A DNA stretch of 64,000 bases, taken from assembly GCF_010726085.1 (NCBI RefSeq), contig NZ_AP022560.1, positions 5,146,001-5,210,000 of the forward strand, given 5' to 3'. This document shows, in pieces, positions 1-64,000 of the stretch (position 1 is its first letter; every line of letters starts with the position of its first letter). Both the position numbers and the translations under genes were made by a program. The notes beneath the pieces are model-generated. The model worked only from the letters and a program-made list of their open reading frames with translations, made no database searches and had not been told where the DNA came from. This stretch comes from Mycolicibacterium moriokaense. Its GTDB lineage: Bacteria > Actinomycetota > Actinomycetes > Mycobacteriales > Mycobacteriaceae.

Positions 1-239
1 GGTCATGGGCCCAACTGTAATCGGCGAGCGGCGCGAACCCTTCGGTGAACCCGGCCAGGTATCATGAGGTCAGGAAGCAGCATCGTGAGGGTCGAAGAGA
101 CCAGGCCGCTCCCTAAGAAATGTGCGTGCACGCAGTCGGCCCGCCTACCTCAGCGCAGGGCCCCGGCAAAGCTTTCGTCGAACTCGTGCGCGCGTGGACG
201 CCATGAGGAATCGACAATTGAAAGGCAAGCCTCCCGCGT
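1..239. other. Left-edge intergenic region, no complete gene
   Basis: No complete gene is supported here. On the minus strand a short frame from about 63 leftwards reads YLAGFTEGFAPLADYSWAHD and looks protein-like. It could be the start of a gene that is divergent from rhlE and continues out of the window (M. tuberculosis has Rv3210c in that place). However, it is preceded in frame by a TGA and has no ATG, GTG or TTG, so the start, or a frameshift, cannot be resolved from the window. The plus-strand frame from 2 to 67 is also open up to a TGA. The rest is taken as the rhlE leader, with AAAGG at 221-225. Confidence 0.3.
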
Positions 240-1694
240 ATGACGCATCTCAATCGAACATTTGCTGAACTCGGAGTCCGCGACGAAATCGTGCGCGCAC
301 TCAAGGAGGACGGCAAGGAACATCCTTTTGCCATCCAAGAACTGACCATGCCGCTCGCGCTTGCGGGTGACGACCTGATCGGTCAGGCCCGTACAGGTAT
401 GGGCAAGACGCTGGCGTTCGGCGTGCCGCTGCTGCAGCGGATCACCACCGACCCGACCAGGGAGCTGACGGGTATCCCGCGCGCGCTCGTCGTCGTGCCC
501 ACCCGCGAGCTGTGCCTGCAGGTGTCGAGCGACCTGGCGTCCGCGGCCAAGTACCTGCGGGCCGGCGACCGGAAGCTCACGGTCACGTCCATCTACGGCG
601 GCCGGCCGTACGAGCCGCAGATCGAGGCCCTGCAGAAGGGCGTCGACGTCGTCGTCGGTACCCCGGGCCGGTTGCTCGACCTCGCTCAGCAGGGGCACCT
701 GCAGCTGGGCGGGCTGTCGATGCTGGTGCTCGACGAGGCCGACGAGATGCTCGACCTGGGCTTCCTGCCCGATATCGAGCGGATCCTGCGCCAGATCCCC
801 GATGAACGGCAGGCGATGCTGTTTTCGGCGACCATGCCGGACCCGATCATCACGCTGGCGCGCACGTTCATGAACCAGCCGACCCACATCCGGGCCGAGG
901 CCCCGCATTCGGCGGCCACCCATGACACCACCGAGCAGTTCGCCTACCGCGCCCACGCGCTGGACAAGGTCGAGATGGTCGCCCGAATTCTGCAGGCCGA
1001 GGGTCGCGGCGCGACGATGATCTTCACCAGGACCAAGCGCACCGCCCAGAAGGTGTCCGACGAACTGGCCGAGCGCGGCTTCAAGGTCGGCGCGGTGCAC
1101 GGCGACCTCGGTCAGGGCGCCCGCGAGAAGTCGCTCAAGGCGTTCCGCTCCGGCGAGATCGACGTGTTGGTGGCGACGGACGTGGCGGCTCGCGGTATCG
1201 ACATCGACGACATCACCCACGTGATCAACTACCAGATCCCCGAGGACGAGCAGTCCTACGTGCACCGCATCGGCCGCACCGGCCGCGCCGGCAAGACCGG
1301 TATCGCGGTCACGCTGGTCGACTGGGATGAACTGCCCCGCTGGGCGATGATCGACAAGGCTCTTGGCCTCAACACCCCCGACCCGGCGGAGACGTACTCC
1401 AGCTCGCCGCATCTCTACGAAGAGCTGAACATCCCCGCCGACGCGACGGGAACCGTGGGCGACCCGCGCAAGGCGCACGCCGCGCGGCCGCCGGCCGAGA
1501 AGAAGTCCGCCGACCGTCCCGCCCGCAACCGCACCCGCACGCGGCGGCGGACCCGCGGCGGCGAGCCGGTCACCGGACACACCACAACCGCGCCGACCGA
1601 GCAAGCCTCGTCGGAGGCCGCGGAAGGCACCGACGGCGCGCCGCGGCGCCGGCGTCGCCGCCGTCCGCGCAAGGCTGCGGCCACCACGGGCTAA
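240..1694 (+). CDS. rhlE: DEAD-box ATP-dependent RNA helicase RhlE
   Basis: This 484-residue superfamily 2 RNA helicase unwinds or remodels RNA duplexes using ATP, typically in ribosome assembly or mRNA turnover. Visible motifs in order are the Q motif (F8 to Q33), Walker A ARTGMGKT (50-57), PTREL (87-91), TPGR (141-144), DEAD (165-168), SAT (196-198), ARGID (317-321) and HRIGRTGR (342-349). The catalytic core ends near residue 400. The tail after about 415 is rich in Arg, Lys, Thr and Pro with runs of arginine, typical of an RNA-binding extension. The ATG start fits the Q-motif spacing; no in-frame start lies just upstream. It is orthologous in position to Rv3211. Confidence 0.95.
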   Translation: MTHLNRTFAELGVRDEIVRALKEDGKEHPFAIQELTMPLALAGDDLIGQARTGMGKTLAFGVPLLQRITTDPTRELTGIPRALVVVPTRELCLQVSSDLASAAKYLRAGDRKLTVTSIYGGRPYEPQIEALQKGVDVVVGTPGRLLDLAQQGHLQLGGLSMLVLDEADEMLDLGFLPDIERILRQIPDERQAMLFSATMPDPIITLARTFMNQPTHIRAEAPHSAATHDTTEQFAYRAHALDKVEMVARILQAEGRGATMIFTRTKRTAQKVSDELAERGFKVGAVHGDLGQGAREKSLKAFRSGEIDVLVATDVAARGIDIDDITHVINYQIPEDEQSYVHRIGRTGRAGKTGIAVTLVDWDELPRWAMIDKALGLNTPDPAETYSSSPHLYEELNIPADATGTVGDPRKAHAARPPAEKKSADRPARNRTRTRRRTRGGEPVTGHTTTAPTEQASSEAAEGTDGAPRRRRRRRPRKAAATTG

Positions 1695-1711
1695 CTCGCT
1701 TCCACCACCCG

Positions 1712-2926
1712 ATGGTCAAACCCGAACGCCGCACTCGCGCCGACGTGGTGGCGGCGATCGTGATCGCCGCCGTCATCGCCGTCACCGCCGGTCTCGTCTG
1801 GTGGACGAGTGATGCCAGGGCGACGATCAGCCGCCCCGCGGCGAGCCCGGTGCCGCCGCTGGCCAACGCCAAGACGGTGCCATCGACGCTGCGCGAGCTG
1901 TGGACCGCGCCCAGTCCCAAGACGACGGCGCCGCTGGTGGTCGCTGCAAGCGTGGTCACCGGTGACGGCTCCACGGTCCAGGGCCGCGATCCGGTCTCCG
2001 GAACTCCGATGTGGTCCTACGCGCGCACCGACCTGGATCTGTGCGGCGTCAGCTGGGTGTACCAGTACGCCGTCGCGGTCTACCCCGACACCCGCGGCTG
2101 CGGCCAGGTCAGCACCATCGACGCCAAGACGGGTAAGCGCGGTCCCGCCCGCACCGCCTACGCGGACCCCGAGGTGAAACTGTCGTCGGACGGCACCGTG
2201 GTGCTGTCCTTCGGCGACAGCCGTCTCGAGCTATGGCGCTCCGACATGGTCAGAATGCTCAGTTACGGCGCGCTGGACGCCAGGATCAAGCCCGACGTCC
2301 CGGTGTTGCCGCTCTGCCGGCTGTTGTCGGCGGCCGCCAGTTCGACCTCCGTCGCCGTCTTCGAGTCCTGTCCGGATCAGCCGGACGTGCGGCTGACCCT
2401 GCTGCGGCCGTCGGACGAGGAGGACACCCCCGAAATGAAGTACGTCCCCCAGCCCGGCGTGAGCGCCGACTCCAACGCCCAGGTGATCGCGGTCGCCGAT
2501 ACGACGGCGGCGGTCTACGTGCCGACGCCCAAACCGGTCGTGAACATCGTCGACGAAACCGGCACGACGATCGCGAGCACGCCGCTCACCAAGCCGGCGT
2601 CGGAGAACGCGACGATGTCGCGCGCAGGAGACCTGATCACCTGGTGGACCGGCGACAGCGTAATGGTGTTCTCCGCCAACGACCTTCGCTACAAGTACAC
2701 GATCTCGCCGTCCGGTCCCAACGTTCCGCTGGGACCGGCGACGGCGATGGCGGGGCGGCTGCTGGTACCGGTCACCGGCGGCTACGACATATTCGACCCG
2801 CAGGACGGCGAGGGTGACCGCCATATCCCGGTGCAGAGGCCGGCGAGCGACACCCCGATCGTCCCTGCCGTCGCGGGCTCGACAGTGCTCGAACAGCGGG
2901 GCGACGACGTGGTCGCGCTCGGCTAA
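1712..2926 (+). CDS. Membrane-anchored beta-propeller-like protein (Rv3212 type)
   Basis: This 404-residue protein has a short basic N-terminus, one membrane segment at about residues 11-32 (AIVIAAVIAVTAGLVWW) and a large extracytoplasmic part. Recurring short strands of the type seen in PQQ-like propellers (GRDPVSGTPMWSY, TIDAKTGKR, DIFDPQDGEG) suggest a repeat-based beta fold, but no blade motif is strong enough to assign a ligand. The gene starts 17 bp after the rhlE stop, so the two are probably co-transcribed, as in M. tuberculosis (Rv3211-Rv3212). The function is unknown. It ends just before a palindrome that separates it from the convergent ParA gene. Confidence 0.8.
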   Translation: MVKPERRTRADVVAAIVIAAVIAVTAGLVWWTSDARATISRPAASPVPPLANAKTVPSTLRELWTAPSPKTTAPLVVAASVVTGDGSTVQGRDPVSGTPMWSYARTDLDLCGVSWVYQYAVAVYPDTRGCGQVSTIDAKTGKRGPARTAYADPEVKLSSDGTVVLSFGDSRLELWRSDMVRMLSYGALDARIKPDVPVLPLCRLLSAAASSTSVAVFESCPDQPDVRLTLLRPSDEEDTPEMKYVPQPGVSADSNAQVIAVADTTAAVYVPTPKPVVNIVDETGTTIASTPLTKPASENATMSRAGDLITWWTGDSVMVFSANDLRYKYTISPSGPNVPLGPATAMAGRLLVPVTGGYDIFDPQDGEGDRHIPVQRPASDTPIVPAVAGSTVLEQRGDDVVALG

Positions 2927-2928
2927 CT

Positions 2929-2981
2929 GCGGTTTCGGCGTGCTAAGTCTCGCTGAGCGTGACCCCGCACGCCGAAATCGC
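2929..2981. repeat. Dispersed palindrome, family 1, copy A
   Basis: The outer arms GCGGTTTCGGCGTGC (2929-2943) and GCACGCCGAAATCGC (2967-2981) pair with one G-T wobble. Inside them, CGCT and AGCG with flanking GTC and GAC form a second small hairpin. The element exactly fills the space between two convergent stop codons (2926 and 2981). Similar elements lie at 51841-51893 and 63518-63566. A bidirectional terminator is the simplest reading. Confidence 0.75.
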
Positions 2982-3775
2982 TACACCTCGGGCGTATACG
3001 TCGCGAGGGGTTTGCCGTTCTTCCAGTGCTTGAGCAGCGCGCTCGCCAACTCGCGATAGGCGCTCGCGCCCTTGTTCTTTCGGCTCGCGAGCACCGACGC
3101 CCCTGATGCGGTCGCCTCGGCGAAGCGCACGGTGCGGGGAATGGGCGGTGCGAGCACCGGCAGGTCGTATCGGTCGGCGACGTCGAGGAGCACGTCACGG
3201 CTGTGCGTGGTGCGCGAGTCGTACAGCGTCGGCAGCGCGCCCAGCAACTTCAGGTCACTGTTGGTGATCTGCTGGACGTCGTTGATGGTGCGCAGGAACT
3301 GGCCGACGCCGCGATGGGCCAGCGTCTCGCACTGCAGCGGCACGATCACGTCGTCGGCCGCCGTCAGCCCGTTGAGCGTAAGCACGCCCAGCGACGGCGG
3401 ACAGTCGACGATCACAACGTCGAACCGATCGGCGACCTTGTCCAGCGCACGCTTGAGGGCGTATTCGCGGCCGGCCCGCATCAACAACATCGCCTCGGCC
3501 CCGGCCAGGTCGATGTTGGCGGGCAGCAGCGTCATCCCCTCGGTCGTGTCGACCAGCGCCGCGTCGGTCTCGACCTCGCCGAGGAGCACCTCATGGATCG
3601 ACACCGGCAGCTTGTCGGGGTCCTGACCCAACGAGAACGTCAAACAACCCTGCGGATCGAGGTCGACCAGCAGCACCCGCCGGCCCTTCTCCGCCATCGC
3701 CGCGCCCAACGACGCCACCGTCGTCGTTTTGGCGACCCCACCCTTTTGATTGGCGACCGCAAGTACCCGCGTCAC
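2981..3775 (-). CDS. ParA/Soj-family ATPase (Rv3213c type)
   Basis: This 264-residue deviant Walker ATPase starts at GTG 3775 and reads VTRVLAVANQKGGVAKTTT; KGGVAKTT is the deviant Walker A with its signature lysine. The open frame extends upstream, but that part is a shadow of the gpm2 gene, and the family start lies exactly at GTG 3775 behind AGGATGAGAGG. VIVDCPPSLGVLTLNGL is the A'/Walker B region. Such proteins position chromosomes, plasmids or other cargo, usually with a ParB partner. No parB lies next to it, and the main parA/parB pair is normally near oriC, so the cargo of this orphan homologue is unknown. Confidence 0.88.
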   Translation of the reverse strand: MTRVLAVANQKGGVAKTTTVASLGAAMAEKGRRVLLVDLDPQGCLTFSLGQDPDKLPVSIHEVLLGEVETDAALVDTTEGMTLLPANIDLAGAEAMLLMRAGREYALKRALDKVADRFDVVIVDCPPSLGVLTLNGLTAADDVIVPLQCETLAHRGVGQFLRTINDVQQITNSDLKLLGALPTLYDSRTTHSRDVLLDVADRYDLPVLAPPIPRTVRFAEATASGASVLASRKNKGASAYRELASALLKHWKNGKPLATYTPEV

Positions 3776-3833
3776 CCTCTCATCCTGGCACGCCCACCAA
3801 CACCGCCGCCGTCCGTGGGGCAGAATCGCCAGG

Positions 3834-4445
3834 GTGACTGTCGAGCAGCACCGACTGCTATTGCTTCGCCACGGCGAGACGGAGTGGTCACTTTCGGGTC
3901 GGCACACCGGCCGCACCGAACTCGACCTCACCGACGCCGGCCGGGAGCAGGCCACGCTGGCCGCCGACGCACTGGACGTGCTGAGACTCGACAACCCGTT
4001 CATCGTGTCCAGTCCGCGAAAGCGTGCGCTCGTCACCGCCGAACTCGCCGGCCTGACGGTCGACGAAGTGTCTCCCCTTCTCGCCGAATGGGATTACGGC
4101 GACTACGAAGGACTCACGACGAAGGAAATCCAGCAGGCGGAGCCCGACTGGCTGGTGTGGACGCACGGATGCCCGGGCGGCGAATCCATCCAGCAGGTCA
4201 GCGACCGGGCCGACCGCGCCATCGAGTACGCGTTGCCGTACCTCAAGGAGCGCGACGTCCTCTTCGTCGGCCACGGCCACTTCTCCCGTGCGGTGGTGAC
4301 GCGCTGGGTGGAGCTGCCGATCTCTGAAGGCATCAGGTTCGCGATGGTGGCCGCGTCTATCGCGGTGTGCGGACACGAACACGGCGTGCGCCAGATCAGC
4401 GCACTGGGACTCACGGGCCATCGCCACCCGTGTCTACCGGCATGA
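3834..4445 (+). CDS. gpm2: Histidine phosphatase family acid phosphatase (Rv3214 type)
   Basis: This 203-residue member of the phosphoglycerate mutase-like (2H) family has the catalytic motif LLLRHGETEWS near the N-terminus and a second catalytic histidine in FVGHGHFSRA. The M. tuberculosis orthologue Rv3214 was named gpm2 or entD but is known as a broad acid phosphatase, not a true mutase, so the symbol should not be read as a glycolytic role. The start is GTG 3834 after AGG. The next gene starts inside the stop codon (ATGA, 4442-4445), which indicates translational coupling to the isochorismate synthase gene. Confidence 0.9.
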   Translation: MTVEQHRLLLLRHGETEWSLSGRHTGRTELDLTDAGREQATLAADALDVLRLDNPFIVSSPRKRALVTAELAGLTVDEVSPLLAEWDYGDYEGLTTKEIQQAEPDWLVWTHGCPGGESIQQVSDRADRAIEYALPYLKERDVLFVGHGHFSRAVVTRWVELPISEGIRFAMVAASIAVCGHEHGVRQISALGLTGHRHPCLPA

Positions 4446-5539
4446 CCCGCGAACCGTCCTTCGTCCTGGCCTCCGATGGCACCGCCGTCGTCGCCGACGG
4501 CATACACACCGCGTTCCCGAGAGTCGCCGAGGCACGGGCCGCACTGGCGTCGCACAGCGCGCCAATAATATTGGGTGCCTTGCCATTTGACATGTTGAAA
4601 CCGGCTGCGCTCATCAGGCCGCAGTCGGTCCAGTTCCTCGACGCGCTACCGGAGTGGCCGGTGCGTGCGCTGCCGTCGGTGCAGATCGCCGAGACACTGC
4701 CCGAGCCCGACGAGCACCGGGCCCGCATCGCGACCGCGCTGGCCCGCCTGCGTGATCCGCACAACGTCTTGCACAAGGTGGTGCTGGCCCGCGCCCTGAC
4801 GCTGGTCTCCGACGGTCCGCTGGATGCCCGCACGATTCTGCACCGCCTTCTCGCCCAGGACCCTGCGGCCAACGCCTTTCTCGCCGACTTGTCCGCGGCG
4901 GGTGGGGGCTATTCGGGCACCGCACTCATCGGCGCAAGCCCGGAGTTGCTGGTGGCACGTAAGGGCGATCGCATGTTCTGTGCGCCGTTCGCGGGGTCGG
5001 CTCCGCGACTGCCCGACGCCGAGGCCGACGAGGCGAGCAGCGCCGCGCTGGCGTCGTCTGCGAAGAACCGACACGAACACCAGCTCGTCGTGGACGCGGT
5101 GCGCGCGGCACTGGATCCGCTGTGCGCCGAACTGGACATCGCGGCCGAGCCGAAGCTCAACAAGACCGCGGCGGTGTGGCACCTCTACACCCCGATCAGT
5201 GGACGGCTGCGCGAACACTCCATCACCGCACTGGATTTGGCGCTCGCGTTGCATCCCACGCCCGCGGTGGGCGGTGTGCCCAGCGACGCCGCGTCGGAGT
5301 TCATCACCGAACTGGAGGGCGACCGCGGGTTCTACGCGGGTGCGGTGGGTTGGTGCGATCAGCGCGGCGACGGCCGTTGGGTGGTGTCCATCCGCTGCGC
5401 GCAGCTGTCGGCCGATCGCCGTACGGCGCTGGCGTATGCGGGCGGCGGAATCGTCGCCGAGTCCGAACCGGACGACGAAGTCGACGAGACCACAACGAAA
5501 TTCAAGACGATCTTGGCAGCCCTGGGTGTCGAGACATGA
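4442..5539 (+). CDS. entC: Isochorismate synthase (EntC/MenF family)
   Basis: This 365-residue chorismate-utilising enzyme is predicted to convert chorismate to isochorismate, the precursor for menaquinone or salicylate-type siderophores. The C-terminal chorismate-binding domain has HKVVLARALTL, the ATPELL-like GASPELLVARKG, SAKNRHEHQLVVD, LHPTPAVGG and FYAGAVGW, all typical of the family. The start ATG overlaps the gpm2 stop (ATGA), and the downstream acetyltransferase repeats the same coupling at 5536-5539. This gives a tight three-gene operon like Rv3214-Rv3216. Confidence 0.92.
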   Translation: MTREPSFVLASDGTAVVADGIHTAFPRVAEARAALASHSAPIILGALPFDMLKPAALIRPQSVQFLDALPEWPVRALPSVQIAETLPEPDEHRARIATALARLRDPHNVLHKVVLARALTLVSDGPLDARTILHRLLAQDPAANAFLADLSAAGGGYSGTALIGASPELLVARKGDRMFCAPFAGSAPRLPDAEADEASSAALASSAKNRHEHQLVVDAVRAALDPLCAELDIAAEPKLNKTAAVWHLYTPISGRLREHSITALDLALALHPTPAVGGVPSDAASEFITELEGDRGFYAGAVGWCDQRGDGRWVVSIRCAQLSADRRTALAYAGGGIVAESEPDDEVDETTTKFKTILAALGVET

Positions 5540-6018
5540 CCGAGTTGATCCGTCCGGCGCGTCCGGGTGACGAGACCGAACTGACGGCGATGATTCACGA
5601 GCTCGCCGCGTTCGAACATGCCGCCGACGACTGCACCGTCACCGAAAACCAAATGCGGGACGCACTTTTCGGCGGTGCGCCGATCGTGTACGGCCACATC
5701 GCAGAGGTGGACGGCGTCGCCGCCGCGGCAGCGTTGTGGTTCCGAAACTTCTCCACCTGGGATGGCGTGGCGGGCATCTACCTCGAAGACCTGTTCGTGC
5801 GCCCACAGTTTCGGCGGCGCGGCCTGGCGCGCAAGCTGCTGTCGACGCTGGCCCGCGAGTGTGTCGCCAACGGTTACACCAGGCTGTCGTGGGCCGTGCT
5901 GGACTGGAACGTCAACGCGATCGCGCTCTACGACGCCGTCGGAGGCAAACCGCAGAGCGAGTGGATCACCTACCGGGTCTCCGGCCCGGAGTTGTCGGCA
6001 CTCGCCGGCGAGTCCTGA
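5536..6018 (+). CDS. GNAT-family N-acetyltransferase (Rv3216 type)
   Basis: This 160-residue GNAT protein has the acetyl-CoA binding loop FRRRGLARKLLSTLA after LEDLFVRPQ, and the conserved WAVLDWNVNAIALYDAVGG of the diamine/amino-acid acetyltransferase-like branch. The substrate cannot be read from sequence. It starts in the entC stop (ATGA overlap), so it is the last gene of the gpm2-entC operon. Its 3' end overlaps the convergent membrane-protein gene by 49 bp. Confidence 0.88.
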   Translation: MTELIRPARPGDETELTAMIHELAAFEHAADDCTVTENQMRDALFGGAPIVYGHIAEVDGVAAAAALWFRNFSTWDGVAGIYLEDLFVRPQFRRRGLARKLLSTLARECVANGYTRLSWAVLDWNVNAIALYDAVGGKPQSEWITYRVSGPELSALAGES

Positions 6019-6395
6019 GCTCCCGCCCATTGCAGCGCCGACGGGCTGAACAGCAGACCCAGGATGGCCAAGGCCACCACCGCCACCGCGATACCGGCGG
6101 CCCACTGACCAGAGCCCGCAGCGACGTAGTAGGCGACGCCCAGCAGGATCAGCTGGGCGAACACCGCCAGTCCGCGGCCCCACCGCCGACCCGTCCACAA
6201 CGCCCATCCCGCCGCGAGCACCGCCGAGCCCATGACGGCGAACCACAGTGCGGTGCCGAACTTGTTCATGCCGGGCTCCTCGGTCCCCAGCAGCCCGCTG
6301 CCCACGTACCACAGCGCGGCCAGCACACCCGCGAGGCCTTCCAGCGATACGACGATCGCCGCCTGACGAACGGTCGTGGGCGAGGGAACGGTCAC
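5970..6395 (-). CDS. Small integral membrane protein (Rv3217c type)
   Basis: This 141-residue protein has four hydrophobic segments at roughly residues 11-33, 45-66, 75-92 and 97-116, separated by short polar loops such as TGRRWGRG. This gives an all-membrane topology with a polar C-terminal tail. No catalytic motif was found. It lies opposite the acetyltransferase gene (3' overlap 49 bp) and divergent from the lipid kinase gene (50 bp between starts), the same arrangement as Rv3217c in M. tuberculosis. The function is unknown. Confidence 0.8.
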   Translation of the reverse strand: MTVPSPTTVRQAAIVVSLEGLAGVLAALWYVGSGLLGTEEPGMNKFGTALWFAVMGSAVLAAGWALWTGRRWGRGLAVFAQLILLGVAYYVAAGSGQWAAGIAVAVVALAILGLLFSPSALQWAGAQDSPASADNSGPETR

Positions 6396-6445
6396 GACGT
6401 CGAGCGTAGAGGCTCGGCCTGACCCGTTGGATAGGGTCGTCAGCT

Positions 6446-7399
6446 GTGCGCGCCGTGCTGATCGTCAACCCCAACGCGACATCGACGACCCCGGCCGGGC
6501 GCGACCTGCTGGCCCACGCGTTGGAAAGCCGGGTCAAGTTGACCGTCGTGCACACCGATCACCGGGGCCACGCCGTGGAGATCGGCCGTGACGCAGCACG
6601 AGACGGCGTGGACGTGCTGATCGTGCACGGGGGCGACGGCACGGTGAACGAGGTGGTCAACGGAATCCTGGAGGTCGCTGGGCCAGGTGCGGCGGCCCCC
6701 GCCGTCGGCATCGTGCCCGGTGGCTCCGCCAATGTCTTCGCCCGAGCGCTGGGGATCAGCCCCGATCCCATCGAGGCGACCAACCAGCTCATCGACCTGC
6801 TGTCGGCATATCGGCGGCGCAGGAAATGGCGTCGCATCGGCCTGATGGACTGTGGCGAGCGTTGGGCGGTGTTCACCGCGGGTTTGGGTGTCGACGGAGA
6901 CGTCGTCGCCGCCGTCGAGGCCCAGCGCGCCAAGGGACGCAAGGTCACCGCCTCGCGCTATATCCGGGTGGCTGTCCGCGAAATGCTGGCCAATGCCCGC
7001 AGGAAACCCACGCTGACGTTGCACATGCCCGGCCGCGACCCGGTCCAGGGGGCGCATTTCGTCTTCGTATCGAACGCGAGTCCCTGGACCTACGCGAATA
7101 CCAGGCCCGTGTGGACCAACCCGTCGACGACGTTCGAGACCGGCCTCGGGGTCTTCGCGATCACCAGCATGAACGTGTGGGCCAACTTACGGCTGGTGCG
7201 GAAGATGCTTTCGCGACGGCCGAGAATCGAAGCCGCCCATTTAATCCGTGAGGACGACCTGACACAACTGCGGGTGACCAGCGACACACCCGTTGCTTGT
7301 CAGATCGACGGAGACTACGTCGGGCTGAGGGAAACCATGGCCTTCACCGCGGTTCCGGATGCTCTCGCCGTGGTGGCACCACCGGCCAAAGGGCTCTGA
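6446..7399 (+). CDS. Diacylglycerol/lipid kinase family protein (Rv3218 type)
   Basis: This 317-residue protein has the DAGK catalytic fold. It begins AVLIVNPNATSTTPAGR, carries the nucleotide-binding GGDGTVNEVVNGI and the following GIVPGGSANVFARALG, and ends with a C-terminal lobe containing CQIDGDYVG. It should phosphorylate a lipid or sphingoid-type substrate at the inner membrane; the exact lipid is not evident. The start is GTG 6446 behind GGATAGGG at 6429-6436. It is monocistronic, followed by the long whiB1 leader. Confidence 0.88.
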   Translation: MRAVLIVNPNATSTTPAGRDLLAHALESRVKLTVVHTDHRGHAVEIGRDAARDGVDVLIVHGGDGTVNEVVNGILEVAGPGAAAPAVGIVPGGSANVFARALGISPDPIEATNQLIDLLSAYRRRRKWRRIGLMDCGERWAVFTAGLGVDGDVVAAVEAQRAKGRKVTASRYIRVAVREMLANARRKPTLTLHMPGRDPVQGAHFVFVSNASPWTYANTRPVWTNPSTTFETGLGVFAITSMNVWANLRLVRKMLSRRPRIEAAHLIREDDLTQLRVTSDTPVACQIDGDYVGLRETMAFTAVPDALAVVAPPAKGL

Positions 7400-7491
7400 C
7401 CTGCACTGACCGTCGGGCATTCGCCAATTAAGGGCGCAGGTTGGTCGAGTGTAGTACAAACGAGCGGGGGGTTCGGTAAGTGGGCCCCGCT

Positions 7492-7507
7492 AGTGAGGTT
7501 GCCCACT
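7492..7507. promoter_or_regulatory. CRP-like (cAMP receptor protein) site upstream of whiB1
   Basis: AGTGAGGTTGCCCACT resembles the mycobacterial CRP consensus TGTGA-N6-TCACA, with AGTGA on the left and CCACT on the right. M. tuberculosis whiB1 is known to be CRP-regulated through a site of this kind. The site is 140 bp before the start codon and 17 bp upstream of a TTGACA (7524-7529) that could serve as the -35 box. Confidence 0.6.
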
Positions 7508-7647
7508 TGTTAACTCGCGAGTATTGACATCTGTTCAGCCTGTGAAAAACTCGGATGCAACAGTGCAGAAACATTTCATGTGCACGCGTTAACAGCCGAC
7601 GAAAACGTCCGTGCGCTGTGCTGCGCACACGACAAGGAGTAATAACT

Positions 7648-7902
7648 ATGGATTGGCGCCACAAGGCGGTCTGTCGCGACGAGGATCCGGAACTGTTCTT
7701 CCCGGTGGGAAACAGCGGACCCGCGATTGCTCAGATCGCTGACGCGAAGCTTGTCTGCAACCGGTGCCCGGTGACCACAGAGTGCCTCACCTGGGCATTG
7801 GAGTCCGGACAGGACGCTGGCGTGTGGGGCGGCATGAGCGAGGACGAGCGGCGTGCACTGAAGCGGCGCAACGCCCGCACGAAGGCCCGCACCGGCGTCT
7901 AA
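7648..7902 (+). CDS. whiB1: Iron-sulfur transcription factor WhiB1
   Basis: This 84-residue Wbl protein has cluster-ligand cysteines C9, C37, C40 and C46 (the C-Xn-C-X2-C-X5-C pattern), the turn GVWGG (58-62) and a basic DNA-binding tail (RRALKRRNARTKARTG). In M. tuberculosis WhiB1 is essential, senses NO through its [4Fe-4S] cluster and binds the primary sigma factor SigA. The start is ATG 7648 with an excellent AAGGAG at 7634-7639. An upstream in-frame ATG at 7555 would add 31 residues unlike the family and is rejected. The 245-bp leader holds a CRP-like site; a strong terminator follows. Confidence 0.97.
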   Translation: MDWRHKAVCRDEDPELFFPVGNSGPAIAQIADAKLVCNRCPVTTECLTWALESGQDAGVWGGMSEDERRALKRRNARTKARTGV

Positions 7903-7919
7903 GCACCGTCAAACGATTT

Positions 7920-7945
7920 ACGGCCCCGACGTATGTCGGGGCCGT
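7920..7945 (+). terminator. Intrinsic terminator-like hairpin after whiB1
   Basis: A perfect 11-bp stem (ACGGCCCCGAC with GTCGGGGCCGT) closes a 4-base loop, GTAT, 18 bp after the whiB1 stop. The T tract is weak (AACTTTGT), as is usual for mycobacterial terminators. It also lies downstream of the convergent pdtaS gene and may serve both. Confidence 0.8.
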
Positions 7946-8014
7946 AACTTTGTGCCCATTCAAATTCACGAATTGTTCAGACACTGCTTTTTAAGTAAAA
8001 AGCGACGCAGGTCA

Positions 8015-9511
8015 CTACTGAGCCAACCGGGTGCGTCGCCCAATTGGCACCCGCAGCACCACATCCGTTCCGCCGGTGGGCACCTCGTGCATGCCCAGCG
8101 AGCCGTCCAGTTCGGCCGACACGAGGGTCCGCACGATCTGAAGGCCGAGCCGGTCGGATTTCTCCAAGCTGAACCCCTCGGGCAGTCCGCGACCGTCGTC
8201 GTGAACCACCACGTCGAGCCAGCGCGCCGAACGCTCGGCACGGATGGTCACGCAGCCCTGTTGGGTGGAGCGGTCGAAGGCGTGCTCGATGGCGTTCTGC
8301 ACCAGCTCGGTGATCACCATGATGAGGGCAGTGGCCCGGTCGGCGTCGAGCACGCCGAGCTCACCGACGCGGTTGATCCGGATCGGAGCTTCCGAATCCA
8401 CCGGCGCCGCAACATCATTCATGATCGGGATGATCCGGTCGATCACCTCGTCGAGGTTGACCTCCTCGTCCACCGACATCGACAACGCGTCGTGTACCAA
8501 CGCGATGGACGACACCCGCCGCACCGATTCGATCAGCGCCTCACGGCCCTCGACGTTGTTGGTGCGACGCGCCTGTAGCCGCAGCAGCGCCGCGACGGTC
8601 TGCAGATTGTTCTTGACCCGATGGTGGATCTCGCGGATCGTCGCGTCCTTCGACAGCAGAGCACGATCACGGCGCTTCACCTCGGTGACGTCGCGGATCA
8701 GTACGGCGGCGCCGACGGCCTCGCCATGGACCACGAGCGGCAGCGTCCGCAGCAGCACCGCGGCCCCGCCCGCGTCGACCTCCATGCGCATGCTCGAACC
8801 GCCGGCCAGCGAGTCGCGGACGTGATCGGCGAGCTCCTGGGCCTCGAAGGGGTCCGAGATCAGCGGCCGGGTGACCGTGACGAGGTTGTGGCCCTCCAGC
8901 TCGGCCGCCAGACCCATGCGGTGGTAGGCCGAGATGGCGTTCGGGCTGGCGAACGTGACGATCCCGGTGCCGTCGAGGCGGATGAACCCGTCTCCGACGC
9001 GGGGACTCGACCGCGACATCGCGACGTCGCCGACGTTCGGAAAGGTGCCTTCGGACAGCATCAGCAGAAGGTCACCGGCGCAGTCGAGGTAGGCGCTTTC
9101 CAGCGGACTCGCATTGCGCCCGGCCAATGCGGTCTGATGCGTCAGGACCGCGACCACGTTGTTGTTGTAGCGCACGGGAACAGCCTCCACGTTGAGGCCG
9201 AGTGAATCCTGTTGTCCCGCTGGGTTTTGCCTGACGATGGCGCCGGTGTCGAACGCCTCGGTCACCACCGGCATCTCGTGGGGTTGGTTCAGGGTGCCGA
9301 CGGCGTCGGCGAGCAGCACCGTCGGCGCGGTGTTCGGTCGCACCTGGGCCACGCAGACCAGCGCACCGTCGTCGCGCCGCACCCACATCAGAAAGTCGGC
9401 GAACGACATGTCGGCGAGCAGTTGCCATTCGCCGACCACCGCGTGCAGGTGGTCGACCGCGTTGCCGGGCAGAACTGTGTGCTCGGCGAGAAGGTCACCG
9501 AGGGTGGACAT
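8015..9511 (-). CDS. pdtaS: Sensor histidine kinase PdtaS
   Basis: This 498-residue soluble sensor kinase has an N-terminal GAF-like domain (about 1-155), a PAS-like domain (about 165-280), a HisKA_2 dimerisation domain with REIHHRVKNNLQ (phosphoacceptor H296 or H297) and a HATPase domain (ITELVQNAIEHAF, VVHDDGRGLPEGF). In M. tuberculosis PdtaS phosphorylates PdtaR, an ANTAR protein that binds RNA and works in copper/NO sensing; pdtaR lies elsewhere in the genome, and none is visible here. There is no membrane segment. It is convergent with whiB1 and is probably transcribed alone. Confidence 0.93.
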   Translation of the reverse strand: MSTLGDLLAEHTVLPGNAVDHLHAVVGEWQLLADMSFADFLMWVRRDDGALVCVAQVRPNTAPTVLLADAVGTLNQPHEMPVVTEAFDTGAIVRQNPAGQQDSLGLNVEAVPVRYNNNVVAVLTHQTALAGRNASPLESAYLDCAGDLLLMLSEGTFPNVGDVAMSRSSPRVGDGFIRLDGTGIVTFASPNAISAYHRMGLAAELEGHNLVTVTRPLISDPFEAQELADHVRDSLAGGSSMRMEVDAGGAAVLLRTLPLVVHGEAVGAAVLIRDVTEVKRRDRALLSKDATIREIHHRVKNNLQTVAALLRLQARRTNNVEGREALIESVRRVSSIALVHDALSMSVDEEVNLDEVIDRIIPIMNDVAAPVDSEAPIRINRVGELGVLDADRATALIMVITELVQNAIEHAFDRSTQQGCVTIRAERSARWLDVVVHDDGRGLPEGFSLEKSDRLGLQIVRTLVSAELDGSLGMHEVPTGGTDVVLRVPIGRRTRLAQ

Positions 9512-9543
9512 CGAACCTCACTGGTGCGGGTTTGAGGCCCGCG

Positions 9544-9759
9544 TCAGCTGATCACCGCGATGAGGTCGCCGGCCTGGATGACGTCGCCGACGGACACGCT
9601 CACCTTGCTGACAGTGCCCGCGACCTCGGCCAACACCGGGATCTCCATCTTCATCGACTCCAGCAGCACCAGGGTGTCGCCCTCACCGATCTGATCGCCC
9701 TCGTTAACCACGACCTCGAGCACACTGGCCACGATCTCGGCGCGAACGTCCTCGGCCAT
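9544..9759 (-). CDS. Biotin/lipoyl attachment domain protein (TB7.3 type)
   Basis: This 71-residue stand-alone biotinyl domain has the biotinylation motif LESMKMEIPV (the lysine between the two methionines) and the flanking glycine turns NEGDQIGEGD and SVGDVIQAGD. It could carry biotin for an acyl-CoA carboxylase or be an orphan biotinylated protein, as Rv3221c is in M. tuberculosis. GGAGG sits 7 bp before ATG 9759, so that start is preferred over the GTG two codons upstream. Confidence 0.93.
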   Translation of the reverse strand: MAEDVRAEIVASVLEVVVNEGDQIGEGDTLVLLESMKMEIPVLAEVAGTVSKVSVSVGDVIQAGDLIAVIS

Positions 9760-9903
9760 CTTCACCCCTCCGGAGTCCTATGTCGTCGCTCATATCGAAC
9801 CACACGACCGGCCCGACAGCCGTGTCGCCAGGCCATGAGACAATGGATAGGAGCGCCCGCGGGATGCGGGCCCCCAATCCCCTGAACCGACTGGAGGACG
9901 ACC

Positions 9904-9996
9904 ATGGCCAAGCGTGGCCGTAAGAAGCGCGACCGTAAGCACAGCAAGGCCAACCACGGCAAGCGGCCCAACGCCGGCTCGAAGTCGGTGCGCTAG
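9904..9996 (+). CDS. Mycobacterial ribosomal protein bL37 (30 residues)
   Basis: This tiny, very basic ORF reads MAKRGRKKRDRKHSKANHGK followed by [10 protein letters not shown]. It matches the mycobacterium-specific large-subunit protein bL37 described from ribosome structures as a peptide of about 24 residues; here the C-terminus is a few residues longer. GGAGG at 9893-9897 lies 6 bp before the ATG, an excellent ribosome binding site. It is too short for ordinary gene calling. Its stop TAG shares the palindrome CTAG (9993-9996) with the stop of convergent rshA. The assignment rests on recalled sequence similarity. Confidence 0.88.
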   Translation: MAKRGRKKRDRKHSKANHGKRPNAGSKSVR

Positions 9997-10289
9997 CCCC
10001 TTCGGATGATCGTGGTGCGGCTGATCTCGATGCGCAGCCGCTCACGCAGGCTCTCCGGGGCCTTCTCGCCCCCGCACTTGCGTGCGATGAGGTTCTTGAC
10101 GCGCTCCTCGACGCCGTAGTGGCGCAGGCAGGCCGGGCATTCCTCGAGGTGATGGCGCAGCTTGTCGCGCGTCTCGGGGGTGCACTCACCGTCGAGCAGC
10201 GTCCACACCTCGGCAATCACGGCAGCGCATTCCGGGTGCTCGGGGTCGACGGGGCCGATCGGCGGGGTCCAACGTTCGTCGTCGCTCAC
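9993..10289 (-). CDS. rshA: Anti-sigma factor RshA (zinc-associated, redox-sensing)
   Basis: This 98-residue ZAS-family anti-sigma factor has the Zn/Fe-S site H47-X3-C51-X2-C54 (HLEECPAC). It holds SigH inactive and releases it on thiol oxidation or heat, and PknB phosphorylation modulates this in M. tuberculosis. It starts at GTG 10289, overlapping the sigH stop (GTGA, 10286-10289), so the pair is translationally coupled and kept near 1:1. Its stop shares CTAG with bL37. Confidence 0.94.
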
Positions 10290-11047
10290 GACGAGACCTC
10301 CTCGGGTGCCTGTCCCCTGACGAATCCGCGATCGCGGGCCACATCGGCCAGCAATTCACGCAGTTGACGCCTGCCCCGGTGCAGCCGGGACATCACGGTG
10401 CCAATCGGAGTATCCATGATTTCGGCGATCTCCTTGTACGGGAAACCCTCTACGTCCGCGTAGTACACCGCCATCCGGAACTCCTCCGGCAGCGCCTGCA
10501 GCGCCTCTTTGATCTCGCTGTCCGGCAGCGCTTCCAAAGCCTCGACCTCGGCCGAACGCAATCCCGTCGACGAATGCTCGGCGTTCGACGCGAGCTGCCA
10601 GTCGGTGATCTCGTCGGTCGGATACTCCGCGGGTTGGCGCTGCTTCTTGCGGTAGCTGTTGATGTAGGTGTTGGTCAGGATCCGGTACAACCACGCCTTG
10701 AGGTTGGTGCCCTCACGGAACGAACGGAAGCCCGCATAGGCCTTGACCATGGTTTCCTGCAGCAGGTCCTCGGCGTCTGCGGGGTTGCGCGTCATGCGCA
10801 GCGCGCCGCCGTAGAGCTGGTCGAGCAGCGGAATCGCGTCACGCTCGAAACGGGCGGTCAGCTCGGCGTCTGACTCGTCCGACCGCGCGGGCGCCGAATC
10901 AGACGCCGGCGCGGGCGCCGAATCAGACGCCGGCGCGGGCGCCGAATCAGACGCCGGCGCGGGCGCCGAATCAGACGCCGGCGCGGGCGCCGAATCAGAC
11001 GCCGGCGCGGGCACCGGATCAGATGCCGACCCGTCGATGTCGGTCAT
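10286..11047 (-). CDS. sigH: ECF sigma factor SigH
   Basis: This sigma factor governs oxidative, disulfide and heat stress genes (thioredoxins, dnaK, sigB, sigE in M. tuberculosis). Region 2 includes [32 protein letters not shown] and [15 protein letters not shown]; region 4 includes [19 protein letters not shown] and [19 protein letters not shown]. From ATG 11047 (MTDIDGSA) it is 253 residues, compared with 216 in M. tuberculosis. The excess is a low-complexity N-terminal segment with repeated SDSAPAPA encoded by a 24-bp minisatellite. An upstream in-frame GTG (11131) would give 281 residues and has AAAGGGG before it, so the true start is uncertain. A SigH-type promoter lies upstream. Confidence 0.93.
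10885..11028 (-). repeat. 24-bp minisatellite inside sigH (6 units)
   Basis: Five identical consecutive units of 24 bp occupy 10885-11004, each beginning GCGCGGGCGCCGAATC on the plus strand. A sixth unit at 11005-11028 has three substitutions. Each unit encodes the eight residues SDSAPAPA in frame, so changes in copy number lengthen or shorten the N-terminus of SigH without a frameshift. Confidence 0.95.
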
Positions 11048-11214
11048 AGCGGGAAACACCGTCCCTTCTGTAGCGGCGCCACCCAGAAGGCCCGGCAAGT
11101 CCACCGGACGCTCCATGGCCAGTATTGGCACCTAGCACCCCTTTCCTCGATCGTAGAGGTTGAGACCGACTTCTTTCGCGGCCGCCGCTGTCAGCAGCGT
11201 TAACTGCCGTCAAT

Positions 11215-11241
11215 AACAGCGCGACGGGCCCTGCTGTTCCC
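11215..11241 (-). promoter_or_regulatory. SigH-type (autoregulatory) promoter of sigH
   Basis: On the minus strand, GGGAACA (11241-11235) is followed after 17 bp by GTT (11217-11215). This matches the mycobacterial SigH/SigE-type consensus GGAAC/T-N16-19-GTT. It lies 84 bp upstream of GTG 11131 and 168 bp upstream of ATG 11047. Autoregulation of sigH is established in M. tuberculosis. Confidence 0.7.
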
Positions 11242-11286
11242 CGCTGGTCCCACCCGTGCCCGTGCCCACCACTAAGCTCACGCCCC

Positions 11287-11775
11287 GTGGCGCGTGCGGC
11301 AACTCCGGCGATCGCGGCCCTGGTCGCGGCAGGCGTCGCGCACGAGGTGCTGCAGTACCACCACGACCCCCGAAACGAGTCGTTCGGTGAGGAGGCCGCA
11401 GCGGCCCTCGCGCGTGACAGCAGCGTCGACCCCGCCCAGGTGTTCAAGACCTTGGTGGTCGCGATGCCGAAGGGCCTCGGCGTCGCGGTGCTGCCCGTCC
11501 CCGCCAAACTCTCGCTCAAGGCGGCGGCCGCCGCCCTTGGCGTACCCAAGGTCACGATGGCCGAGCGCGCCGCCGCCGAACGCTCGAGCGGCTACGTGGT
11601 CGGCGGCATCTCACCGCTCGCCCAGCGCAGGCCGCTGCCGACCGTCGTCGACGAATCCGCGCTGCGCTGGGACCGCGTGCTGTGCAGTGCGGGTAAACGT
11701 GGCTGGGACGTCGCTCTGCATCCGCGTGACCTGATCGTCCTGACCAACGCGACCACCGCGGCCATCTGCGCCTGA
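11287..11775 (+). CDS. YbaK/EbsC-family aminoacyl-tRNA deacylase
   Basis: This 162-residue protein of the INS/YbaK editing fold hydrolyses mischarged tRNA, usually Cys-tRNA(Pro). The family landmarks are the conserved lysine in VFKTLVV, the VPKVTMAERAAAER segment and the GGISPLAQRR loop (the GXXXP motif that positions the aminoacyl group). The start is GTG 11287, close behind the divergent sigH promoter. In M. tuberculosis the corresponding gene appears split (Rv3224A/Rv3224B); here it is one intact frame. Confidence 0.9.
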   Translation: MARAATPAIAALVAAGVAHEVLQYHHDPRNESFGEEAAAALARDSSVDPAQVFKTLVVAMPKGLGVAVLPVPAKLSLKAAAAALGVPKVTMAERAAAERSSGYVVGGISPLAQRRPLPTVVDESALRWDRVLCSAGKRGWDVALHPRDLIVLTNATTAAICA

Positions 11776-11832
11776 GCCCCCGGGCTTCAGGGTGCGCTTC
11801 GCGGCCGTGCGCACGGGTTCTAGGGTGAGCCC

Positions 11833-12681
11833 ATGTCGCTCTCAGGGAAAACCATGTTCATCTCCGGCGCCAGCCGCGGTATCGGACTGGCGATCGCCAA
11901 GCGCGCCGCGGCCGACGGCGCGAACATCGCACTGATCGCCAAGACGGCGGAACCGCATCCCAAGCTCGAAGGCACGGTGTACACCGCGGCCAAGGAGCTC
12001 GAGGACGCCGGTGGGCAGGCGTTGCCGATCGTCGGCGACATCCGTGACGGTGACTCGGTCGCCGCGGCGGTGGCACAGACCGTGGATCAGTTCGGCGCCA
12101 TCGACATCTGCGTGAACAACGCGTCGGCGATCAATCTCGGTTCGGTCAAAGAGGTGCCGCTCAAGCGCTTCGACCTGATGAACGGTATCCAGGTGCGCGG
12201 CACCTATGCGGTGTCGCAGGCATGCATCCCGCACATGATCGGCCGCGAGAATCCGCACATCCTGACGCTGTCGCCGCCGATCCGGCTGGAGCCCAAGTGG
12301 CTCAAGCCCACCGCGTACATGATGGCGAAGTACGGAATGTCGCTGTGCGCCTTGGCATTAGCCGAGGAGTTGCGCGAAGACGGCATCGCCTCAAACACCC
12401 TGTGGCCGCGCACGCTGGTGGCCACCGCCGCGGTGCAGAATCTGCTCGGCGGTGACGAGGCGATGGCGCGGGCGCGTAAACCAGCGGTCTACGCCGACGC
12501 CGCGTACGCGATCCTGAACAAGCCCAGCCGCGAGTACACCGGCCAATCCCTGCTGTGCGAGGACGTGCTGCTGGAATCGGGTGTCACCGATCTGTCGGTG
12601 TACGACTGCGTACCCGGCGCCGAACTGGGCGTCGACCTGTGGGTGGACAGCCCGAACCCGCCGGGCTATTCGGGCCCCTGA
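11833..12681 (+). CDS. SDR-family oxidoreductase (Rv3224 type)
   Basis: This 282-residue short-chain dehydrogenase has the Rossmann motif ISGASRGIGLAIAKR, the NNAS motif (CVNNASAINLG) and YMMAKYGMS, the YxxxK catalytic pair. The central catalytic serine position falls in LTLSPP. The sequence is of the HSDL2-like class, associated with lipid metabolism, but the substrate is unknown. The N-terminus is family-typical with ATG at 11833. It overlaps the convergent alcohol dehydrogenase gene by 16 bp. Confidence 0.9.
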   Translation: MSLSGKTMFISGASRGIGLAIAKRAAADGANIALIAKTAEPHPKLEGTVYTAAKELEDAGGQALPIVGDIRDGDSVAAAVAQTVDQFGAIDICVNNASAINLGSVKEVPLKRFDLMNGIQVRGTYAVSQACIPHMIGRENPHILTLSPPIRLEPKWLKPTAYMMAKYGMSLCALALAEELREDGIASNTLWPRTLVATAAVQNLLGGDEAMARARKPAVYADAAYAILNKPSREYTGQSLLCEDVLLESGVTDLSVYDCVPGAELGVDLWVDSPNPPGYSGP

Positions 12682-13853
12682 TCGAAATCGATGATGCCGC
12701 GGATGTTTCGGCCTTCGCGCATGTCGGTGATGGCGTCGTTGATCTGATCGAGGCGATACCGCTTCGTGATGAGCTCGTCGAGCTTTAGCGTGCCGTTCTT
12801 GTAAAGCGACAGCAGCATCGGCATGCTCGCTCGCGGATTCATGCCGCCGTACAGCAGGCCTTTGAGGGTCTTGCAGGACTGGATGAAATCGACGAGCAGC
12901 AACGGCACGATGTTGATGTCGAGCTTCGGTATCGCCGTCATCAGGCACGTACCGCCCTTGCGGGTCAACATCATTGCGGGCGCCAGCAGTTCGGCGGTCA
13001 GCACGCTGGGCGTCAGCACCACCCGGTCGGCCATCACCCCGGCCGTCAGTTCCTTGACCAACGGATAGGCCTCCTCGGCAGAGGGCACCGTTTCGGTTGC
13101 ACCGAAGAACTTCGCCGAATCCCGTTTGAACTCAACCGGATCCACCGCGATGACGGATCGCGCACCGGCCGCGCGAGCACCCTGCACCGCGTTGATTCCC
13201 ACGCCACCCGTGCCGATGATGACCACCGTGTCACCGGGTTGGGTGCCCACGCCGACGGTCGCTGAGCCCCACCCCGTGGTGACCCCGCAGGACACCAGCG
13301 AGGCCGCTTCGAACGGAATCGAGTCGTCGATCTTGATCACGGATTCCTCAGCGAGCACGGCATATTCGGCGAATGTGCCGAGTTGCGTCATCGCCGTCAG
13401 GTTCTCGTCGCCGACGTGCCTGCGCGCGGTTCCGTCGGTGATCATCTCCTTCGTGAACATCATGGCGCCGTTGTCACACAGGTACGTCATGCCCGACACG
13501 CACCACCGGCAGGTGCCACAGGCAGGAATGAAGGAGAAGGCCACGCGATCGCCCGGTTTGACCGACCGAACACCCGGCCCCACCTCTTCGACCACGCCGG
13601 CGCCCTCATGGCCGCCCACCATCGGGAACATCTCCGGGATGGTTCCGCCGGTGGCTTCGATCATCGCGGCGAGTTGCTCCGACATCACCCCGTCGCCGGT
13701 CGCGTAATGATCGTCGGAGTGGCAGATGCCCGCCACCGCCATCTTCACCAGCACCTCGCCCTGGTGGGGCGGGTCGAGCGTGATCTCCTCGATCTGCCAC
13801 TCCTGGCCGATGCCGTGCAATACGGCGCCTCGGCATTTCTTCGCGGTTGTCAT
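12666..13853 (-). CDS. NDMA-dependent zinc alcohol dehydrogenase
   Basis: This 395-residue medium-chain dehydrogenase has catalytic zinc ligands in AGICHSDDHYATGD and GGHEGAG, four structural-zinc cysteines in CGTCRWCVSGMTYLC, and a nucleotide motif IIGTGGVGINAVQGA followed by VDPVEFKRDSAKFFGA. This resembles the actinobacterial enzymes with tightly bound nicotinamide that are assayed with NDMA as electron acceptor and are often tied to mycofactocin. It oxidises alcohols to aldehydes. The gene is not at this place in M. tuberculosis and lies at the edge of an accessory stretch. Confidence 0.9.
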   Translation of the reverse strand: MTTAKKCRGAVLHGIGQEWQIEEITLDPPHQGEVLVKMAVAGICHSDDHYATGDGVMSEQLAAMIEATGGTIPEMFPMVGGHEGAGVVEEVGPGVRSVKPGDRVAFSFIPACGTCRWCVSGMTYLCDNGAMMFTKEMITDGTARRHVGDENLTAMTQLGTFAEYAVLAEESVIKIDDSIPFEAASLVSCGVTTGWGSATVGVGTQPGDTVVIIGTGGVGINAVQGARAAGARSVIAVDPVEFKRDSAKFFGATETVPSAEEAYPLVKELTAGVMADRVVLTPSVLTAELLAPAMMLTRKGGTCLMTAIPKLDINIVPLLLVDFIQSCKTLKGLLYGGMNPRASMPMLLSLYKNGTLKLDELITKRYRLDQINDAITDMREGRNIRGIIDFDQGPE

Positions 13854-13902
13854 GAAAGTAGGGTCACAGCCCCGGAGTGTCTTCGGGTGCGGTTCGGAGA
13901 AG

Positions 13903-14508
13903 TCACTTCACGATTGACGGCCTGCCGAACCGTGCGTGGACACCGGGCGAGAACAGTGCGCGCAACGGTTCACCCGCGACGGCCACCCCGCCGGCGACGA
14001 GCAGATCGTCGTCGAGTTCGAGGATCTCGGCCTCGCGAAGCGGCCACGGGCCGTGCTCGTTGGGCACCCACCACGTGCGTCCGGCCTTGCGAGTGTGTGC
14101 GCCCCACCGCGCGGTGAGCCAGACCTCCAGCGGAGTCGGCGACACGTCGTCGCCGACGCGCGCTGTCAGCGAGTTGCGCAGTCCGCGCTGGGGCCAGCGC
14201 CGCACGCTGTGGTACGAGATCTCGTCGTCGCGCCGGGCCACGCGCATCTTCGCCCACGTGTAGGGCACGCCATACACGGCCCTGGTGAATCGGGTCGAGC
14301 GATCACCGTGACGGCCGGCGTCGCGGGGCGGTCGGGTCGAGACGACCGCGCGACGTAAGTGACACATCCGGACGAGTGCGGCGTGCGCGACGCGCTGCGG
14401 ATCCACCGGCCAGTGCACGATGACGGTCGCTGGCGATGACGGGTGACGCGTCAACGCAGCGACGGGCCGAACAGCCGGCCGTGCGCGGCGTTGGGCGGCG
14501 ATGCGCAC
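13903..14508 (-). pseudogene. DUF2071 (YqjF-like) gene remnant, internally deleted
   Basis: The 3' part encodes a convincing DUF2071 C-terminus (YGVPYTWAKMRV, TARWGAHTRKAGRTWWVPNE, ALFSPGVHARFG), and the 5' part still reads VIVHWPVDPQRVA. The roughly 95 residues that normally separate these two segments are reduced to about half. One stretch there makes family-like sense only in the neighbouring frame (DRPATPAVTVIA). I infer an internal deletion plus at least one frameshift. The open frame of 201 residues is therefore not a functional gene product. No start was chosen with confidence. Confidence 0.7.
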
Positions 14509-14524
14509 GGTCGTCCGACCCCGA

Positions 14525-14892
14525 TCAGGCCGCGATGCGCGCCGAACTCGCGACGCGGATCCCCACCGCCAGTCGACGTCGCGCGGTGCCCACGTCCGGC
14601 GGCCGAGCTGCGCGATCGACAGCCCGCGCCATCACCGGAGGTCGCCGCCGGCGCTGAAGCCGGGGTCGGCACCCGTCAACACCACTGACCGGATCTCCGG
14701 ATCGGTGTCGAGCGCGGCGAGTTCGCGCCGCAACTGACGCACCAGCGGCGCAGACAGAACGTTCAGTCGCTCCGGCTCGTCGAGGATGACGACAGCGCGG
14801 TCGCCCCGCCGCTCTACGCGCACGCGCGCGGGCGCGCCGGAGTCCTCGCCACTCTCGACCATCGACCAGTAAAGGGAACTCGATGTGCTCAT
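14525..14892 (-). pseudogene. Truncated enoyl-CoA hydratase/isomerase gene
   Basis: ATG 14892 opens an 86-residue frame with a normal crotonase N-terminus (RVERRGDRAVVILDEPERLN, IRSVVLTGADPGFSAGGDLR), which then hits a stop. Just after it another frame reads LAVGIRVASSARIAA, resembling the central (D/I)RVAS segment of crotonases. So the gene is broken and most of the enzyme is missing; the oxyanion loop is present only at GFSAGGD. The start overlaps the tetR stop (ATGA), showing that it was once the second gene of a tetR operon. It abuts the DUF2071 remnant. Confidence 0.75.
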
Positions 14893-15497
14893 GGCCTCTT
14901 CTCCTCAATATCGTTGGCCCGCAACGCCGCCCACGCGGCATCGGCGAATATCTCGACGGTCCCGGGCGGCATCTCGTCCTCGGCACTGGAGATCCAGTAA
15001 CGCGAAAACTCCTGTGCGGCACCCAGCCACAGCGCGGACGTGGTGCCGATGCGCATCGGCCGCAGCATCCCGTAGCTCTGATGCGGGCGCCACCAGTCGT
15101 GCACCGCCGCGAAGAAGTTGCGGTTGGACTCGCGCAGCTCCTCGCTGTCCAACCGGGAACCGAGCAACAGGGTGGCCTCGCCGCGATGTTCAGTGACCCA
15201 TCGCAAGTGGTACGCGACCCCACCACGGATCCCCGCCTCCGCGGCGTCCTGTTCGCGCAGCATCGCGACGAACCCCGCCTGGTATTCGCCGATCAGCTGG
15301 GCATACACGGCGGTGGCGAGCGACAGTTTGTCCGGGAAATGGTGGTACAGCGCGCCGACGCTGACGCCGGCCTCGCGTCGGACCTCGTCCAGCGTGGCTG
15401 ACAGCGCCCCGTCCCCCGCGAAGCGGCGTCTGGCCACTTCCATCAGCCGGGCCCGCGCGTTCAGCGAGGTCCGAGCAGTCCGGGCGGTCCGGGGCAC
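14889..15497 (-). CDS. TetR-family transcriptional regulator
   Basis: This 202-residue regulator has an N-terminal TetR helix-turn-helix (ARARLMEVARRRFAGDGA, then LDEVRREAGVSVGALYHHFP) and a C-terminal ligand domain of a typical TetR_C kind. The start is GTG 15497, and translation upstream of it is not family-like. A 17-bp inverted repeat 19 bp before the start suggests autoregulation. The downstream coupled gene, a crotonase, is now a pseudogene, which suggests that the original target was fatty-acid or aromatic acyl-CoA metabolism; that is inference. Confidence 0.88.
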   Translation of the reverse strand: MPRTARTARTSLNARARLMEVARRRFAGDGALSATLDEVRREAGVSVGALYHHFPDKLSLATAVYAQLIGEYQAGFVAMLREQDAAEAGIRGGVAYHLRWVTEHRGEATLLLGSRLDSEELRESNRNFFAAVHDWWRPHQSYGMLRPMRIGTTSALWLGAAQEFSRYWISSAEDEMPPGTVEIFADAAWAALRANDIEEKRP

Positions 15498-15515
15498 GAG
15501 GAAAACTCTACCAAA

Positions 15516-15532
15516 ACAGAGGAATACTCTGT
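15516..15532. promoter_or_regulatory. Inverted-repeat operator before the tetR gene
   Basis: ACAGAG-GAATA-CTCTGT has perfect 6-bp arms with a 5-bp spacer, centred 27 bp upstream of GTG 15497. The size, symmetry and position fit a TetR operator for autorepression. Confidence 0.7.
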
Positions 15533-15680
15533 CAAGGGTCCGTCGATCGGAGGACACCGGAATCCACCGGTGCGGCGGCCGATTGCCCGACATACATCGC
15601 CGCTGGCAGGCGGCATCCTTATGGCAACACCGGAACAAGCCGGAGCCAGGCTGAAAAGCCCACTCATAGAGGAGAATTGA

Positions 15681-15911
15681 ATGAACAACATCTTCGCCAC
15701 GACGGTCGCACGTGTCGCGCTGCCGGTCGTCATCGGCGGCGCCGCGCTGAGCCTGGCCGGCATTGCCAACGCCCAGACCGATCCAGTGGGCCCGGGCTAC
15801 CAGTACGCCCCCACCGAAACCGCGCAGCCGGCGCCCGAGTCGCAGCCCGGCTGGCAGAACCACCACGGCGTCACCCACGTCGAGACGATCGTGCCCGGCT
15901 ACCACCGCTGA
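15681..15911 (+). CDS. Small secreted protein of unknown function (76 residues)
   Basis: A Sec signal peptide occupies residues 1 to about 31 (hydrophobic core VVIGGAALSLAGIA, cleavage likely after NAQ or ANA). This leaves a mature peptide of about 45 residues rich in Gln, Pro, His, Gly and Tyr, ending GVTHVETIVPGYHR with no cysteines. I do not recognise a family. GAGGAGA lies about 7 bp upstream of ATG 15681, and a strong terminator hairpin follows 14 bp after the stop, so it is an independent transcription unit. Confidence 0.8.
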   Translation: MNNIFATTVARVALPVVIGGAALSLAGIANAQTDPVGPGYQYAPTETAQPAPESQPGWQNHHGVTHVETIVPGYHR

Positions 15912-15925
15912 GTCAGCCCCCGAAA

Positions 15926-15952
15926 AGGCCCTCCCCGAAATGGGGAGGGCCT
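15926..15952 (+). terminator. Terminator hairpin after the small secreted protein gene
   Basis: A perfect 11-bp stem (AGGCCCTCCCC with GGGGAGGGCCT) closes a 5-base loop, GAAAT, followed by CTTCTCGTT. It sits between a plus-strand gene ending at 15911 and a minus-strand gene ending at 15980, so it may act in both directions. Confidence 0.85.
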
Positions 15953-15979
15953 CTTCTCGTTCGGGGTCAGTTCAGGCCG

Positions 15980-16228
15980 TCACGCCACGCAGAAGTTGGC
16001 GCCCAGCAGCAACTGGGGCCACATCACCGCCGCCAGGACGAAAGCCAGGATCTCCGAGCCGGCGGGCACACGGGCGCGTAGCGCGGTGTCGAACAGCTGC
16101 ACCTGTTCGGCGTCGAAGAACGCCCACACCAACCCGATGAGCAGGTAGGGAACGGCCAGCCACATCGCGAACTCGATCATCGCTTCGACGCTCACCCGAC
16201 GGTTGAGCACGCGGCGCAGCACGCTCAC
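15980..16228 (-). CDS. Small two-helix membrane protein, downstream partner of the DUF2236 gene
   Basis: This 82-residue protein has two membrane segments (AMWLAVPYLLIGLVWAFF and ILAFVLAAVMWPQLLLGANF) joined by a polar loop. It starts at GTG 16228 overlapping the stop of the DUF2236 gene (GTGA, 16225-16228). It resembles the first gene of the operon (17085-17312): both have AVPYL/VV...G-VWA in helix 1 and W-P-LLL near the end of helix 2, so the two are probably paralogues. No function is known to me. Confidence 0.75.
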   Translation of the reverse strand: MSVLRRVLNRRVSVEAMIEFAMWLAVPYLLIGLVWAFFDAEQVQLFDTALRARVPAGSEILAFVLAAVMWPQLLLGANFCVA

Positions 16229-17088
16229 ACCAACGCACGCTGTCGACGGACCCGGCGTCGCACGTCGGCGAGCAGGATGTAGCTGCCGCCCTGGCGGATG
16301 AACACCGGCAGGAACCTGTTCGCGAAGGCGACCAACAGGAACAGACTCTCGAACAGGTACTGCTTGAAACCGCTCCACTGCACGCCCATGGCGTCCCGGA
16401 ACACCGGTGCCAGGAATCCGACGGTGAGGAACTTGAGCAGCGGGCGGAACGGTAGGCCGAGCAGCGGGTTGATCATTCGCAGGTCCACCAGGTCGCGCAG
16501 ATAGTCACGGACGCGATCGTCGATCTTCACCTGCTGGCACGCCTGCTCCCAGTACACGTCGAATTCGACCCGGGTCGGCGGCCATTGGTCCTCGCTCACC
16601 TGCAGCGTCGTGCCTAACGTCCAGGCCGACCGGTAAAACTGTTCGGACTGTTCGGCGGTCATCTCGCCCCGCAGCAGCTGATACGTGTCCTCCAGTCCGA
16701 CGAACAGGCAGGCCGCCACCCACATCTGCAGATCGCGGTCGAAGGCGTTGTAGCGGACGGGACTGTCCGGCGTCGACTGAACGTGGCGATGCGCGCCGTT
16801 GACGGCCTCGCGGAACGCGGCGCGGTCGTCCGGTGTGCCGAAGATCGCGACGGCGAGGTACTGGAACGTCGTCCTGGCGCGTTTCCACGGATGCTTCAGC
16901 AGATTTCCCGAGTCGACTTTGCTCTCCACGACGCCGTAGCCCACTCCGGGTCGAGCGAGCTGCATGATCACGTTGGCCGCCCCGGCGGCGAACGCCCAGA
17001 AGTCCATCGCCTCCGCGATGGTGACCGGGCGGTCGTCCCAGCGGGCGGTGCGCCGACGGATCTGGATGCGGCAGTCTGCAGCGGTCAT
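16225..17088 (-). CDS. DUF2236 / MpaB-like (latex-clearing-protein fold) oxygenase family protein
   Basis: This 287-residue protein has the hallmarks of the DUF2236 family: DFWAFAAGAANVIMQLARPG, VESKVDSGNLLKHPWKR, NGAHRHVQ and MWVAACLFVGLEDTYQLL. Characterised relatives (MpaB, rubber oxygenase Lcp) bind haem or act on hydrophobic substrates; the substrate here is unknown. ATG 17088 lies in the stop of the preceding small membrane protein gene (ATGA), and its own stop overlaps the next gene. A longer frame from 17124 is therefore rejected. Hydrophobic stretches near the C-terminus suggest membrane association. Confidence 0.82.
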   Translation of the reverse strand: MTAADCRIQIRRRTARWDDRPVTIAEAMDFWAFAAGAANVIMQLARPGVGYGVVESKVDSGNLLKHPWKRARTTFQYLAVAIFGTPDDRAAFREAVNGAHRHVQSTPDSPVRYNAFDRDLQMWVAACLFVGLEDTYQLLRGEMTAEQSEQFYRSAWTLGTTLQVSEDQWPPTRVEFDVYWEQACQQVKIDDRVRDYLRDLVDLRMINPLLGLPFRPLLKFLTVGFLAPVFRDAMGVQWSGFKQYLFESLFLLVAFANRFLPVFIRQGGSYILLADVRRRVRRQRALV

Positions 17089-17312
17089 ATCGTGCACGCC
17101 AACGAAAGCAGCAGTACCGGCCACGACAGGATCGACACCACGATGGACACGATCCGGGCGTACCCGTGCCAGCCGAGGAAGTCACCGGCGACGGCCGTCC
17201 ACACCATGCCCACGACCACGTAGGGAACGGCGAGAATGGCCGCCGTACCGATCCATTCGGCGATGGTCATCTCGAAGGCGAGCACCTTCCGTACAGCGGT
17301 GAGCACCCTCAT
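17085..17312 (-). CDS. Small two-helix membrane protein, upstream partner of the DUF2236 gene
   Basis: This 75-residue first gene of a three-gene coupled operon has helix 1 with AAILAVPYVVVGMVWTAV and helix 2 with IVVSILSWPVLLLSLAC, connected by a loop GDFLGWHGYAR. It overlaps the DUF2236 start by 4 bp (ATGA, 17085-17088). It is similar in layout and in key residues to the third gene, which suggests a duplicated subunit that brackets the enzyme. The first start (17312) is used; an internal ATG at residue 15 is possible. Confidence 0.7.
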   Translation of the reverse strand: MRVLTAVRKVLAFEMTIAEWIGTAAILAVPYVVVGMVWTAVAGDFLGWHGYARIVSIVVSILSWPVLLLSLACTI

Positions 17313-17393
17313 ATGTTAATGGCGATTCGCAATGCCATTGTTTGTTTCCAGGGGAAATCCCCCGATCTCCGCACCCGATGTTAGGCCATGTTC

Positions 17394-18164
17394 CTAAAGC
17401 AGTGTGGCCTGCTCCGGTTCGGGTTTCGCCGGCTCGATGAGCTCGGGACCGTTGTTCCGGATGCTGTTGACCAGCCGGGACACCTGCCGGATCTCGATGC
17501 GGTCGAGATCGCCGTGGCCGCGTAACAGCCCCTCGTCGATCGGTGCGTCGGGGTCGAGCCAGCGGTCCCAGTCGCGTTCGCTGATCGACAGCGGCATCCG
17601 GTCGTGGATCTCGGCCAACGGGCCCGCGGCGTCGGTGGTGATGATGGTGCAACTCAGCAGCGGGGGCGCGTCCTTGGGTGCGTCCTTCGGCCGCCACGTC
17701 GACCACAGCCCGGCCATGAACAGCGGTTCGCCGTCGACCCCGTACATGTAGAACGGCGTCTTGGGCGCCTTCTTACCCGACGCCGTCTCACCGTTGGGCC
17801 GCCATTCGTACCAGCCGTCCATCGGCACCAGACACCGCTTGTTCTTCGCCGAATTCCGGAATGCGGGTGACGTGGTCACCTTCTCGGCCCGCGCGTTGAT
17901 GAGCAACGGGCCCTTGGTGTCAGGGCCACCGTCCTCGGCGGTCTTGGCCCACGGCGGCACCAACCCCCAGCGCATCGACCGCACCCGGCGGGTTGCCTCG
18001 TCGTCGTGCGCGCTGTGGCGTTTCACCACGCTGCTGATCGTCGTGGTGGGCGCGACGTTGTAGTTGGCCGACGGCGCGTCCTTCTGCCCCACGCTTTCGT
18101 CGATCGCCTGGATCTTCTCGGCCAACAGGGCCGGGTCGGTGGTCACCGCGAATCGTCCACACAT
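17394..18164 (-). CDS. SRAP/HMCES-type abasic-site protein (YedK family)
   Basis: This 256-residue SOS-response-associated peptidase family protein starts MCGRFAV. After removal of the initiator Met, the exposed cysteine (C2) forms a thiazolidine crosslink with abasic sites in single-stranded DNA, protecting them. Other family signatures are [45 protein letters not shown] and STW...CTIITTDA. The requirement for Cys at position 2 fixes the start at ATG 18164 and excludes the longer frame. It is divergent from aroA with 44 bp between starts, as is Rv3226c. Confidence 0.93.
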
Positions 18165-18208
18165 ATATCCCATCGTGGCACGGGGAACCGACAGGGCAGG
18201 ATATAGCC

Positions 18209-19519
18209 GTGAGCACATCCGGGCAGTCCCCGCGCGAAGCGTCGGAAGAGCGGTGGCAGGCACCGTCGGCGTCGCGTCCGGTACATGCCACGGTCACTGT
18301 CCCGGGGTCGAAATCGCTGACCAACCGCGCCCTGGTGCTGGCCGCGCTGGCGACGAGGAGCGGGCCGTCGACCATCAGCGGCGCGCTGCGCAGCCGCGAC
18401 ACCGACCTGATGATCGGTGCGGTCCAGACGCTCGGCGTCACGGTCGACGGCGCCGACGCGGAGCTGACGCTCAGCGGTGCGATCGACCCGAAACCGGGCG
18501 CGACGATCGACTGCGGCCTGGCGGGCACCGTGCTGCGCTTCGTGCCCCCGGTGGCGGCACTGAGCTCCACGACGGTCACGTTCGACGGCGACGAACAGGC
18601 CCGCGCGCGACCCATCGCCCCGCTGCTCGAGGCGCTACGCGGCCTCGGAGTCGAAATCGACGGCGACGGGCTGCCTTTCAGCGTGCGCGGGTCGGGTTCG
18701 GTGGCCGGCGGAACCGTCGAGATCGACGCGTCGTCGTCGTCGCAGTTCGTTTCGGGTCTGCTGCTCTCCGGCGCCGCGTTCACCAACGGGTTGACGATCG
18801 TCCACACCGGCGACTCCGTCCCCTCGGCCCCGCACGTCGCGATGACGGTGGCCATGCTGCGCGACGCCGGCGTCGACGTCGACGACACCCGCCCCAACCG
18901 GTGGCACGTATCCCCTGGCACGATCGCGGCCAGGCACTGGAGCATCGAACCCGACCTTTCCAACGCGGTCCCGTTCCTGGCGGCGGCCGTGGTCACCGGA
19001 GGAGCCGTACGCATCGCCAAGTGGCCATCGGCGACCATCCAGCCCGCCGATGCCGTCCTGGGCATCCTGAAAAGCGTGGGTTCGGTTGTGCGCCAAGGTG
19101 ATAACTATCTCGAGGTGCAAGGCCCCTCCGCGCACGTCGGCCTGGACGTCGACCTCCACGAGGTGGGTGAGCTCGCACCTGCGGTGGCCGCTCTGGCCGC
19201 CCTGGCGCCGACGGGATCGGTGTCTCGGCTCCGTGGGATCGCGCACCTGCGTGGCCACGAAACGGACCGGCTGGCCGCGCTGTCCGCCGAGATCAACGGA
19301 CTCGGCGGCAAGTGCGAGGAGACCGTTGACGGTCTGCTGATCACCGCGCAACCCCTGCACGCGGGTCTGTGGCGGTCCTACGCCGATCATCGGATGGCCA
19401 CCGCGGGCGCCATCGTCGGGTTGCGTGTGCCCGGCGTCGAGGTGGAGGACATCGGCACCACCGCCAAGACACTGCCCGACTTCCCACAGATGTGGGCCGA
19501 CATGCTGGCGGGCGATTGA
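18209..19519 (+). CDS. aroA: 3-phosphoshikimate 1-carboxyvinyltransferase (EPSP synthase)
   Basis: This 436-residue shikimate-pathway enzyme transfers enolpyruvyl from PEP to shikimate 3-phosphate to make EPSP, leading to chorismate. Motifs are [18 protein letters not shown] at the N-terminus, [24 protein letters not shown], the second-domain [12 protein letters not shown], and DHRMATAGA near the end. The start is GTG 18209, giving a length close to the family's. It is translationally coupled to rsgA through TTGA at 19516-19519. Confidence 0.96.
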
Positions 19520-20487
19520 GCCCTCGCGAGTACGACGAGTCCGACGTCCGGGTGCGACCCGGCAGAGGGTCGCGCCCGCGAACCAAGACACGACCCGACC
19601 ACGCCGACGCCCACGACGCCATGGTGGTGACCGTCGACCGGGGCCGGTGGGGCTGTGCGATCGACCGCGACCCCAACCGCCGCGTCGTCGCCATGCGGGC
19701 GCGCGAGCTGGGTCGCACACCGATTGTCGTCGGGGACGACGTGAGCATCGTCGGCGACGTCTCGGGCAGACCCGACACGTTGGCGCGCATCGTGCGACGT
19801 GGTGAACGCAGGACGGTGCTGCGGCGCACCGCCGATGACACCGACCCCACCGAACGCGTCGTGGTCGCCAACGCCGATCAGCTGCTGATCGTCGTCGCGC
19901 TCGCCGATCCCCCGCCGCGCACAGGTCTGGTGCAGCGCGCACTGATCGCCGCGTACGCGGGTGGGCTCGAACCGATTCTGTGCCTGACCAAGACCGACCT
20001 GGCGCCGGCGGAGCCCTTCGCCGCGGAGTTCAGCGGACTCGACCTCAAGATCACCACCGCCGGGCGCGACGACCCGCTCGACGCAGTGACGCCACTGCTC
20101 GCAGGCAAGGTGACGGTACTGCTGGGACACTCCGGCGTCGGCAAGTCGACGTTGGTGAATCGCCTTGTGCCGGAGGCGGATCGGGCGACGGGTGAGGTGA
20201 CCGAGATCGGCAAGGGCAGGCACACGTCGACGCAGTCGGTGGCGCTGCCGCTGAGCATCGGCGGCTGGGTGATCGACACCCCGGGTATCCGCTCGTTCGG
20301 CCTGGCGCATATCGAGCCCGACGACGTGATGCTCGCCTTCTCCGACCTGGCCGAGGCGATCGAGGACTGCCCCCGCGGTTGCGGTCACATGGGTCCGCCC
20401 GCCGACCCCGAATGCGCGCTCGACGCGTTGACCGGGCCCGCCGCGGGCCGCGTGGCCGCGGCGCGCCGCCTGCTCGCGGCGCGCTAA
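19516..20487 (+). CDS. rsgA: Ribosome small-subunit-dependent GTPase RsgA
   Basis: This 323-residue circularly permuted GTPase matures the 30S subunit. The order of motifs is an N-terminal OB fold, then G4 (CLTKTDL), G1 ([12 protein letters not shown]), G2/switch region and G3 (IDTPGIRSF), then a zinc knuckle [16 protein letters not shown]. This is the permuted G4-G1-G3 order diagnostic of YjeQ/RsgA. The start is the rare TTG 19516 inside the aroA stop, reading [16 protein letters not shown], which is the N-terminus of the mycobacterial family; the longer open frame is an aroA shadow. Confidence 0.95.
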
Positions 20488-20488
20488 G

Positions 20489-20541
20489 GCGATTTGTGTG
20501 CGTTGAGGAGCGCTGAGCGCTCCTCAACGCACACAAATCGC
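20489..20541. repeat. Dispersed palindrome, family 2, copy 1
   Basis: A perfect 26-bp inverted repeat with a single G in the centre begins GCGATTTGTGTGCGTTGAGG. It starts right after the rsgA stop. A nearly identical copy at 21264-21312 lies on the other side of the next gene. Likely role: transcription terminator with cruciform potential. Confidence 0.9.
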
Positions 20542-20543
20542 GC

Positions 20544-20564
20544 TCAAGAATCCTTCAAGAATCC
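20544..20564 (+). promoter_or_regulatory. TCAAGAATCC direct-repeat box, site 1
   Basis: Two perfect copies of TCAAGAATCC (20544-20553 and 20555-20564) are spaced 11 bp apart, one helical turn. They end 64 bp before the start of the secreted C39-like protein. The same paired element is present, in the same orientation relative to the gene, before two other secreted-protein genes (40181-40201 and 44521-44541). Confidence 0.8.
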
Positions 20565-20628
20565 CGGCAGCCCCGCCGCCGAACCTTTCCTCAACGCAGC
20601 CGACAACGGCACAACCGAGAGGAAAGAC

Positions 20629-21255
20629 ATGAAGAAGAACTTTGCACGTGGCATCGCAGCCGCCGCACTGATGGGTGTAGCCCTGGGTTTCTCGGGCGTC
20701 GCCCATGCCGAGGTCGTCGGCGATCCCGACGGCATGGCGGGATGGACGGTCGCACAGTCCTACAACGACTGCGCACTGATGGCCGCCGCCGATGTGATCG
20801 GTCAGATCACCGGCGACGCACCCGCCGAGGACGACATCGTCACCTACGCCCAGAACACGCCGAGTGTGTCGCGGCCCGGCGACATGATCTTCGACATGGC
20901 CGCGTACGACGATGACCCGAACGGCGGAACCATCTTCGAGGACCTGCCGATCGTGCTCGCCCACTACGGCGTGAGCGGAAAGTACGTCGACGGAGCCAGC
21001 ATGGGCGCGCTGGAGGGAGTCCTGCGCGACGGCGGGGCGGTGATCGTCAACCTCAACGCCGAGACCATCTGGGACGCCGACGGTGACCGGACCGCCTCCG
21101 ACCATGCCGTGGTGGTCACGGGCGTCGACACCGACAACGGCGTGGTGCACCTCAACGACAGCGGTCCCGAGGACGGCGCCGACGAGCAGGTGAGCATCGA
21201 CACCTTCACTGCGGCCTGGCAGACCAGCGGCAACGAGATGGTGGTGACGACCTAG
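20629..21255 (+). CDS. Secreted C39-like (papain-fold) cysteine peptidase family protein, paralogue 1
   Basis: This 208-residue protein has a signal peptide (1-27, core AAALMGVALGFSGVA, cleavage after AHA). The mature part has a papain-like arrangement: Q43 and C48 in QSYNDCALMA, H159 in DHAVVVTGVD and D177 in LNDSG. This would be a Gln-Cys-His-Asp active site of the C39 type, although the mature N-terminus is very short. The substrate is unknown; a bacteriocin-transporter-linked role is unlikely, as no ABC transporter is nearby. Start ATG 20629 follows GAGAGGAAAG. A close paralogue is at 39413-40114, and both have the same direct-repeat box upstream. Confidence 0.78.
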   Translation: MKKNFARGIAAAALMGVALGFSGVAHAEVVGDPDGMAGWTVAQSYNDCALMAAADVIGQITGDAPAEDDIVTYAQNTPSVSRPGDMIFDMAAYDDDPNGGTIFEDLPIVLAHYGVSGKYVDGASMGALEGVLRDGGAVIVNLNAETIWDADGDRTASDHAVVVTGVDTDNGVVHLNDSGPEDGADEQVSIDTFTAAWQTSGNEMVVTT

Positions 21256-21263
21256 CCGGCGAC

Positions 21264-21312
21264 GATTTGTGTGCGTTGAGGAGCGCTCAGCGCTCCTCAA
21301 CGCACACAAATC
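21264..21312. repeat. Dispersed palindrome, family 2, copy 2
   Basis: A perfect 24-bp inverted repeat with a single C in the centre has the same arm sequence as 20489-20541 (GATTTGTGTGCGTTGAGG and so on). It lies 8 bp after the stop of the C39-like gene and 4 bp before the end of desA3, so it separates two convergent genes. Together the two copies bracket the C39-like gene. Confidence 0.9.
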
Positions 21313-21316
21313 ACTG

Positions 21317-22549
21317 TCAATGCTGGCGCTGCATCCGCTTCTCGCGGCGGCGCGCCCGCGCGGCCGCGATCGCCGACTTGAGTCCGCTGCGCTGTTCGGG
21401 CTCGAGTTCGGCGAACATCCTTTCGCTGCGGGTCTCGGGCGCATCGTCCGCGGTATCGCGCAGATACTTGTCCGGCAGCGACAGCTTGGCGATGGTCCGC
21501 CACGTCTTGGCGTACTGCACCAGGAACGAACCGGTCGTATAGGGCAGGTCGTACTTGTCGCACAACTGCTGCACCCGAAGCGAGATCTCGTGAAGCCGGT
21601 TGCTCGGCAGATCGGGGTACAGATGATGCTCGATCTGGTGGCACAGGTTGCCGCTCATGAACCGCAGCACCGGACCACCTTCGAAGTTGGCGCTACCGAG
21701 CATCTGACGCAGATACCACTCACCCTGCGTTTCACCGACCATGTCCGTCTTGGTGAATTTCTCTGCGCCGTCGGGGAAGTGGCCACAGAAGATGACCGCG
21801 TTGGCCCAGATATTGCGGATGATGTTGGCGACCGCGTTGGCCTTCAGCGTCGACTTGAAGCTCGCCCCCGGCGACAGCGACGTCAGGGCGGGCCACACGA
21901 GGTAGTCCTTGGCGACCTGCTCGCCGGCCTTGACACCGAACTCCCGCATCCGAACAAGGGTCGCGTTGCGGTCGTCGCGGCCCTTGAAGATCTTGCCGAT
22001 CTCCAGGTGCTGCAGCCCGACGCCCCACTCGAACAACGTTGCCAGCATGGTGTTGAAGGCGAGGTTTAAAACGTTGTGCGGCTTCCACTTCTGGTCGCGC
22101 GTCACACGCAGCAGTCCGTAGCCCACATCGTCGTCCATGCCCAGGATGTTGGTGTACTTGTGGTGCATGAAGTTGTGGGTGAAGCGCCAGTGCTTGGACG
22201 ACCCGCTCATGTCCCACTCCCACGACGAGGAGTGAATCTCGGGATCGTTCATCCAATCCCACTGGCCGTGCATGACGTTGTGGCCGATCTCCATGTTCTC
22301 GATGATCTTGGCCACGCCCAGGGTGACAGTGCCCGCCCACCACGCCGAGCGGCGTGAGCTCGCGGCCAGCATGACCCGGCCCGCAATCTCGAGGGCGCGC
22401 TGGGCGGCAATGGTGCGACGGATATAGCGCGCGTCGCGCTCGCCGCGGGAGTCTTCGATGTCCTGACGGATGGAATCCAGCTCGAAGGCCAGACTCTCGA
22501 TGTCCGACTCGGACAGATGTGCAAATTCGGGGACGTCGGTGATCGCCAT
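21317..22549 (-). CDS. desA3: Acyl-CoA stearoyl/linoleoyl desaturase DesA3
   Basis: This 410-residue membrane fatty acyl-CoA delta-9 desaturase has the three histidine boxes that bind the di-iron centre (positions counted from the ATG two codons upstream of the chosen start): HNVMH (92-96), HNFMHH (127-132) and HQIEHH (306-311). It converts stearoyl-CoA to oleoyl-CoA with electrons from the adjacent reductase. GGAGGG places ATG 22549 (MAITDVPEFAHL) at the right distance, so it is preferred over ATG 22555, which abuts the ribosome binding site. A 22-bp inverted repeat and a 20-bp element shared with the reductase gene lie immediately upstream. Confidence 0.94.
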   Translation of the reverse strand: MAITDVPEFAHLSESDIESLAFELDSIRQDIEDSRGERDARYIRRTIAAQRALEIAGRVMLAASSRRSAWWAGTVTLGVAKIIENMEIGHNVMHGQWDWMNDPEIHSSSWEWDMSGSSKHWRFTHNFMHHKYTNILGMDDDVGYGLLRVTRDQKWKPHNVLNLAFNTMLATLFEWGVGLQHLEIGKIFKGRDDRNATLVRMREFGVKAGEQVAKDYLVWPALTSLSPGASFKSTLKANAVANIIRNIWANAVIFCGHFPDGAEKFTKTDMVGETQGEWYLRQMLGSANFEGGPVLRFMSGNLCHQIEHHLYPDLPSNRLHEISLRVQQLCDKYDLPYTTGSFLVQYAKTWRTIAKLSLPDKYLRDTADDAPETRSERMFAELEPEQRSGLKSAIAAARARRREKRMQRQH

Positions 22550-22570
22550 TGGCATCCCTCCTCTCGTGTA

Positions 22571-22604
22571 CCTACGCTACCGTAACCTACCTACCCGTAG
22601 GTTA
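22571..22604. promoter_or_regulatory. Operator-like element before desA3
   Basis: The region CCTACGCTACCGTAACCTAC (22571-22590) matches 18 of 20 positions of 23772-23791 before the reductase gene. It merges into an inverted repeat TAACCTAC-N6-GTAGGTTA (22583-22604). It lies between the reductase stop and the desA3 start. The symmetry suggests a dimeric repressor, possibly of the TetR family; no such regulator gene is adjacent. Confidence 0.7.
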
Positions 22605-22618
22605 CTGGCCAGTAAACC

Positions 22619-23767
22619 TTAGACGTCCAGCACGCAATCGCCCGAAGCGGCGGACACACATGTCTGTATCCGCGTGCCGGGCTCGTGTTCCGCGCCGGTG
22701 CGCAGGTCGCGGACGTGCCCGTCGACCAGGCTCACGACACAGGACTGGCAGATGCCCATCCGGCAGCCGAACGGCATCCGGATACCCGCCTCCTCGCCCG
22801 CCTCCATCAACGGAGTGGCGGCGTCCACGGTGACGGTCTTGCCGCTGCGCGCGAACTCGACGGTGCCGCCCTGCCCATGCGGGGCCGCCTTCGACACCGC
22901 GAACCGCTCCAGATGCAGCCGGTCGGGAATCTCCGCGGCCGACCAGGCACCCTCGGCGGCGTCGAGCATGCCCTCGGGGCCACACGCCCACGTCTGGCGC
23001 TCACGCCAGTCGGGCACCACATCGTCGAGTCGGGACAGGTCCAGCCGGCCGTCGGTGCGGGTGGCCCGCACCCTCAGTTGATAACCCTTGTGCGCGCGTT
23101 CCAGCTCCGCCAGTTCAGCGGCGAAGAGGACATCGGAATCGGTTGGCGCCGAATGTAAGTGGACGACGTCGGTGATCTGATCGCGACGCGTCAGCGTTCG
23201 CAGCATCGACATCACCGGCGTGATGCCCGAGCCGCCGGTGATGAACAACACCTTCGCGGGCGCCGGGTCGGGCATGACGAAATTACCCTGCGGCGCGGCC
23301 AGCCGCACGATCGTGCCGGGTGCCACGCCACCGACGAGGTGCGTCGATAAGAACCCCTCGGGCATCGCCTTGACGGTGATGGTGATGGTCCGGCTGGATC
23401 GCCCGCCGCCCGACGTCACCGGACTCGAGGTCAGTGAGTACGACCGCCACCGCCAGCGTCCGTCGACCAGCAGCCCGATGCCGATGTACTGCCCGGGTTG
23501 GTAGTCGAACGAGAAGCCCCATCCCGGCTTGATGACCAGCGTCGCCGAGTCCTCTGTCTCCCGACGGACCTCCACGACGCGACCGCGCAGTTCGCGCGCC
23601 GACCACAACGGGTTCGCGAGCTTCAGGTAATCGTCGGGCAGCAGGGGCGTGGTGATTCGCGCGGCGACTGTGCGCAGCGCGTGCCAGGCCGGATGTTTGA
23701 CGCCGACGACGCCTTTGCGCTTCGTATCGGCGACATTGGCCGAGATCTTCACTTGATTCTTGGCCAC
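22619..23767 (-). CDS. Ferredoxin reductase-like oxidoreductase, electron donor of DesA3 (Rv3230c type)
   Basis: This 382-residue protein has an FAD domain ([11 protein letters not shown], the RxYS flavin motif), an NAD(P) domain ([23 protein letters not shown]) and a C-terminal plant-type [2Fe-2S] domain ([13 protein letters not shown] plus a distal cysteine in [10 protein letters not shown]). It passes electrons from NADPH to DesA3; that pairing is established for Rv3230c and Rv3229c. GTG 23767 is the first start, with no clear Shine-Dalgarno. Two TACGGTNCCGTA palindromes lie just upstream. Confidence 0.92.
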
Positions 23768-23771
23768 GAAA

Positions 23772-23800
23772 CCTACGGTACCGTAACTTACGGTCCCGTA
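23772..23800. promoter_or_regulatory. Operator-like element before the desaturase reductase gene
   Basis: TACGGTACCGTA (23774-23785, a perfect 12-bp palindrome) and TACGGTCCCGTA (23789-23800) are spaced 15 bp apart, directly upstream of GTG 23767. The stretch 23772-23791 is nearly identical to the element before desA3, which suggests that both genes answer to the same repressor. Confidence 0.75.
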
Positions 23801-23819
23801 CCCAATGCTGTAGTCACCG

Positions 23820-24317
23820 TCACAGGAGTTCGAGCAGGAACGGCAGCTCCTGTGCTGCGTACCAGGCCAGGTCGTGGTCCTGGGCGTCGCCGACGGTCAA
23901 TTCCGCATCCTCGTCACCGAGGTCGGCCTCGTCGACGGCGTCGATCGCCGCCAGCACCGCGGACTCCGCATCGGCGTTGTCGACGTATGCGGCGATCACG
24001 TCGTCGTACGTGATGGGGCCGGACAAGCGCACCACCGCGTCGTCGAGATCCGGCCGAGGGCTCGCGTCATCGACCTCGGCCTCTACCACCGCACGACGCG
24101 GCGGCAGATCGGATGTGCCCTCCCCCGCGAGTAGACGCAGCGACGCCAGCGCGGCCTCGCGCAGCGCAACGTCGGCCAGTTCGTCGTCGTCGCCCTCGGC
24201 GTAGGCCTCACGCAGCGTCGGCGTCACCGCGAACGCGGTTCCGCTGCGCGCGTGCAACGTCCTGTCGGCGACGAGCCGCTGCAGGAGGGTCAGGGTCACT
24301 GGGACATACACGCGCAC
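23820..24317 (-). CDS. Conserved actinobacterial protein (Rv3231c type, DUF6912)
   Basis: This 165-residue acidic protein begins [20 protein letters not shown] and ends [17 protein letters not shown]. It is rich in Asp, Glu and Ala in the middle. It has no signal peptide, membrane segment or catalytic motif I can recognise. It keeps the same place next to the desaturase reductase gene as Rv3231c. It starts at GTG 24317, 9 bp after the stop of the BCCT gene on the same strand. The function is unknown. Confidence 0.75.
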
Positions 24318-24326
24318 GCGGGAAGG

Positions 24327-26063
24327 TTAACCGGCGCCGTTCTTCCCGGCGTCGGGATCCTTCTCGACGGCGATCACGAAGTCGTCTCCGTGCTGCGTGA
24401 CGCCGGTGACGACCGCATTGTTGATCGCTTCGGACGCATACTGGCGACGCACCACCTTCGGGTCGGTGCGCAGGTCCTTCACCAAGGCCACCGCCAAGCC
24501 GATCATGACGAGCAGGAACGGCAGGGCCGCGATGATGGTGATGGTCTGCAGGCCCGTCAACCCGTCCTCCCCGCCGACGAGCAGCATCACCGCCGCCACC
24601 GCACCCATCGCGATACCCCAGAAGATGACGGTGCCCCTGCCCGGTTTGATCGTGCCGCGCTCGGACAGCGAGCCCATCACGATCGAGGCCGCGTCCGCAC
24701 CCGACACGAAGAAGATCGCGACGAGCACCATCACCAGGATGCTCGCGATCGTGGCGATCGGATACTCCTCGAGAACCCCGAACAGCTGCGCCTCGATGCT
24801 GCCCTCCCCCGCGAGGTCGACACCTTCCTGCTGCTGACGGATCGCTGCTCCGCCGAACACCGCAAACCACAGCAGCGACACCAGGCTGGGCACCAGCAGC
24901 ACTCCAGCGACGAATTGACGGATCGTACGGCCGCGCGAGATTCGCGCGATGAACATGCCGACGAACGGCGTCCACGACACCCACCATGCCCAGTAGAAGA
25001 CCGTCCAGGACTGCAGCCAGGTGTTGACGTCGGCGCCCTCGGCACCGGTGCGCGCGGACATCATCGCGATGTCGCCGAGGTAGCTGGCCATCGCAGTCGG
25101 GATCAGGTTGAGAATGAAAACCGTTGGGCCGACTACGAATACGAACAACGCCAGCACGAGGGCCAGCACCATGTTGATGTTCGAGAGCCATTGGATGCCC
25201 CGGGTGATTCCCGAAACCGCAGACAGCACAAAGGCGATCGTGAGCACTGTGATGATCACGATCAGGATCATGTTGCCGGTTTCGCCGATTCCTCCGACGA
25301 TCTGCAGACCACTGCGGATCTGCAGCGCCCCCAGCCCGAGTGACGCTGCCGACCCGAACAGCGTGGCGAAGATCGCCAGCATGTCGATGACCTTGCCCCA
25401 CGTCCCGTGCGCCCAGCGGCCCAGCAGCGGCTCGAATGCCGAACTGATGAGCTGCAACCGCCCCTTGCGGTACACGCCGTAGGCGATCGCCAGCCCGACC
25501 ACCGCGTAGATCGCCCACGGGTGCAGCGTCCAGTGGAACAGCGTCGTCGCCATCGCGGTCTGAACCGCCTCAGGGTTACCGGCAGCGCCGGTGCCCGGAG
25601 GCGGGCTGGCGAAGTGCGACAGTGGCTCGGCGACACCGAAGAACATCAGACCGATGCCCATGCCGGCGGAGAACATCATTGCGACCCAGGACACGCCGTT
25701 GAACTCGGGCTCCTCGTCGTCGCGTCCGAGCGGGATCGTGCCGTAGCGGCCGAGCGCTAGCCAGAGGACGAAGACAACGAAGCCCGATCCGCTCAGCACG
25801 AAGAGCCATCCGGTGTTGTCCATCACCCAGGTCAGTGCGCTGGTTGACGCGCTGGCCAGCGAGGGTGTGCTGACAAACCCCCACACCAGGAACCCGATGG
25901 CGATGACGGCGGTGACGCCGAACACGACCCAGTCCACCCCCTTCGAGCGGGTGTATGCGGCCTCCTCGACGGGTACATCAAGCACTGGATGGGGAACGAC
26001 CTGGTCAACGGGTGACGAAAGAGCCCGTTCCATGGGTTTTCGGTTCTCGGCGTCGATAGTCAC
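24327..26063 (-). CDS. BCCT-family betaine/carnitine/choline transporter
   Basis: This 578-residue secondary transporter has 12 predicted membrane segments and the BCCT signatures MGIGLMFFGVAEPL and FYWAWWVSWTPFVGMFIAR. The glycine-rich MGIGLMFFG matches the betaine-transporting BetP kind, so uptake of glycine betaine for osmoprotection is the best guess. The N- and C-terminal cytoplasmic tails are charged. The start is uncertain: the open frame begins at TTG 26099, and GTG 26063 (VTIDAENRKP) is used here; ATG codons further in are possible. No homologue is at this place in M. tuberculosis. Confidence 0.88.
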   Translation of the reverse strand: MTIDAENRKPMERALSSPVDQVVPHPVLDVPVEEAAYTRSKGVDWVVFGVTAVIAIGFLVWGFVSTPSLASASTSALTWVMDNTGWLFVLSGSGFVVFVLWLALGRYGTIPLGRDDEEPEFNGVSWVAMMFSAGMGIGLMFFGVAEPLSHFASPPPGTGAAGNPEAVQTAMATTLFHWTLHPWAIYAVVGLAIAYGVYRKGRLQLISSAFEPLLGRWAHGTWGKVIDMLAIFATLFGSAASLGLGALQIRSGLQIVGGIGETGNMILIVIITVLTIAFVLSAVSGITRGIQWLSNINMVLALVLALFVFVVGPTVFILNLIPTAMASYLGDIAMMSARTGAEGADVNTWLQSWTVFYWAWWVSWTPFVGMFIARISRGRTIRQFVAGVLLVPSLVSLLWFAVFGGAAIRQQQEGVDLAGEGSIEAQLFGVLEEYPIATIASILVMVLVAIFFVSGADAASIVMGSLSERGTIKPGRGTVIFWGIAMGAVAAVMLLVGGEDGLTGLQTITIIAALPFLLVMIGLAVALVKDLRTDPKVVRRQYASEAINNAVVTGVTQHGDDFVIAVEKDPDAGKNGAG

Positions 26064-26118
26064 CGGTGAACCATTCCCATTCAGCGCGCGTCTAATCAAG
26101 ATCGCGCAATTTGGTTTG

Positions 26119-27528
26119 CTAGCGCGCGGCGTCGAGTAGTTCGTCGAGCGATTCGCGCAGCAGACCCGGCAGCACCTCGACGTCGCTCATCGCGTCGCGG
26201 TCGGCGTGGATGCCGTAGTAGAGCATGCCGTTGTACGACGTGATCCCGATCGCCAAAACCTGGTTGTGCAACAGCGGTGGCACCGAATAGGTCTCGAGCA
26301 GCTTTGCGCCCGCGACGTACATCTGCTTCTGCGCGCCAGGCACATTCGTGATCAACAGGTTGAACTGCCGCGCCGAGAAGCCGGTGGCAACGCGAATCCC
26401 CATGGCGTGCAACGTCGGTGGCGCGAAGCCCGACAGCGTGACGATCGTTCTGGCGTCGACCAGGCTGGCGGCGGTGGGATGCGCCTCGGTGGCGTGCGCG
26501 ATCTGCGACAGCCGCACCACCGCGTTGCCCTCGCCGACCGGCAGATCCACCAGAAACGGTGACACCTCGCTGATCGCCTGCCCCGGCCCGGTCGTATCGA
26601 GGTCGGCGTCGGGATAGACCGACATCGGCGCCATCGCGCGCATCGTCGTCGTCGCGGTCACCGGCTCGCCGCGCGACATCAGCCAGTTCCGCAGCGCCCC
26701 CGCCACCACCGCAAGCACGACATCGTTGACGTCGCAGTCGTAGCGAGCACGCACCAACCGGTAATCCTCGAGGCTTCCGGAGGCGACGGTGAACCGACGG
26801 TTACGCGACACCCTGGTGTTCAGTGGACTGCTGGGCGCCGTGCCGCGGGCGAAGGTCCGCGCCACGTCGACGAACCTCCGGCCGACATCGGCCAACTGGC
26901 CGGAGTTGGTGACGACGCCGGTGACCGCCGAACGGACCTCGCCGAGTTGTTCGGCCGGGCGCGTCATCCACTCACCGATCGCGCCGAGCAGCAGGCTGCG
27001 GTCGCTGGGCTCGCGTGCTGGGATCCAGATGTCCTCGCCGAATTCCGGACGCTTCTGGGTGCGGTCGGCGATGACGTGCCCGATCTCCAGCGCCGTCATG
27101 CCGTTCACCAGTGCCTGATGCGACTTGGTGTAGATCGCGAGCCGGTTCTTGCCAAGCCCTTCGATCAGATACATTTCCCACAGCGGTCGCGACTTGTCCA
27201 ACGACCGAGAGCCCAGCCGCGCGATCAGTTCATGCAGCTGCCCTTCGCTGCCGGGAGACGGCAGCGCCGAACGCCGGATGTGGTAAGTGATGTCGAAGTC
27301 GGGGTCGTCGACCCACACGGGGCGGGCCAGCCCGAGCGTCACCTCGCGCACCTTCTGGCGATAGCGCGGAATCTGTGGGAGGCGCTGTTCCACAGTCTCC
27401 AACAGGGTTTCATAACTCAGGCCGTTGCGCGGTTTCCGAAGAATCGACAGCGAACCCACGTACATCGGCGTCGACGAGTTCTCCAAATGGAAGAACGCCG
27501 CGTCCGACGCCGACAACCTGGTCACCAT
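26119..27528 (-). CDS. WS/DGAT-family protein with altered active-site motif (Tgs3-like)
   Basis: This 469-residue protein is of the wax ester synthase/diacylglycerol acyltransferase family. It keeps family signatures (LSASDAAFFHLE, RPLWEMYLIEGL, NLLITNVPGAQ), but the catalytic HHxxxDG reads H137-Q-A-L-V-N142-G: the second His is Gln and the Asp is Asn. It may therefore be inactive, use other chemistry or have a structural role. M. tuberculosis carries Rv3233c/Rv3234c (tgs3) in this neighbourhood. Start ATG 27528 (MVTRLSASDA) fits the family; the upstream extension does not. Confidence 0.88.
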   Translation of the reverse strand: MVTRLSASDAAFFHLENSSTPMYVGSLSILRKPRNGLSYETLLETVEQRLPQIPRYRQKVREVTLGLARPVWVDDPDFDITYHIRRSALPSPGSEGQLHELIARLGSRSLDKSRPLWEMYLIEGLGKNRLAIYTKSHQALVNGMTALEIGHVIADRTQKRPEFGEDIWIPAREPSDRSLLLGAIGEWMTRPAEQLGEVRSAVTGVVTNSGQLADVGRRFVDVARTFARGTAPSSPLNTRVSRNRRFTVASGSLEDYRLVRARYDCDVNDVVLAVVAGALRNWLMSRGEPVTATTTMRAMAPMSVYPDADLDTTGPGQAISEVSPFLVDLPVGEGNAVVRLSQIAHATEAHPTAASLVDARTIVTLSGFAPPTLHAMGIRVATGFSARQFNLLITNVPGAQKQMYVAGAKLLETYSVPPLLHNQVLAIGITSYNGMLYYGIHADRDAMSDVEVLPGLLRESLDELLDAAR

Positions 27529-27717
27529 TGCCTGCACTGCCCCCTTGCCGACTAAGCGTTCCGCGCCGCTGGTGTTACGACCTCGCAACGGTAGCGACCA
27601 AACCTGTCACCGCGCATCACGGGTGCATCTGCACCCCTTCGAACCGTGCGATCATGAACAGGTCTGCAACTCTCCGGCAGGCGCCGTTCATACCACGTCG
27701 ATCGCCGGAGCGTCCGA

Positions 27718-28233
27718 ATGACAACTTATTCCAATCCCGCAGCACGCCCGACTTCATTGGTCTCCCCCGTCGTCGATTACGAGCCTGCACCCGTCGGCAT
27801 GTCGGCGTGCCGTGCAGCGCCGGCGCTGCGCCGCCGCGCGCCGCGTCCGCACCGGCCGGGCTCCAATACCGTCGTCCGCGAAGCGGATCCACCGCATGCG
27901 GCAGTGGCTTTCGCCGACGCGGCGGTGCGCCGGGTCCTGGAGGTGATCGACAGGCGCAGGCCCGTCGCGCAGTTGCGGCCGCTGCTGGCGCCGGGACTCA
28001 TCGACACGGTCATCGGGCTGAGCCGGTCCCCACAGCGCGCGGTCGGCCGGTCGAAGGATGGCCGCACCGTTGCGCGGGTGCGCCGGTTGCGCGTGCGAAT
28101 GGTCGACGGTTCCGACGGCGCACAGGCCGAGGTGTTCGGGACCTACACCAGTGGGTCACGGGTGCGGGCGTTCGCCGCACGCATCGAACACGACGCGGCC
28201 CGCTGGCGCATTGTCGCTCTGCAGATCGGTTGA
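27718..28233 (+). CDS. Rv3235-family protein
   Basis: This 171-residue protein has a Pro/Arg-rich, probably disordered N-terminal 60 residues, followed by a compact C-terminal domain with VRRVLEVIDRRRPVAQLRPL, LAPGLIDTVIGLSR and a small beta sheet (RLRVRMVDGSD, AEVFGTYTSG, RVRAFAARIEH). The family sits next to secA in many actinobacteria (Rv3235 in M. tuberculosis), but its function is unknown; the link to secretion is positional only. It is divergent from the WS/DGAT gene with 189 bp between starts. Confidence 0.78.
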   Translation: MTTYSNPAARPTSLVSPVVDYEPAPVGMSACRAAPALRRRAPRPHRPGSNTVVREADPPHAAVAFADAAVRRVLEVIDRRRPVAQLRPLLAPGLIDTVIGLSRSPQRAVGRSKDGRTVARVRRLRVRMVDGSDGAQAEVFGTYTSGSRVRAFAARIEHDAARWRIVALQIG

Positions 28234-28257
28234 GTCGCCGGCGATACGCTGAACCGT

Positions 28258-28730
28258 GTGGAGGGAAACACGATCAGCGTGGAACGGGTCATCGACGCGC
28301 CCGCCGAGCAGATCTTCGCGCTGCTCGCCGACGCCGGAAAGCACCCCAGCTTCGACGGCTCCGGCACGGTGGACCATGCGGCCCAGCCGTCGCTGCCGCT
28401 GGAACTCGGATCCAAGTTCGGCATGTCGATGCGGGGTCGCCCGGAATCCCTGTTCCTGCCGTACCGCACCACCAACACCGTCATCGAATTCGAACCCAAT
28501 CGTCGCATCGCCTGGAAAACGACGATGGGCCCGCTGGGACTGATCGGCGGCCGGATCTGGCGCTACGAACTCGAGCCCGTCGCCGACGCGCCGGACCGCA
28601 CGCTGGTCCGTGAGACGTGGGACGTCTCGAGCGATCATCAACGGCTGATGCTGAAGGTGGGCTCGATGCCCAAACAGGCCGAGGACGGGATGCGCGCGAC
28701 GCTCGAGCGCATCGCCGCGAGGCTGGCCCC

Positions 28731-28734
<4 letters not shown>
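28258..28734 (+). CDS. SRPBCC (START-like) family protein
   Basis: This 158-residue protein is of the polyketide cyclase/START fold: an N-terminal strand [20 protein letters not shown], an internal strand pair [16 protein letters not shown] and a long C-terminal helix [19 protein letters not shown]. It should bind a hydrophobic ligand; which one is not evident. Start GTG 28258 is 24 bp after the Rv3235-like gene, so the two probably form an operon. Its stop shares the palindrome CTAG (28731-28734) with the convergent secA1 stop. Confidence 0.82.
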
Positions 28735-31544
<2,810 letters not shown>

Positions 31545-31656
31545 GCTGTAACCTCAGGCTTCCCGATGGGTTGGATCTGAAAGAGCTCAACCCATGGTAG
31601 CGACGTGGCGCGCCCCGACACCGGACCGCGTCAGGCCGAGTGGATCAGCCCATCGG

Positions 31657-32334
31657 CTACGCGAGCCGAATCAACCCGTAGTCATAGGCGTGGCGGCGGT
31701 ACACCACGCTCGGCTTGTCACTCTCCTTGTCATGGAACAGGAAGAAGTCGTGGCCGACGAGCTCCATTTGGGACAGGGCGTCATCGACGGTCATCGGCGT
31801 CGCCGGGTGCTCCTTGATGCGCACGATGCGCCCCGGCTCGTGCTCGTCCAGCAGCGCCGCGTCCACCTGCACCGAGTCCGCTGCCGAGTCATTTGAGGCA
31901 TCCGGCGGCGGGCTGACGGCAGTGGCCTGGGCGAGCGAAACCGGGGTCTTGTCGCCGTAGTGGATCTTGCGGCGGTCCTTGCTGCGGCGCAGCCGGTTCT
32001 CGAGTTTGCAGACCGCCGACTCCAGCGCGGCGTAGAAGCTGTCGGCGCAGGCCTCGCCCCGGACTACGGGACCGCGGCCACGCGCGGTGATCTCGACGTG
32101 CTGACAGTTCTTGCGCTGGCGACGGTTGCGTTCGTGGTCCAGTTCCACGTCGAAGAGATAGATGGTGCGGTCAAAGCGTTCCAGGCGGGACAGTTTCTCG
32201 GAGACATACACGCGGAAGTGATCGGGAATCTCGACGTTGCGGCCCTTGACGACGATCTCGGCTCGCGTCTCGGGTTCGGGCGTCTCGTCGGTGACCAGCA
32301 TCTCTTGGTCCGAATCAATGGAATGGGTCGACAT
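31657..32334 (-). CDS. hpf: Long-form ribosome hibernation promoting factor (MPY/HPF)
   Basis: This 225-residue protein has an N-terminal HPF/YfiA domain (VVKGRNVEIPDHFRVYVSEK, FDVELDHERNRRQRKNCQHV) and a C-terminal dimerisation domain (RIVRIKEHPATPMTVDDALS, MELVGHDFFLFHDKE), joined by an acidic linker. It binds idle 70S ribosomes in stationary phase or under zinc limitation. The chosen start is ATG 32334 (MSTHSIDSD), about the length of Rv3241c. The frame stays open to GTG 32463, where a perfect AGGAGG overlaps the GTG, so a longer form cannot be fully excluded. Confidence 0.92.
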   Translation of the reverse strand: MSTHSIDSDQEMLVTDETPEPETRAEIVVKGRNVEIPDHFRVYVSEKLSRLERFDRTIYLFDVELDHERNRRQRKNCQHVEITARGRGPVVRGEACADSFYAALESAVCKLENRLRRSKDRRKIHYGDKTPVSLAQATAVSPPPDASNDSAADSVQVDAALLDEHEPGRIVRIKEHPATPMTVDDALSQMELVGHDFFLFHDKESDKPSVVYRRHAYDYGLIRLA

Positions 32335-32656
32335 GCTTGGCAACTCGTTTCTCTTTGCGTCCGCACGCATTTGCGTGCCCGGCCTGCTTCGGATACGCAC
32401 CGAGGGGCCTGCATGCCTATGCCTTTTGTCGCGGCCCGCCGGTGCAAGGTGTCGTCTACTCACCTCCTACCGCTTGTGGGCGATGCCGGCGCTACGTTGA
32501 GGTGCGCCGCCGTGAGGCATTCACGGGTGGTTGATGCCGACGGTAGTCCGTGTTCACCCGGTCGTGCCACTAATTGCCACCAAAATTCAGACCGTTTTCA
32601 GTTCTTCACATCTCCTTGATGCCGGGGTAATTGCCTGGGCCGTCAAACCGCCCGGG
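32335..32656. other. 322-bp intergenic region between comF-like gene and hpf
   Basis: This is the leader region of hpf (minus strand). It contains a perfect AGGAGG on the minus strand (plus CCTCCT, 32463-32468) that overlaps a GTG and has no well-placed start after it. The frame from that GTG runs into hpf without a stop for 43 codons. The most AT-rich part (about 32560-32615) is the likely promoter region. No hairpin terminator is obvious after the comF-like gene. Confidence 0.5.
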
Positions 32657-33298
32657 TCAAGCGTTTGCGAGGGCCAGGACCGCGACCACCGTCGCCCCGG
32701 TTGTTTGCAGGACACGCACGGTTTCGTGTGCCGTGGCCCCGGTCGTCACGATGTCGTCGACGACCACTACCTCGCCCGCCGACCCGCCGTCGATGGGGCG
32801 CACGACCTTCACCCGCCCCGCGATGTTGCGCTGTCGGTCGGCGCTGGACAGGCCGACCGAGTCGGCTACCAGGGGCCTCGTGCGCACCGCCTGCACCACG
32901 GCTATGTCGCGGCATCCTTCCGTTGCGGCCTGCGCGACGCGCGCCACCGGATCGCCCCCGCGGCGCATCGCCGCCCACCGCCGCGTCGGCGCGGGAACCA
33001 CGGTCAACGGCACCCCGACGATGCCCCAGGTCAGCAGCTGAGACAGCCCCGCCCGCAGTGCGGCGGCCAGCGGTCCGGTGAGGTCGGCACGGCCGTGCTC
33101 CTTGACGGCGACGATGGCCTGGCGACGCGCCCCCGCGTAGCGGCCCAGCGAGAACACCGGAACTCCGGGCTCGACGCGCGGGCTGATGAGGTGCGGTTCG
33201 TCAGGTCGCACGGCCAGCTCCTTGGCGCAGGCGTCGCACCAGCGCGTCGAGCGCGCTCCGCAGCCGCCGCACTCCAACGGCAGCACGAGATCGAGCAT
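32657..33298 (-). CDS. ComF-family phosphoribosyltransferase-like protein (Rv3242c type)
   Basis: This 213-residue protein starts at ATG 33298 (MLDLVLPLECGGCG). A four-cysteine zinc finger (CGGC...WCDAC) precedes a type I phosphoribosyltransferase fold with the PRPP loop VVVVDDIVTTGAT. Relatives (ComFC/GntX) act in DNA uptake or handling; in non-competent mycobacteria the role is unknown. The longer open frame extending to 33799 is a shadow of the Rieske gene and is excluded. Confidence 0.88.
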   Translation of the reverse strand: MLDLVLPLECGGCGARSTRWCDACAKELAVRPDEPHLISPRVEPGVPVFSLGRYAGARRQAIVAVKEHGRADLTGPLAAALRAGLSQLLTWGIVGVPLTVVPAPTRRWAAMRRGGDPVARVAQAATEGCRDIAVVQAVRTRPLVADSVGLSSADRQRNIAGRVKVVRPIDGGSAGEVVVVDDIVTTGATAHETVRVLQTTGATVVAVLALANA

Positions 33299-33342
33299 GT
33301 CCGCAGTGTGGCCGCGACGTGTGACACGTCTTAGCGTGACCC

Positions 33343-33768
33343 TCAGCCGAGGAAGATCGAATCCCCCTGGACCACAACGGCCTGCGGCGTCAGGGGTTTC
33401 GTCGCGGGGCCGTGGGCAACCGAGCCGTCCAGGTTGAACTTGCTGCCGTGGCAGGGGCAGTTGATGGTGCCGTCGACCACCTCGTTCAGCGTGCATCCGG
33501 CGTGCGTGCAGGTCGACGAGAAGCCCTTGAAGTCGCCCGCTGCCGGTTGGGTCACGACGACCTCGCCGACGATGAGGCCCGAGCCGACGGGCACCGCCGA
33601 GGTCGCCGCGATGGCCTCGGGAGCCGTCCCGCCGGTGGTCGGCGCCCCCTGGGCCGTCGCCGCGGTGCCGCCGGGCGCCTCCGGCTTCTTGCCGTAGGTC
33701 GTGCACGCGGCGAGCACGCTCGCCCCCAAGCCGATACCCGCACTGATGATGAACTGGCTGCGTCGCAT
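33343..33768 (-). CDS. Tat-exported Rieske [2Fe-2S] lipoprotein
   Basis: This 141-residue protein has a twin-arginine-like N-terminus (MRRSQFIISAGIG) and a lipobox (LAAC, Cys22), so it should be exported folded with its cluster and lipid-anchored outside the membrane. The Rieske ligands are C87 and H89 (CTHAGC) and C104 and H107 (CPCHGS), with C92 and C106 for the usual disulfide. A Pro/Ala/Thr linker (30-60) separates the anchor from the domain. It is the last of three linked genes. RBS AAAGG precedes ATG 33768. Confidence 0.9.
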   Translation of the reverse strand: MRRSQFIISAGIGLGASVLAACTTYGKKPEAPGGTAATAQGAPTTGGTAPEAIAATSAVPVGSGLIVGEVVVTQPAAGDFKGFSSTCTHAGCTLNEVVDGTINCPCHGSKFNLDGSVAHGPATKPLTPQAVVVQGDSIFLG

Positions 33769-33782
33769 CGAAAACCTTTCCG

Positions 33783-34352
33783 CTAGAACGTGATTCCACT
33801 GGTCTGGAAGAACCAAAGGGCTGAGGTCAACCAGACGTATACGAGACCGAAGAACAGCAACCCGCCCGCGATCGGGATCACCCAGCCGCGCAGGCCGTTT
33901 CGGGTCAACAGGATCATCTTCGTGACGAAGATGCCATAGAAGAGGCAGCCGAACAGCGAATGGAACAACACCCGGGTGTCGGTCTCCTGGAAGCCCAGTG
34001 CGTACAGGCAGTGCACGGCGACCGGAACACTGACCAGTACCGCCAGCCGTCCCGACCACACGTGCGCGGTACCCATCCACGCCGGTGCCTTGCCGCCGGG
34101 AATGAGTCGATACATCGCGAACGCCGACAGCAGTTGGAACAGCGCGAGCGCGACCGCGAGGGTCGCCAGCCACGACTTCACCGCCGTGCCGCTGGAGAAC
34201 CCTGCGACGCTCACCGAGAAGAACTGCGGCTCATGGACTCTGCCGAACACGCCGAGAGCGACGGCGACCAGCGCGCCGATGACGACGGCGATCAGGACGG
34301 CTGTGTCGGCGTGGGACCGAGCGATCCGCTGTGTTGCGAAGGACTCAGACAT
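33783..34352 (-). CDS. Multi-helix membrane protein with in-membrane histidines (DUF6529-like)
   Basis: This 189-residue protein has about five membrane helices. Histidines lie in or next to helices in GTAHVWSGRL, VAVHCLYALG and VLFHSLFGC, a pattern seen in b-type cytochromes of the b561 kind, so a haem-binding electron carrier is possible (inference). It lies between an exported anchored protein (8-bp overlap, 34345-34352) and the Rieske gene (14 bp gap), which suggests one membrane redox complex. The module is absent from this place in M. tuberculosis. Confidence 0.72.
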   Translation of the reverse strand: MSESFATQRIARSHADTAVLIAVVIGALVAVALGVFGRVHEPQFFSVSVAGFSSGTAVKSWLATLAVALALFQLLSAFAMYRLIPGGKAPAWMGTAHVWSGRLAVLVSVPVAVHCLYALGFQETDTRVLFHSLFGCLFYGIFVTKMILLTRNGLRGWVIPIAGGLLFFGLVYVWLTSALWFFQTSGITF

Positions 34353-34998
34353 CGCTGGCGCCCTGCACCCGTGACGCGGTTACGGTCCGCCCGTCGATGA
34401 CCGCACTGCCGTCCGCTGCCAACGCCGGTGCGGGCACGGTCGAGCCGTCGTCCAGCCGCTGCACACCGGTCGCCTTGCCGGTGGAGTCGACGATCCAGCT
34501 GCTGCGGTTGCCGCCGTCCTCGTACACGTACAGTCCGGCGGGTGGCTGCGCCGGCTCGGCGGTGAAGTCCCACTTCTTCTCGCCGATCCACAGGGTCCCG
34601 ACGACGGCTTTGCCGTCCAGGCGCCCCTCGAGCCGGCTGGTCCTGTCCTTGCTCGCAAGGCTCACAGCGCCGTTGACCGCGGACCCGCGCAACCACGCCT
34701 CGACGGAACTGCCGTCGCAGGCGTATGCCACCGCCTTGTCTCCGGCGACGCTGATGTCCAGCGTGATGACGCCGTAGGCGGTCGGAATCTTGCCCACGTA
34801 ATCCGCCTTCGCCGGAAACGCGGGGGCGGGCGGGGCCGGTGATGCGCTGGGCTGTGGCGCTGGGGTCGACGCCGCTACGGGCGCACCGGGCACACCGCGG
34901 GTTAGGGGGTCTGATTCCTGAGAGATGTTGGCGACCAATATGCCTGCGCCCAGTGCCGCCACTGCGGCGACGGTGATCAGCGGACCACGCACCTTCAT
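34345..34998 (-). CDS. Exported membrane-anchored protein of the Rieske module
   Basis: This 217-residue protein has an N-terminal signal-anchor (LITVAAVAALGAGILVA), a Pro/Ala/Ser-rich linker (40-62) and a beta-rich extracytoplasmic domain (YVGKIPTAYGVITLDISVAG, VAYACDGSSVEAWL, LYVYEDGGNRSSW). It has a single cysteine in the domain. I know no assigned function. It overlaps the multi-helix membrane protein gene by 8 bp, so the two are translationally coupled, and the Rieske lipoprotein gene follows. Confidence 0.72.
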   Translation of the reverse strand: MKVRGPLITVAAVAALGAGILVANISQESDPLTRGVPGAPVAASTPAPQPSASPAPPAPAFPAKADYVGKIPTAYGVITLDISVAGDKAVAYACDGSSVEAWLRGSAVNGAVSLASKDRTSRLEGRLDGKAVVGTLWIGEKKWDFTAEPAQPPAGLYVYEDGGNRSSWIVDSTGKATGVQRLDDGSTVPAPALAADGSAVIDGRTVTASRVQGASDV

Positions 34999-35097
34999 CG
35001 TTGTCTCCTTGGCTGTCAGCCGACGCTTCTAGCGTCGTTTTGTCAGCACAACGGGCGTTGGAGGTGGTTGGTTCAGTGCAACTTCAAATGCATGGGA

Positions 35098-36882
35098 TCA
35101 GCCCGGAAGGACCGGTATCGCGCCGGGGACCATCAGCGGACGGACCTCCGACCACACCGGGTCGTTGTCGGCGCCCGATCCCGTCAGTTGCAGCACGCCG
35201 CGCTCATCGGCGACATACACCGTCGACGGGTTGGCCGCCACGGTGGTGACCGGCATCAGCAGATTGCGGCTGGGACCGTCGGAGTTGACGCCGTCGAGGT
35301 TGACGTAGGAGACCGGATGCTCCGGATCGGTACGACTGACCACGATGTCGTCGCCCGTACGCCACGACAGTGAGACCACCGTGTTCTGCAGCCCGAAGCC
35401 CAGCCGGCGCGGGTATGTCAGCGCATAGCCCCCGCCCGGCGTCTGCTCCACCCCGGCCAGGATCACCTGACCGTCGATGACCAGGGCCGCGCGAGTGCCG
35501 TCCCGCGACAGCTGCAGCTCACGGATCGCGCCGGGGAATTTCGCCGATACCGCCGTGGAGTCGACCGGTATGCGCGCCGGTTGTCCGGACGCATCCTGGA
35601 TGACGCGCACGACGTTGTTGCCGTCGACCACCACCCACACGGCATCGTCGAGGGCCCAGCTGGGCCGCGACAGGTTGCGCCCGTCCAGCGCCTGCGATGC
35701 GTTGCCGCCGAGCGGGCCGACCCACAGCGACGACGCCATGTCGGGCGCGCCGCGCCGCAAGGTCACGATCGACGCGACGTTCTGGCCCGACCGCGACACC
35801 GCTGCCGCCGTCTGGTCGGGGGTCTGCCCGAATGCGCCGGGGACGCGGGTCGCACGCTGGCCGTCCAGGAACACCAGCGACCCACCCACCAACGCGTGCA
35901 GCCCCGCCGCGGCGCCGGGGAACGCGCCCGGGTCGGTGGCCGCGACATCGGAGGTCTGCCACCCGTCGGCGAACCGGTCGTCGAGCGCGGCGCCGTCGGC
36001 GTTGATCACGTAGGGCCCGTTGATCCCGGCGCGCGACAGCGTCCAAATGATTTGTGCCGCAAGCAGTTGGCGGCTGTGCGGGTCGGTGGTCGACAGATTG
36101 TCGAGGTCGATCCGCGCACCGCCGTAGCCCCTGCCGACACCCGTCTTGCCGCCGTCGGCGCGGGTGACCGGGCCACGCAGTTTCAGCGGCGGTCCCAACA
36201 GATTTCGCACACTCTTGGCCAACTCCGGACGCGGCCCGGCGATGAGCTTGCTGACCAGCTCGGTGGCCAACTGGTCCGGGTCGGACACCGCGACGTAGCG
36301 CGGGTCCGGCACCACCGTGCTGCCGGTCGGGTCGGCGAAGTACAGCGTGTTGCGTTTGTAAGTCGCCTGAAACTGTTGCCAGTCAAGGAAAACCCCGTTG
36401 GGCAGCTTGTCGATCCGCCAACCGCCGGGTGTCTTGACCAGTTCGATCGGTCCGGGATCGGGCAGCGCGCCCTCCCCCGTTTCGAAGACGCCCAGGTCCG
36501 ACAGCGAGCCCAGGATGTCGGCGCGCATGTGCACGGTGACCCGCTCCGGGCCGCGGGTTTCGACGAACACGACGTTGTCGATCAGCAGCGCGCTGCCCGC
36601 GTCATCCCATGCGCTCGAACCCGATTCGGTGAGGAACTGCCGCGCCGCCAGGTGCCGGTTCGCGGGATCGGCCGTGGCCTTCAGGAATTCGCGCAACAGC
36701 ACGTCGGGATCCATCCCCGGCGTGGGCTTGGGCAGGCTCGGCGGCGCGGGGCGTTCGACGGTGCCGATCGCCTGCGGTGACGACGAACTCGGCACCCCGG
36801 CGCAGCCGGCAAGCACGAACATCAGCGCACAAAGAGCCGCCAGCCCGCGGACGTAGGACGCCATCATGCCCGAGCGCCTCAC
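35098..36882 (-). CDS. lpqB: Lipoprotein LpqB, MtrB partner
   Basis: This 594-residue lipoprotein has the lipobox VLAGC (Cys27), followed by [18 protein letters not shown] and a GerMN-like domain, then a beta-propeller-like C-terminal half. In mycobacteria it interacts with the extracellular part of MtrB and tunes MtrA phosphorylation, affecting cell division and multidrug sensitivity. Start GTG 36882 overlaps the mtrB stop (GTGA, 36879-36882), so mtrA-mtrB-lpqB form one operon as in M. tuberculosis. Confidence 0.95.
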
Positions 36883-38516
36883 ACGTTCTCCGCTTCACGC
36901 GTCGCACGCCGCGGGGCGACGTCGGGCCCAACGGGTTTCAGCGGGAGTGGACTCGTCGTGACCTTGTGCCCGCGCACCAGCGGCAGGGTGAGCCGGAAGC
37001 ACGCGCCCTTGCCGGGTTCACCCCAGGCCTCAAGCCGCCCCTGATGCAGCCGGGCGTCCTCGATGCTGATGGCCAGCCCGAGTCCGGTGCCTCCCGAACG
37101 CCGCACCCGCGAGGGGTCCGAACGCCAGAACCTGCTGAACACCAGCTTCTCCTCGCCTGGCCGCAATCCGACGCCGTAGTCGCGGACGGTCACGGCAACC
37201 GTGTCCTCGTCGACGGCCATCCGGATGCGCACCGGCTGATGTTCGGCGTGATCGATGGCGTTGGCGATCAGGTTGCGCAGAATGCGCTCGACCCGGCGCG
37301 GGTCGACCTCGGCGATGACGTCGTGGGACGGCATGTCGACGATCAGCTCGATGCCGGCCTCGGCGGCCAGATGGCCGACGTTGTTAAGGGCGCTGCGCAC
37401 CGTCGCGCGCAGATCCACCGATTCGACGGACAGTTCGGCGACACCGGCGTCGTGGCGCGAGATCTCCAGCAGATCGTTGAGCAGCGTTTCGAAACGGTCG
37501 AGCTCGCTGACCATCAACTCGGTCGAGCGGCGCAGCGCCGGGTCGAGTTCCTCGCTGTGATCGTGGATCAGGTCGGCGGCCATGCGCACCGTCGTCAGCG
37601 GGGTGCGCAGTTCGTGGCTGACGTCGGAGGTGAACCGCCGCTGCAGATTGCCGAACTCCTCGAGTTGGGTGATCTGACGGTGCAGGCTTTCGGCCATATC
37701 GTTGAACGACACCGCCAGCCGGGCCATGTCGTCCTCGCCGCGCACCGGCATCCGCTCGGTCAGGTGCCCTTCGGCGAAGCGCTCTGCGATGCGCGAGGCC
37801 GACCGCACCGGCAGCACGATCTGCCGGGCCACCACGAGCGCGATCGCCGCCAGCAGACCGAGCAGCACGACCGCACCCGTCGCCATCGTCCCGCGCACCA
37901 GCGTGATGGTGGATTCCTCGTTGTTCAGCGGAAAGATCAGATACAGCTCGAGATTGGCCACCGGCGACGACGTCGGGCTGCCGATGATCAACGCGGGGCC
38001 GGAGAAGCCGTCGGTGTGCACGGTCGCGTACTGATAGCTGACCTGGCCGGCCTTGACGAACTCGCGCAGGGCATTCGGGATCTGCTGCACCGGACCCGCC
38101 GCGGTCGCGGCGCGCGGTCCGTCGCCGGGCACGACCAGCACCGCATCGAAGGCGCCGGCCAGCCCGGGACCCGCATCGGCGGTGCGGTCGATCAGGGTGT
38201 TGCGAGCCAGCTGCAGGCTGCTGTCCAGCGAGCGCGTCTCCTCGCCGCCGACGATGCCGCTGACGGTGCTGCGCGCCCGGTCGATCTCCTCGGTCGCCGC
38301 GCTCACCTTCACCTCGAGGATGCGGTCGGTGATCTGACTGGTCAACACGAAGCCCAGCGCCAGGATGACGGCCAGCGACAGGCCGATCGTCAGGGTGACG
38401 ACGCGCAGCTGTAGCGAGCGACGCCAGACGGCACCCATCGCTCGACTCAGCGCACCCAATCCGCGGAACAGTGGTGCCGATCGCCGATGGATGCGCCTCC
38501 TCGAACCCCAGATCAC
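36879..38516 (-). CDS. mtrB: Sensor histidine kinase MtrB
   Basis: This 545-residue membrane kinase has a first membrane helix at about 37-59, an extracytoplasmic sensor to about 205, a second helix at about 209-230, a HAMP domain ([19 protein letters not shown]), the phosphoacceptor H301 in SHELRTPL, an N box ([13 protein letters not shown]) and the G boxes [12 protein letters not shown] and [10 protein letters not shown]. It phosphorylates MtrA. Start GTG 38516 is 49 bp after mtrA. The stop is shared with the lpqB start. Confidence 0.96.
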
Positions 38517-38565
38517 GGCGACCGCCGCACGGTCAGGATCACGACCACGGCGCAGCCGTGAGGGA

Positions 38566-39252
38566 TCACGGAGGTCCGGCCTTGTATCCCACTCCTCGAA
38601 CAGTCAGTACCACCTGCGGGTTCTCCGGGTCCTTCTCGACCTTCGCCCGCAAACGCTGGACATGCACGTTCACCAAACGGGTGTCAGCGGGGTGACGGTA
38701 TCCCCACACCTGTTCGAGCAGCACATCACGAGTAAACACCTGCCGTGGTTTACGCGCCAACGCCACCAGCAGGTCGAACTCGAGCGGCGTCAGGGAAATC
38801 TGCTCGCCGAGCCGAGTCACCTTGTGAGCCGGCACGTCGATGTCCACATCGCCGATCGACAGCATCTCGGCGGGCTCGTCCTCGTTGCGGCGAAGACGGG
38901 CGCGCACACGCGCGACGAGCTCCTTGGGCTTGAACGGCTTCATCACGTAGTCGTCGGCGCCGGACTCCAGGCCCAGCACGACGTCGACGGTGTCGGTCTT
39001 GGCCGTCAGCATGACGATCGGCACGCCCGAGTCCGCGCGTAACACGCGGCATACGTCGATGCCGTTCATACCGGGCAGCATCAGGTCGAGCAGCACCAGA
39101 TCGGGCCGCAGTTCGCGGACCGCTGTCAGCGCCTGGGTGCCGTCACCGATGACCGCGGTATCGAACCCCTCACCGCGCAGCACGATGGTGAGCATCTCGG
39201 CGAGCGAAGGGTCGTCATCGACAACCAGAATCCTTTGCCTCATGGTGTCCAT
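38566..39252 (-). CDS. mtrA: Response regulator MtrA
   Basis: This 228-residue OmpR-family regulator has a receiver with acidic pocket VVDDDPS, phosphorylation site D56 (LLDLMLPG), T and K in MLTAKTD and [13 protein letters not shown], and a winged helix with [34 protein letters not shown] and GVGYK. MtrA controls oriC firing, dnaA, ripA and other cell-wall genes and is essential in M. tuberculosis. Start ATG 39252 gives the family length; the open frame extends further upstream without homology. Confidence 0.97.
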
Positions 39253-39359
39253 GGTGTCACCAGATCGCGACAAACTGCGGCTACCACACGCGCGTTTTGC
39301 GTGTTTGGCGGCTTCGCGGCGCATCTGGGGCGGCCTCGCGGCCGATATGAGCCGTATGT

Positions 39360-39390
39360 AAGCCGCGGCGCGAGGTTCGCGCCGCGGCTT
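39360..39390 (-). terminator. Terminator hairpin after the second C39-like gene
   Basis: A perfect 14-bp stem (AAGCCGCGGCGCGA with TCGCGCCGCGGCTT) closes a 3-base loop, GGT, 22 bp beyond the stop of the minus-strand C39-like gene and about 108 bp upstream of the mtrA start. It would isolate mtrA from upstream transcription. Confidence 0.85.
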
Positions 39391-39412
39391 CCCGTCATCG
39401 TCAGGGCATCGT

Positions 39413-40114
39413 TCAGCCGGCATCCATGGTGACGACCATGTCATGGCCGCTGGTCTGCCACGCCGCCTCGAAGACGTCGATCGGGACCTGTTCGTCGGCG
39501 CCGTCGTCGGTGCCGCTGTCGTTGAGGTGCACAACGCCGGCGTCGGTATCGACGCCCGTGACCACCAGGTCGTGGTCGGCGCTCGTGCGGTCGCCGTCCG
39601 CGTCCCAGATCATTTCGGCGTTGACGCTGGCGATCACCTTGCGGCCCTCGTCGAGGGCGTTCATGAGCGCCGTCATACCGGTCGGCACACCGATCTGGGC
39701 CGCGATGTCGTCGTCGGTGTACACGGCGCGGATGCCGTAGTGCTCCAGCAGGATCGGCAGGTCCTCCGTGTCGGTGCCGTTGCCTCCATCCGGGTTGTCG
39801 GGCGGCGGCGGCGTGTAGATCGGGCCGTCGTGGTGAGCGCTCGGCGTGGAGCTGGCCAACGCGATGATCTCGTCTTCGGTGGGCTCGTTGCCGGTCAGCT
39901 GCCCCACGACGTCCGCTGTGGCCATCAGCGAGCAGTCGTCCAGGTGCTGCTCGACATAGAACGACGTGGCGTCATCGGGGTTGCCGTGCAGGCCCCCCGA
40001 GGTGTCGTCCGCGTGGGCGATCCCACCGGCCAGGCCGACCGCGGCGGCGCCGATCAGGACGGCGGCGGTGACGGAGCGGATGCGGGTCGTGAAGGGGTTC
40101 TTCACTCGGTTCAT
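39413..40114 (-). CDS. Secreted C39-like (papain-fold) cysteine peptidase family protein, paralogue 2
   Basis: This 233-residue protein has a signal peptide (core SVTAAVLIGAAAVGLAGG, cleavage after AHA near 35). Active-site candidates are Q56 and C61 (EQHLDDCSLMA), H181 (DHDLVVTGVD) and D199 (LNDSG). It is a clear paralogue of 20629-21255, sharing EDLPI-L-HYG, NAE-IWDADGDRT and VHLNDSG-(E/D)DGADEQV. A Pro-rich insert near residue 100 (YTPPPPDNPDG) is unique to this copy. The promoter region carries the same direct repeat and a similar leader (AACCTTTTCTCAACG). It lies in a block inserted between mtrA and tmk. Confidence 0.78.
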   Translation of the reverse strand: MNRVKNPFTTRIRSVTAAVLIGAAAVGLAGGIAHADDTSGGLHGNPDDATSFYVEQHLDDCSLMATADVVGQLTGNEPTEDEIIALASSTPSAHHDGPIYTPPPPDNPDGGNGTDTEDLPILLEHYGIRAVYTDDDIAAQIGVPTGMTALMNALDEGRKVIASVNAEMIWDADGDRTSADHDLVVTGVDTDAGVVHLNDSGTDDGADEQVPIDVFEAAWQTSGHDMVVTMDAG

Positions 40115-40180
40115 GGGGTTTCCTTCTCTCAGGGCGCCCGTTATGCGCCGTTGAGAAAAGGTTTGAGCCGGCCACTACCG

Positions 40181-40201
40181 AGATTCTTGACGGATTCTTG
40201 A
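40181..40201 (-). promoter_or_regulatory. TCAAGAATCC direct-repeat box, site 2
   Basis: On the minus strand, TCAAGAATCC (40201-40192) is followed by TCAAGAATCT (40190-40181), 11 bp apart. They end 66 bp before ATG 40114 of the second C39-like protein gene. Spacing, orientation and distance are almost the same as in site 1. The stretch between box and start is also conserved between the two paralogues (CTCAACG about 33-38 bp before the ATG). Confidence 0.8.
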
Positions 40202-40224
40202 GCCGACGGTTTCCGGCGGTGCCG

Positions 40225-41778
40225 TCAGGTGGTCGAAACCCACCAGTCGTACAGCGCCTTGAGGTCGTTGCCCTGCGCGGCGCCCAGCATCAGATCCGAG
40301 GTCTTGGTCCAGACCAGATCGGCCCGCCCGTTGAGGGTTCCGCAGGCCAGCTGGCCCTCCGACTGACCGGGGGTGTTGTCGTACTCCCAGCTCGTCGGCG
40401 ACCCGTCGCTGTTGGGGCATGCGGTGAGCTCGTCGTCGGCAATCGCGCCGTCGAAGTCCTCCTGCAGCCGGTCCGCATCGCTGTAAAGCGCGTACAGCGC
40501 GCCTTCGTGGCCGTCGCCGCTCTCGGTGGGCTTGCAGTCCACCGCCGCAATGGCGTTGTCCCACTCCTTGTTCGGCGTGCACGCCGTGGGATCGGGTACC
40601 AGCGACATGAGCTGACGCTCGGCCGGGGTGAGATTGGCTGCCGTGCTGACCGAGTTCGGCGGTTCGTCGGGCACAGTACGTGTGATCGTCAGCGTCGACG
40701 ACATCGGCGAGGCGTCCTTGGGCATGCGAGCCACCAGCCACGCGACGGTGGCCGCGACCGCGATCACCAACACGACGGCCGCACCGCCGATCAGGACTGG
40801 CCGGCGGTCCCGCCGAGGAGTCGCGTCCTCGCGCCCCGAGGCTGGCGCGGCGTCGGGCGTGGCGACCGCGTTCACGGGCACCGTCTCCAGGTGGGCCGGA
40901 TGAACGGGGCTCGAGACCTCGATCATCGGCCCCGAGTCGCCCCCACCCACGATTGCCGCTGCGGCGCGGGCGAATTCGCCTGCCGTGTTGTAGCGGTCGG
41001 CGGCGTCTTTCGCCATGCCCTTCGCGATGATCGCGTCGAATGCGGGCGGAATATCGGGACGCAACTTGCTCGGCTGAGGCGGGGGTTCGATCAGATGCGC
41101 GGTGATCAGCATGCTGATGCTGTCCGCGGCGAAGGGCTGCGCACCCGTGAGGCACTGGTGCAGCACGCACGCCAGCGCGTAGATGTCGGCCTTCTCGGTG
41201 ACCGGCTTGGAACTGAACCGCTCCGGCGCCATATAGGCGTATGTGCCTATGGCCGTGCCTTTTTCGGTCAGCGTGTGGTCGGTGGCGGCGTTGGCGATGC
41301 CGAAGTCGACGAGGTAGGCGAAGTCGTCAGCGGTGATGAGGATGTTCTCCGGCTTGACGTCGCGGTGGGTGATCCCGGCGGCGTGTGCGGCGTCCAGCGC
41401 GGCGGCCACCTGGCGGATGATCCAGACCGCCCGTGCCGGCGCCATCGCGCCGTCCCTGGCCAGCACACTGCGCAGGTCGATACCGTCGATCAGCCGCATG
41501 TCGACGTAGAGGACTCCGTCGATCTCCCCGTAGTTGTGGATGGGCACCACATGCGGCTCCTGCAACTGGCCGGCTGCACGGGCCTCACGTTGCAGCCGTT
41601 CCCGGAACACCGGGTCGTGCGACAGGGAGTCGGGCAGCAGTTTGAGCGCCACGATTCGGCCCTTGACGGTGTCCTCGGCTTCGTAGACCTCGCCCATACC
41701 GCCACGACCGATGAGGCGGGTGAGGTGATAGGGGCCTAACCGTGAGCCCACCCGTGAGTTGTGCGGGGAGTCGTTCAT
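40225..41778 (-). CDS. pknH: Receptor-type Ser/Thr protein kinase PknH
   Basis: This 517-residue protein has an N-terminal kinase domain (GRGGMGEVY glycine loop, catalytic Lys46 in VALK, HRDVKPEN 138-145, DFG 158-160, APE 184-186), a juxtamembrane Pro/Ala linker, one membrane helix at about 327-350 and an extracytoplasmic domain of about 165 residues with four cysteines (PTACTP, AVDCKP, LTACPN, QLACGT) that can form two disulfides, as in PknH sensors. In M. tuberculosis PknH phosphorylates EmbR, whose gene lies just upstream here as it does there. Start ATG 41778 follows AGGAAAGG. Confidence 0.87.
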   Translation of the reverse strand: MNDSPHNSRVGSRLGPYHLTRLIGRGGMGEVYEAEDTVKGRIVALKLLPDSLSHDPVFRERLQREARAAGQLQEPHVVPIHNYGEIDGVLYVDMRLIDGIDLRSVLARDGAMAPARAVWIIRQVAAALDAAHAAGITHRDVKPENILITADDFAYLVDFGIANAATDHTLTEKGTAIGTYAYMAPERFSSKPVTEKADIYALACVLHQCLTGAQPFAADSISMLITAHLIEPPPQPSKLRPDIPPAFDAIIAKGMAKDAADRYNTAGEFARAAAAIVGGGDSGPMIEVSSPVHPAHLETVPVNAVATPDAAPASGREDATPRRDRRPVLIGGAAVVLVIAVAATVAWLVARMPKDASPMSSTLTITRTVPDEPPNSVSTAANLTPAERQLMSLVPDPTACTPNKEWDNAIAAVDCKPTESGDGHEGALYALYSDADRLQEDFDGAIADDELTACPNSDGSPTSWEYDNTPGQSEGQLACGTLNGRADLVWTKTSDLMLGAAQGNDLKALYDWWVSTT

Positions 41779-41890
41779 CGCCGCCTTTCCTCGCACGCGG
41801 CCCGGTCTCACTGGGCCGGGTGTCCCCACTTCGGCTATCCGAGCACCGTACTACTTCGCCGACAGCGACGGCGCAAGAGACGTGTCGGCG

Positions 41891-43033
41891 TCAGTTCGCG
41901 GCGGAGTCGTCGTACTCGAAGGTGAACAGGTGTCCGCAGATCCCGATCCGGTCGCCATGGGCCACCGCGACACTGCCCTGGATTCGCGCACCGTTGAGCT
42001 CGACGCCGTTGGCCGAGCGCAGATCGCTGACCGCGAAACCCGTTCCGGTGTCGATGATCGCCGCATGGTGACGGCTGACCTTCGCGTCGTCCAGCACGAT
42101 GTCGTTGTCGGGCAGCCTGCCGATCTTGGTGGCAACAGAGCTCAGCGGGTAACGATCGCCCGACGCGGCCACCAGCCACACCGCGCCGCCGCCTTTCTCC
42201 ACCTGCGTGCGCTGGTCGAGCACCGTCTTCGCACCGGCGGCCGTCGTTTGCGCGGCCGCCTTCACGTCGAGTGGCTGCTGGCGCAGGATCTTGTCGTGCA
42301 AGGTCTGCACGGTCGGGCCGGGGTCGATGCCCAGGTCGTCGGCCAATGCGGTCTTCAGCCGACGGTAGGCGTCGAGCGCGTCCGACTGGCGTTCGCAGAG
42401 GTAGTAGGCACTGATCAGCTGGGCCCACAGCGGTTCGCGGTAGGGATGGTCGGCCACCAGGGCCTCCAACTCACCGATGATCAGCGCGGCGCGACCACAC
42501 GCGAGTTCGGCTTCGGCGCGGGCGGTGGCGACGGTCAGCCGTTCCTCTTCGAGGGCGGTGGCGAACGGGTCGACGAACGGGAACTCGCGCAGATCCTCCA
42601 GCACGTCACCGCGCCACTGCGCCAACGCGACCCCCAGGTGACGACTCGCCCGCTCGAAGTCTCCGGCCGCACCGGCGAGAACACCTGCGGTTTTCTCCGT
42701 CGCGAACCGTCCGAGATCGCACGCACTGTCGGCGACGGTCAGCCGGTATCCCGGTGCGACGCTCGCCAACGTCTTCTGCGGTGCGGGGTCCGCCTGGCCG
42801 ATGAGCTTGCGCAGGTTGGACACATAGGAGTGGACGCTGCCCCTGGCGCCAGGGAGTGGCGAATCGCCCCACACCGCGCTGATCAGCGTGTCGACGGCCA
42901 CCGCGCGGTTGCGGTTGATCACCAGCGTGGCGAGGATCGCGCGCAGCTTCGGCGTCCCCACCGGAACGTCGACACCGTCGATGGTCATCTGCAGCGGGCC
43001 GAGCACACCGAAACCGAGAGCGTTACCCGACAT
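41891..43033 (-). CDS. embR: SARP-family regulator EmbR with FHA domain
   Basis: This 380-residue transcription factor has an N-terminal OmpR-like winged helix (FGVLGPLQMTIDGVDVPVG, SVHSYVSNLRKLIG), a central bacterial transcriptional activator domain (HPYREPLWAQLISAYYL, DDLGIDPGPT) and a C-terminal FHA domain (IGRLPDNDIVLDD, VSRHHA, SANGVELNG) that binds phosphothreonine. It closely resembles M. tuberculosis EmbR, which is phosphorylated by PknH and controls embCAB and thus arabinan synthesis. It lies 112 bp upstream of pknH on the same strand. Start ATG 43033 is behind GGAAGGTGG. Confidence 0.92.
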   Translation of the reverse strand: MSGNALGFGVLGPLQMTIDGVDVPVGTPKLRAILATLVINRNRAVAVDTLISAVWGDSPLPGARGSVHSYVSNLRKLIGQADPAPQKTLASVAPGYRLTVADSACDLGRFATEKTAGVLAGAAGDFERASRHLGVALAQWRGDVLEDLREFPFVDPFATALEEERLTVATARAEAELACGRAALIIGELEALVADHPYREPLWAQLISAYYLCERQSDALDAYRRLKTALADDLGIDPGPTVQTLHDKILRQQPLDVKAAAQTTAAGAKTVLDQRTQVEKGGGAVWLVAASGDRYPLSSVATKIGRLPDNDIVLDDAKVSRHHAAIIDTGTGFAVSDLRSANGVELNGARIQGSVAVAHGDRIGICGHLFTFEYDDSAAN

Positions 43034-43123
43034 ATGGTGCGCCACCTTCCCCTCGACGTGCCTCCGCCGGATCAATTGTGTCCTAGCACCGGGTCCTTTC
43101 ACGGCGGCTCGTCCGGAAACGGC

Positions 43124-43157
43124 CCTGGGGGCGCGGGCTTTCGCCCACGCCCCCAGG
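43124..43157 (-). terminator. Terminator hairpin after the Pro/Ala/Asp-rich protein gene
   Basis: A 15-bp stem with one mismatch (CCTGGGGGCGCGGGC with GCCCACGCCCCCAGG) closes the loop TTTC, 30 bp beyond the stop of the minus-strand secreted protein gene. It separates that gene from embR. Confidence 0.8.
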
Positions 43158-43187
43158 AACGGTGATGTCGCTTATTCAGTTGTGCGG

Positions 43188-44444
43188 CTACCGCTTCGGG
43201 ACGGCGACGTTGTAGCCGGGCAGCGGCCCTTCCGACGGCGCGGCGAGTCCGGGAAGCTGCAGCGTCTTGGTGATCTCGAACTGACGCTCGCCACTGGCGT
43301 TCTTCGACCACTGTCCCCAGGCGGTGTCGACGCCGTCGATCAGCACCCGGCGCGCACCCATGGAGTTGTCATCGCCGAGGTCGGCCAGTGTCTTGACCCG
43401 GAACGGCTGCGAGGTGCCGGTGGAGTAGCGCAGCTGCACCAGCACGTTCTTCAGCGTCGCAGGCGGTGCCGGCTTGGGAGCCGGTGGCTGACCAGGCTGC
43501 GGCACCGCGCCGCCGCCGGTGAAGCTGCCCACCGACACCTGCCTGATCGGTCCGGACGGTGCCGCGACCACCGCGGTAAAGGGGTACAGGCCGGCAGTCG
43601 GGGTGTTCAGAACGACGCGCTGTAGGGGCGGGACGGTGACGATCCGCGGGGCGTTGCCGTAGGTGTAGACCAACCGCAGCGGGTTGTTGTAGGGATTCAT
43701 GATGACCGGACGGTTGTATTTGTCATAGCTGACCCAGCTCGAATTCCACGTTGTCACTTCACGATTCCACGCGCCGGCGGTCAGCGTGCTATTGCTCGTC
43801 ATCGCGCCGATCACTACGTCGCTGATGTCCTGAATGTCGCCCGGTGGTGCCGGTTCGGGATCGGCCAGCACTGGATCGACGTTGTCGGCGATGTTGATGT
43901 CGTGCGGCGACGGGGCGTCGGCCGGCGGGGTATCGGCAGGGGCATCCGTAGGCGCGTCGGCCGGTGCATCGGGTACCAAATCAGCAGGCGCATCCGCCGG
44001 CACGTCCGCGGGTGCATCGGGTACCGAATCAGCAGGCGCATCCGCCGGCTCATCCACAGGTGCATCGGCGGGTGCCTCCGGTACCGCATCCGCGGGCTCG
44101 TCCGCCGGCGCCTCGGGCTCCGGATCGGCAGGCGCATCCGCCGGCTCATCCGCCGGCGCCTCGGGCTCATCCGCCGGCGTGTCGGGCACATCCACCGGCG
44201 CCTCGGGCTCCGGATCGGTGGCCGCTGGCATGTCGTAGTCGTTGTCGAACGCCGACGTATCGCCTGACGAGTCGTCTTCGTCGCCAACCTTGTGCCCGGA
44301 GAACTGCTGCGCGTGCACGGCAGGGACGCCGGCGGCCCAGTCCTGGTGGCCGGAGGTATCGGCGGCGTTGGCGCCGCCCGCCAGGCCGATGGCCGCGCTG
44401 CCGATGAGGCCGGCGACGAGGGCGGCACGGATGGTGTTCTTCAT
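43188..44444 (-). CDS. Secreted Pro/Ala/Asp-rich repeat protein
   Basis: This 418-residue protein has a signal peptide (1 to about 27, core LVAGLIGSAAIGLAGG, cleavage ANA). A long acidic, low-complexity region follows at about 70-190, built from variants of APADEPADAPAD, probably extended and wall-spanning. The C-terminal part (about 215-418) has a globular beta-rich look with NPYNNPLRLVYTYGN, QRVVLNTPTAGLYPF and ERQFEITKTLQLPG. I do not recognise the family. The N-terminus resembles C39-like paralogue 2 (ADTSG after cleavage), and the promoter region has the same direct-repeat box. It is adjacent to embR-pknH. Confidence 0.78.
   Translation of the reverse strand: MKNTIRAALVAGLIGSAAIGLAGGANAADTSGHQDWAAGVPAVHAQQFSGHKVGDEDDSSGDTSAFDNDYDMPAATDPEPEAPVDVPDTPADEPEAPADEPADAPADPEPEAPADEPADAVPEAPADAPVDEPADAPADSVPDAPADVPADAPADLVPDAPADAPTDAPADTPPADAPSPHDINIADNVDPVLADPEPAPPGDIQDISDVVIGAMTSNSTLTAGAWNREVTTWNSSWVSYDKYNRPVIMNPYNNPLRLVYTYGNAPRIVTVPPLQRVVLNTPTAGLYPFTAVVAAPSGPIRQVSVGSFTGGGAVPQPGQPPAPKPAPPATLKNVLVQLRYSTGTSQPFRVKTLADLGDDNSMGARRVLIDGVDTAWGQWSKNASGERQFEITKTLQLPGLAAPSEGPLPGYNVAVPKR
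43880..44240 (-). repeat. Degenerate Pro/Ala/Asp/Glu-coding repeats
   Basis: Imperfect tandem repeats of 12-24 bp (for example GCATCCGCCGGCTCATCC on the plus strand) encode the acidic APADEP-type segment of the secreted protein. The copies differ at many positions, so this is an older, less active repeat than the one in sigH. Confidence 0.75.
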
Positions 44445-44520
44445 TGTTCAGCTCCTGTGTCTTTTCCACGCACCCGAGTGGCGCTGGTGGTGACAACAAG
44501 GCTGCGAAGACGGCCTCCAG

Positions 44521-44541
44521 GGATTCTTGAGGGATTCTTAC
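44521..44541 (-). promoter_or_regulatory. TCAAGAATCC direct-repeat box, site 3
   Basis: On the minus strand, GTAAGAATCC (44541-44532) is followed by TCAAGAATCC (44530-44521), again 11 bp apart. They end 76 bp before ATG 44444 of the Pro/Ala/Asp-rich secreted protein. The box sits 5 bp from the tmk stop codon. Confidence 0.78.
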
Positions 44542-44546
44542 GTCCG

Positions 44547-45173
44547 CTAGGACAACTGGTTGGCGAGCTCACTCGCGTCGACGTCGGGTGGAACGACCAC
44601 CCAGCGTCCTCCCCAGTTCGCCGCGGCCAGCGCGCTGTAGACCTCGCCGGTGCGACGCTGCAGGCCGTCGTCGCGTTCGTATGCGTCCTTCGCGCGGTCC
44701 GCTTCTTCGCGCGCCCGGTTCTCCGCCCGTTCGGCGGCAAGCTCGATCGGCACGGAGAGCAGAATCTGGGCATCCGGCTTGGGCAGCTGAAGACGGTCGT
44801 ACTCGAGATGGCGCACCCATTCGACGACCTCGCCGTCGGCGCCCTGGTGCAGCCGCGCCGCGCTGTACGCCGCGTTGGAGGCGACGTAGCGGTCGAGGAT
44901 CACCACGTCGTACGCATCGGTGAGGTGACCGATCTGCTCCTTGGCGCCGGCGCGATCGAGGGCGAACAGCACCGCCATCGCATAGACCGAATCGGCCAGA
45001 TCACCGTGGTTACCGCGCAACGCCTCGGCGGCCAGGTCGGCCTCCACCGAATGGTGGTAGCGCGGAAACGCAAGGGTGGCGACCGATTTGTGCGCACCTT
45101 CGAAGGCGGTACGCAGACCGTTGGTCAAGGTGCGCTTGCCTGCACCGTCGACACCTTCGATGACGATGAGCAC
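44547..45173 (-). CDS. tmk: Thymidylate kinase
   Basis: This 208-residue enzyme phosphorylates dTMP to dTDP for DNA synthesis. It has a P-loop IEGVDGAGKRTLTNGL, the DRY motif (VILDRYVASNAAYSAARL) and a LID region rich in Arg and Glu (AENRAREEADRAKDAYERDD). The sequence is of the mycobacterial type (orthologue of Rv3247c). Start GTG 45173. In M. tuberculosis it directly precedes mtrA; here about 4.4 kb of pknH/embR and secreted-protein genes separate them. Confidence 0.95.
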   Translation of the reverse strand: MLIVIEGVDGAGKRTLTNGLRTAFEGAHKSVATLAFPRYHHSVEADLAAEALRGNHGDLADSVYAMAVLFALDRAGAKEQIGHLTDAYDVVILDRYVASNAAYSAARLHQGADGEVVEWVRHLEYDRLQLPKPDAQILLSVPIELAAERAENRAREEADRAKDAYERDDGLQRRTGEVYSALAAANWGGRWVVVPPDVDASELANQLS

Positions 45174-45261
45174 CCAGCGAGCGTAGCGGCGCGGCAGCCG
45201 ATGAGTTTCGTCGGCGCCGACGGTCTACCTACTTCGACGACAGGAGTATCAGGAGTATGAG

Positions 45262-45951
45262 GTGATGACGACACACACCGTCGGGACACGCGAACAGTGG
45301 CGGGCCGCCTACGAGCAGCAGCTGGCCAAGGAAAAGGAGCTGACCCGGCGCGCCACCGAGCTTGCCGAGGAACGCCGCCGGCTGCCGTGGGTGCCGGTGG
45401 ACAAGGAGTACCTGTTCGACACCACAGCGGGAAAGCGCACGCTCGCCGAACTGTTCGACGGCCGATCGCAGCTGATCGTGCGGCACTTCATGCACGGGCC
45501 GAAGACGCCGGAGGGCTGCCCGGGGTGCACATTCGAGACCGACAATCTGGTCGGCGCCGTGCCGCACCTGGCACACCGAGACGTGACGTTCATCCTCGCT
45601 TCGCGGTCGCCGCTGCCGGTTCTCACGGCGTACAAGCAGCGGATGGGCTGGGACGTGGAGTGGGTTTCGTCCGGCGGCAGCGACTTCGACGCCGACTTCT
45701 ACGAGTACATGCATGTCCCGACGCCACGCCGGGGCAGCGGCAACATGCTCGACATGATGGAGCTGATGGCGCTGAGCTGTTTCGCGCTCGAGGACGGCCC
45801 AGAGGGCAGCACTGTCTACCACACGTATTCGACCTACGACCGCGGCACCGAGGCCCTGAACGCGACGTGGCAGCTGCTCGACCGCGCGCCGCGGGGACGC
45901 GGTGATGACTTCTCCAACTGGCCGCGCAAGCGCGACGAGTACGACACGTAG
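45262..45951 (+). CDS. DUF899 (thioredoxin-fold-like) family protein
   Basis: This 229-residue protein shows DUF899 signatures: an N-terminal REQWRAAYEQQLAKEKELTR, RLPWVPVDKEYLFD, the CPGCTFETDNL motif in the position of a redox CxxC, FILASRSPLPVL, GWDVEWVSSGGSDFD and a C-terminal VYHTYSTYDRG. It is probably a soluble redox or stress protein; its reaction is unknown. A perfect tandem duplication of CAGGAGTAT (45241-45258) provides two ribosome binding sites. Start is GTG 45262 or ATG 45265. Confidence 0.88.
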   Translation: MMTTHTVGTREQWRAAYEQQLAKEKELTRRATELAEERRRLPWVPVDKEYLFDTTAGKRTLAELFDGRSQLIVRHFMHGPKTPEGCPGCTFETDNLVGAVPHLAHRDVTFILASRSPLPVLTAYKQRMGWDVEWVSSGGSDFDADFYEYMHVPTPRRGSGNMLDMMELMALSCFALEDGPEGSTVYHTYSTYDRGTEALNATWQLLDRAPRGRGDDFSNWPRKRDEYDT

Positions 45952-45963
45952 CGTCGCGGCGAA

Positions 45964-47268
45964 TCAGAACTGACCGCAGTTCGGCGTCGTCGGCAAGCCG
46001 TTGAACCGGTCGGCGATCCACTGCATCGCGCGCTCACCGTCGACCAGCATCGGCAGCCCGTGATTGACGATGGCCTTGTTCAGAAACGGCGGCTGCTCAT
46101 TGGTCCAGAACTGCACATCGGCGCCCTGTGCGCACCAGTCGCGGCCCAGCTGAGCGGCCGGGCCGTACGGCACCAACGGGTCGTACCGATTGCTGAGGAT
46201 CATCACCGGCGCGTTGGGTTTGTACTTGCCGAGCTTCTGCATGTCGAAGAGGCTCTTGAACGGTTCCTGGTTGACCAGTTCGTAGATGTTCTCGTTGAAG
46301 TACGGCTGTAGATGGCGAAACATGAATTTCGTCAGCGTCTCCGCCACGCATTGGTCCTGCACTTTGTTCAACAGGTCCGCTCCGCGCGGCGTCATCTTCG
46401 ACCGGATCGCCTGCTCGAACTCCGGATATGTGGTGATCACCGAGTTCAGTGCATAGCCGACAGCGCCGACCAGGACGCTGCCGTCGGCGTACGGGAACAG
46501 TTCCTTCAGGTCCGCAGGCGGCGCGCCCGCGTACGTTCCGACGATGTTGAGCTCCGGCGCGTACGACGGCGCCAGTTCCGCCGCCGATGCCGCGGCCCCG
46601 CCGCCCTGCGAGTAACCCCAAAAGGCAAGCGGGCCATGCGGATCCAGTGATGTGTCCGGGAGTCGCAAAGCCGCCCGACCGGCGTCGAGCATCGCATTGC
46701 CTTGCGCGATCCGGTTGACGTAGGTGTGCAGTCCGGGTGTGCCGAGCCCCTGATAGTCGGTCATCACGATCGCGAATCCGCGCGCCACCATCGTGGCGAC
46801 GAACATCTCTTCGTAGTTGAACGTCAGGTCCAGCCAGGGCGACCAGTGGATGCCCTGATTGAACTGCCGCGACGGCGCGCACTGATCGCCCTGCCCCTGG
46901 GTCCCCGGCCCGTACACGATCAGCGGACGCGGGCCTTGGCCAGGCCAGTTGTTGTAGGGCTCGAAGTAGGTGCCGGTGACGGCCATCGGGTTTCCGCGAG
47001 CGTCGGTGCTGCGGTACATGATTCGCGTTCCGGTCGCCATGATCACGCCCAGCTGGCCCGACGGTTCGAGCACCAGTCGCGACGGCTCGGTGCGAATCAG
47101 GTCCCCGGGCGCGCCCGGCGGCAGCGGGTCGGGCGGGGTGTAGAACGCGGTGTACTCGTCCTCGTTGAATACGGGATTCCAGTCGTCGTTGGTGGGATCG
47201 CCATGGGCCTGTGGCGCGAAAACCCCTGCCAGGACAACGAGAACAGCGACAACCACCCCCCGGCGCAC
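45964..47268 (-). CDS. Secreted lipase (LIP / secretory lipase family)
   Basis: This 434-residue alpha/beta hydrolase has a signal peptide (1 to about 23, cleavage after AHG). The candidate catalytic triad is S220 (GYSQGG), D363 (SNRYDPLVPYG) and H403 (NHGLPM). Family features are the long N-terminal region with YTPPDPLPPGAPGDLIR and VMTDYQGLGTPGLHTY, as in fungal Lip and actinobacterial secretory lipases. It likely hydrolyses lipids or esters outside the cell. It is convergent with the DUF899 gene and divergent from the hemophore-like gene. Confidence 0.88.
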   Translation of the reverse strand: MRRGVVVAVLVVLAGVFAPQAHGDPTNDDWNPVFNEDEYTAFYTPPDPLPPGAPGDLIRTEPSRLVLEPSGQLGVIMATGTRIMYRSTDARGNPMAVTGTYFEPYNNWPGQGPRPLIVYGPGTQGQGDQCAPSRQFNQGIHWSPWLDLTFNYEEMFVATMVARGFAIVMTDYQGLGTPGLHTYVNRIAQGNAMLDAGRAALRLPDTSLDPHGPLAFWGYSQGGGAAASAAELAPSYAPELNIVGTYAGAPPADLKELFPYADGSVLVGAVGYALNSVITTYPEFEQAIRSKMTPRGADLLNKVQDQCVAETLTKFMFRHLQPYFNENIYELVNQEPFKSLFDMQKLGKYKPNAPVMILSNRYDPLVPYGPAAQLGRDWCAQGADVQFWTNEQPPFLNKAIVNHGLPMLVDGERAMQWIADRFNGLPTTPNCGQF

Positions 47269-47423
47269 ACAGCGACCGTAACAGAACGGTTATCGACGCC
47301 CGCAGATGTGCGCATACTGCGGGTTTCCTGTGTATGCGCTTGGGATCGGACGCACCGGCCGTTGGCCGATCAGAGACTGAGAACAGACCGTGCCAACCCT
47401 TGATCACCTGAGGAATACATCCC

Positions 47424-47780
47424 ATGCTCAACGCCGCTCGCCGCCTGGTGTTATCCGTATTCGCCGGCACCGCATCGTGCGCCGCGCTGTTCGGCGCAGT
47501 CCCATTCGCGAACGCTGAGCCGCAGAACCCACCCGGCTGCACTGCCGCCGATCTCGAAGGCGTCCGAGCCGGGGTCGATGTGTCGACCTCGGCCTACCTG
47601 TTCACCCATCCGGACCTCAACGGTTTCATGGACAGTCTGCAGGGCCAGTCACGAGCAGAGGTCGCCGAGCACATCACGGACTACATGAAGGCGCATCCGC
47701 AGGAGAGCGTCGAGATGATCGGCATCCGTCAGCCGTTGATGGACATCAAGAACCATTGCGGCGCACTGGTTTCGCCCTGA
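47424..47780 (+). CDS. Hemophore-like secreted protein
   Basis: This 118-residue protein has a signal peptide (1 to about 31, cleavage after ANA) and a small helical domain with two cysteines (PGCTAADL, KNHCGALVSP). It matches the layout of mycobacterial haem-binding Rv0203/hemophore-related proteins: PPGCTAADLEG at the start, TAYLFTHPDLN-like helix and IKNHC at the end. Haem or another ligand binding is likely but not proven by sequence. A strong terminator follows 4 bp after the stop. Confidence 0.82.
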   Translation: MLNAARRLVLSVFAGTASCAALFGAVPFANAEPQNPPGCTAADLEGVRAGVDVSTSAYLFTHPDLNGFMDSLQGQSRAEVAEHITDYMKAHPQESVEMIGIRQPLMDIKNHCGALVSP

Positions 47781-47783
47781 TAG

Positions 47784-47818
47784 CAGAGGCCCCTGACACG
47801 TCGTGTCAGGGGCCTCTG
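47784..47818. terminator. Bidirectional terminator between hemophore-like gene and sahH
   Basis: A perfect 16-bp stem (CAGAGGCCCCTGACAC with GTGTCAGGGGCCTCTG) closes a 3-base loop, GTC. It lies between convergent genes ending at 47780 (plus) and 47829 (minus). Confidence 0.9.
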
Positions 47819-47828
47819 TTCTAGAGCG

Positions 47829-49286
<1,458 letters not shown>

Positions 49287-49414
49287 GGATTTCTAGAGCC
49301 CTTCTTCATTCGTCTTTGTCTCTGGGCGCACAGATGTGCGCAGCGACGACACCCTAGCCTGCGGGCTCGCGGGACAGGCGCTCCACGTTTTTGACAGCGG
49401 TGGCGCTCTGACAG

Positions 49415-50053
49415 CTAAGAGGTATCGATAACACCGTAGCGCTCGGCGAATGGCGTCATCAAACGGGCCAGGTCATGTGCGACGTCGTGGTCTGCCTCGG
49501 GAGGCATCGAAACGTAGCTCATCGCGAGCCGCACGATCGCCCGCGCCAGTACCGCCGCGTCGTCCTCGCTGCATTTCACCCAGCTATCAACGAACGTCGA
49601 TGTCAGCCGCTGCGAGCAATGCGTGAGGATCGGCCCGCTGTCGGTGGTGATGAGCTGCAACAGGTCGGGTTTGACGTCGCCGGTCAGCAGCGACTGCACC
49701 AGGGGGTCGGCGGCGGACTCGGTGAAGAAGTCGCGAAACCCGTGCACGAAGGCCGCGTGCACGTCGCCCTCATTGCCCTCGATCGCACCTTCGATCTGGT
49801 CGACGAGCCGGTCCGCCAGCCGCAGCGCGTAGGCCTGGGCGAGGCCGTGGCGGGAGCCGAACTCGTTGTAGATCGTCTGGCGGCTGATGCCGGCGGCCTT
49901 GGCCACATGCGAGAGCGTGATCGCCGACCAGTCGCGCGTGAGCAGTTCGTCGCGCATGCCGTCGAGGATCGAATCGCGCAACAACACCCTCGATGCCTCG
50001 GCGTAGGGGATGCGTTGCGCGGTCCGGCGCTGTCGCGGGCTGCTCACCCCCAT
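49415..50053 (-). CDS. alkX: TetR-family regulator of the alkane operon (AlkX)
   Basis: This 212-residue TetR protein has the helix-turn-helix HVAKAAGISRQTIYNEFGSR. It corresponds to Rv3249c (AlkX), known to repress alkB. The start is not fixed: ATG 50053 gives the family length. The frame also extends to GTG 50107, which overlaps the rubB stop (GTGA), but a 7-bp hairpin (CCTGGCG with CGCCAGG, 50076-50097) lies in that leader. It is the last gene of alkB-rubA-rubB-alkX, so it autoregulates if it binds the alkB promoter. Confidence 0.88.
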   Translation of the reverse strand: MGVSSPRQRRTAQRIPYAEASRVLLRDSILDGMRDELLTRDWSAITLSHVAKAAGISRQTIYNEFGSRHGLAQAYALRLADRLVDQIEGAIEGNEGDVHAAFVHGFRDFFTESAADPLVQSLLTGDVKPDLLQLITTDSGPILTHCSQRLTSTFVDSWVKCSEDDAAVLARAIVRLAMSYVSMPPEADHDVAHDLARLMTPFAERYGVIDTS

Positions 50054-50103
50054 GACGTTAGCCGTTCTAGTCACTCCTGGCGCTTCACTCCGCCAGGCCA
50101 CAG

Positions 50104-50283
50104 TCACGACCGCGCCACTTCCACCATGTCGAAGTCCGCCTTTGCGGCGCCGCAGTCCGGGCAGCTCCAGTCGTCGGGAATGTCATCCCAGCGGGTGCCC
50201 GGGGCGATACCGTCCTCCGGCCAGCCTTTGGCCTCGTCGTACTCGAATCCGCACTGCACGCAGACGAAGAGTCTGTAGTCCAT
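50104..50283 (-). CDS. rubB: Rubredoxin RubB
   Basis: This 59-residue iron-sulfur protein has the two Cys pairs CVQCG and CPDCG that hold one Fe, and the typical [20 protein letters not shown] and DDWSCPDC. It passes electrons from a rubredoxin reductase towards AlkB. It follows rubA after an 83-bp gap. Start ATG 50283 with GAAAGGAAA upstream. Confidence 0.95.
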
Positions 50284-50366
50284 GTCGTTTCCTTTCTCGG
50301 TATCGACTCTGCGCTCAGGGCGAGGTATTGGGCAGTTTGAGCGCCCTGGGCGCAGAGTCGATGGGG

Positions 50367-50528
50367 CTAAACGGTTGTGAAGTCGACCTTCTCGCGGACT
50401 GCGCAGTCCGGGCAGCACCAGTCGTCGGGAACGTCGTCCCACGGGGTGCCCGCCGGAAATCCTTCGCGCGGCGCACCTTTCGCCTCGTCGTAGAGGTAGC
50501 CGCAGCCGGGGCACTTGAACATGCTCAT
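50367..50528 (-). CDS. rubA: Rubredoxin RubA
   Basis: This 53-residue rubredoxin reads [18 protein letters not shown] and continues to [13 protein letters not shown]. The four cysteines C6, C9, C39 and C42 bind the single iron; an extra C38 adjoins the second pair. It is the direct electron donor to AlkB. Start ATG 50528 overlaps the alkB stop (ATGA, 50525-50528), so the two are coupled. Confidence 0.95.
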
Positions 50529-51739
50529 GCCGCCACCCCGTACTTGGCGAACACCTTGTCGCGCACGCGCGGGTGCACGTTCACCTTGGTGATGTCGCCG
50601 TTGTAGTGCTCGATCACCCTGTGGTCCATCATCTTTCGCCACAGCGGCGGGAAGTAGGTCAGCGAAATCATCGATGCGTAACCACTGGGCAGATTCGGTG
50701 CGCCCTCCATGCTGCGCAGCGTCTGATAGCGACGCGTCGGGTTGGCGTGATGATCGCTGTGCCGCTGCAGGTGGTACAGGAACAGGTTGGTGACGATGTG
50801 GTCGGAGTTCCAGCTGTGCACCGGGGCGCACCGCTCGTAGCGACCGCTTTCGGTCTTCTGGCGCAGCAGGCCGTAGTGCTCCAGGTAGTTGACGGCCTCG
50901 AGAAGGGTGAACCCGAACACCGCGGAGATGAGGATGTATGGAATCAGCGCAAAGCCGAAGACCGCGATCAGGATGCCGTAGAAAACCACCGACATCGCCC
51001 AGGCGTTGAGTACGTCGTTGGACCAGTGCCAGGGACTCTTGCCCTGCCGGCGCAGTCGTGCGGCCTCCAACTGCCACGCCGACTTCAAGCTCCCCCACAC
51101 ACTGCGCGGCAGGAACTCCCAGAACGTCTCACCGAATCGGGCCGACGCGGGATCCTCCGGGGTGGCGACGCGCACGTGGTGGCCGCGGTTGTGCTCGATG
51201 TAGAAGTGGCCGTAGAGCGTTTGCGCCAACGTGATTTTCGCGAGCCAGCGCTCCAATTCGTCCTTCTTGTGGCCCATCTCGTGGGCGGTGTTGATGCCGA
51301 CGCCGCCGAGCATGCCCACCGACAGCGCCAGGCCGATCTTCGCCGGCCAGCTCAGCCCACCGTCAAAGCCGAGCCAGCTCAGGTTCGACGCGGTGAACAG
51401 GTAGGCGCCCAGGATCACGCTGGCGTACTGGAACGGTATGTAGAGGTAGGTGCAGTAGCGGTAGTACTTGTCGTTCTCCAACCGCTCCATCACCTCGTCG
51501 GGCGGGTTCTGCCCGTCGGGCCCGAACCGGAGGTCGAGTGCAGGCAACACGATGTAGAGCAGGATCGGGCCGATCCAGAACGGCACCTGTGCCGCGCCGT
51601 GCCAGCCCCACTGGTTGAACGCCCACACCAGCGGCAGCATCACGAACAGTGCCGTCGGCGCGATCAGTCCCATCAGCCACAGGTAGCGCTTCTTGTCCCG
51701 CCACTGGGCGACTTCGACGTCGGACATTTGCGTGGTCAC
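50525..51739 (-). CDS. alkB: Alkane 1-monooxygenase AlkB
   Basis: This 404-residue membrane di-iron enzyme hydroxylates the terminal carbon of medium-chain alkanes. It has six membrane helices and histidine motifs H153EMGH157, H183NRGHH188, NYLEHYGL (284-291) and H327SDHH331. The start is GTG 51739 behind GGGAGG. It is the first gene of the operon with rubA, rubB and alkX (Rv3252c-Rv3249c order). Confidence 0.97.
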
Positions 51740-51795
51740 TAGTGCCTCCCGAGGTGAGTGCCATCACGATTGGAGTTGACTCTAGCGTTCATTTT

Positions 51796-51827
51796 GTCGC
51801 CTGTCTAGACACTAGACACTATTTTGT
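51796..51827. promoter_or_regulatory. Palindromic operator candidate upstream of alkB
   Basis: TGTCTAGACA (51802-51811) is a 10-bp palindrome followed directly by a further half-site, so that CTAGACACTAGACAC reads as overlapping repeats. Two direct ATTTTGT copies (51791-51797 and 51821-51827) flank it. Located about 60-90 bp before alkB, it is the best candidate for the AlkX operator. Confidence 0.55.
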
Positions 51828-51840
51828 AAAGTTCATACGC

Positions 51841-51893
51841 GCGATTTGGGCGTGCGGAGTCACGCTGAGCGAGACCCAGCACGCCGAAATCGC
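51841..51893. repeat. Dispersed palindrome, family 1, copy B
   Basis: Arms GCGATTTGGGCGTGC (51841-51855) and GCACGCCGAAATCGC (51879-51893) have one mismatch; inside is GTCACGCTGAGCGAGAC, as in the other copies. It follows the stop of the amino acid permease (51898) and precedes the alkB promoter, so it probably ends permease transcription. Confidence 0.75.
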
Positions 51894-51897
51894 AGGG

Positions 51898-53364
51898 TTA
51901 CGAGACCTGAGCGGCCTCGCGACGGCCGAGCACCGAGTGGCGGCGGCCGTAGAGGAAATAGACCACCACGCCGACGGCCATCCAGATGAGGAATCGGACC
52001 CAGGTCAGCGCGGTGAGGTTGAGCATCAGCCACAGGCACGCCACGATCGCGGCTATCGGCAGCGCGGGCACTCCCGGCACCCGGAAGCCGCGATCGAGAT
52101 CGGGACGGGTGCGGCGCAATATGATCACGCCGGCCGACACCAGCACGAACGCGAAAAGCGTGCCGATGTTGACCATCTCCTCGAGCTTGTCCATCGGGAA
52201 CACCGACGCCGCCACCGCGACCAGCACACCGACGATGAGGGTGATGCGTACCGGCGTGCCATGGCGTCCGGTCTTGGCCAACGACCGCGGCATCAGACCG
52301 TCGCGGCACATTGCGAACAAGACCCTGGTCTGGCCCAGCACCAGCACGATCACGACTGTCGTCAGCCCTGCCAGCGCGCCGATCGAGATCACCTTGGCCG
52401 CCCAGTGGACACCGTTGGCGGCGAATGCGGTTGCGAGGTTTGCCTTTTCACCGGCTTCGCGTAGCTCGGTATAGCTCACCATGCCCGAGAGCACCACAGC
52501 CACCGCGACGTACAGGACGGTGACGATGGCCAGCGAGGCCAGGATGCCGCGCGCCACGTCCCTCTGCGGGTTCTTGGTTTCTTCGGCGGTGGTGGCCACG
52601 ACGTCGAAGCCGATGAAGGCGAAGAACACGATCGAAGCGCCCGCGAGCACGCCATACCAGCCGTAGGTACTCCCACCGCCGCCGGTGACCAGCGAGAACA
52701 GCGACTGGTCGAGTCCGGCACCGCCCTCGCCACCTTCGACGGCTGGCGGGATGAAAGGAGTGAAGTTAGCCGTCTTGATGTAGAACGCACCCACGGCCAC
52801 GACCAACAGCACGACCGCCACCTTGATCACCGTGATCACGAGGCTCACCTCTGCGGAGAGCTTGGTACCCCACGCCAGGATGGCGGTGACGACCGCGATG
52901 ATCAGCAGGGCGCCCCAATCCACGTGCAAGCCACCGAAATCCGCTGTCCCACCACCGAACTCGAACACCGTGCCGAGGTAACTCGACCAACCCTTGGCAA
53001 CCACGGCTGCCGCCACGGCGAACTCGAGGATGAGATCCCACCCGATGACCCACGCGATGAACTCGCCGAAGGTCGCGTACGAGAACGTGTAAGCACTGCC
53101 GGCCACCGGCACCGTCGACGCGAATTCGGCGTAGCACAGTGCGGCCAGCCCGCAGGCGATCGCCGCGATGACGAAGGAGATCGAGATCGCTGGGCCGGTG
53201 ATGTTGCCTGCCGTCGACGCGGTGATCGTGAAGATGCCGGCGCCGATGACGATCGACACCCCGAAGACGGTGAGGTCCCACCAGTTCAGGTCCTTGCGCA
53301 GGCGAGTATCGGGTTCGTCGGTGTCGGCGATGGACTGCTCAACCGACTTCGTCCTGCGCGTCAT
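51898..53364 (-). CDS. APC-family amino acid permease (Rv3253c type)
   Basis: This 488-residue transporter has 12 or more membrane segments. The N-terminal consensus SIVIGAGIFTITASTAGNI and the conserved helix FIGFDVVATTAEETKNPQRDVARGI identify the APC superfamily, cationic amino acid transporter-like branch (YAEFASTVPVAGSAYTFSYA). The substrate is probably a cationic or other amino acid; it is not resolvable from sequence. Start ATG 53364. It is divergent from the FAD-oxidoreductase gene. Confidence 0.92.
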   Translation of the reverse strand: MTRRTKSVEQSIADTDEPDTRLRKDLNWWDLTVFGVSIVIGAGIFTITASTAGNITGPAISISFVIAAIACGLAALCYAEFASTVPVAGSAYTFSYATFGEFIAWVIGWDLILEFAVAAAVVAKGWSSYLGTVFEFGGGTADFGGLHVDWGALLIIAVVTAILAWGTKLSAEVSLVITVIKVAVVLLVVAVGAFYIKTANFTPFIPPAVEGGEGGAGLDQSLFSLVTGGGGSTYGWYGVLAGASIVFFAFIGFDVVATTAEETKNPQRDVARGILASLAIVTVLYVAVAVVLSGMVSYTELREAGEKANLATAFAANGVHWAAKVISIGALAGLTTVVIVLVLGQTRVLFAMCRDGLMPRSLAKTGRHGTPVRITLIVGVLVAVAASVFPMDKLEEMVNIGTLFAFVLVSAGVIILRRTRPDLDRGFRVPGVPALPIAAIVACLWLMLNLTALTWVRFLIWMAVGVVVYFLYGRRHSVLGRREAAQVS

Positions 53365-53408
53365 CGGCTTTTCCTTCCGAGGTCTGTGGCTGGAATGTAC
53401 CGAGTACT

Positions 53409-54791
53409 GTGCACCCGATGGGGCGGAGTTATAAACACGCCATCGTGATCGGGGGCAGCCTGGCCGGGCTGTGCGCCGCCCGGGTACTCTCCGACGACAG
53501 CGAGCACGTCACCGTCTACGAGCGCGACGAGTTGCCCGACGGTCCGGCGAACCGGCCCGCCATTCCCCAAGGCCGGCACGTGCACATGCTGATGGCGCGC
53601 GGAGCCCAGGAGTTCGAGAGCCACTTCCCCGGCCTGCTCGACGACATGGTGGCCGACGGCGTGCCGATCCTGGAGAACCGGCCCGACTGCATTCATTTCG
53701 GCGCCGCGGGTCACGTGCTGGGGACCGCGCATCGGCTGCAGGACAAGTTCACCGCGTATGTGCCCAGCAGACCGATGCTGGAGTGGCAGATCCGGCGGCG
53801 CGTCCAGGCGATCGAGAACGTCGGCATCATCCACGCGACGGTGACCGAGCCGACCTACGACGCGGCAAGCCGACGGGTGACCGGTGTCCTGCTCGACTCC
53901 GGCGAGACGGTATCCGCAGATCTCGTCGTCGACGCGGCGGGCCGGGGTACCCGGCTGCCCAACTGGCTCGAGAAGTGGGGCTACCCACGCCCCCACGAGG
54001 AGACGGTCGACGTGGGCATCTCCTACGCCAGTCAGCGCGTTCGGGTTCCCGACGGCCTGCTGACCGAAAAGGTCGTGGTGGCAGGCGCTTCTCGGGATCA
54101 GCCGCTCGGCGTGGGCATGCTGCTCTACGAGGACGGCATCTGGAACGTGACGACGTTCGGGGTCGCAAAGACCGAGCCGCCGCGGGACTTCGCGCAGTGC
54201 TGCGATCTCGCCGACGACGTCCTACCCGGGCACGTGTCGTCGGCCCTGCGGCAGGGCACGCCCCTGGGCGAGATGGCGTTCCACAAGTACCCGATCAGCC
54301 GGTGGCGTCGTTACGACAAGCTCGAGCGCTTCCCCGGCGGCATCTTCCCGTTTGGCGATGCCGTCGCGAGCTTCAATCCGACCTTCGGGCAGGGCATGAC
54401 GATGACGGCCATCCAGGCGGCGAACCTGCGCGGCGTCATCGAGTCCGGGGAATCGGACATCGCCGCTCAGCTGGCGAAGGCCACTGCCAAGACGACCTAT
54501 CCAGTGTGGATGATGACCGCGATCGGCGACCTGACCCTGCACAACGCGACCGGTGAGATGCCGCGCTGGTACAAACCGGTCGGCGGCCTGTTCGATCAGT
54601 TCCTCGGTGCCGCGGAGACGGATCCCGTACTGGCCGAATGGTTTCTGCGTCGGTTCAGCCTCCTCGACAGTCTCTACATGATTCCCTCGGCTCGCCTTGT
54701 CGGCCGCACCATCCGGCACAACATACGGCTGTGGTTGTCGGAGCACTCCGTCACGTCGGCCAGGCGCCGCAACCTGGTTGCCGGTCGATAA
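53409..54791 (+). CDS. FAD-dependent oxidoreductase (Rv3254 type)
   Basis: This 460-residue flavoprotein has an N-terminal dinucleotide-binding motif VIGGSLAGLCAARVL, followed by VYERDEL. The central ADLVVDAAGRGTRLP (GD/DG-type motif) and the C-terminal FGDAVASFNPTFGQGMTM fit the geranylgeranyl reductase/halogenase-like group of FAD monooxygenases. The substrate is unknown. The open frame starts at GTG 53409; ATG 53418 (MGRSYKHAIV) is equally possible, and neither has a clear ribosome binding site. Confidence 0.86.
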   Translation: MHPMGRSYKHAIVIGGSLAGLCAARVLSDDSEHVTVYERDELPDGPANRPAIPQGRHVHMLMARGAQEFESHFPGLLDDMVADGVPILENRPDCIHFGAAGHVLGTAHRLQDKFTAYVPSRPMLEWQIRRRVQAIENVGIIHATVTEPTYDAASRRVTGVLLDSGETVSADLVVDAAGRGTRLPNWLEKWGYPRPHEETVDVGISYASQRVRVPDGLLTEKVVVAGASRDQPLGVGMLLYEDGIWNVTTFGVAKTEPPRDFAQCCDLADDVLPGHVSSALRQGTPLGEMAFHKYPISRWRRYDKLERFPGGIFPFGDAVASFNPTFGQGMTMTAIQAANLRGVIESGESDIAAQLAKATAKTTYPVWMMTAIGDLTLHNATGEMPRWYKPVGGLFDQFLGAAETDPVLAEWFLRRFSLLDSLYMIPSARLVGRTIRHNIRLWLSEHSVTSARRRNLVAGR

Positions 54792-54824
54792 GGCGTCCGC
54801 GTACCTTGGTCGGTGGAGACCACC

Positions 54825-55154
54825 ATGACTTCGCTGACCCGGCCGCTGAGGGATATCCGTGACGTCGCATCGTGCGATATCCCCTACTGGTTGCCGCCCG
54901 GCGGTACCGACAACGGCGTGTGGGCAGATACCTGGGAGTTGCTGGCCGACATCGAATTCGCCGATGTGACAACGGTTCTCGATCTGCTCGCCGCGGCCGA
55001 CATCGGCGGCTACGCCGCGATACCCGGCGGTCGGCGTGCCCGTGCGCGAGGGCCGGTGCCCTACACCCTCTGGATCGACGCGGCGCAGTACGGCGCGGCC
55101 GAGGAGGTTCTGATCAGGTTCATGCAGAACCGAGACGCGCGGCTGGCGTTCTAG
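54825..55154 (+). CDS. Small conserved hypothetical protein (109 residues)
   Basis: The protein begins MTSLTRPLRDIRDVASCDIP and contains YWLPPGGTDNGVWADTWELL, LDLLAAADIGGYAAIPGG, YTLWIDAAQYGAAEEVLIRF and MQNRDARLAF. The layout resembles small ferredoxin-like (DUF2007-type) folds, but this is only an impression. GGTGGAG precedes ATG 54825. The stop shares CTAG (55151-55154) with the convergent manA stop. Its location 33 bp after the FAD oxidoreductase suggests co-transcription. Confidence 0.7.
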   Translation: MTSLTRPLRDIRDVASCDIPYWLPPGGTDNGVWADTWELLADIEFADVTTVLDLLAAADIGGYAAIPGGRRARARGPVPYTLWIDAAQYGAAEEVLIRFMQNRDARLAF

Positions 55155-56377
55155 ATACCCACCGTGGCCCGGAAGAGCCTCGTCGGACTGTCGGCGGCCA
55201 GCCGGATCGGCCCCTCGTCGGCGGCGACCCACGCCGCGGAGCCCCTGTTCAGCGTGACATTGCCGCCCTTGGCGTGCACCACCGTCGAGCCCGTGGTGCA
55301 CAACAGGATCTGCGGCCCGTCATGGCGGCTCGGGGCGTCGATCTCGTGACCCAGGTGCTCGCCGTCGATGCGCAACTCCGAGACCGCGAACTCCGGAGCC
55401 GGGGTGTTGTACACCAATTCGATGCCGTCCTCGGTGACGGTGGGGCGGATCAGGTCCTCACTTGCCGGGGTGAAGTCGAGCACACGCAACAGTTCGGGCA
55501 CGTCGACGTGTTTGGGGGTCAGGCCACCGCGCAACACGTTGTCGGAGTTGGCCATCACCTCGACACCCACACCGTGCAGATAGGCGTGCAGGTTTCCCGC
55601 AGGCAGGTAGATCGCCTCGCCCGGCTGCAGGGTGATGCGGTTCAACAGCAGGCTCGCCAGCACACCGGCATCGCCGGGATAGCGCTCGCCGAGTTCGAGT
55701 ACGGTCTTGGCCTCGGCGGCGAATTCCTTTTTGCGCGAACGCACATAGTGGATCGCACCTTCGATCACCGCGGGCACCAGCACGTCGAGATCGGGCTGCG
55801 GCGCGGTGATCCACGTGGTGAACAGCGCCCGCAGACCGTCCGCGTCGGGCTGGCCGACGAGCAGACCGACGTACGGGTCGAGATCCGTCACCGCCAGCGC
55901 CCGAATCAACTCGATGGTGCGCTCCGCGGGGCGGAATCCGGCGAGCGCCTCGAATTGTCCGACGGCGATGAGGATTTCGGGCTTATGGCTGGGGTCGCGG
56001 TAGTTGCGGTTCGGCGCGGACACGGGGATGCCCAACTTGTCCTCGCGGGCGAAGCCCTCCGCCGCCTGCTGCGCGCTGGGATGCGCCTGAAGCGAGAGGG
56101 GTTCGTCGGCCGCGAGCACCTTGAGCAGGAAGGGCAGTGTGTCACCGAACCGGCCGCGCACCGCAGGCCCAAGCTGCCCCTCCGGATCATTGCGCAGCGT
56201 CTCGAGCAGGGACCGCTCACCGTCTTCGGTCTCCAGCCATGCGGGATCACCCGGATGGGCGCCGAACCACAGCTCGGCCTCTGGATGCGCTGTGGGACTT
56301 GGTCGTCCGGTGAAATCCGCAATCGCGGTACGTGATCCCCAGGCATAGGTCCGCACCGCGCCACGCAGCAGGTTCAC
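55151..56377 (-). CDS. manA: Mannose-6-phosphate isomerase (type I)
   Basis: This 408-residue zinc enzyme interconverts fructose 6-phosphate and mannose 6-phosphate, the entry to GDP-mannose. Family motifs are AWGSRTAIADFTG, AELWFGAHPG, LPFLLKVLAADEPLSLQAHP (zinc site), HKPEILIA and the jelly-roll YLPAGNLHAYLHGVGVEVMA followed by SDNVLRGGLTPKHVD. Start GTG 56377 is 4 bp after the stop of the Rv3256c-like gene. Confidence 0.96.
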   Translation of the reverse strand: MNLLRGAVRTYAWGSRTAIADFTGRPSPTAHPEAELWFGAHPGDPAWLETEDGERSLLETLRNDPEGQLGPAVRGRFGDTLPFLLKVLAADEPLSLQAHPSAQQAAEGFAREDKLGIPVSAPNRNYRDPSHKPEILIAVGQFEALAGFRPAERTIELIRALAVTDLDPYVGLLVGQPDADGLRALFTTWITAPQPDLDVLVPAVIEGAIHYVRSRKKEFAAEAKTVLELGERYPGDAGVLASLLLNRITLQPGEAIYLPAGNLHAYLHGVGVEVMANSDNVLRGGLTPKHVDVPELLRVLDFTPASEDLIRPTVTEDGIELVYNTPAPEFAVSELRIDGEHLGHEIDAPSRHDGPQILLCTTGSTVVHAKGGNVTLNRGSAAWVAADEGPIRLAADSPTRLFRATVGI

Positions 56378-56381
56378 TTGC

Positions 56382-57482
56382 TCAACCCCGCACCAGCTTC
56401 AGGTAGACGGCTGCCATCTCCATGCGAAGCGCCAGCATGGCCAGTTGTTCTTCCAGACGTCCGGGCCGCACCACGGCCACGGGTGCAAGCTCACCCGCAG
56501 GGGTGTCCGGCGTCTCCGGCACGTCCTCGGCGTTGATCACGTCGACGTCGTCCAGGCCGGCGATCCTGGCGATCACCACCGGACGCTCGGCGTCGGTGGC
56601 GAGCACGAAGGTGCGCACCCGCGGTGGCAGCGGACCGTCGATCTGCTCGTCGTGAAATATCGACTGCTCCCGACCCGGTGCATCGCCCATGCCACTGCGC
56701 AACGCCACCAACGCATCCGCCAGTCCCACCGCGGCCACCACTCGGTGGGCGACCCGCAACATGACGGCCGCGACGTGGCGCGCCAACACCAGAGTCGCCG
56801 CGTTGTCGCCCGCGATGACGACATCGCAACCGTCCATCCGCTCGGCCAACGCCTTCGCGGGATTTGTGAAGAGTTCGCGTCCGGCGCTGTTGCGCAACGC
56901 TTCTGAGTCCAGTTCGTCAGCCAGCGTTGCGAGATCCACCTGCAGCCCCGGGTCGACCGCATGCAGTGTCGCCAGGCCGGCGGCGAGATAGCGCGCGAAG
57001 CCGAACTCGTCGGGCACCCACACCCGCGGCGCCAACGCGACGGACCGTCCCGCGGTGGCGTCGCGCAGCGGTCCCTCATACGGCGCGACGACGACGACGC
57101 GAGCACCGCGACGCACGCCGGTGGCGGCGGCGGACACCAGCGCGGGATCACCGGGGTCGTCGCCCGCGACGATCAGCACGTCCAGCGCGCCGATCCACGG
57201 CGGCACCTCGGGGGCCACGACGATCGGCGCGGCCACCGAACCACCGAGCGCGGCGGCGAGCAAAGAGCCTGCGGTTTCGGCGTTTCCGCGGCCCGCGACC
57301 CAGATCACCGTGCGTGGCGGCTGGTCGCTCTGCAGCTGATCCAGCTCCCCCTCGTCGAGGGCCGCGGCGGTTGCGCGCACCTGAGCACCGGCCATCGCCG
57401 CCGCACGAAGCGAACCGTCACGGTCGGCGGTCAGCAGGCCTTCCACATCGTCGAGGTCGACGACCGAGTGGGTTGCGTTCAC
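56382..57482 (-). CDS. SIS-domain protein of the mannose operon (Rv3256c type)
   Basis: This 366-residue protein is related to bifunctional phosphoglucose/phosphomannose isomerases. The first half has an SIS-like sugar-binding fold (VAGRGNAETAGSLLAAALGG, VLIVAGDDPGDPALVSAAAT), and the C-terminal part ends with RLEEQLAMLALRMEMAAVYL. It may bind a sugar phosphate, but activity is not established. It starts at GTG 57482 overlapping the manB stop (GTGA, 57479-57482), so it is embedded between manB and manA. Confidence 0.85.
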   Translation of the reverse strand: MNATHSVVDLDDVEGLLTADRDGSLRAAAMAGAQVRATAAALDEGELDQLQSDQPPRTVIWVAGRGNAETAGSLLAAALGGSVAAPIVVAPEVPPWIGALDVLIVAGDDPGDPALVSAAATGVRRGARVVVVAPYEGPLRDATAGRSVALAPRVWVPDEFGFARYLAAGLATLHAVDPGLQVDLATLADELDSEALRNSAGRELFTNPAKALAERMDGCDVVIAGDNAATLVLARHVAAVMLRVAHRVVAAVGLADALVALRSGMGDAPGREQSIFHDEQIDGPLPPRVRTFVLATDAERPVVIARIAGLDDVDVINAEDVPETPDTPAGELAPVAVVRPGRLEEQLAMLALRMEMAAVYLKLVRG

Positions 57483-58867
57483 GTCGCCGCCTCGGATTCC
57501 GCGCTGACGATCTGCGAGATCTGCCCGACTATCTCGTCGACTTCTTCTGTGGTCCGTGCTTCGACGTTGAGCCGCAGCAACGGCTCGGTGTTGGACGACC
57601 GCAGGTTGAACCACGACCCGTCGCCCAGATCGACTGTGACACCGTCCAAGTGGTCGATCGAGTGGATGCGGGAATTGAAGGCCAACAACACTTCGTCGAC
57701 GCGCGCCCCGGCGTCGGCGACGGTGAAGTTGATCTCGCCGGACGCCTCATAGCGTTGGTAGTCGGCCATCAGGTCAGACAGGGGCCGATGCTGCTCCCCC
57801 AGTGCCGCCAAGACGTGCAGCGCCGCGAGCATGCCGGAGTCGGCTCCCCAGAAATCGCGGAAGTAGTAGTGCGCCGAGTGTTCTCCACCGAAGATCGCGC
57901 CGGTGTCGGCCATCAGCGCCTTGATGTAGGAGTGGCCGACGCGCGAGCGCACCGGGGTGCCGCCACGCTCGGCAACGAGTTCGGGCACCGCCCGCGATGT
58001 GATCAGGTTGTGAATCACCGTAGCGCCGATTTCGCGACCCAGCTCCCGCGAGGCGACCAGCGCCGTCACCGCCGACGGCGAAACCGGTTGGCCCTTCTCG
58101 TCGACGACGAAGCACCGGTCCGCGTCGCCGTCGAACGCCAGCCCGATGTCGGCGCCTGTCCCAAGCACGAACGCCTGGAGGTCGACGAGGTTCGCGGAGT
58201 CCAGCGGATTGGCTTCATGGTTGGGGAACGTGCCGTCGAGTTCGAAGAACAGCGGTGCCAGCGTGATCGACGGGATCGGCCCCAGCACAGCGGGAGTGGT
58301 GTGGCCGCCCATTCCGTTGCCTGCGTCGACGGCGACCTTCAGCGGCCGCATCTCGGCCAGACTGACCAGCGACCGCAGAAATTCTCCGTAGTCGGCCAGC
58401 ACGTCGCGGTCGGAGATCGAGCCGCGGGGCCCGTCGAAGGCAGGGACCCCGGCGATGACGTCCTCGCTGATCGTCGTCAACCCCGTGTCCTTGCCGACCG
58501 GCTTGGCTTCGGCCCTGCACAGCTTGATGCCGTTGTAGGCGGCCGGGTTGTGGCTCGCGGTGAACATTGCGCCCGGACAGTCGAGCAGCCCGGAGGCGAA
58601 GTACAGCTGGTCGGTGGAGGCCAGGCCGATGCGCACCACGTCGAGACCCTGCGCGACGACGCCCTCTGCGAAGGCCTCCGAGAGCGCGGGCGAACTGTCG
58701 CGCATGTCGTGGCCGATGACCACCGAGGTGGCGTTCTCACCGCGCATGAGCCGCGCGAACGCGCCGCCGACCTCGCGGACGAACGGCTCGTCGATCTCGT
58801 CGCCCACAAGGCCTCGCACGTCATACGCCTTGATGACGCGGTGGACAGCCGCGGCGGGCCGGGACAT
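57479..58867 (-). CDS. manB: Phosphomannomutase ManB (PmmA)
   Basis: This 462-residue alpha-D-phosphohexomutase converts mannose 6-phosphate to mannose 1-phosphate. The catalytic serine is in FTASHNPAAYNGIKL, the metal loop is FDGDADRC, the sugar-binding loop is GGEHSAHYYFRDFW, and the phosphate-binding SSNTEPLLRLNVEA is near the end. Start ATG 58867 (MSRPAAAVHRVIKAYDVRG) lies behind GAGGAG. It is the first gene of a coupled manB-Rv3256c-manA set. Confidence 0.96.
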   Translation of the reverse strand: MSRPAAAVHRVIKAYDVRGLVGDEIDEPFVREVGGAFARLMRGENATSVVIGHDMRDSSPALSEAFAEGVVAQGLDVVRIGLASTDQLYFASGLLDCPGAMFTASHNPAAYNGIKLCRAEAKPVGKDTGLTTISEDVIAGVPAFDGPRGSISDRDVLADYGEFLRSLVSLAEMRPLKVAVDAGNGMGGHTTPAVLGPIPSITLAPLFFELDGTFPNHEANPLDSANLVDLQAFVLGTGADIGLAFDGDADRCFVVDEKGQPVSPSAVTALVASRELGREIGATVIHNLITSRAVPELVAERGGTPVRSRVGHSYIKALMADTGAIFGGEHSAHYYFRDFWGADSGMLAALHVLAALGEQHRPLSDLMADYQRYEASGEINFTVADAGARVDEVLLAFNSRIHSIDHLDGVTVDLGDGSWFNLRSSNTEPLLRLNVEARTTEEVDEIVGQISQIVSAESEAAT

Positions 58868-58951
58868 ACAACTCCTCGAGACGTGGACTTTGCGCCAGCC
58901 TAGCCGCCGAGCGGCCGCCACATCGCGAGTAGTCCTCGCCTCGGCGGCCCG

Positions 58952-59371
58952 CTAATCAGGCGGATCTGGCAGCACCCGCAGATGGCCACGTCGCCGCCCC
59001 GTGGTTTCCGGCCGACGGGTCGGCGGCGCCATCAGGGCCCCGCCGGACATACCGGTGACGGGGTCGGAAAAACCGGCGGCGACTCCGTTCATGGGCGGTG
59101 GCACATCGCGGCCTTCGCGCACCGCTTCGGCCAGCGCCACCAGATCGTCCTCATCGGGGTGCGACGGCAGCGGACCCGCGTGGCGGACAAGCTCCCAGCC
59201 GCGCGGGGCGGTGATACGGCTGGCGTGCAGGACGCAGAGATCCCACGAGTGCGGCTCGGACACCGTGGCCAGCGGACCGACGACTGCCGTTGAGTCGGAG
59301 TACACAAAGGTCAGCGTCGCGACCGCATAGTGGGGGCACCCGGGCCGGCAGCAGCGACGGGGAACGTTCAC
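58952..59371 (-). CDS. DUF3499 family protein (Rv3258c type)
   Basis: This 139-residue protein has an N-terminal CCRPGCPHYAVATLTFVYSD that looks like a small zinc- or metal-binding knuckle (Cys-Cys-X3-Cys-X-His), then PHSWDLCVLHASRITAPRGW. The C-terminal 50 residues are Pro/Arg-rich and probably disordered. Conserved in actinobacteria between manB and whiB2; the function is unknown. Start GTG 59371, divergent from the metallopeptidase-like gene. Confidence 0.8.
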   Translation of the reverse strand: MNVPRRCCRPGCPHYAVATLTFVYSDSTAVVGPLATVSEPHSWDLCVLHASRITAPRGWELVRHAGPLPSHPDEDDLVALAEAVREGRDVPPPMNGVAAGFSDPVTGMSGGALMAPPTRRPETTGRRRGHLRVLPDPPD

Positions 59372-59445
59372 AGCGAGAGGCTATCGTGCGCAAACGGCGC
59401 ACGCCGCCGGACACGCGCGCCGTCGGAGTGTCGATCTCCAACCGT

Positions 59446-59451
59446 TACGAT
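59446..59451 (+). promoter_or_regulatory. -10 box placing a leaderless start at 59458
   Basis: TACGAT ends 6 bp before GTG 59458, the distance expected between a -10 element and the transcription start. This would make the Rv3259-like mRNA leaderless. No Shine-Dalgarno is visible at this GTG or at the later ATG 59500. Confidence 0.5.
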
Positions 59452-59457
59452 CTTGTC

Positions 59458-59922
59458 GTGCCCGAGCGCAGACGCCTGCGATCTCGCCGCGGCCGCGAAA
59501 TGCGCGGGCCGCTCCTACCCCCGACGGTCCCCGGATGGCGCAGCCGCGCCGAGTTGTTCGACATGGCCGTGTTGGAAGCCTATGAGCCGATCGAACGCCG
59601 TTGGCAGGATCGGGTGTCCACTCTGGACATCGCCGTCGACGAGATCCCCCGCATCGCACCGAAGGATCCGGACAGCGTGCAGTGGCCGCCGGAGGTCATC
59701 GCCGACGGGCCGATCGCACTGGCCCGGCTGATCCCGGCCGGCGTCGATGTGCGCGGCAACGCGACCAGGGCACGAATAGTGTTGTTCCGCAAGCCGATCG
59801 AACGACGGGCGAAGGACCCCATTGAACTTTCGGAATTACTTCACGAGATTTTGGTGGCACAGGTGGCCACATACCTGGGGGTCGAACCCTCCGTCATCGA
59901 CCCCACGATCGAAGACGAGTGA
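59458..59922 (+). CDS. Metallopeptidase-family (zincin-like) protein lacking HExxH (Rv3259 type)
   Basis: This 154-residue protein, from GTG 59458, has an Arg-rich N-terminus and then GPLLPPTVPGWRSRAELFDM, LDIAVDEIPRI and LHEILVAQVATYLGVEPSVI. The last corresponds to the zincin helix of the possible-metalloprotease family, but the second histidine of HExxH is replaced (HEILVAQ), so peptidase activity is doubtful. A -10-like TACGAT suggests leaderless translation from 59458; ATG 59500 (MRGPLLPP) would give 140 residues, the length I recall for Rv3259. Confidence 0.8.
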   Translation: MPERRRLRSRRGREMRGPLLPPTVPGWRSRAELFDMAVLEAYEPIERRWQDRVSTLDIAVDEIPRIAPKDPDSVQWPPEVIADGPIALARLIPAGVDVRGNATRARIVLFRKPIERRAKDPIELSELLHEILVAQVATYLGVEPSVIDPTIEDE

Positions 59923-59932
59923 GACGTAACGG

Positions 59933-60340
59933 CTAGATCACGCCGCGCTTGAGGCGACGGCGCTCGCGCTCGGAGAGGCCGCCCCAGATGCCGAAGCGTT
60001 CGTCATGTGCCAGTGCGTAGTCAAGGCACGCGTCGCGCACCTCGCAGCCCTGGCAGATGCGCTTGGCCTCGCGGGTGGAGCCGCCCTTCTCCGGGAAGAA
60101 CGCCTCGGGGTCGGTCTGGGCGCACAGCGCCTTCTCCTGCCAGAGGTCGTCCTCCGGCGTCAGCGTTGCCGGAATCGTCGGCGCCACCTCGACCGGGGTG
60201 GGCACCAGACTCAACTGGGGACGCCGCGGCGTCTCGAACGGTGCCGGTCCCGTATCGGTGTGCGGCGCGCTGTCCACTGAGCCGAGCAGTCGGTCGTCGA
60301 ACCGGACCACATGATCGAAATCGCTGTACTCAAAAGACAT
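59933..60340 (-). CDS. whiB2: WhiB-family regulator WhiB2 (WhmD)
   Basis: This 135-residue Wbl protein has iron-sulfur ligands C73, C96, C99 and C105, GIWGG (117-121) and the basic tail ERERRRLKRGVI. It has a 60-residue N-terminal extension before the cluster domain, as in WhmD of M. smegmatis, which is essential for septation. Start ATG 60340 has GGAGG 7 bp upstream. It ends 10 bp from the convergent Rv3259-like gene. A LexA-like box lies 74 bp upstream. Confidence 0.95.
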   Translation of the reverse strand: MSFEYSDFDHVVRFDDRLLGSVDSAPHTDTGPAPFETPRRPQLSLVPTPVEVAPTIPATLTPEDDLWQEKALCAQTDPEAFFPEKGGSTREAKRICQGCEVRDACLDYALAHDERFGIWGGLSERERRRLKRGVI

Positions 60341-60413
60341 TTTCCGCCTCCTCACCTGGTGTCGTAGATCGGTAAAACAGAGCCCCACTATTGTTCTGTG
60401 CGGCCATCTCAAT

Positions 60414-60429
60414 TCGAACATATGATCGA
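60414..60429. promoter_or_regulatory. LexA-like (SOS) box between whiB2 and fbiA
   Basis: TCGAAC-ATAT-GATCGA differs at one position from the mycobacterial LexA consensus TCGAAC-N4-GTTCGA. It lies 74 bp upstream of the whiB2 start and 195 bp from fbiA. Damage control of whiB2 (and hence division) is plausible. Confidence 0.5.
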
Positions 60430-60623
60430 ATCTCGGTCTGCGACACCGAAACCGGCCGGCCAACCGCGAAATGACACTGGTGTGATTACACACGCGTTAG
60501 CTGCCGTGGTCAAGCGCTGGAACAGAAATTCATACCATTCCGTGACCCGAATTCGGCGCGTCGAGATCTCGGCGTGTCTGTCACACGAACGGCCACATGC
60601 TCTTGCCGGCCCCGGACGGCCTA

Positions 60624-61637
60624 ATGTCGATCAATGTGAAGGTCACCGTTTTGGTTGGCGGCGTCGGCGGCGCGCGCTTTCTGCTCGGCGTGCAGCACCT
60701 TTTGGGGCTGGGCCAATTCGGGGATTCGGAGAATCCGTCACCGCACGAGTTGAACGCCGTCGTCAACGTCGGTGACGACGCGTGGATGTTCGGTGTGCGC
60801 ATCTGCCCGGATCTTGATACGTGCATGTACACCCTTGGCGGCGGGATCGATCCGGAGCGCGGGTGGGGCCATCGCAATGAAACCTGGCACGCCAAGGAGG
60901 AACTCGCCGCCTACGGCGTGCAGCCGGATTGGTTCGGCCTTGGCGACCGCGATCTCGCCACCCATCTTGTGCGCAGCCAGATGTTGCGTGCCGGATATCC
61001 GTTGTCACAAGTCACCGAAGCCTTGTGCAGCAGATGGTCACCCGGTGCACGGTTGCTGCCGGCGACTGACGATCGCAGCGAAACCCACGTCGTCATCACC
61101 GATCCCGAGGACGGCGAGAAGCGTGCCATCCACTTCCAGGAGTGGTGGGTGCGTTATCGCGCTCAGGTACCCACGCACAGTTTCGCGTTCGTCGGCGCCG
61201 ACAAGGCGACCGCCGGTCCCGGTGTCGTCGAGGCGATCGAGACCGCGGACGTTGTACTGATCGCCCCGTCCAATCCGGTGGTGAGCATCGGATCGATCTT
61301 GAACATTTCGGGGATCCGCGGCGCACTGCGGACGACGACGGCGCGGGTCATCGGCTACTCCCCCATCGTCGCCGGTAAGCCGTTGCGCGGCATGGCCGAC
61401 GAATGCCTTTCGGTCATCGGGGTGGCCAGTACCTCCGAAGCGGTCGGGGTGCACTACGGAGCCCGCAGCGGTACCGGCATCCTCGACGGCTGGTTGATAC
61501 ACGAGGGAGACCACGCCGAGATCGAGGGCGTCGAGGTGCGTGCAGTGCCGCTGCTGATGACGGATTCGGCGGCCACCGCCGAAATGGTGCGCGCCGGTTT
61601 CGATCTGGCCGGCCTCAAGCTGGATCCGCCGCGATGA
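60624..61637 (+). CDS. fbiA: F420 biosynthesis transferase FbiA (CofD)
   Basis: This 337-residue enzyme joins the activated phosphoenolpyruvyl-guanosine to Fo, giving dehydro-F420-0. Signatures are [69 protein letters not shown] and [15 protein letters not shown]. The start is not certain: ATG 60624 is used; ATG 60597 and GTG 60636 are alternatives, and none has a strong ribosome binding site. It is coupled to fbiB by ATGA (61634-61637). Confidence 0.94.
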
Positions 61638-62983
61638 CGGAGCACGGGTCCGCCGCGGCCGTCGAATTACTGCCTGTCCCTGGGCTTCCCGAGTTCCGCC
61701 CCGGTGACGACCTCGCGGGCGCGATCGCCGCCGCGGCGCCCTGGCTTCAGGACCGCGACATCCTGGTGGTCACCAGCAAGGTGATGTCCAAGTGCGAAGG
61801 ACGCATCGTCGATGCGCCCGTCGACCACGAAGAGCGAGACATTCTGCGGCGCAAGCTGATCGATGCGGAGGCTGTGCGGGTGCTGGCGCGCAAAGGCAAG
61901 ACACTGATCACCGAGAACGCGCTCGGCCTGGTGCAAGCAGCCGCGGGAGTGGATGGTTCGAACGTCGACTCTGCGGAACTCGCACTGCTGCCCACCGACC
62001 CCGATGCCAGTGCCGCCGCCCTGCGGGACGGGCTGCGTGAACGCCTCGGTGTCACTGTCGGTGTGGTGGTCACCGACACCATGGGTCGCGCATGGCGTAA
62101 CGGACAGACCGACGTCGCGATCGGAGCGGCAGGGCTGACGGTGCTGCACGGCTACGAAGGGTCGCGTGATCGGCACGGCAACGAGTTGATCGTCACCGAG
62201 ATCGCCATCGCCGACGAGATCGCCGCGGCAGCCGATCTCGTCAAGGGCAAGCTGACCGATATCCCGGTCGCGGTGGTGCGAGGACTATCGCTGGCCGACA
62301 ACGGGTCCACCGCGCGTGACTTGGTGCGAGCCGGCGAGGAGGATCTGTTCTGGCTGGGGACCGAGGAGGCGATAGCACTCGGCCGCAGCCAGGCCCAGCT
62401 GTTGCGACGGTCGGTGCGGCGCTTCAGCGATGAGCAGGTGCCGCCCGAGCTGATCGAGGCGGCCGTCGCCGAGGCGCTCACGGCACCGGCACCACACCAC
62501 ACGCGACCGGTCCGGTTCGTATGGATGCGTGATCAGGCCGCACGGTTGGCTCTGCTCGACAGGATGAAGGAGAAGTGGCGAGCGGACCTGACGTCCGACG
62601 GTCGACCTGCCGATGCCGTCGAACGCCGCGTAAGCCGCGGCCAGATCCTTTACGATGCGCCCGAACTCGTGATCCCGTTCATGGTTCCCGATGGGGCGCA
62701 CAGCTATCCCGACGCCGAACGCACCGCGGCGGAGCACACGATGTTCACCGTGGCGGTCGGGGCCGCGGTGCAGGCGCTACTGGTGGCCCTCGCAGTCCGC
62801 GGTGTTGGCAGCTGCTGGGTCGGGTCCACTATCTTCGCCGCGGATCTGGTGCGTGACGAGCTCGATCTGCCGGGCGACTGGGAGCCGTTGGGCGCCATCG
62901 CGATCGGTTATCCGGACGAGGGTTCGGGGCCGTCGGGACCACGCGATCCGGTGCCGACTGACGACCTGCTAGTCACCCGATGA
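61634..62983 (+). CDS. fbiB: Bifunctional F420 gamma-glutamyl ligase / dehydro-F420 reductase FbiB
   Basis: This 449-residue enzyme has two domains. Residues 1 to about 245 form the CofE-like ligase ([51 protein letters not shown]), adding glutamates to F420. The C-terminal nitroreductase-like domain ([51 protein letters not shown]) binds FMN and reduces dehydro-F420-0. It starts in the fbiA stop and ends in the NUDIX start (ATGA, 62980-62983). Confidence 0.95.
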
Positions 62984-63519
62984 GCCCGCACGCGTCGGCG
63001 GTCGACCTATTGACTGAATGGCGGGCACCCGATCCCGGACAAGACACCCTGCGGCACGCCGTATTGGCGTTCCTGGCAGCGCGTCCGGATGGTTGCCTGC
63101 GCTCATGCGCGCCGGGGCACGTGACCGGCTCGGCGTTGGTCGTCGATCACACGGGAACGCAGGCGCTGCTCACTTTGCATCCGCGGATCGGGCGGTGGTT
63201 GCAACTCGGTGGCCACTGCGAGGAATCCGACTCCGACATCGTCGCCGCCGCACTACGGGAGGCCACCGAGGAGTCGGGTATCGACGGTCTGGAGATCGAT
63301 CGATCGCTGGCGGCGCTGCACGTGCATCCCGTCACGTGCTCGCTCGGTGTGCCGACACGCCACCTCGACATGCAGTTCCTCGTGCATGCGCCGGCAGGCG
63401 CTGAAATCGCGTGCAGCGACGAGTCATTGGATCTGCGGTGGTGGCCCCTCGACGGGCTGCCCGAGGATTGCGATTTCGGCCTCACCCAACTTGCCGCGGC
63501 GGCCCGCAGCCGGATGTGA
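62980..63519 (+). CDS. NUDIX hydrolase coupled to the F420 operon
   Basis: This 179-residue protein has a full Nudix box, [20 protein letters not shown] followed by EESGI (Gx5Ex7REUxEExGU). It hydrolyses a nucleoside diphosphate linked to another moiety; the substrate is unknown. Its ATG overlaps the fbiB stop, so it is translationally coupled to fbiA-fbiB. In M. tuberculosis, Rv3263 at this place is annotated as a DNA methylase, so this gene differs. A role in handling F420-pathway nucleotides is inference from context. Confidence 0.88.
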
Positions 63520-63566
63520 TTTCGGCGTGCTCAGTCACGCTCAGCGAGACTCAACACGCCGAAATC
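63518..63566. repeat. Dispersed palindrome, family 1, copy C
   Basis: GATTTCGGCGTGC (63518-63530) pairs with ACACGCCGAAATC (63554-63566) with one mismatch, and encloses GTCACGCTCAGCGAGAC. It starts within the NUDIX stop codon and ends 2 bp before the end of the convergent manC. Confidence 0.75.
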
Positions 63567-63568
63567 GC

Positions 63569-64000
63569 TTAGATATCAGTCGAGTAGCGGATGCCGCCGT
63601 CGGGAATCGTCACACCCGGCCACACCCGCGCACCACGCAACAGCTCGCAGCGCGCGCCGATGTCGGCACCATCGCCGATCACGCCGTCGCGGATCAGCGC
63701 CCGAGGCCCGATATGCGCGCCGAACCCGATGATCGACCGCTCGATCACCGCGCCGGCCCCGACCTTGGCGCCGTCGAAGATCACCGCACCGTCCAGCCTT
63801 GCGCCACCGGCGATCTCGGCGCCGCGGCCGACCACCGTGCCACCGATCAACAGCGCACCCGGCGCGACGCTCGCGCCGTCATGGACCAACTCCTCGCCGC
63901 GGTGGCCGTGCAACGCCGGTGACGGCGCGATACCACGCACCAAATCGGCCGACCCGCGGACGAAATCCTCGGGGGTGCCCATGTCGCGCCAATACGTGGA
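63569..64000 (-). CDS. manC: Mannose-1-phosphate guanylyltransferase ManC, C-terminal part (cut by window edge)
   Basis: The last 144 codons of a nucleotidyltransferase that continues beyond 64000 read YWRDMGTPEDFVRGSADLVRG and then a left-handed beta-helix of hexapeptide repeats (GASVAPGALLIGGTVV, IGFGAHIGPRALIRDGVIG). This is the C-terminal layout of the actinobacterial GDP-mannose pyrophosphorylase (Rv3264c). With ManA and ManB, it would complete synthesis of GDP-mannose. The short ATG frame at 63982 is internal and not a real start. Confidence 0.9.
   Translation of the reverse strand, partial: STYWRDMGTPEDFVRGSADLVRGIAPSPALHGHRGEELVHDGASVAPGALLIGGTVVGRGAEIAGGARLDGAVIFDGAKVGAGAVIERSIIGFGAHIGPRALIRDGVIGDGADIGARCELLRGARVWPGVTIPDGGIRYSTDI

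What the first reader, a model, noticed from the sequence alone, without database searches (positions are those of the whole stretch)
20544..20564. Paired TCAAGAATCC direct repeats mark exactly three secreted-protein genes
Two 10-bp repeats spaced 11 bp apart occur at 20544-20564, 40181-40201 and 44521-44541. They always have the same orientation relative to the gene and lie 64, 66 and 76 bp before the start codon. The three genes are the two C39-like secreted paralogues (19 kb apart) and the Pro/Ala/Asp-rich secreted protein. I found no other paired copy in the window. The two C39 promoters also share AACCTTTYCTCAACG downstream. A one-turn direct repeat is how OmpR- and SARP-type regulators bind, so this looks like an undescribed regulon signal.
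Basis: partly seen in the sequence, partly recalled or inferred. Interest (0 to 1): 0.88.

Follow-up and report, generated by a model that had tools for sequence, protein, structure and literature searches.

The report
EmbR-type SARP operator before secreted-protein genes
The paired repeats are most likely docking sites for an EmbR-like gene activator whose own gene, with a partner kinase, lies in the same window; the same promoter occurs in about a third of sampled mycobacterial genomes and gives EmbR-type regulators a testable DNA code.

Summary
The repeats are real: three sites match the full promoter pattern with 0, 1 and 2 mismatches; the next best in the window has 8. They are the visible part of a larger promoter: 11-bp units YCAAGRATCCN, a weaker third unit, then a -10 hexamer NANNCT starting 8 bp after the third heptamer. 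That is the published geometry of SARP-activated promoters. The probable regulator is encoded in the window, between two of the three marked genes: an EmbR-like SARP (winged helix, BTAD, FHA) beside a Ser/Thr kinase. Of 396 genus genomes 126 have the promoter, and 124 of these carry an EmbR-type SARP, against 75 of 270 without it. None of 263 genomes of other genera in the order has it. Eight of 56 boxes lie within 3 kb of such a SARP gene, 0.14 expected. In this genome the seven sites found precede exported or small hydrophobic proteins; in relatives some precede biosynthetic enzymes. MtrA, encoded next door, fits poorly. Binding, phosphorylation and signal are inferred, not shown. A known kind (SARP operator), new member.

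The parts
20544..20576 (+). Operator of C39 gene A: repeat units R1 20544-20554, R2 20555-20565, R3 (degenerate) 20566-20576
   Evidence: 0 mismatches to the 43-bp promoter pattern
20581..20586 (+). -10 hexamer GAACCT; predicted start site about 20593
   Evidence: column statistics of 47 non-redundant sites; start codons exactly at +49 at some other sites
20629..21255 (+). C39-like secreted protein A, target gene
   Evidence: PF13529 E 6.8e-7; signal peptide and Cys/His/Asp motifs by inspection
40169..40201 (-). Operator of C39 gene B: R1 40201-40191, R2 40190-40180, R3 40179-40169
   Evidence: 1 mismatch
40159..40164 (-). -10 hexamer AAACCT; predicted start site about 40152
39413..40114 (-). 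C39-like secreted protein B, target gene
   Evidence: PF13529 E 2.4e-5
44509..44541 (-). Operator of gene C: R1 44541-44531 (GTAAGAATCCC), R2 44530-44520, R3 44519-44509
   Evidence: 2 mismatches; R1 decayed in the closest relative G080
44499..44504 (-). -10 hexamer CAGCCT; predicted start site about 44491-44493
43188..44444 (-). Pro/Ala/Asp-rich secreted protein C, target gene
   Evidence: no Pfam match; signal peptide by inspection; homologue with box in G141
41891..43033 (-). EmbR-like SARP (winged helix, BTAD, FHA), the predicted regulator; start chosen by inspection (an upstream GTG at 43102 is also open)
   Evidence: PF00486, PF03704, PF00498; M. tuberculosis EmbR 2fez E 5e-154 over query residues 6-375, about 64% identity
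40225..41778 (-). Ser/Thr protein kinase with a C-terminal part after the kinase domain, predicted partner of the SARP
   Evidence: PF00069 E 5e-43; closest solved kinase domain PknE 2h34 E 1e-115; no solved relative of the C-terminal part

Best explanation
Each paired repeat is the strong half of a SARP-type operator built into a weak housekeeping promoter. Two or three protomers of an EmbR-type SARP bind side by side on 11-bp units (YCAAGRATCCN, then a weaker YNAAGG unit). The second unit lies where a -35 element would be and the third lies in the spacer. The bound SARP recruits RNA polymerase to the poor -10 hexamer NANNCT, with the start about 7 bp after it. In this window the SARP is most likely the EmbR-like protein at 41891-43033. 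The kinase encoded next to it probably senses an envelope signal and phosphorylates the SARP or docks on its FHA domain. The outputs here are exported proteins: two C39-like putative peptidases, a Pro/Ala/Asp-rich protein, and elsewhere in the genome a lipoprotein, two DUF732 proteins and a 32-residue hydrophobic peptide. Shown: sequence anatomy, regulator gene, co-occurrence and linkage. Inferred: binding, activation, the kinase's role and the signal.
For: Geometry: among 47 non-redundant sites chosen only on offsets 0-19, A25 and G26 are each 43 of 47, A38 39 of 47, T42 39 of 47, and offset 49 a purine in 36 of 47. The gap between the third heptamer (22-28) and the -10 (37-42) is 8 bp, the published SARP rule (passages). 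A start codon opening at least 60 codons lies exactly at +49 in 6 of 77 sites (four protein families), against at most 1 at any of offsets 44-48 or 50-57. Co-occurrence: 124 of 126 promoter-positive genomes have an EmbR-type SARP, against 75 of 270 negatives (Fisher p 1e-46). Linkage: 8 of 56 boxes within 3 kb of such a gene, 0.135 expected; two of the 8 are this window's own. SARP, kinase, box, DUF732 gene follow one another at a second own locus and in G124, G145, G143; G080 keeps the whole window order, and G141 keeps C-SARP-kinase-B with no mtrA match in the 19 kb fetched (box places). Genomes where one search found a single EmbR-type SARP, 85-87% identical to M. tuberculosis EmbR, still carry promoter hits (overlapping ones included): G644 7, G044 5, G630 5, G073 4. 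The predicted recognition helix ARxSxHSYxSNLRKL is shared by the window protein, the second own locus, most of the relatives aligned and M. tuberculosis EmbR. Lineage restriction: 0 of 263 genomes outside the genus.
Against: No binding or expression data. Genomes are related, so the Fisher p overstates independence. Two promoter-positive genomes, G038 and G088, have no EmbR-type SARP at the threshold used. Of 199 genomes with one, 75 have no strong promoter hit. No box-like sequence (7 or fewer mismatches) other than the three lies in the window, so none lies before the SARP or kinase gene. The genome has four EmbR-type SARPs, so which one binds is not settled; paralogue 6189453 has a different helix, and the SARPs 11-12 kb from boxes in G107, G007 and G017 read ARTSIQxHxSNLRRL. 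The gene C box is partly lost in G080. A third C39 paralogue of this genome (2936855) has no box: best 9 mismatches. The +49 start codons are alternatives at some sites (an ATG also lies 6 bp upstream in the two GTP cyclohydrolase cases, a later ATG in another).
Confidence: 0.87

Rival explanations
1. MtrA, the OmpR-type response regulator encoded directly downstream of C39 gene B, binds the repeats.
For: mtrA is next to gene B (NCBIfam MtrA equivalog over cut-off); MtrA binds 9-bp direct repeats with 2-bp spacing (passages), the same period.
Against: The published MtrA unit is GTnAC-like, not YCAAGRATC. Strong promoter hits are missing from 270 of 396 genus genomes, although MtrA is called the only essential response regulator of M. 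tuberculosis (abstract of PMC11215152 in the listing). In G141 the boxes and module have no mtrA in the 19 kb fetched. The -10 spacing and the EmbR-SARP co-occurrence have no explanation under MtrA.
Confidence: 0.04
2. A different winged-helix activator (another SARP without FHA, or an unrecognised OmpR-type factor) that happens to accompany EmbR-type SARPs reads the boxes.
For: The own genome has 8 BTAD genes, 4 of them not EmbR-type. Two promoter-positive genomes lack an EmbR-type SARP.
Against: Boxes sit beside EmbR-type genes far more often than chance, and weaker SARP relatives occur in many genomes without boxes.
Confidence: 0.07
3. The conserved bases are the -35 and -10 elements of an alternative (ECF) sigma factor.
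For: Conserved upstream block and a conserved downstream element at fixed distance.
Against: The upstream block is two to four tandem 11-bp units, unlike a -35 element, and the downstream element keeps A and T at positions 2 and 6 as in a sigma-A -10 (recalled consensus).
Confidence: 0.02
4. A dispersed repeat or chance.
For: Some single hits look accidental, such as L017 before a ribosomal-protein-like gene and L015, L020 and L022 without a clear gene; the 12-bp control gives 12 hits.
Against: 0 in shuffles, reversed controls near zero, unrelated flanks with a conserved -10.
Confidence: 0.005

Closest known systems
SARP-activated promoters of Streptomyces (afsS with AfsR; ActII-ORF4 and DnrI heptamer repeats)
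   Same: Direct repeats at 11-bp period, 3' repeat 8 bp from the -10, poor -10, repeats overlapping the -35 region (passages)
   Different: Unit is YCAAGRATCCN, not the AfsR unit CGTT(T/C)ATCGNN; many targets are exported proteins in Mycobacterium; predicted regulator carries an FHA domain
EmbR-PknH of M. tuberculosis
   Same: Same three domains, about 64% identity (71% for the paralogue at C1:1790755), kinase gene adjacent
   Different: EmbR was linked to embCAB in vitro, which PMC9239209 did not find under normal growth (abstract). None of the seven sites found in this genome precedes an emb gene. The words motif, consensus, direct repeat and ChIP do not occur in that paper's main text
MtrA box
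   Same: Direct repeat of 9 bp with 2-bp spacer
   Different: Different unit sequence; not tied to EmbR-type SARPs

Membership tests
SARP operator/promoter | Direct repeats at 11 bp (or 22 bp) period | tested here: met
   58 hits at 11-bp period in 148 genomes (reversed control 3) against 12 at 12-bp period (reversed control 19)
SARP operator/promoter | 3' repeat 8 bp from the -10 element | tested here: met
   third heptamer 22-28, -10 hexamer 37-42; -10 fit in 34 of 36 Mycobacterium triple arrays against 10 of 44 others, whose mean G+C is lower
SARP operator/promoter | Bound by a SARP, which activates transcription | not testable with these tools
   needs DNA-binding and expression experiments
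EmbR (FHA-SARP) family, protein 41891-43033 | Winged helix, BTAD and C-terminal FHA domains | tested here: met
   PF00486, PF03704, PF00498; match to 2fez over residues 6-375; no NCBIfam model passes its cut-off
EmbR (FHA-SARP) family, protein 41891-43033 | Adjacent Ser/Thr kinase gene | tested here: met
   kinase at 40225-41778
EmbR (FHA-SARP) family, protein 41891-43033 | Phosphorylated by the neighbouring kinase | not testable with these tools
   recorded for M. tuberculosis EmbR and PknH in vitro (passages); not detected there under regular growth
Strict orthologue of M. tuberculosis EmbR | Best match among the genome's paralogues | tested here: not met
   paralogue at C1:1790755 is 71% identical, the window protein 64%: the window protein is an EmbR-type paralogue
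MtrA box | GTnAC-like repeat units | tested here: not met
   units are YCAAGRATC

The most novel reading that the evidence does not exclude
The original job of the EmbR-kinase pair in mycobacteria is a trans-envelope switch for exported proteins (C39-like, DUF732, lipoprotein, Pro/Ala-rich), later extended in some lineages to biosynthetic genes, and not control of embCAB. All EmbR proteins with the ARxSxHSYxSNLRKL helix, that of M. tuberculosis included, read YCAAGRATCC arrays at 11-bp period.
Probability: 0.5. Interest if true: 0.85.

Novelty: new member of a known kind. Interest (0 to 1): 0.66.

Why it matters
EmbR is a much-studied mycobacterial regulator whose in vivo regulon was called 'yet to be elucidated' in 2022 (PMC9239209 abstract), and in the papers I could search I saw no operator consensus for it. 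If right, this gives EmbR-type proteins a precise DNA code with a defined geometry, predicted targets in about a third of the sampled genus (126 of 396), and a simple test of what the kinase-SARP pair controls. It also shows a SARP operator tied largely to exported proteins rather than only to antibiotic clusters.

Tried and rejected
ECF sigma promoter: tandem units argue against it. Chance or dispersed repeat: controls exclude it for the set. Single-unit matches elsewhere in the genome (4929898; 984162, 4170523 and 6078920): best full-pattern matches in the 3-kb loci have 6 to 8 mismatches and the sites lie inside open frames, so probably chance. Rfam: no match in the window. The kinase's C-terminal part has no solved relative. 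Own SARP paralogues 6189453 and 6012460: no strong promoter in the 17 and 16 kb around them (best 6 and 9 mismatches). Literature: a search for the motif letters showed no relevant paper among the 15 listed of 194; the listings showed no EmbR operator paper, but the library is open-access only, lists are capped, and most papers were seen as listings.

Errors of mine: one search scanned C39 loci in one orientation and is wrong for minus-strand loci; one search replaces it. In one search four relatives (L111, L113, L115, L118) were read in the wrong orientation; one search replaces that alignment, and lost three rows (L117, L128, L131) for lack of the anchor motif. The random background was drawn from the same loci and includes real sites, so it is a conservative null. 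One search clustered 92 proteins after dropping loci under 58% G+C and the named non-mycobacterial loci; the unlisted loci L220-L253 were kept without knowing their organisms.

Full report
Observation. The three paired repeats are in the sequence as described. TCAAGAATC-N2-TCAAGAATC with up to three mismatches matches only these places in 64 kb and never in 100 shuffles. The distances to the ATGs, 64, 66 and 76 bp, are right. The 10-mer is perfect in both copies only at the first site.

From repeat to promoter. The pattern was searched in 148 genomes of the genus: 58 hits in 29 genomes, against 3 hits for the reversed pattern. I aligned 47 non-redundant sites, chosen only by offsets 0 to 19. 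Conserved columns appear well outside the selected part: A and G at offsets 25 and 26 (43 of 47 each), A at 38 (39 of 47), T at 42 (39 of 47) and a purine at 49 (36 of 47). The first pair is the core of a third unit, often YCAAGG; some sites have four units. A38 and T42 are the conserved positions of a -10 hexamer, NANNCT. With a 17-bp spacer the second unit occupies the -35 position. Offset 49 is the likely start of transcription: among 77 non-redundant full sites, 6 (four protein families) have a start codon opening at least 60 codons exactly at +49, and no offset from 44 to 48 or 50 to 57 has more than one. Those would be leaderless messages, although some of these genes have another possible start nearby. 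The 12-bp period control gave 12 hits in 148 genomes, none in this genome, against 19 for its reversed pattern; so some of the 58 hits are probably chance too.

What reads such a promoter. A paper on the SARP AfsR (PMC10936776, passages) states the rule for SARP promoters: direct repeats separated by 11 or 22 bp, with the 3' repeat 8 bp from the -10, and for afsS a suboptimal -10. Here the third heptamer ends at 28 and the -10 begins at 37: 8 bp. A SARP review (PMC10972967, passages) describes heptameric direct repeats, some sites with three, overlapping the -35 region. The match is close, and the -10 columns were not used to find the sites.

The regulator is in the window. ORF 41891-43102 on the minus strand encodes winged-helix, BTAD and FHA domains and matches M. 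tuberculosis EmbR (2fez) at E 5e-154 over query residues 6-375, about 64% identical. The adjacent ORF is a Ser/Thr kinase, closest in its kinase domain to PknE among solved structures. By inspection the kinase keeps HRDVKPEN and DFG and the FHA domain keeps GR, SRH and NG. The order on the minus strand is tmk, gene C, SARP, kinase, C39 gene B, mtrA, mtrB, lpqB (tmk, mtrA, mtrB and lpqB named by NCBIfam cut-offs), and the same order is kept in G080. So two of the three marked genes flank the SARP-kinase pair and the third lies 19 kb away.

Second locus. Another EmbR-type SARP of this genome (C1:1790743-1791870) is followed by its kinase and then by a box before a DUF732 gene. G124, G145 and G143 show SARP, kinase, box and a DUF732-family gene in the same order. 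G141 keeps gene C, SARP, kinase, C39 gene with boxes before C and C39, and has no mtrA match in the 19 kb fetched. In G023, G063 and G119 a C39 gene precedes the SARP with a degenerate but correctly spaced box, for example TCAAGAATTCGTAGAGATAACGAAAAGGCCAACGGGCGAACCT (6 mismatches). One search examined 46 C39 rows: the 30 loci fetched plus nine other loci, some genes held twice. 36 have 8 or fewer mismatches upstream and 10 have 9 or more, against 202 of 3000 random stretches of the same loci; some of the 36 are probably chance. The own third paralogue is among the 10.

Statistics. Full promoter pattern YCAAGRATCCNYCAAGRATCCN4AGN11ANNNT. Own genome, up to 3 mismatches: 6 sites, reversed control 0. 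Order, up to 2: 12 of 298 genomes, all among the 35 of the same genus (my count), 0 of 263 others, reversed control 0. Genus, up to 2: 126 of 396, with one reversed-control hit in one genome. EmbR-type SARP at E 1e-90: 199 of 396 (five best candidates scored per genome). Cross-table 124, 2, 75, 195; p 1e-46. With the simple box in 148 genomes the table is 27, 2, 52, 67; p 5e-7. Relatedness of the genomes inflates both. Linkage is less exposed to that: of 56 separate boxes 8 lie within 3 kb of an EmbR-type gene (0.135 expected) and 11 within 13 kb (0.52 expected). Two of the 8 are the window's own, and some others come from related genomes.

Which paralogue. Genomes where one search found one EmbR-type SARP, 85-87% identical to M. 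tuberculosis EmbR, carry 4 to 7 promoter hits, overlapping ones included (G073, G044, G630, G644), so the orthologue seems sufficient. The helix ARxSxHSYxSNLRKL is shared by the window protein, the second own locus and M. tuberculosis EmbR; own paralogue 6189453 differs. That this stretch is the recognition helix is recalled from the OmpR-type fold, not modelled. No genome with the M. tuberculosis EmbR itself was in the sample.

Targets. In this genome: two C39-like proteins, gene C, a lipoprotein (C1:5736044), two DUF732 proteins (1788821, 3053955; Pfam) and a weaker site, also present in G080, before a 32-residue hydrophobic peptide (5699766). Export is read from the N-termini by eye and by a crude score. 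In relatives, of 92 downstream proteins clustered, the largest groups are DUF732 13, a methyltransferase protein 11, PTPS 8, C39 6, Pro/Ala-rich secreted 5, an unassigned family 5, thioesterase 5, GTP cyclohydrolase I 4; Pfam on one representative each (C39). So in M. asiaticum, M. gordonae and their kin the signal also precedes enzyme genes.

Taxonomy. A triple-unit pattern in 84,980 species genomes gave 114 stretches, 80 listed; 36 of the 80 are from Mycobacterium, Mycolicibacterium or Mycobacteriaceae. The -10 fits in 34 of those 36 and in 10 of the 44 others, so most listed hits outside mycobacteria look like chance repeats.

Against. Two promoter-positive genomes lack the SARP; 75 with it lack strong promoter hits; the gene C box is half lost in G080, where unit 1 reads CGCCGGGGAGC and unit 2 GTAAGAATCCC; four paralogues leave the exact reader open; nothing experimental was done.

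Verdict. A SARP operator and promoter, most likely read by the EmbR-type SARP and kinase pair encoded beside it; a new member of a known kind, of interest because it offers a DNA code for the EmbR family.

Noticed in passing
20489-20541 and 21264-21312: Two near-identical perfect hairpins (26-nt and 24-nt arms, 1-nt gap) flank C39 gene A; the first ends 2 bp before the box and is very stable (z -12.8). The G080 orthologue has a similar sequence upstream. Perhaps bidirectional terminators or a repeat element.
   Followed up: partly
39413-44541: The module gene C - SARP - kinase - C39 gene B sits between tmk and mtrA, which are adjacent in many mycobacteria (recalled). It looks like an insertion into the tmk-mtrA-mtrB-lpqB region; same in G080.
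   Followed up: partly
43125-43156 (-): GC-rich hairpin between gene C and the SARP gene (GGGGGCG...CGCCCCC), possibly a terminator, so the SARP may have its own promoter (by eye).
   Followed up: no
L061:4767 (C1:5699766) and L048:1964: A weaker box before a hydrophobic peptide of 32 residues (33 in G080; MIDRLRALAV...); a possible unannotated small membrane protein.
   Followed up: partly
L038, L040-L046, L177, L209, L222 (several from M. asiaticum, M. intermedium and relatives): Boxes before GTP cyclohydrolase I, PTPS, TauD, thioesterase and methyltransferase genes suggest an EmbR-type-controlled biosynthetic pathway in some mycobacteria.
   Followed up: partly
window 20629-21255 and 39413-40114; genus-wide: C39-like secreted proteins occur in 80 of 148 genus genomes, up to 9 matches in one, and often lie directly beside EmbR-type SARP genes.
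   Followed up: partly
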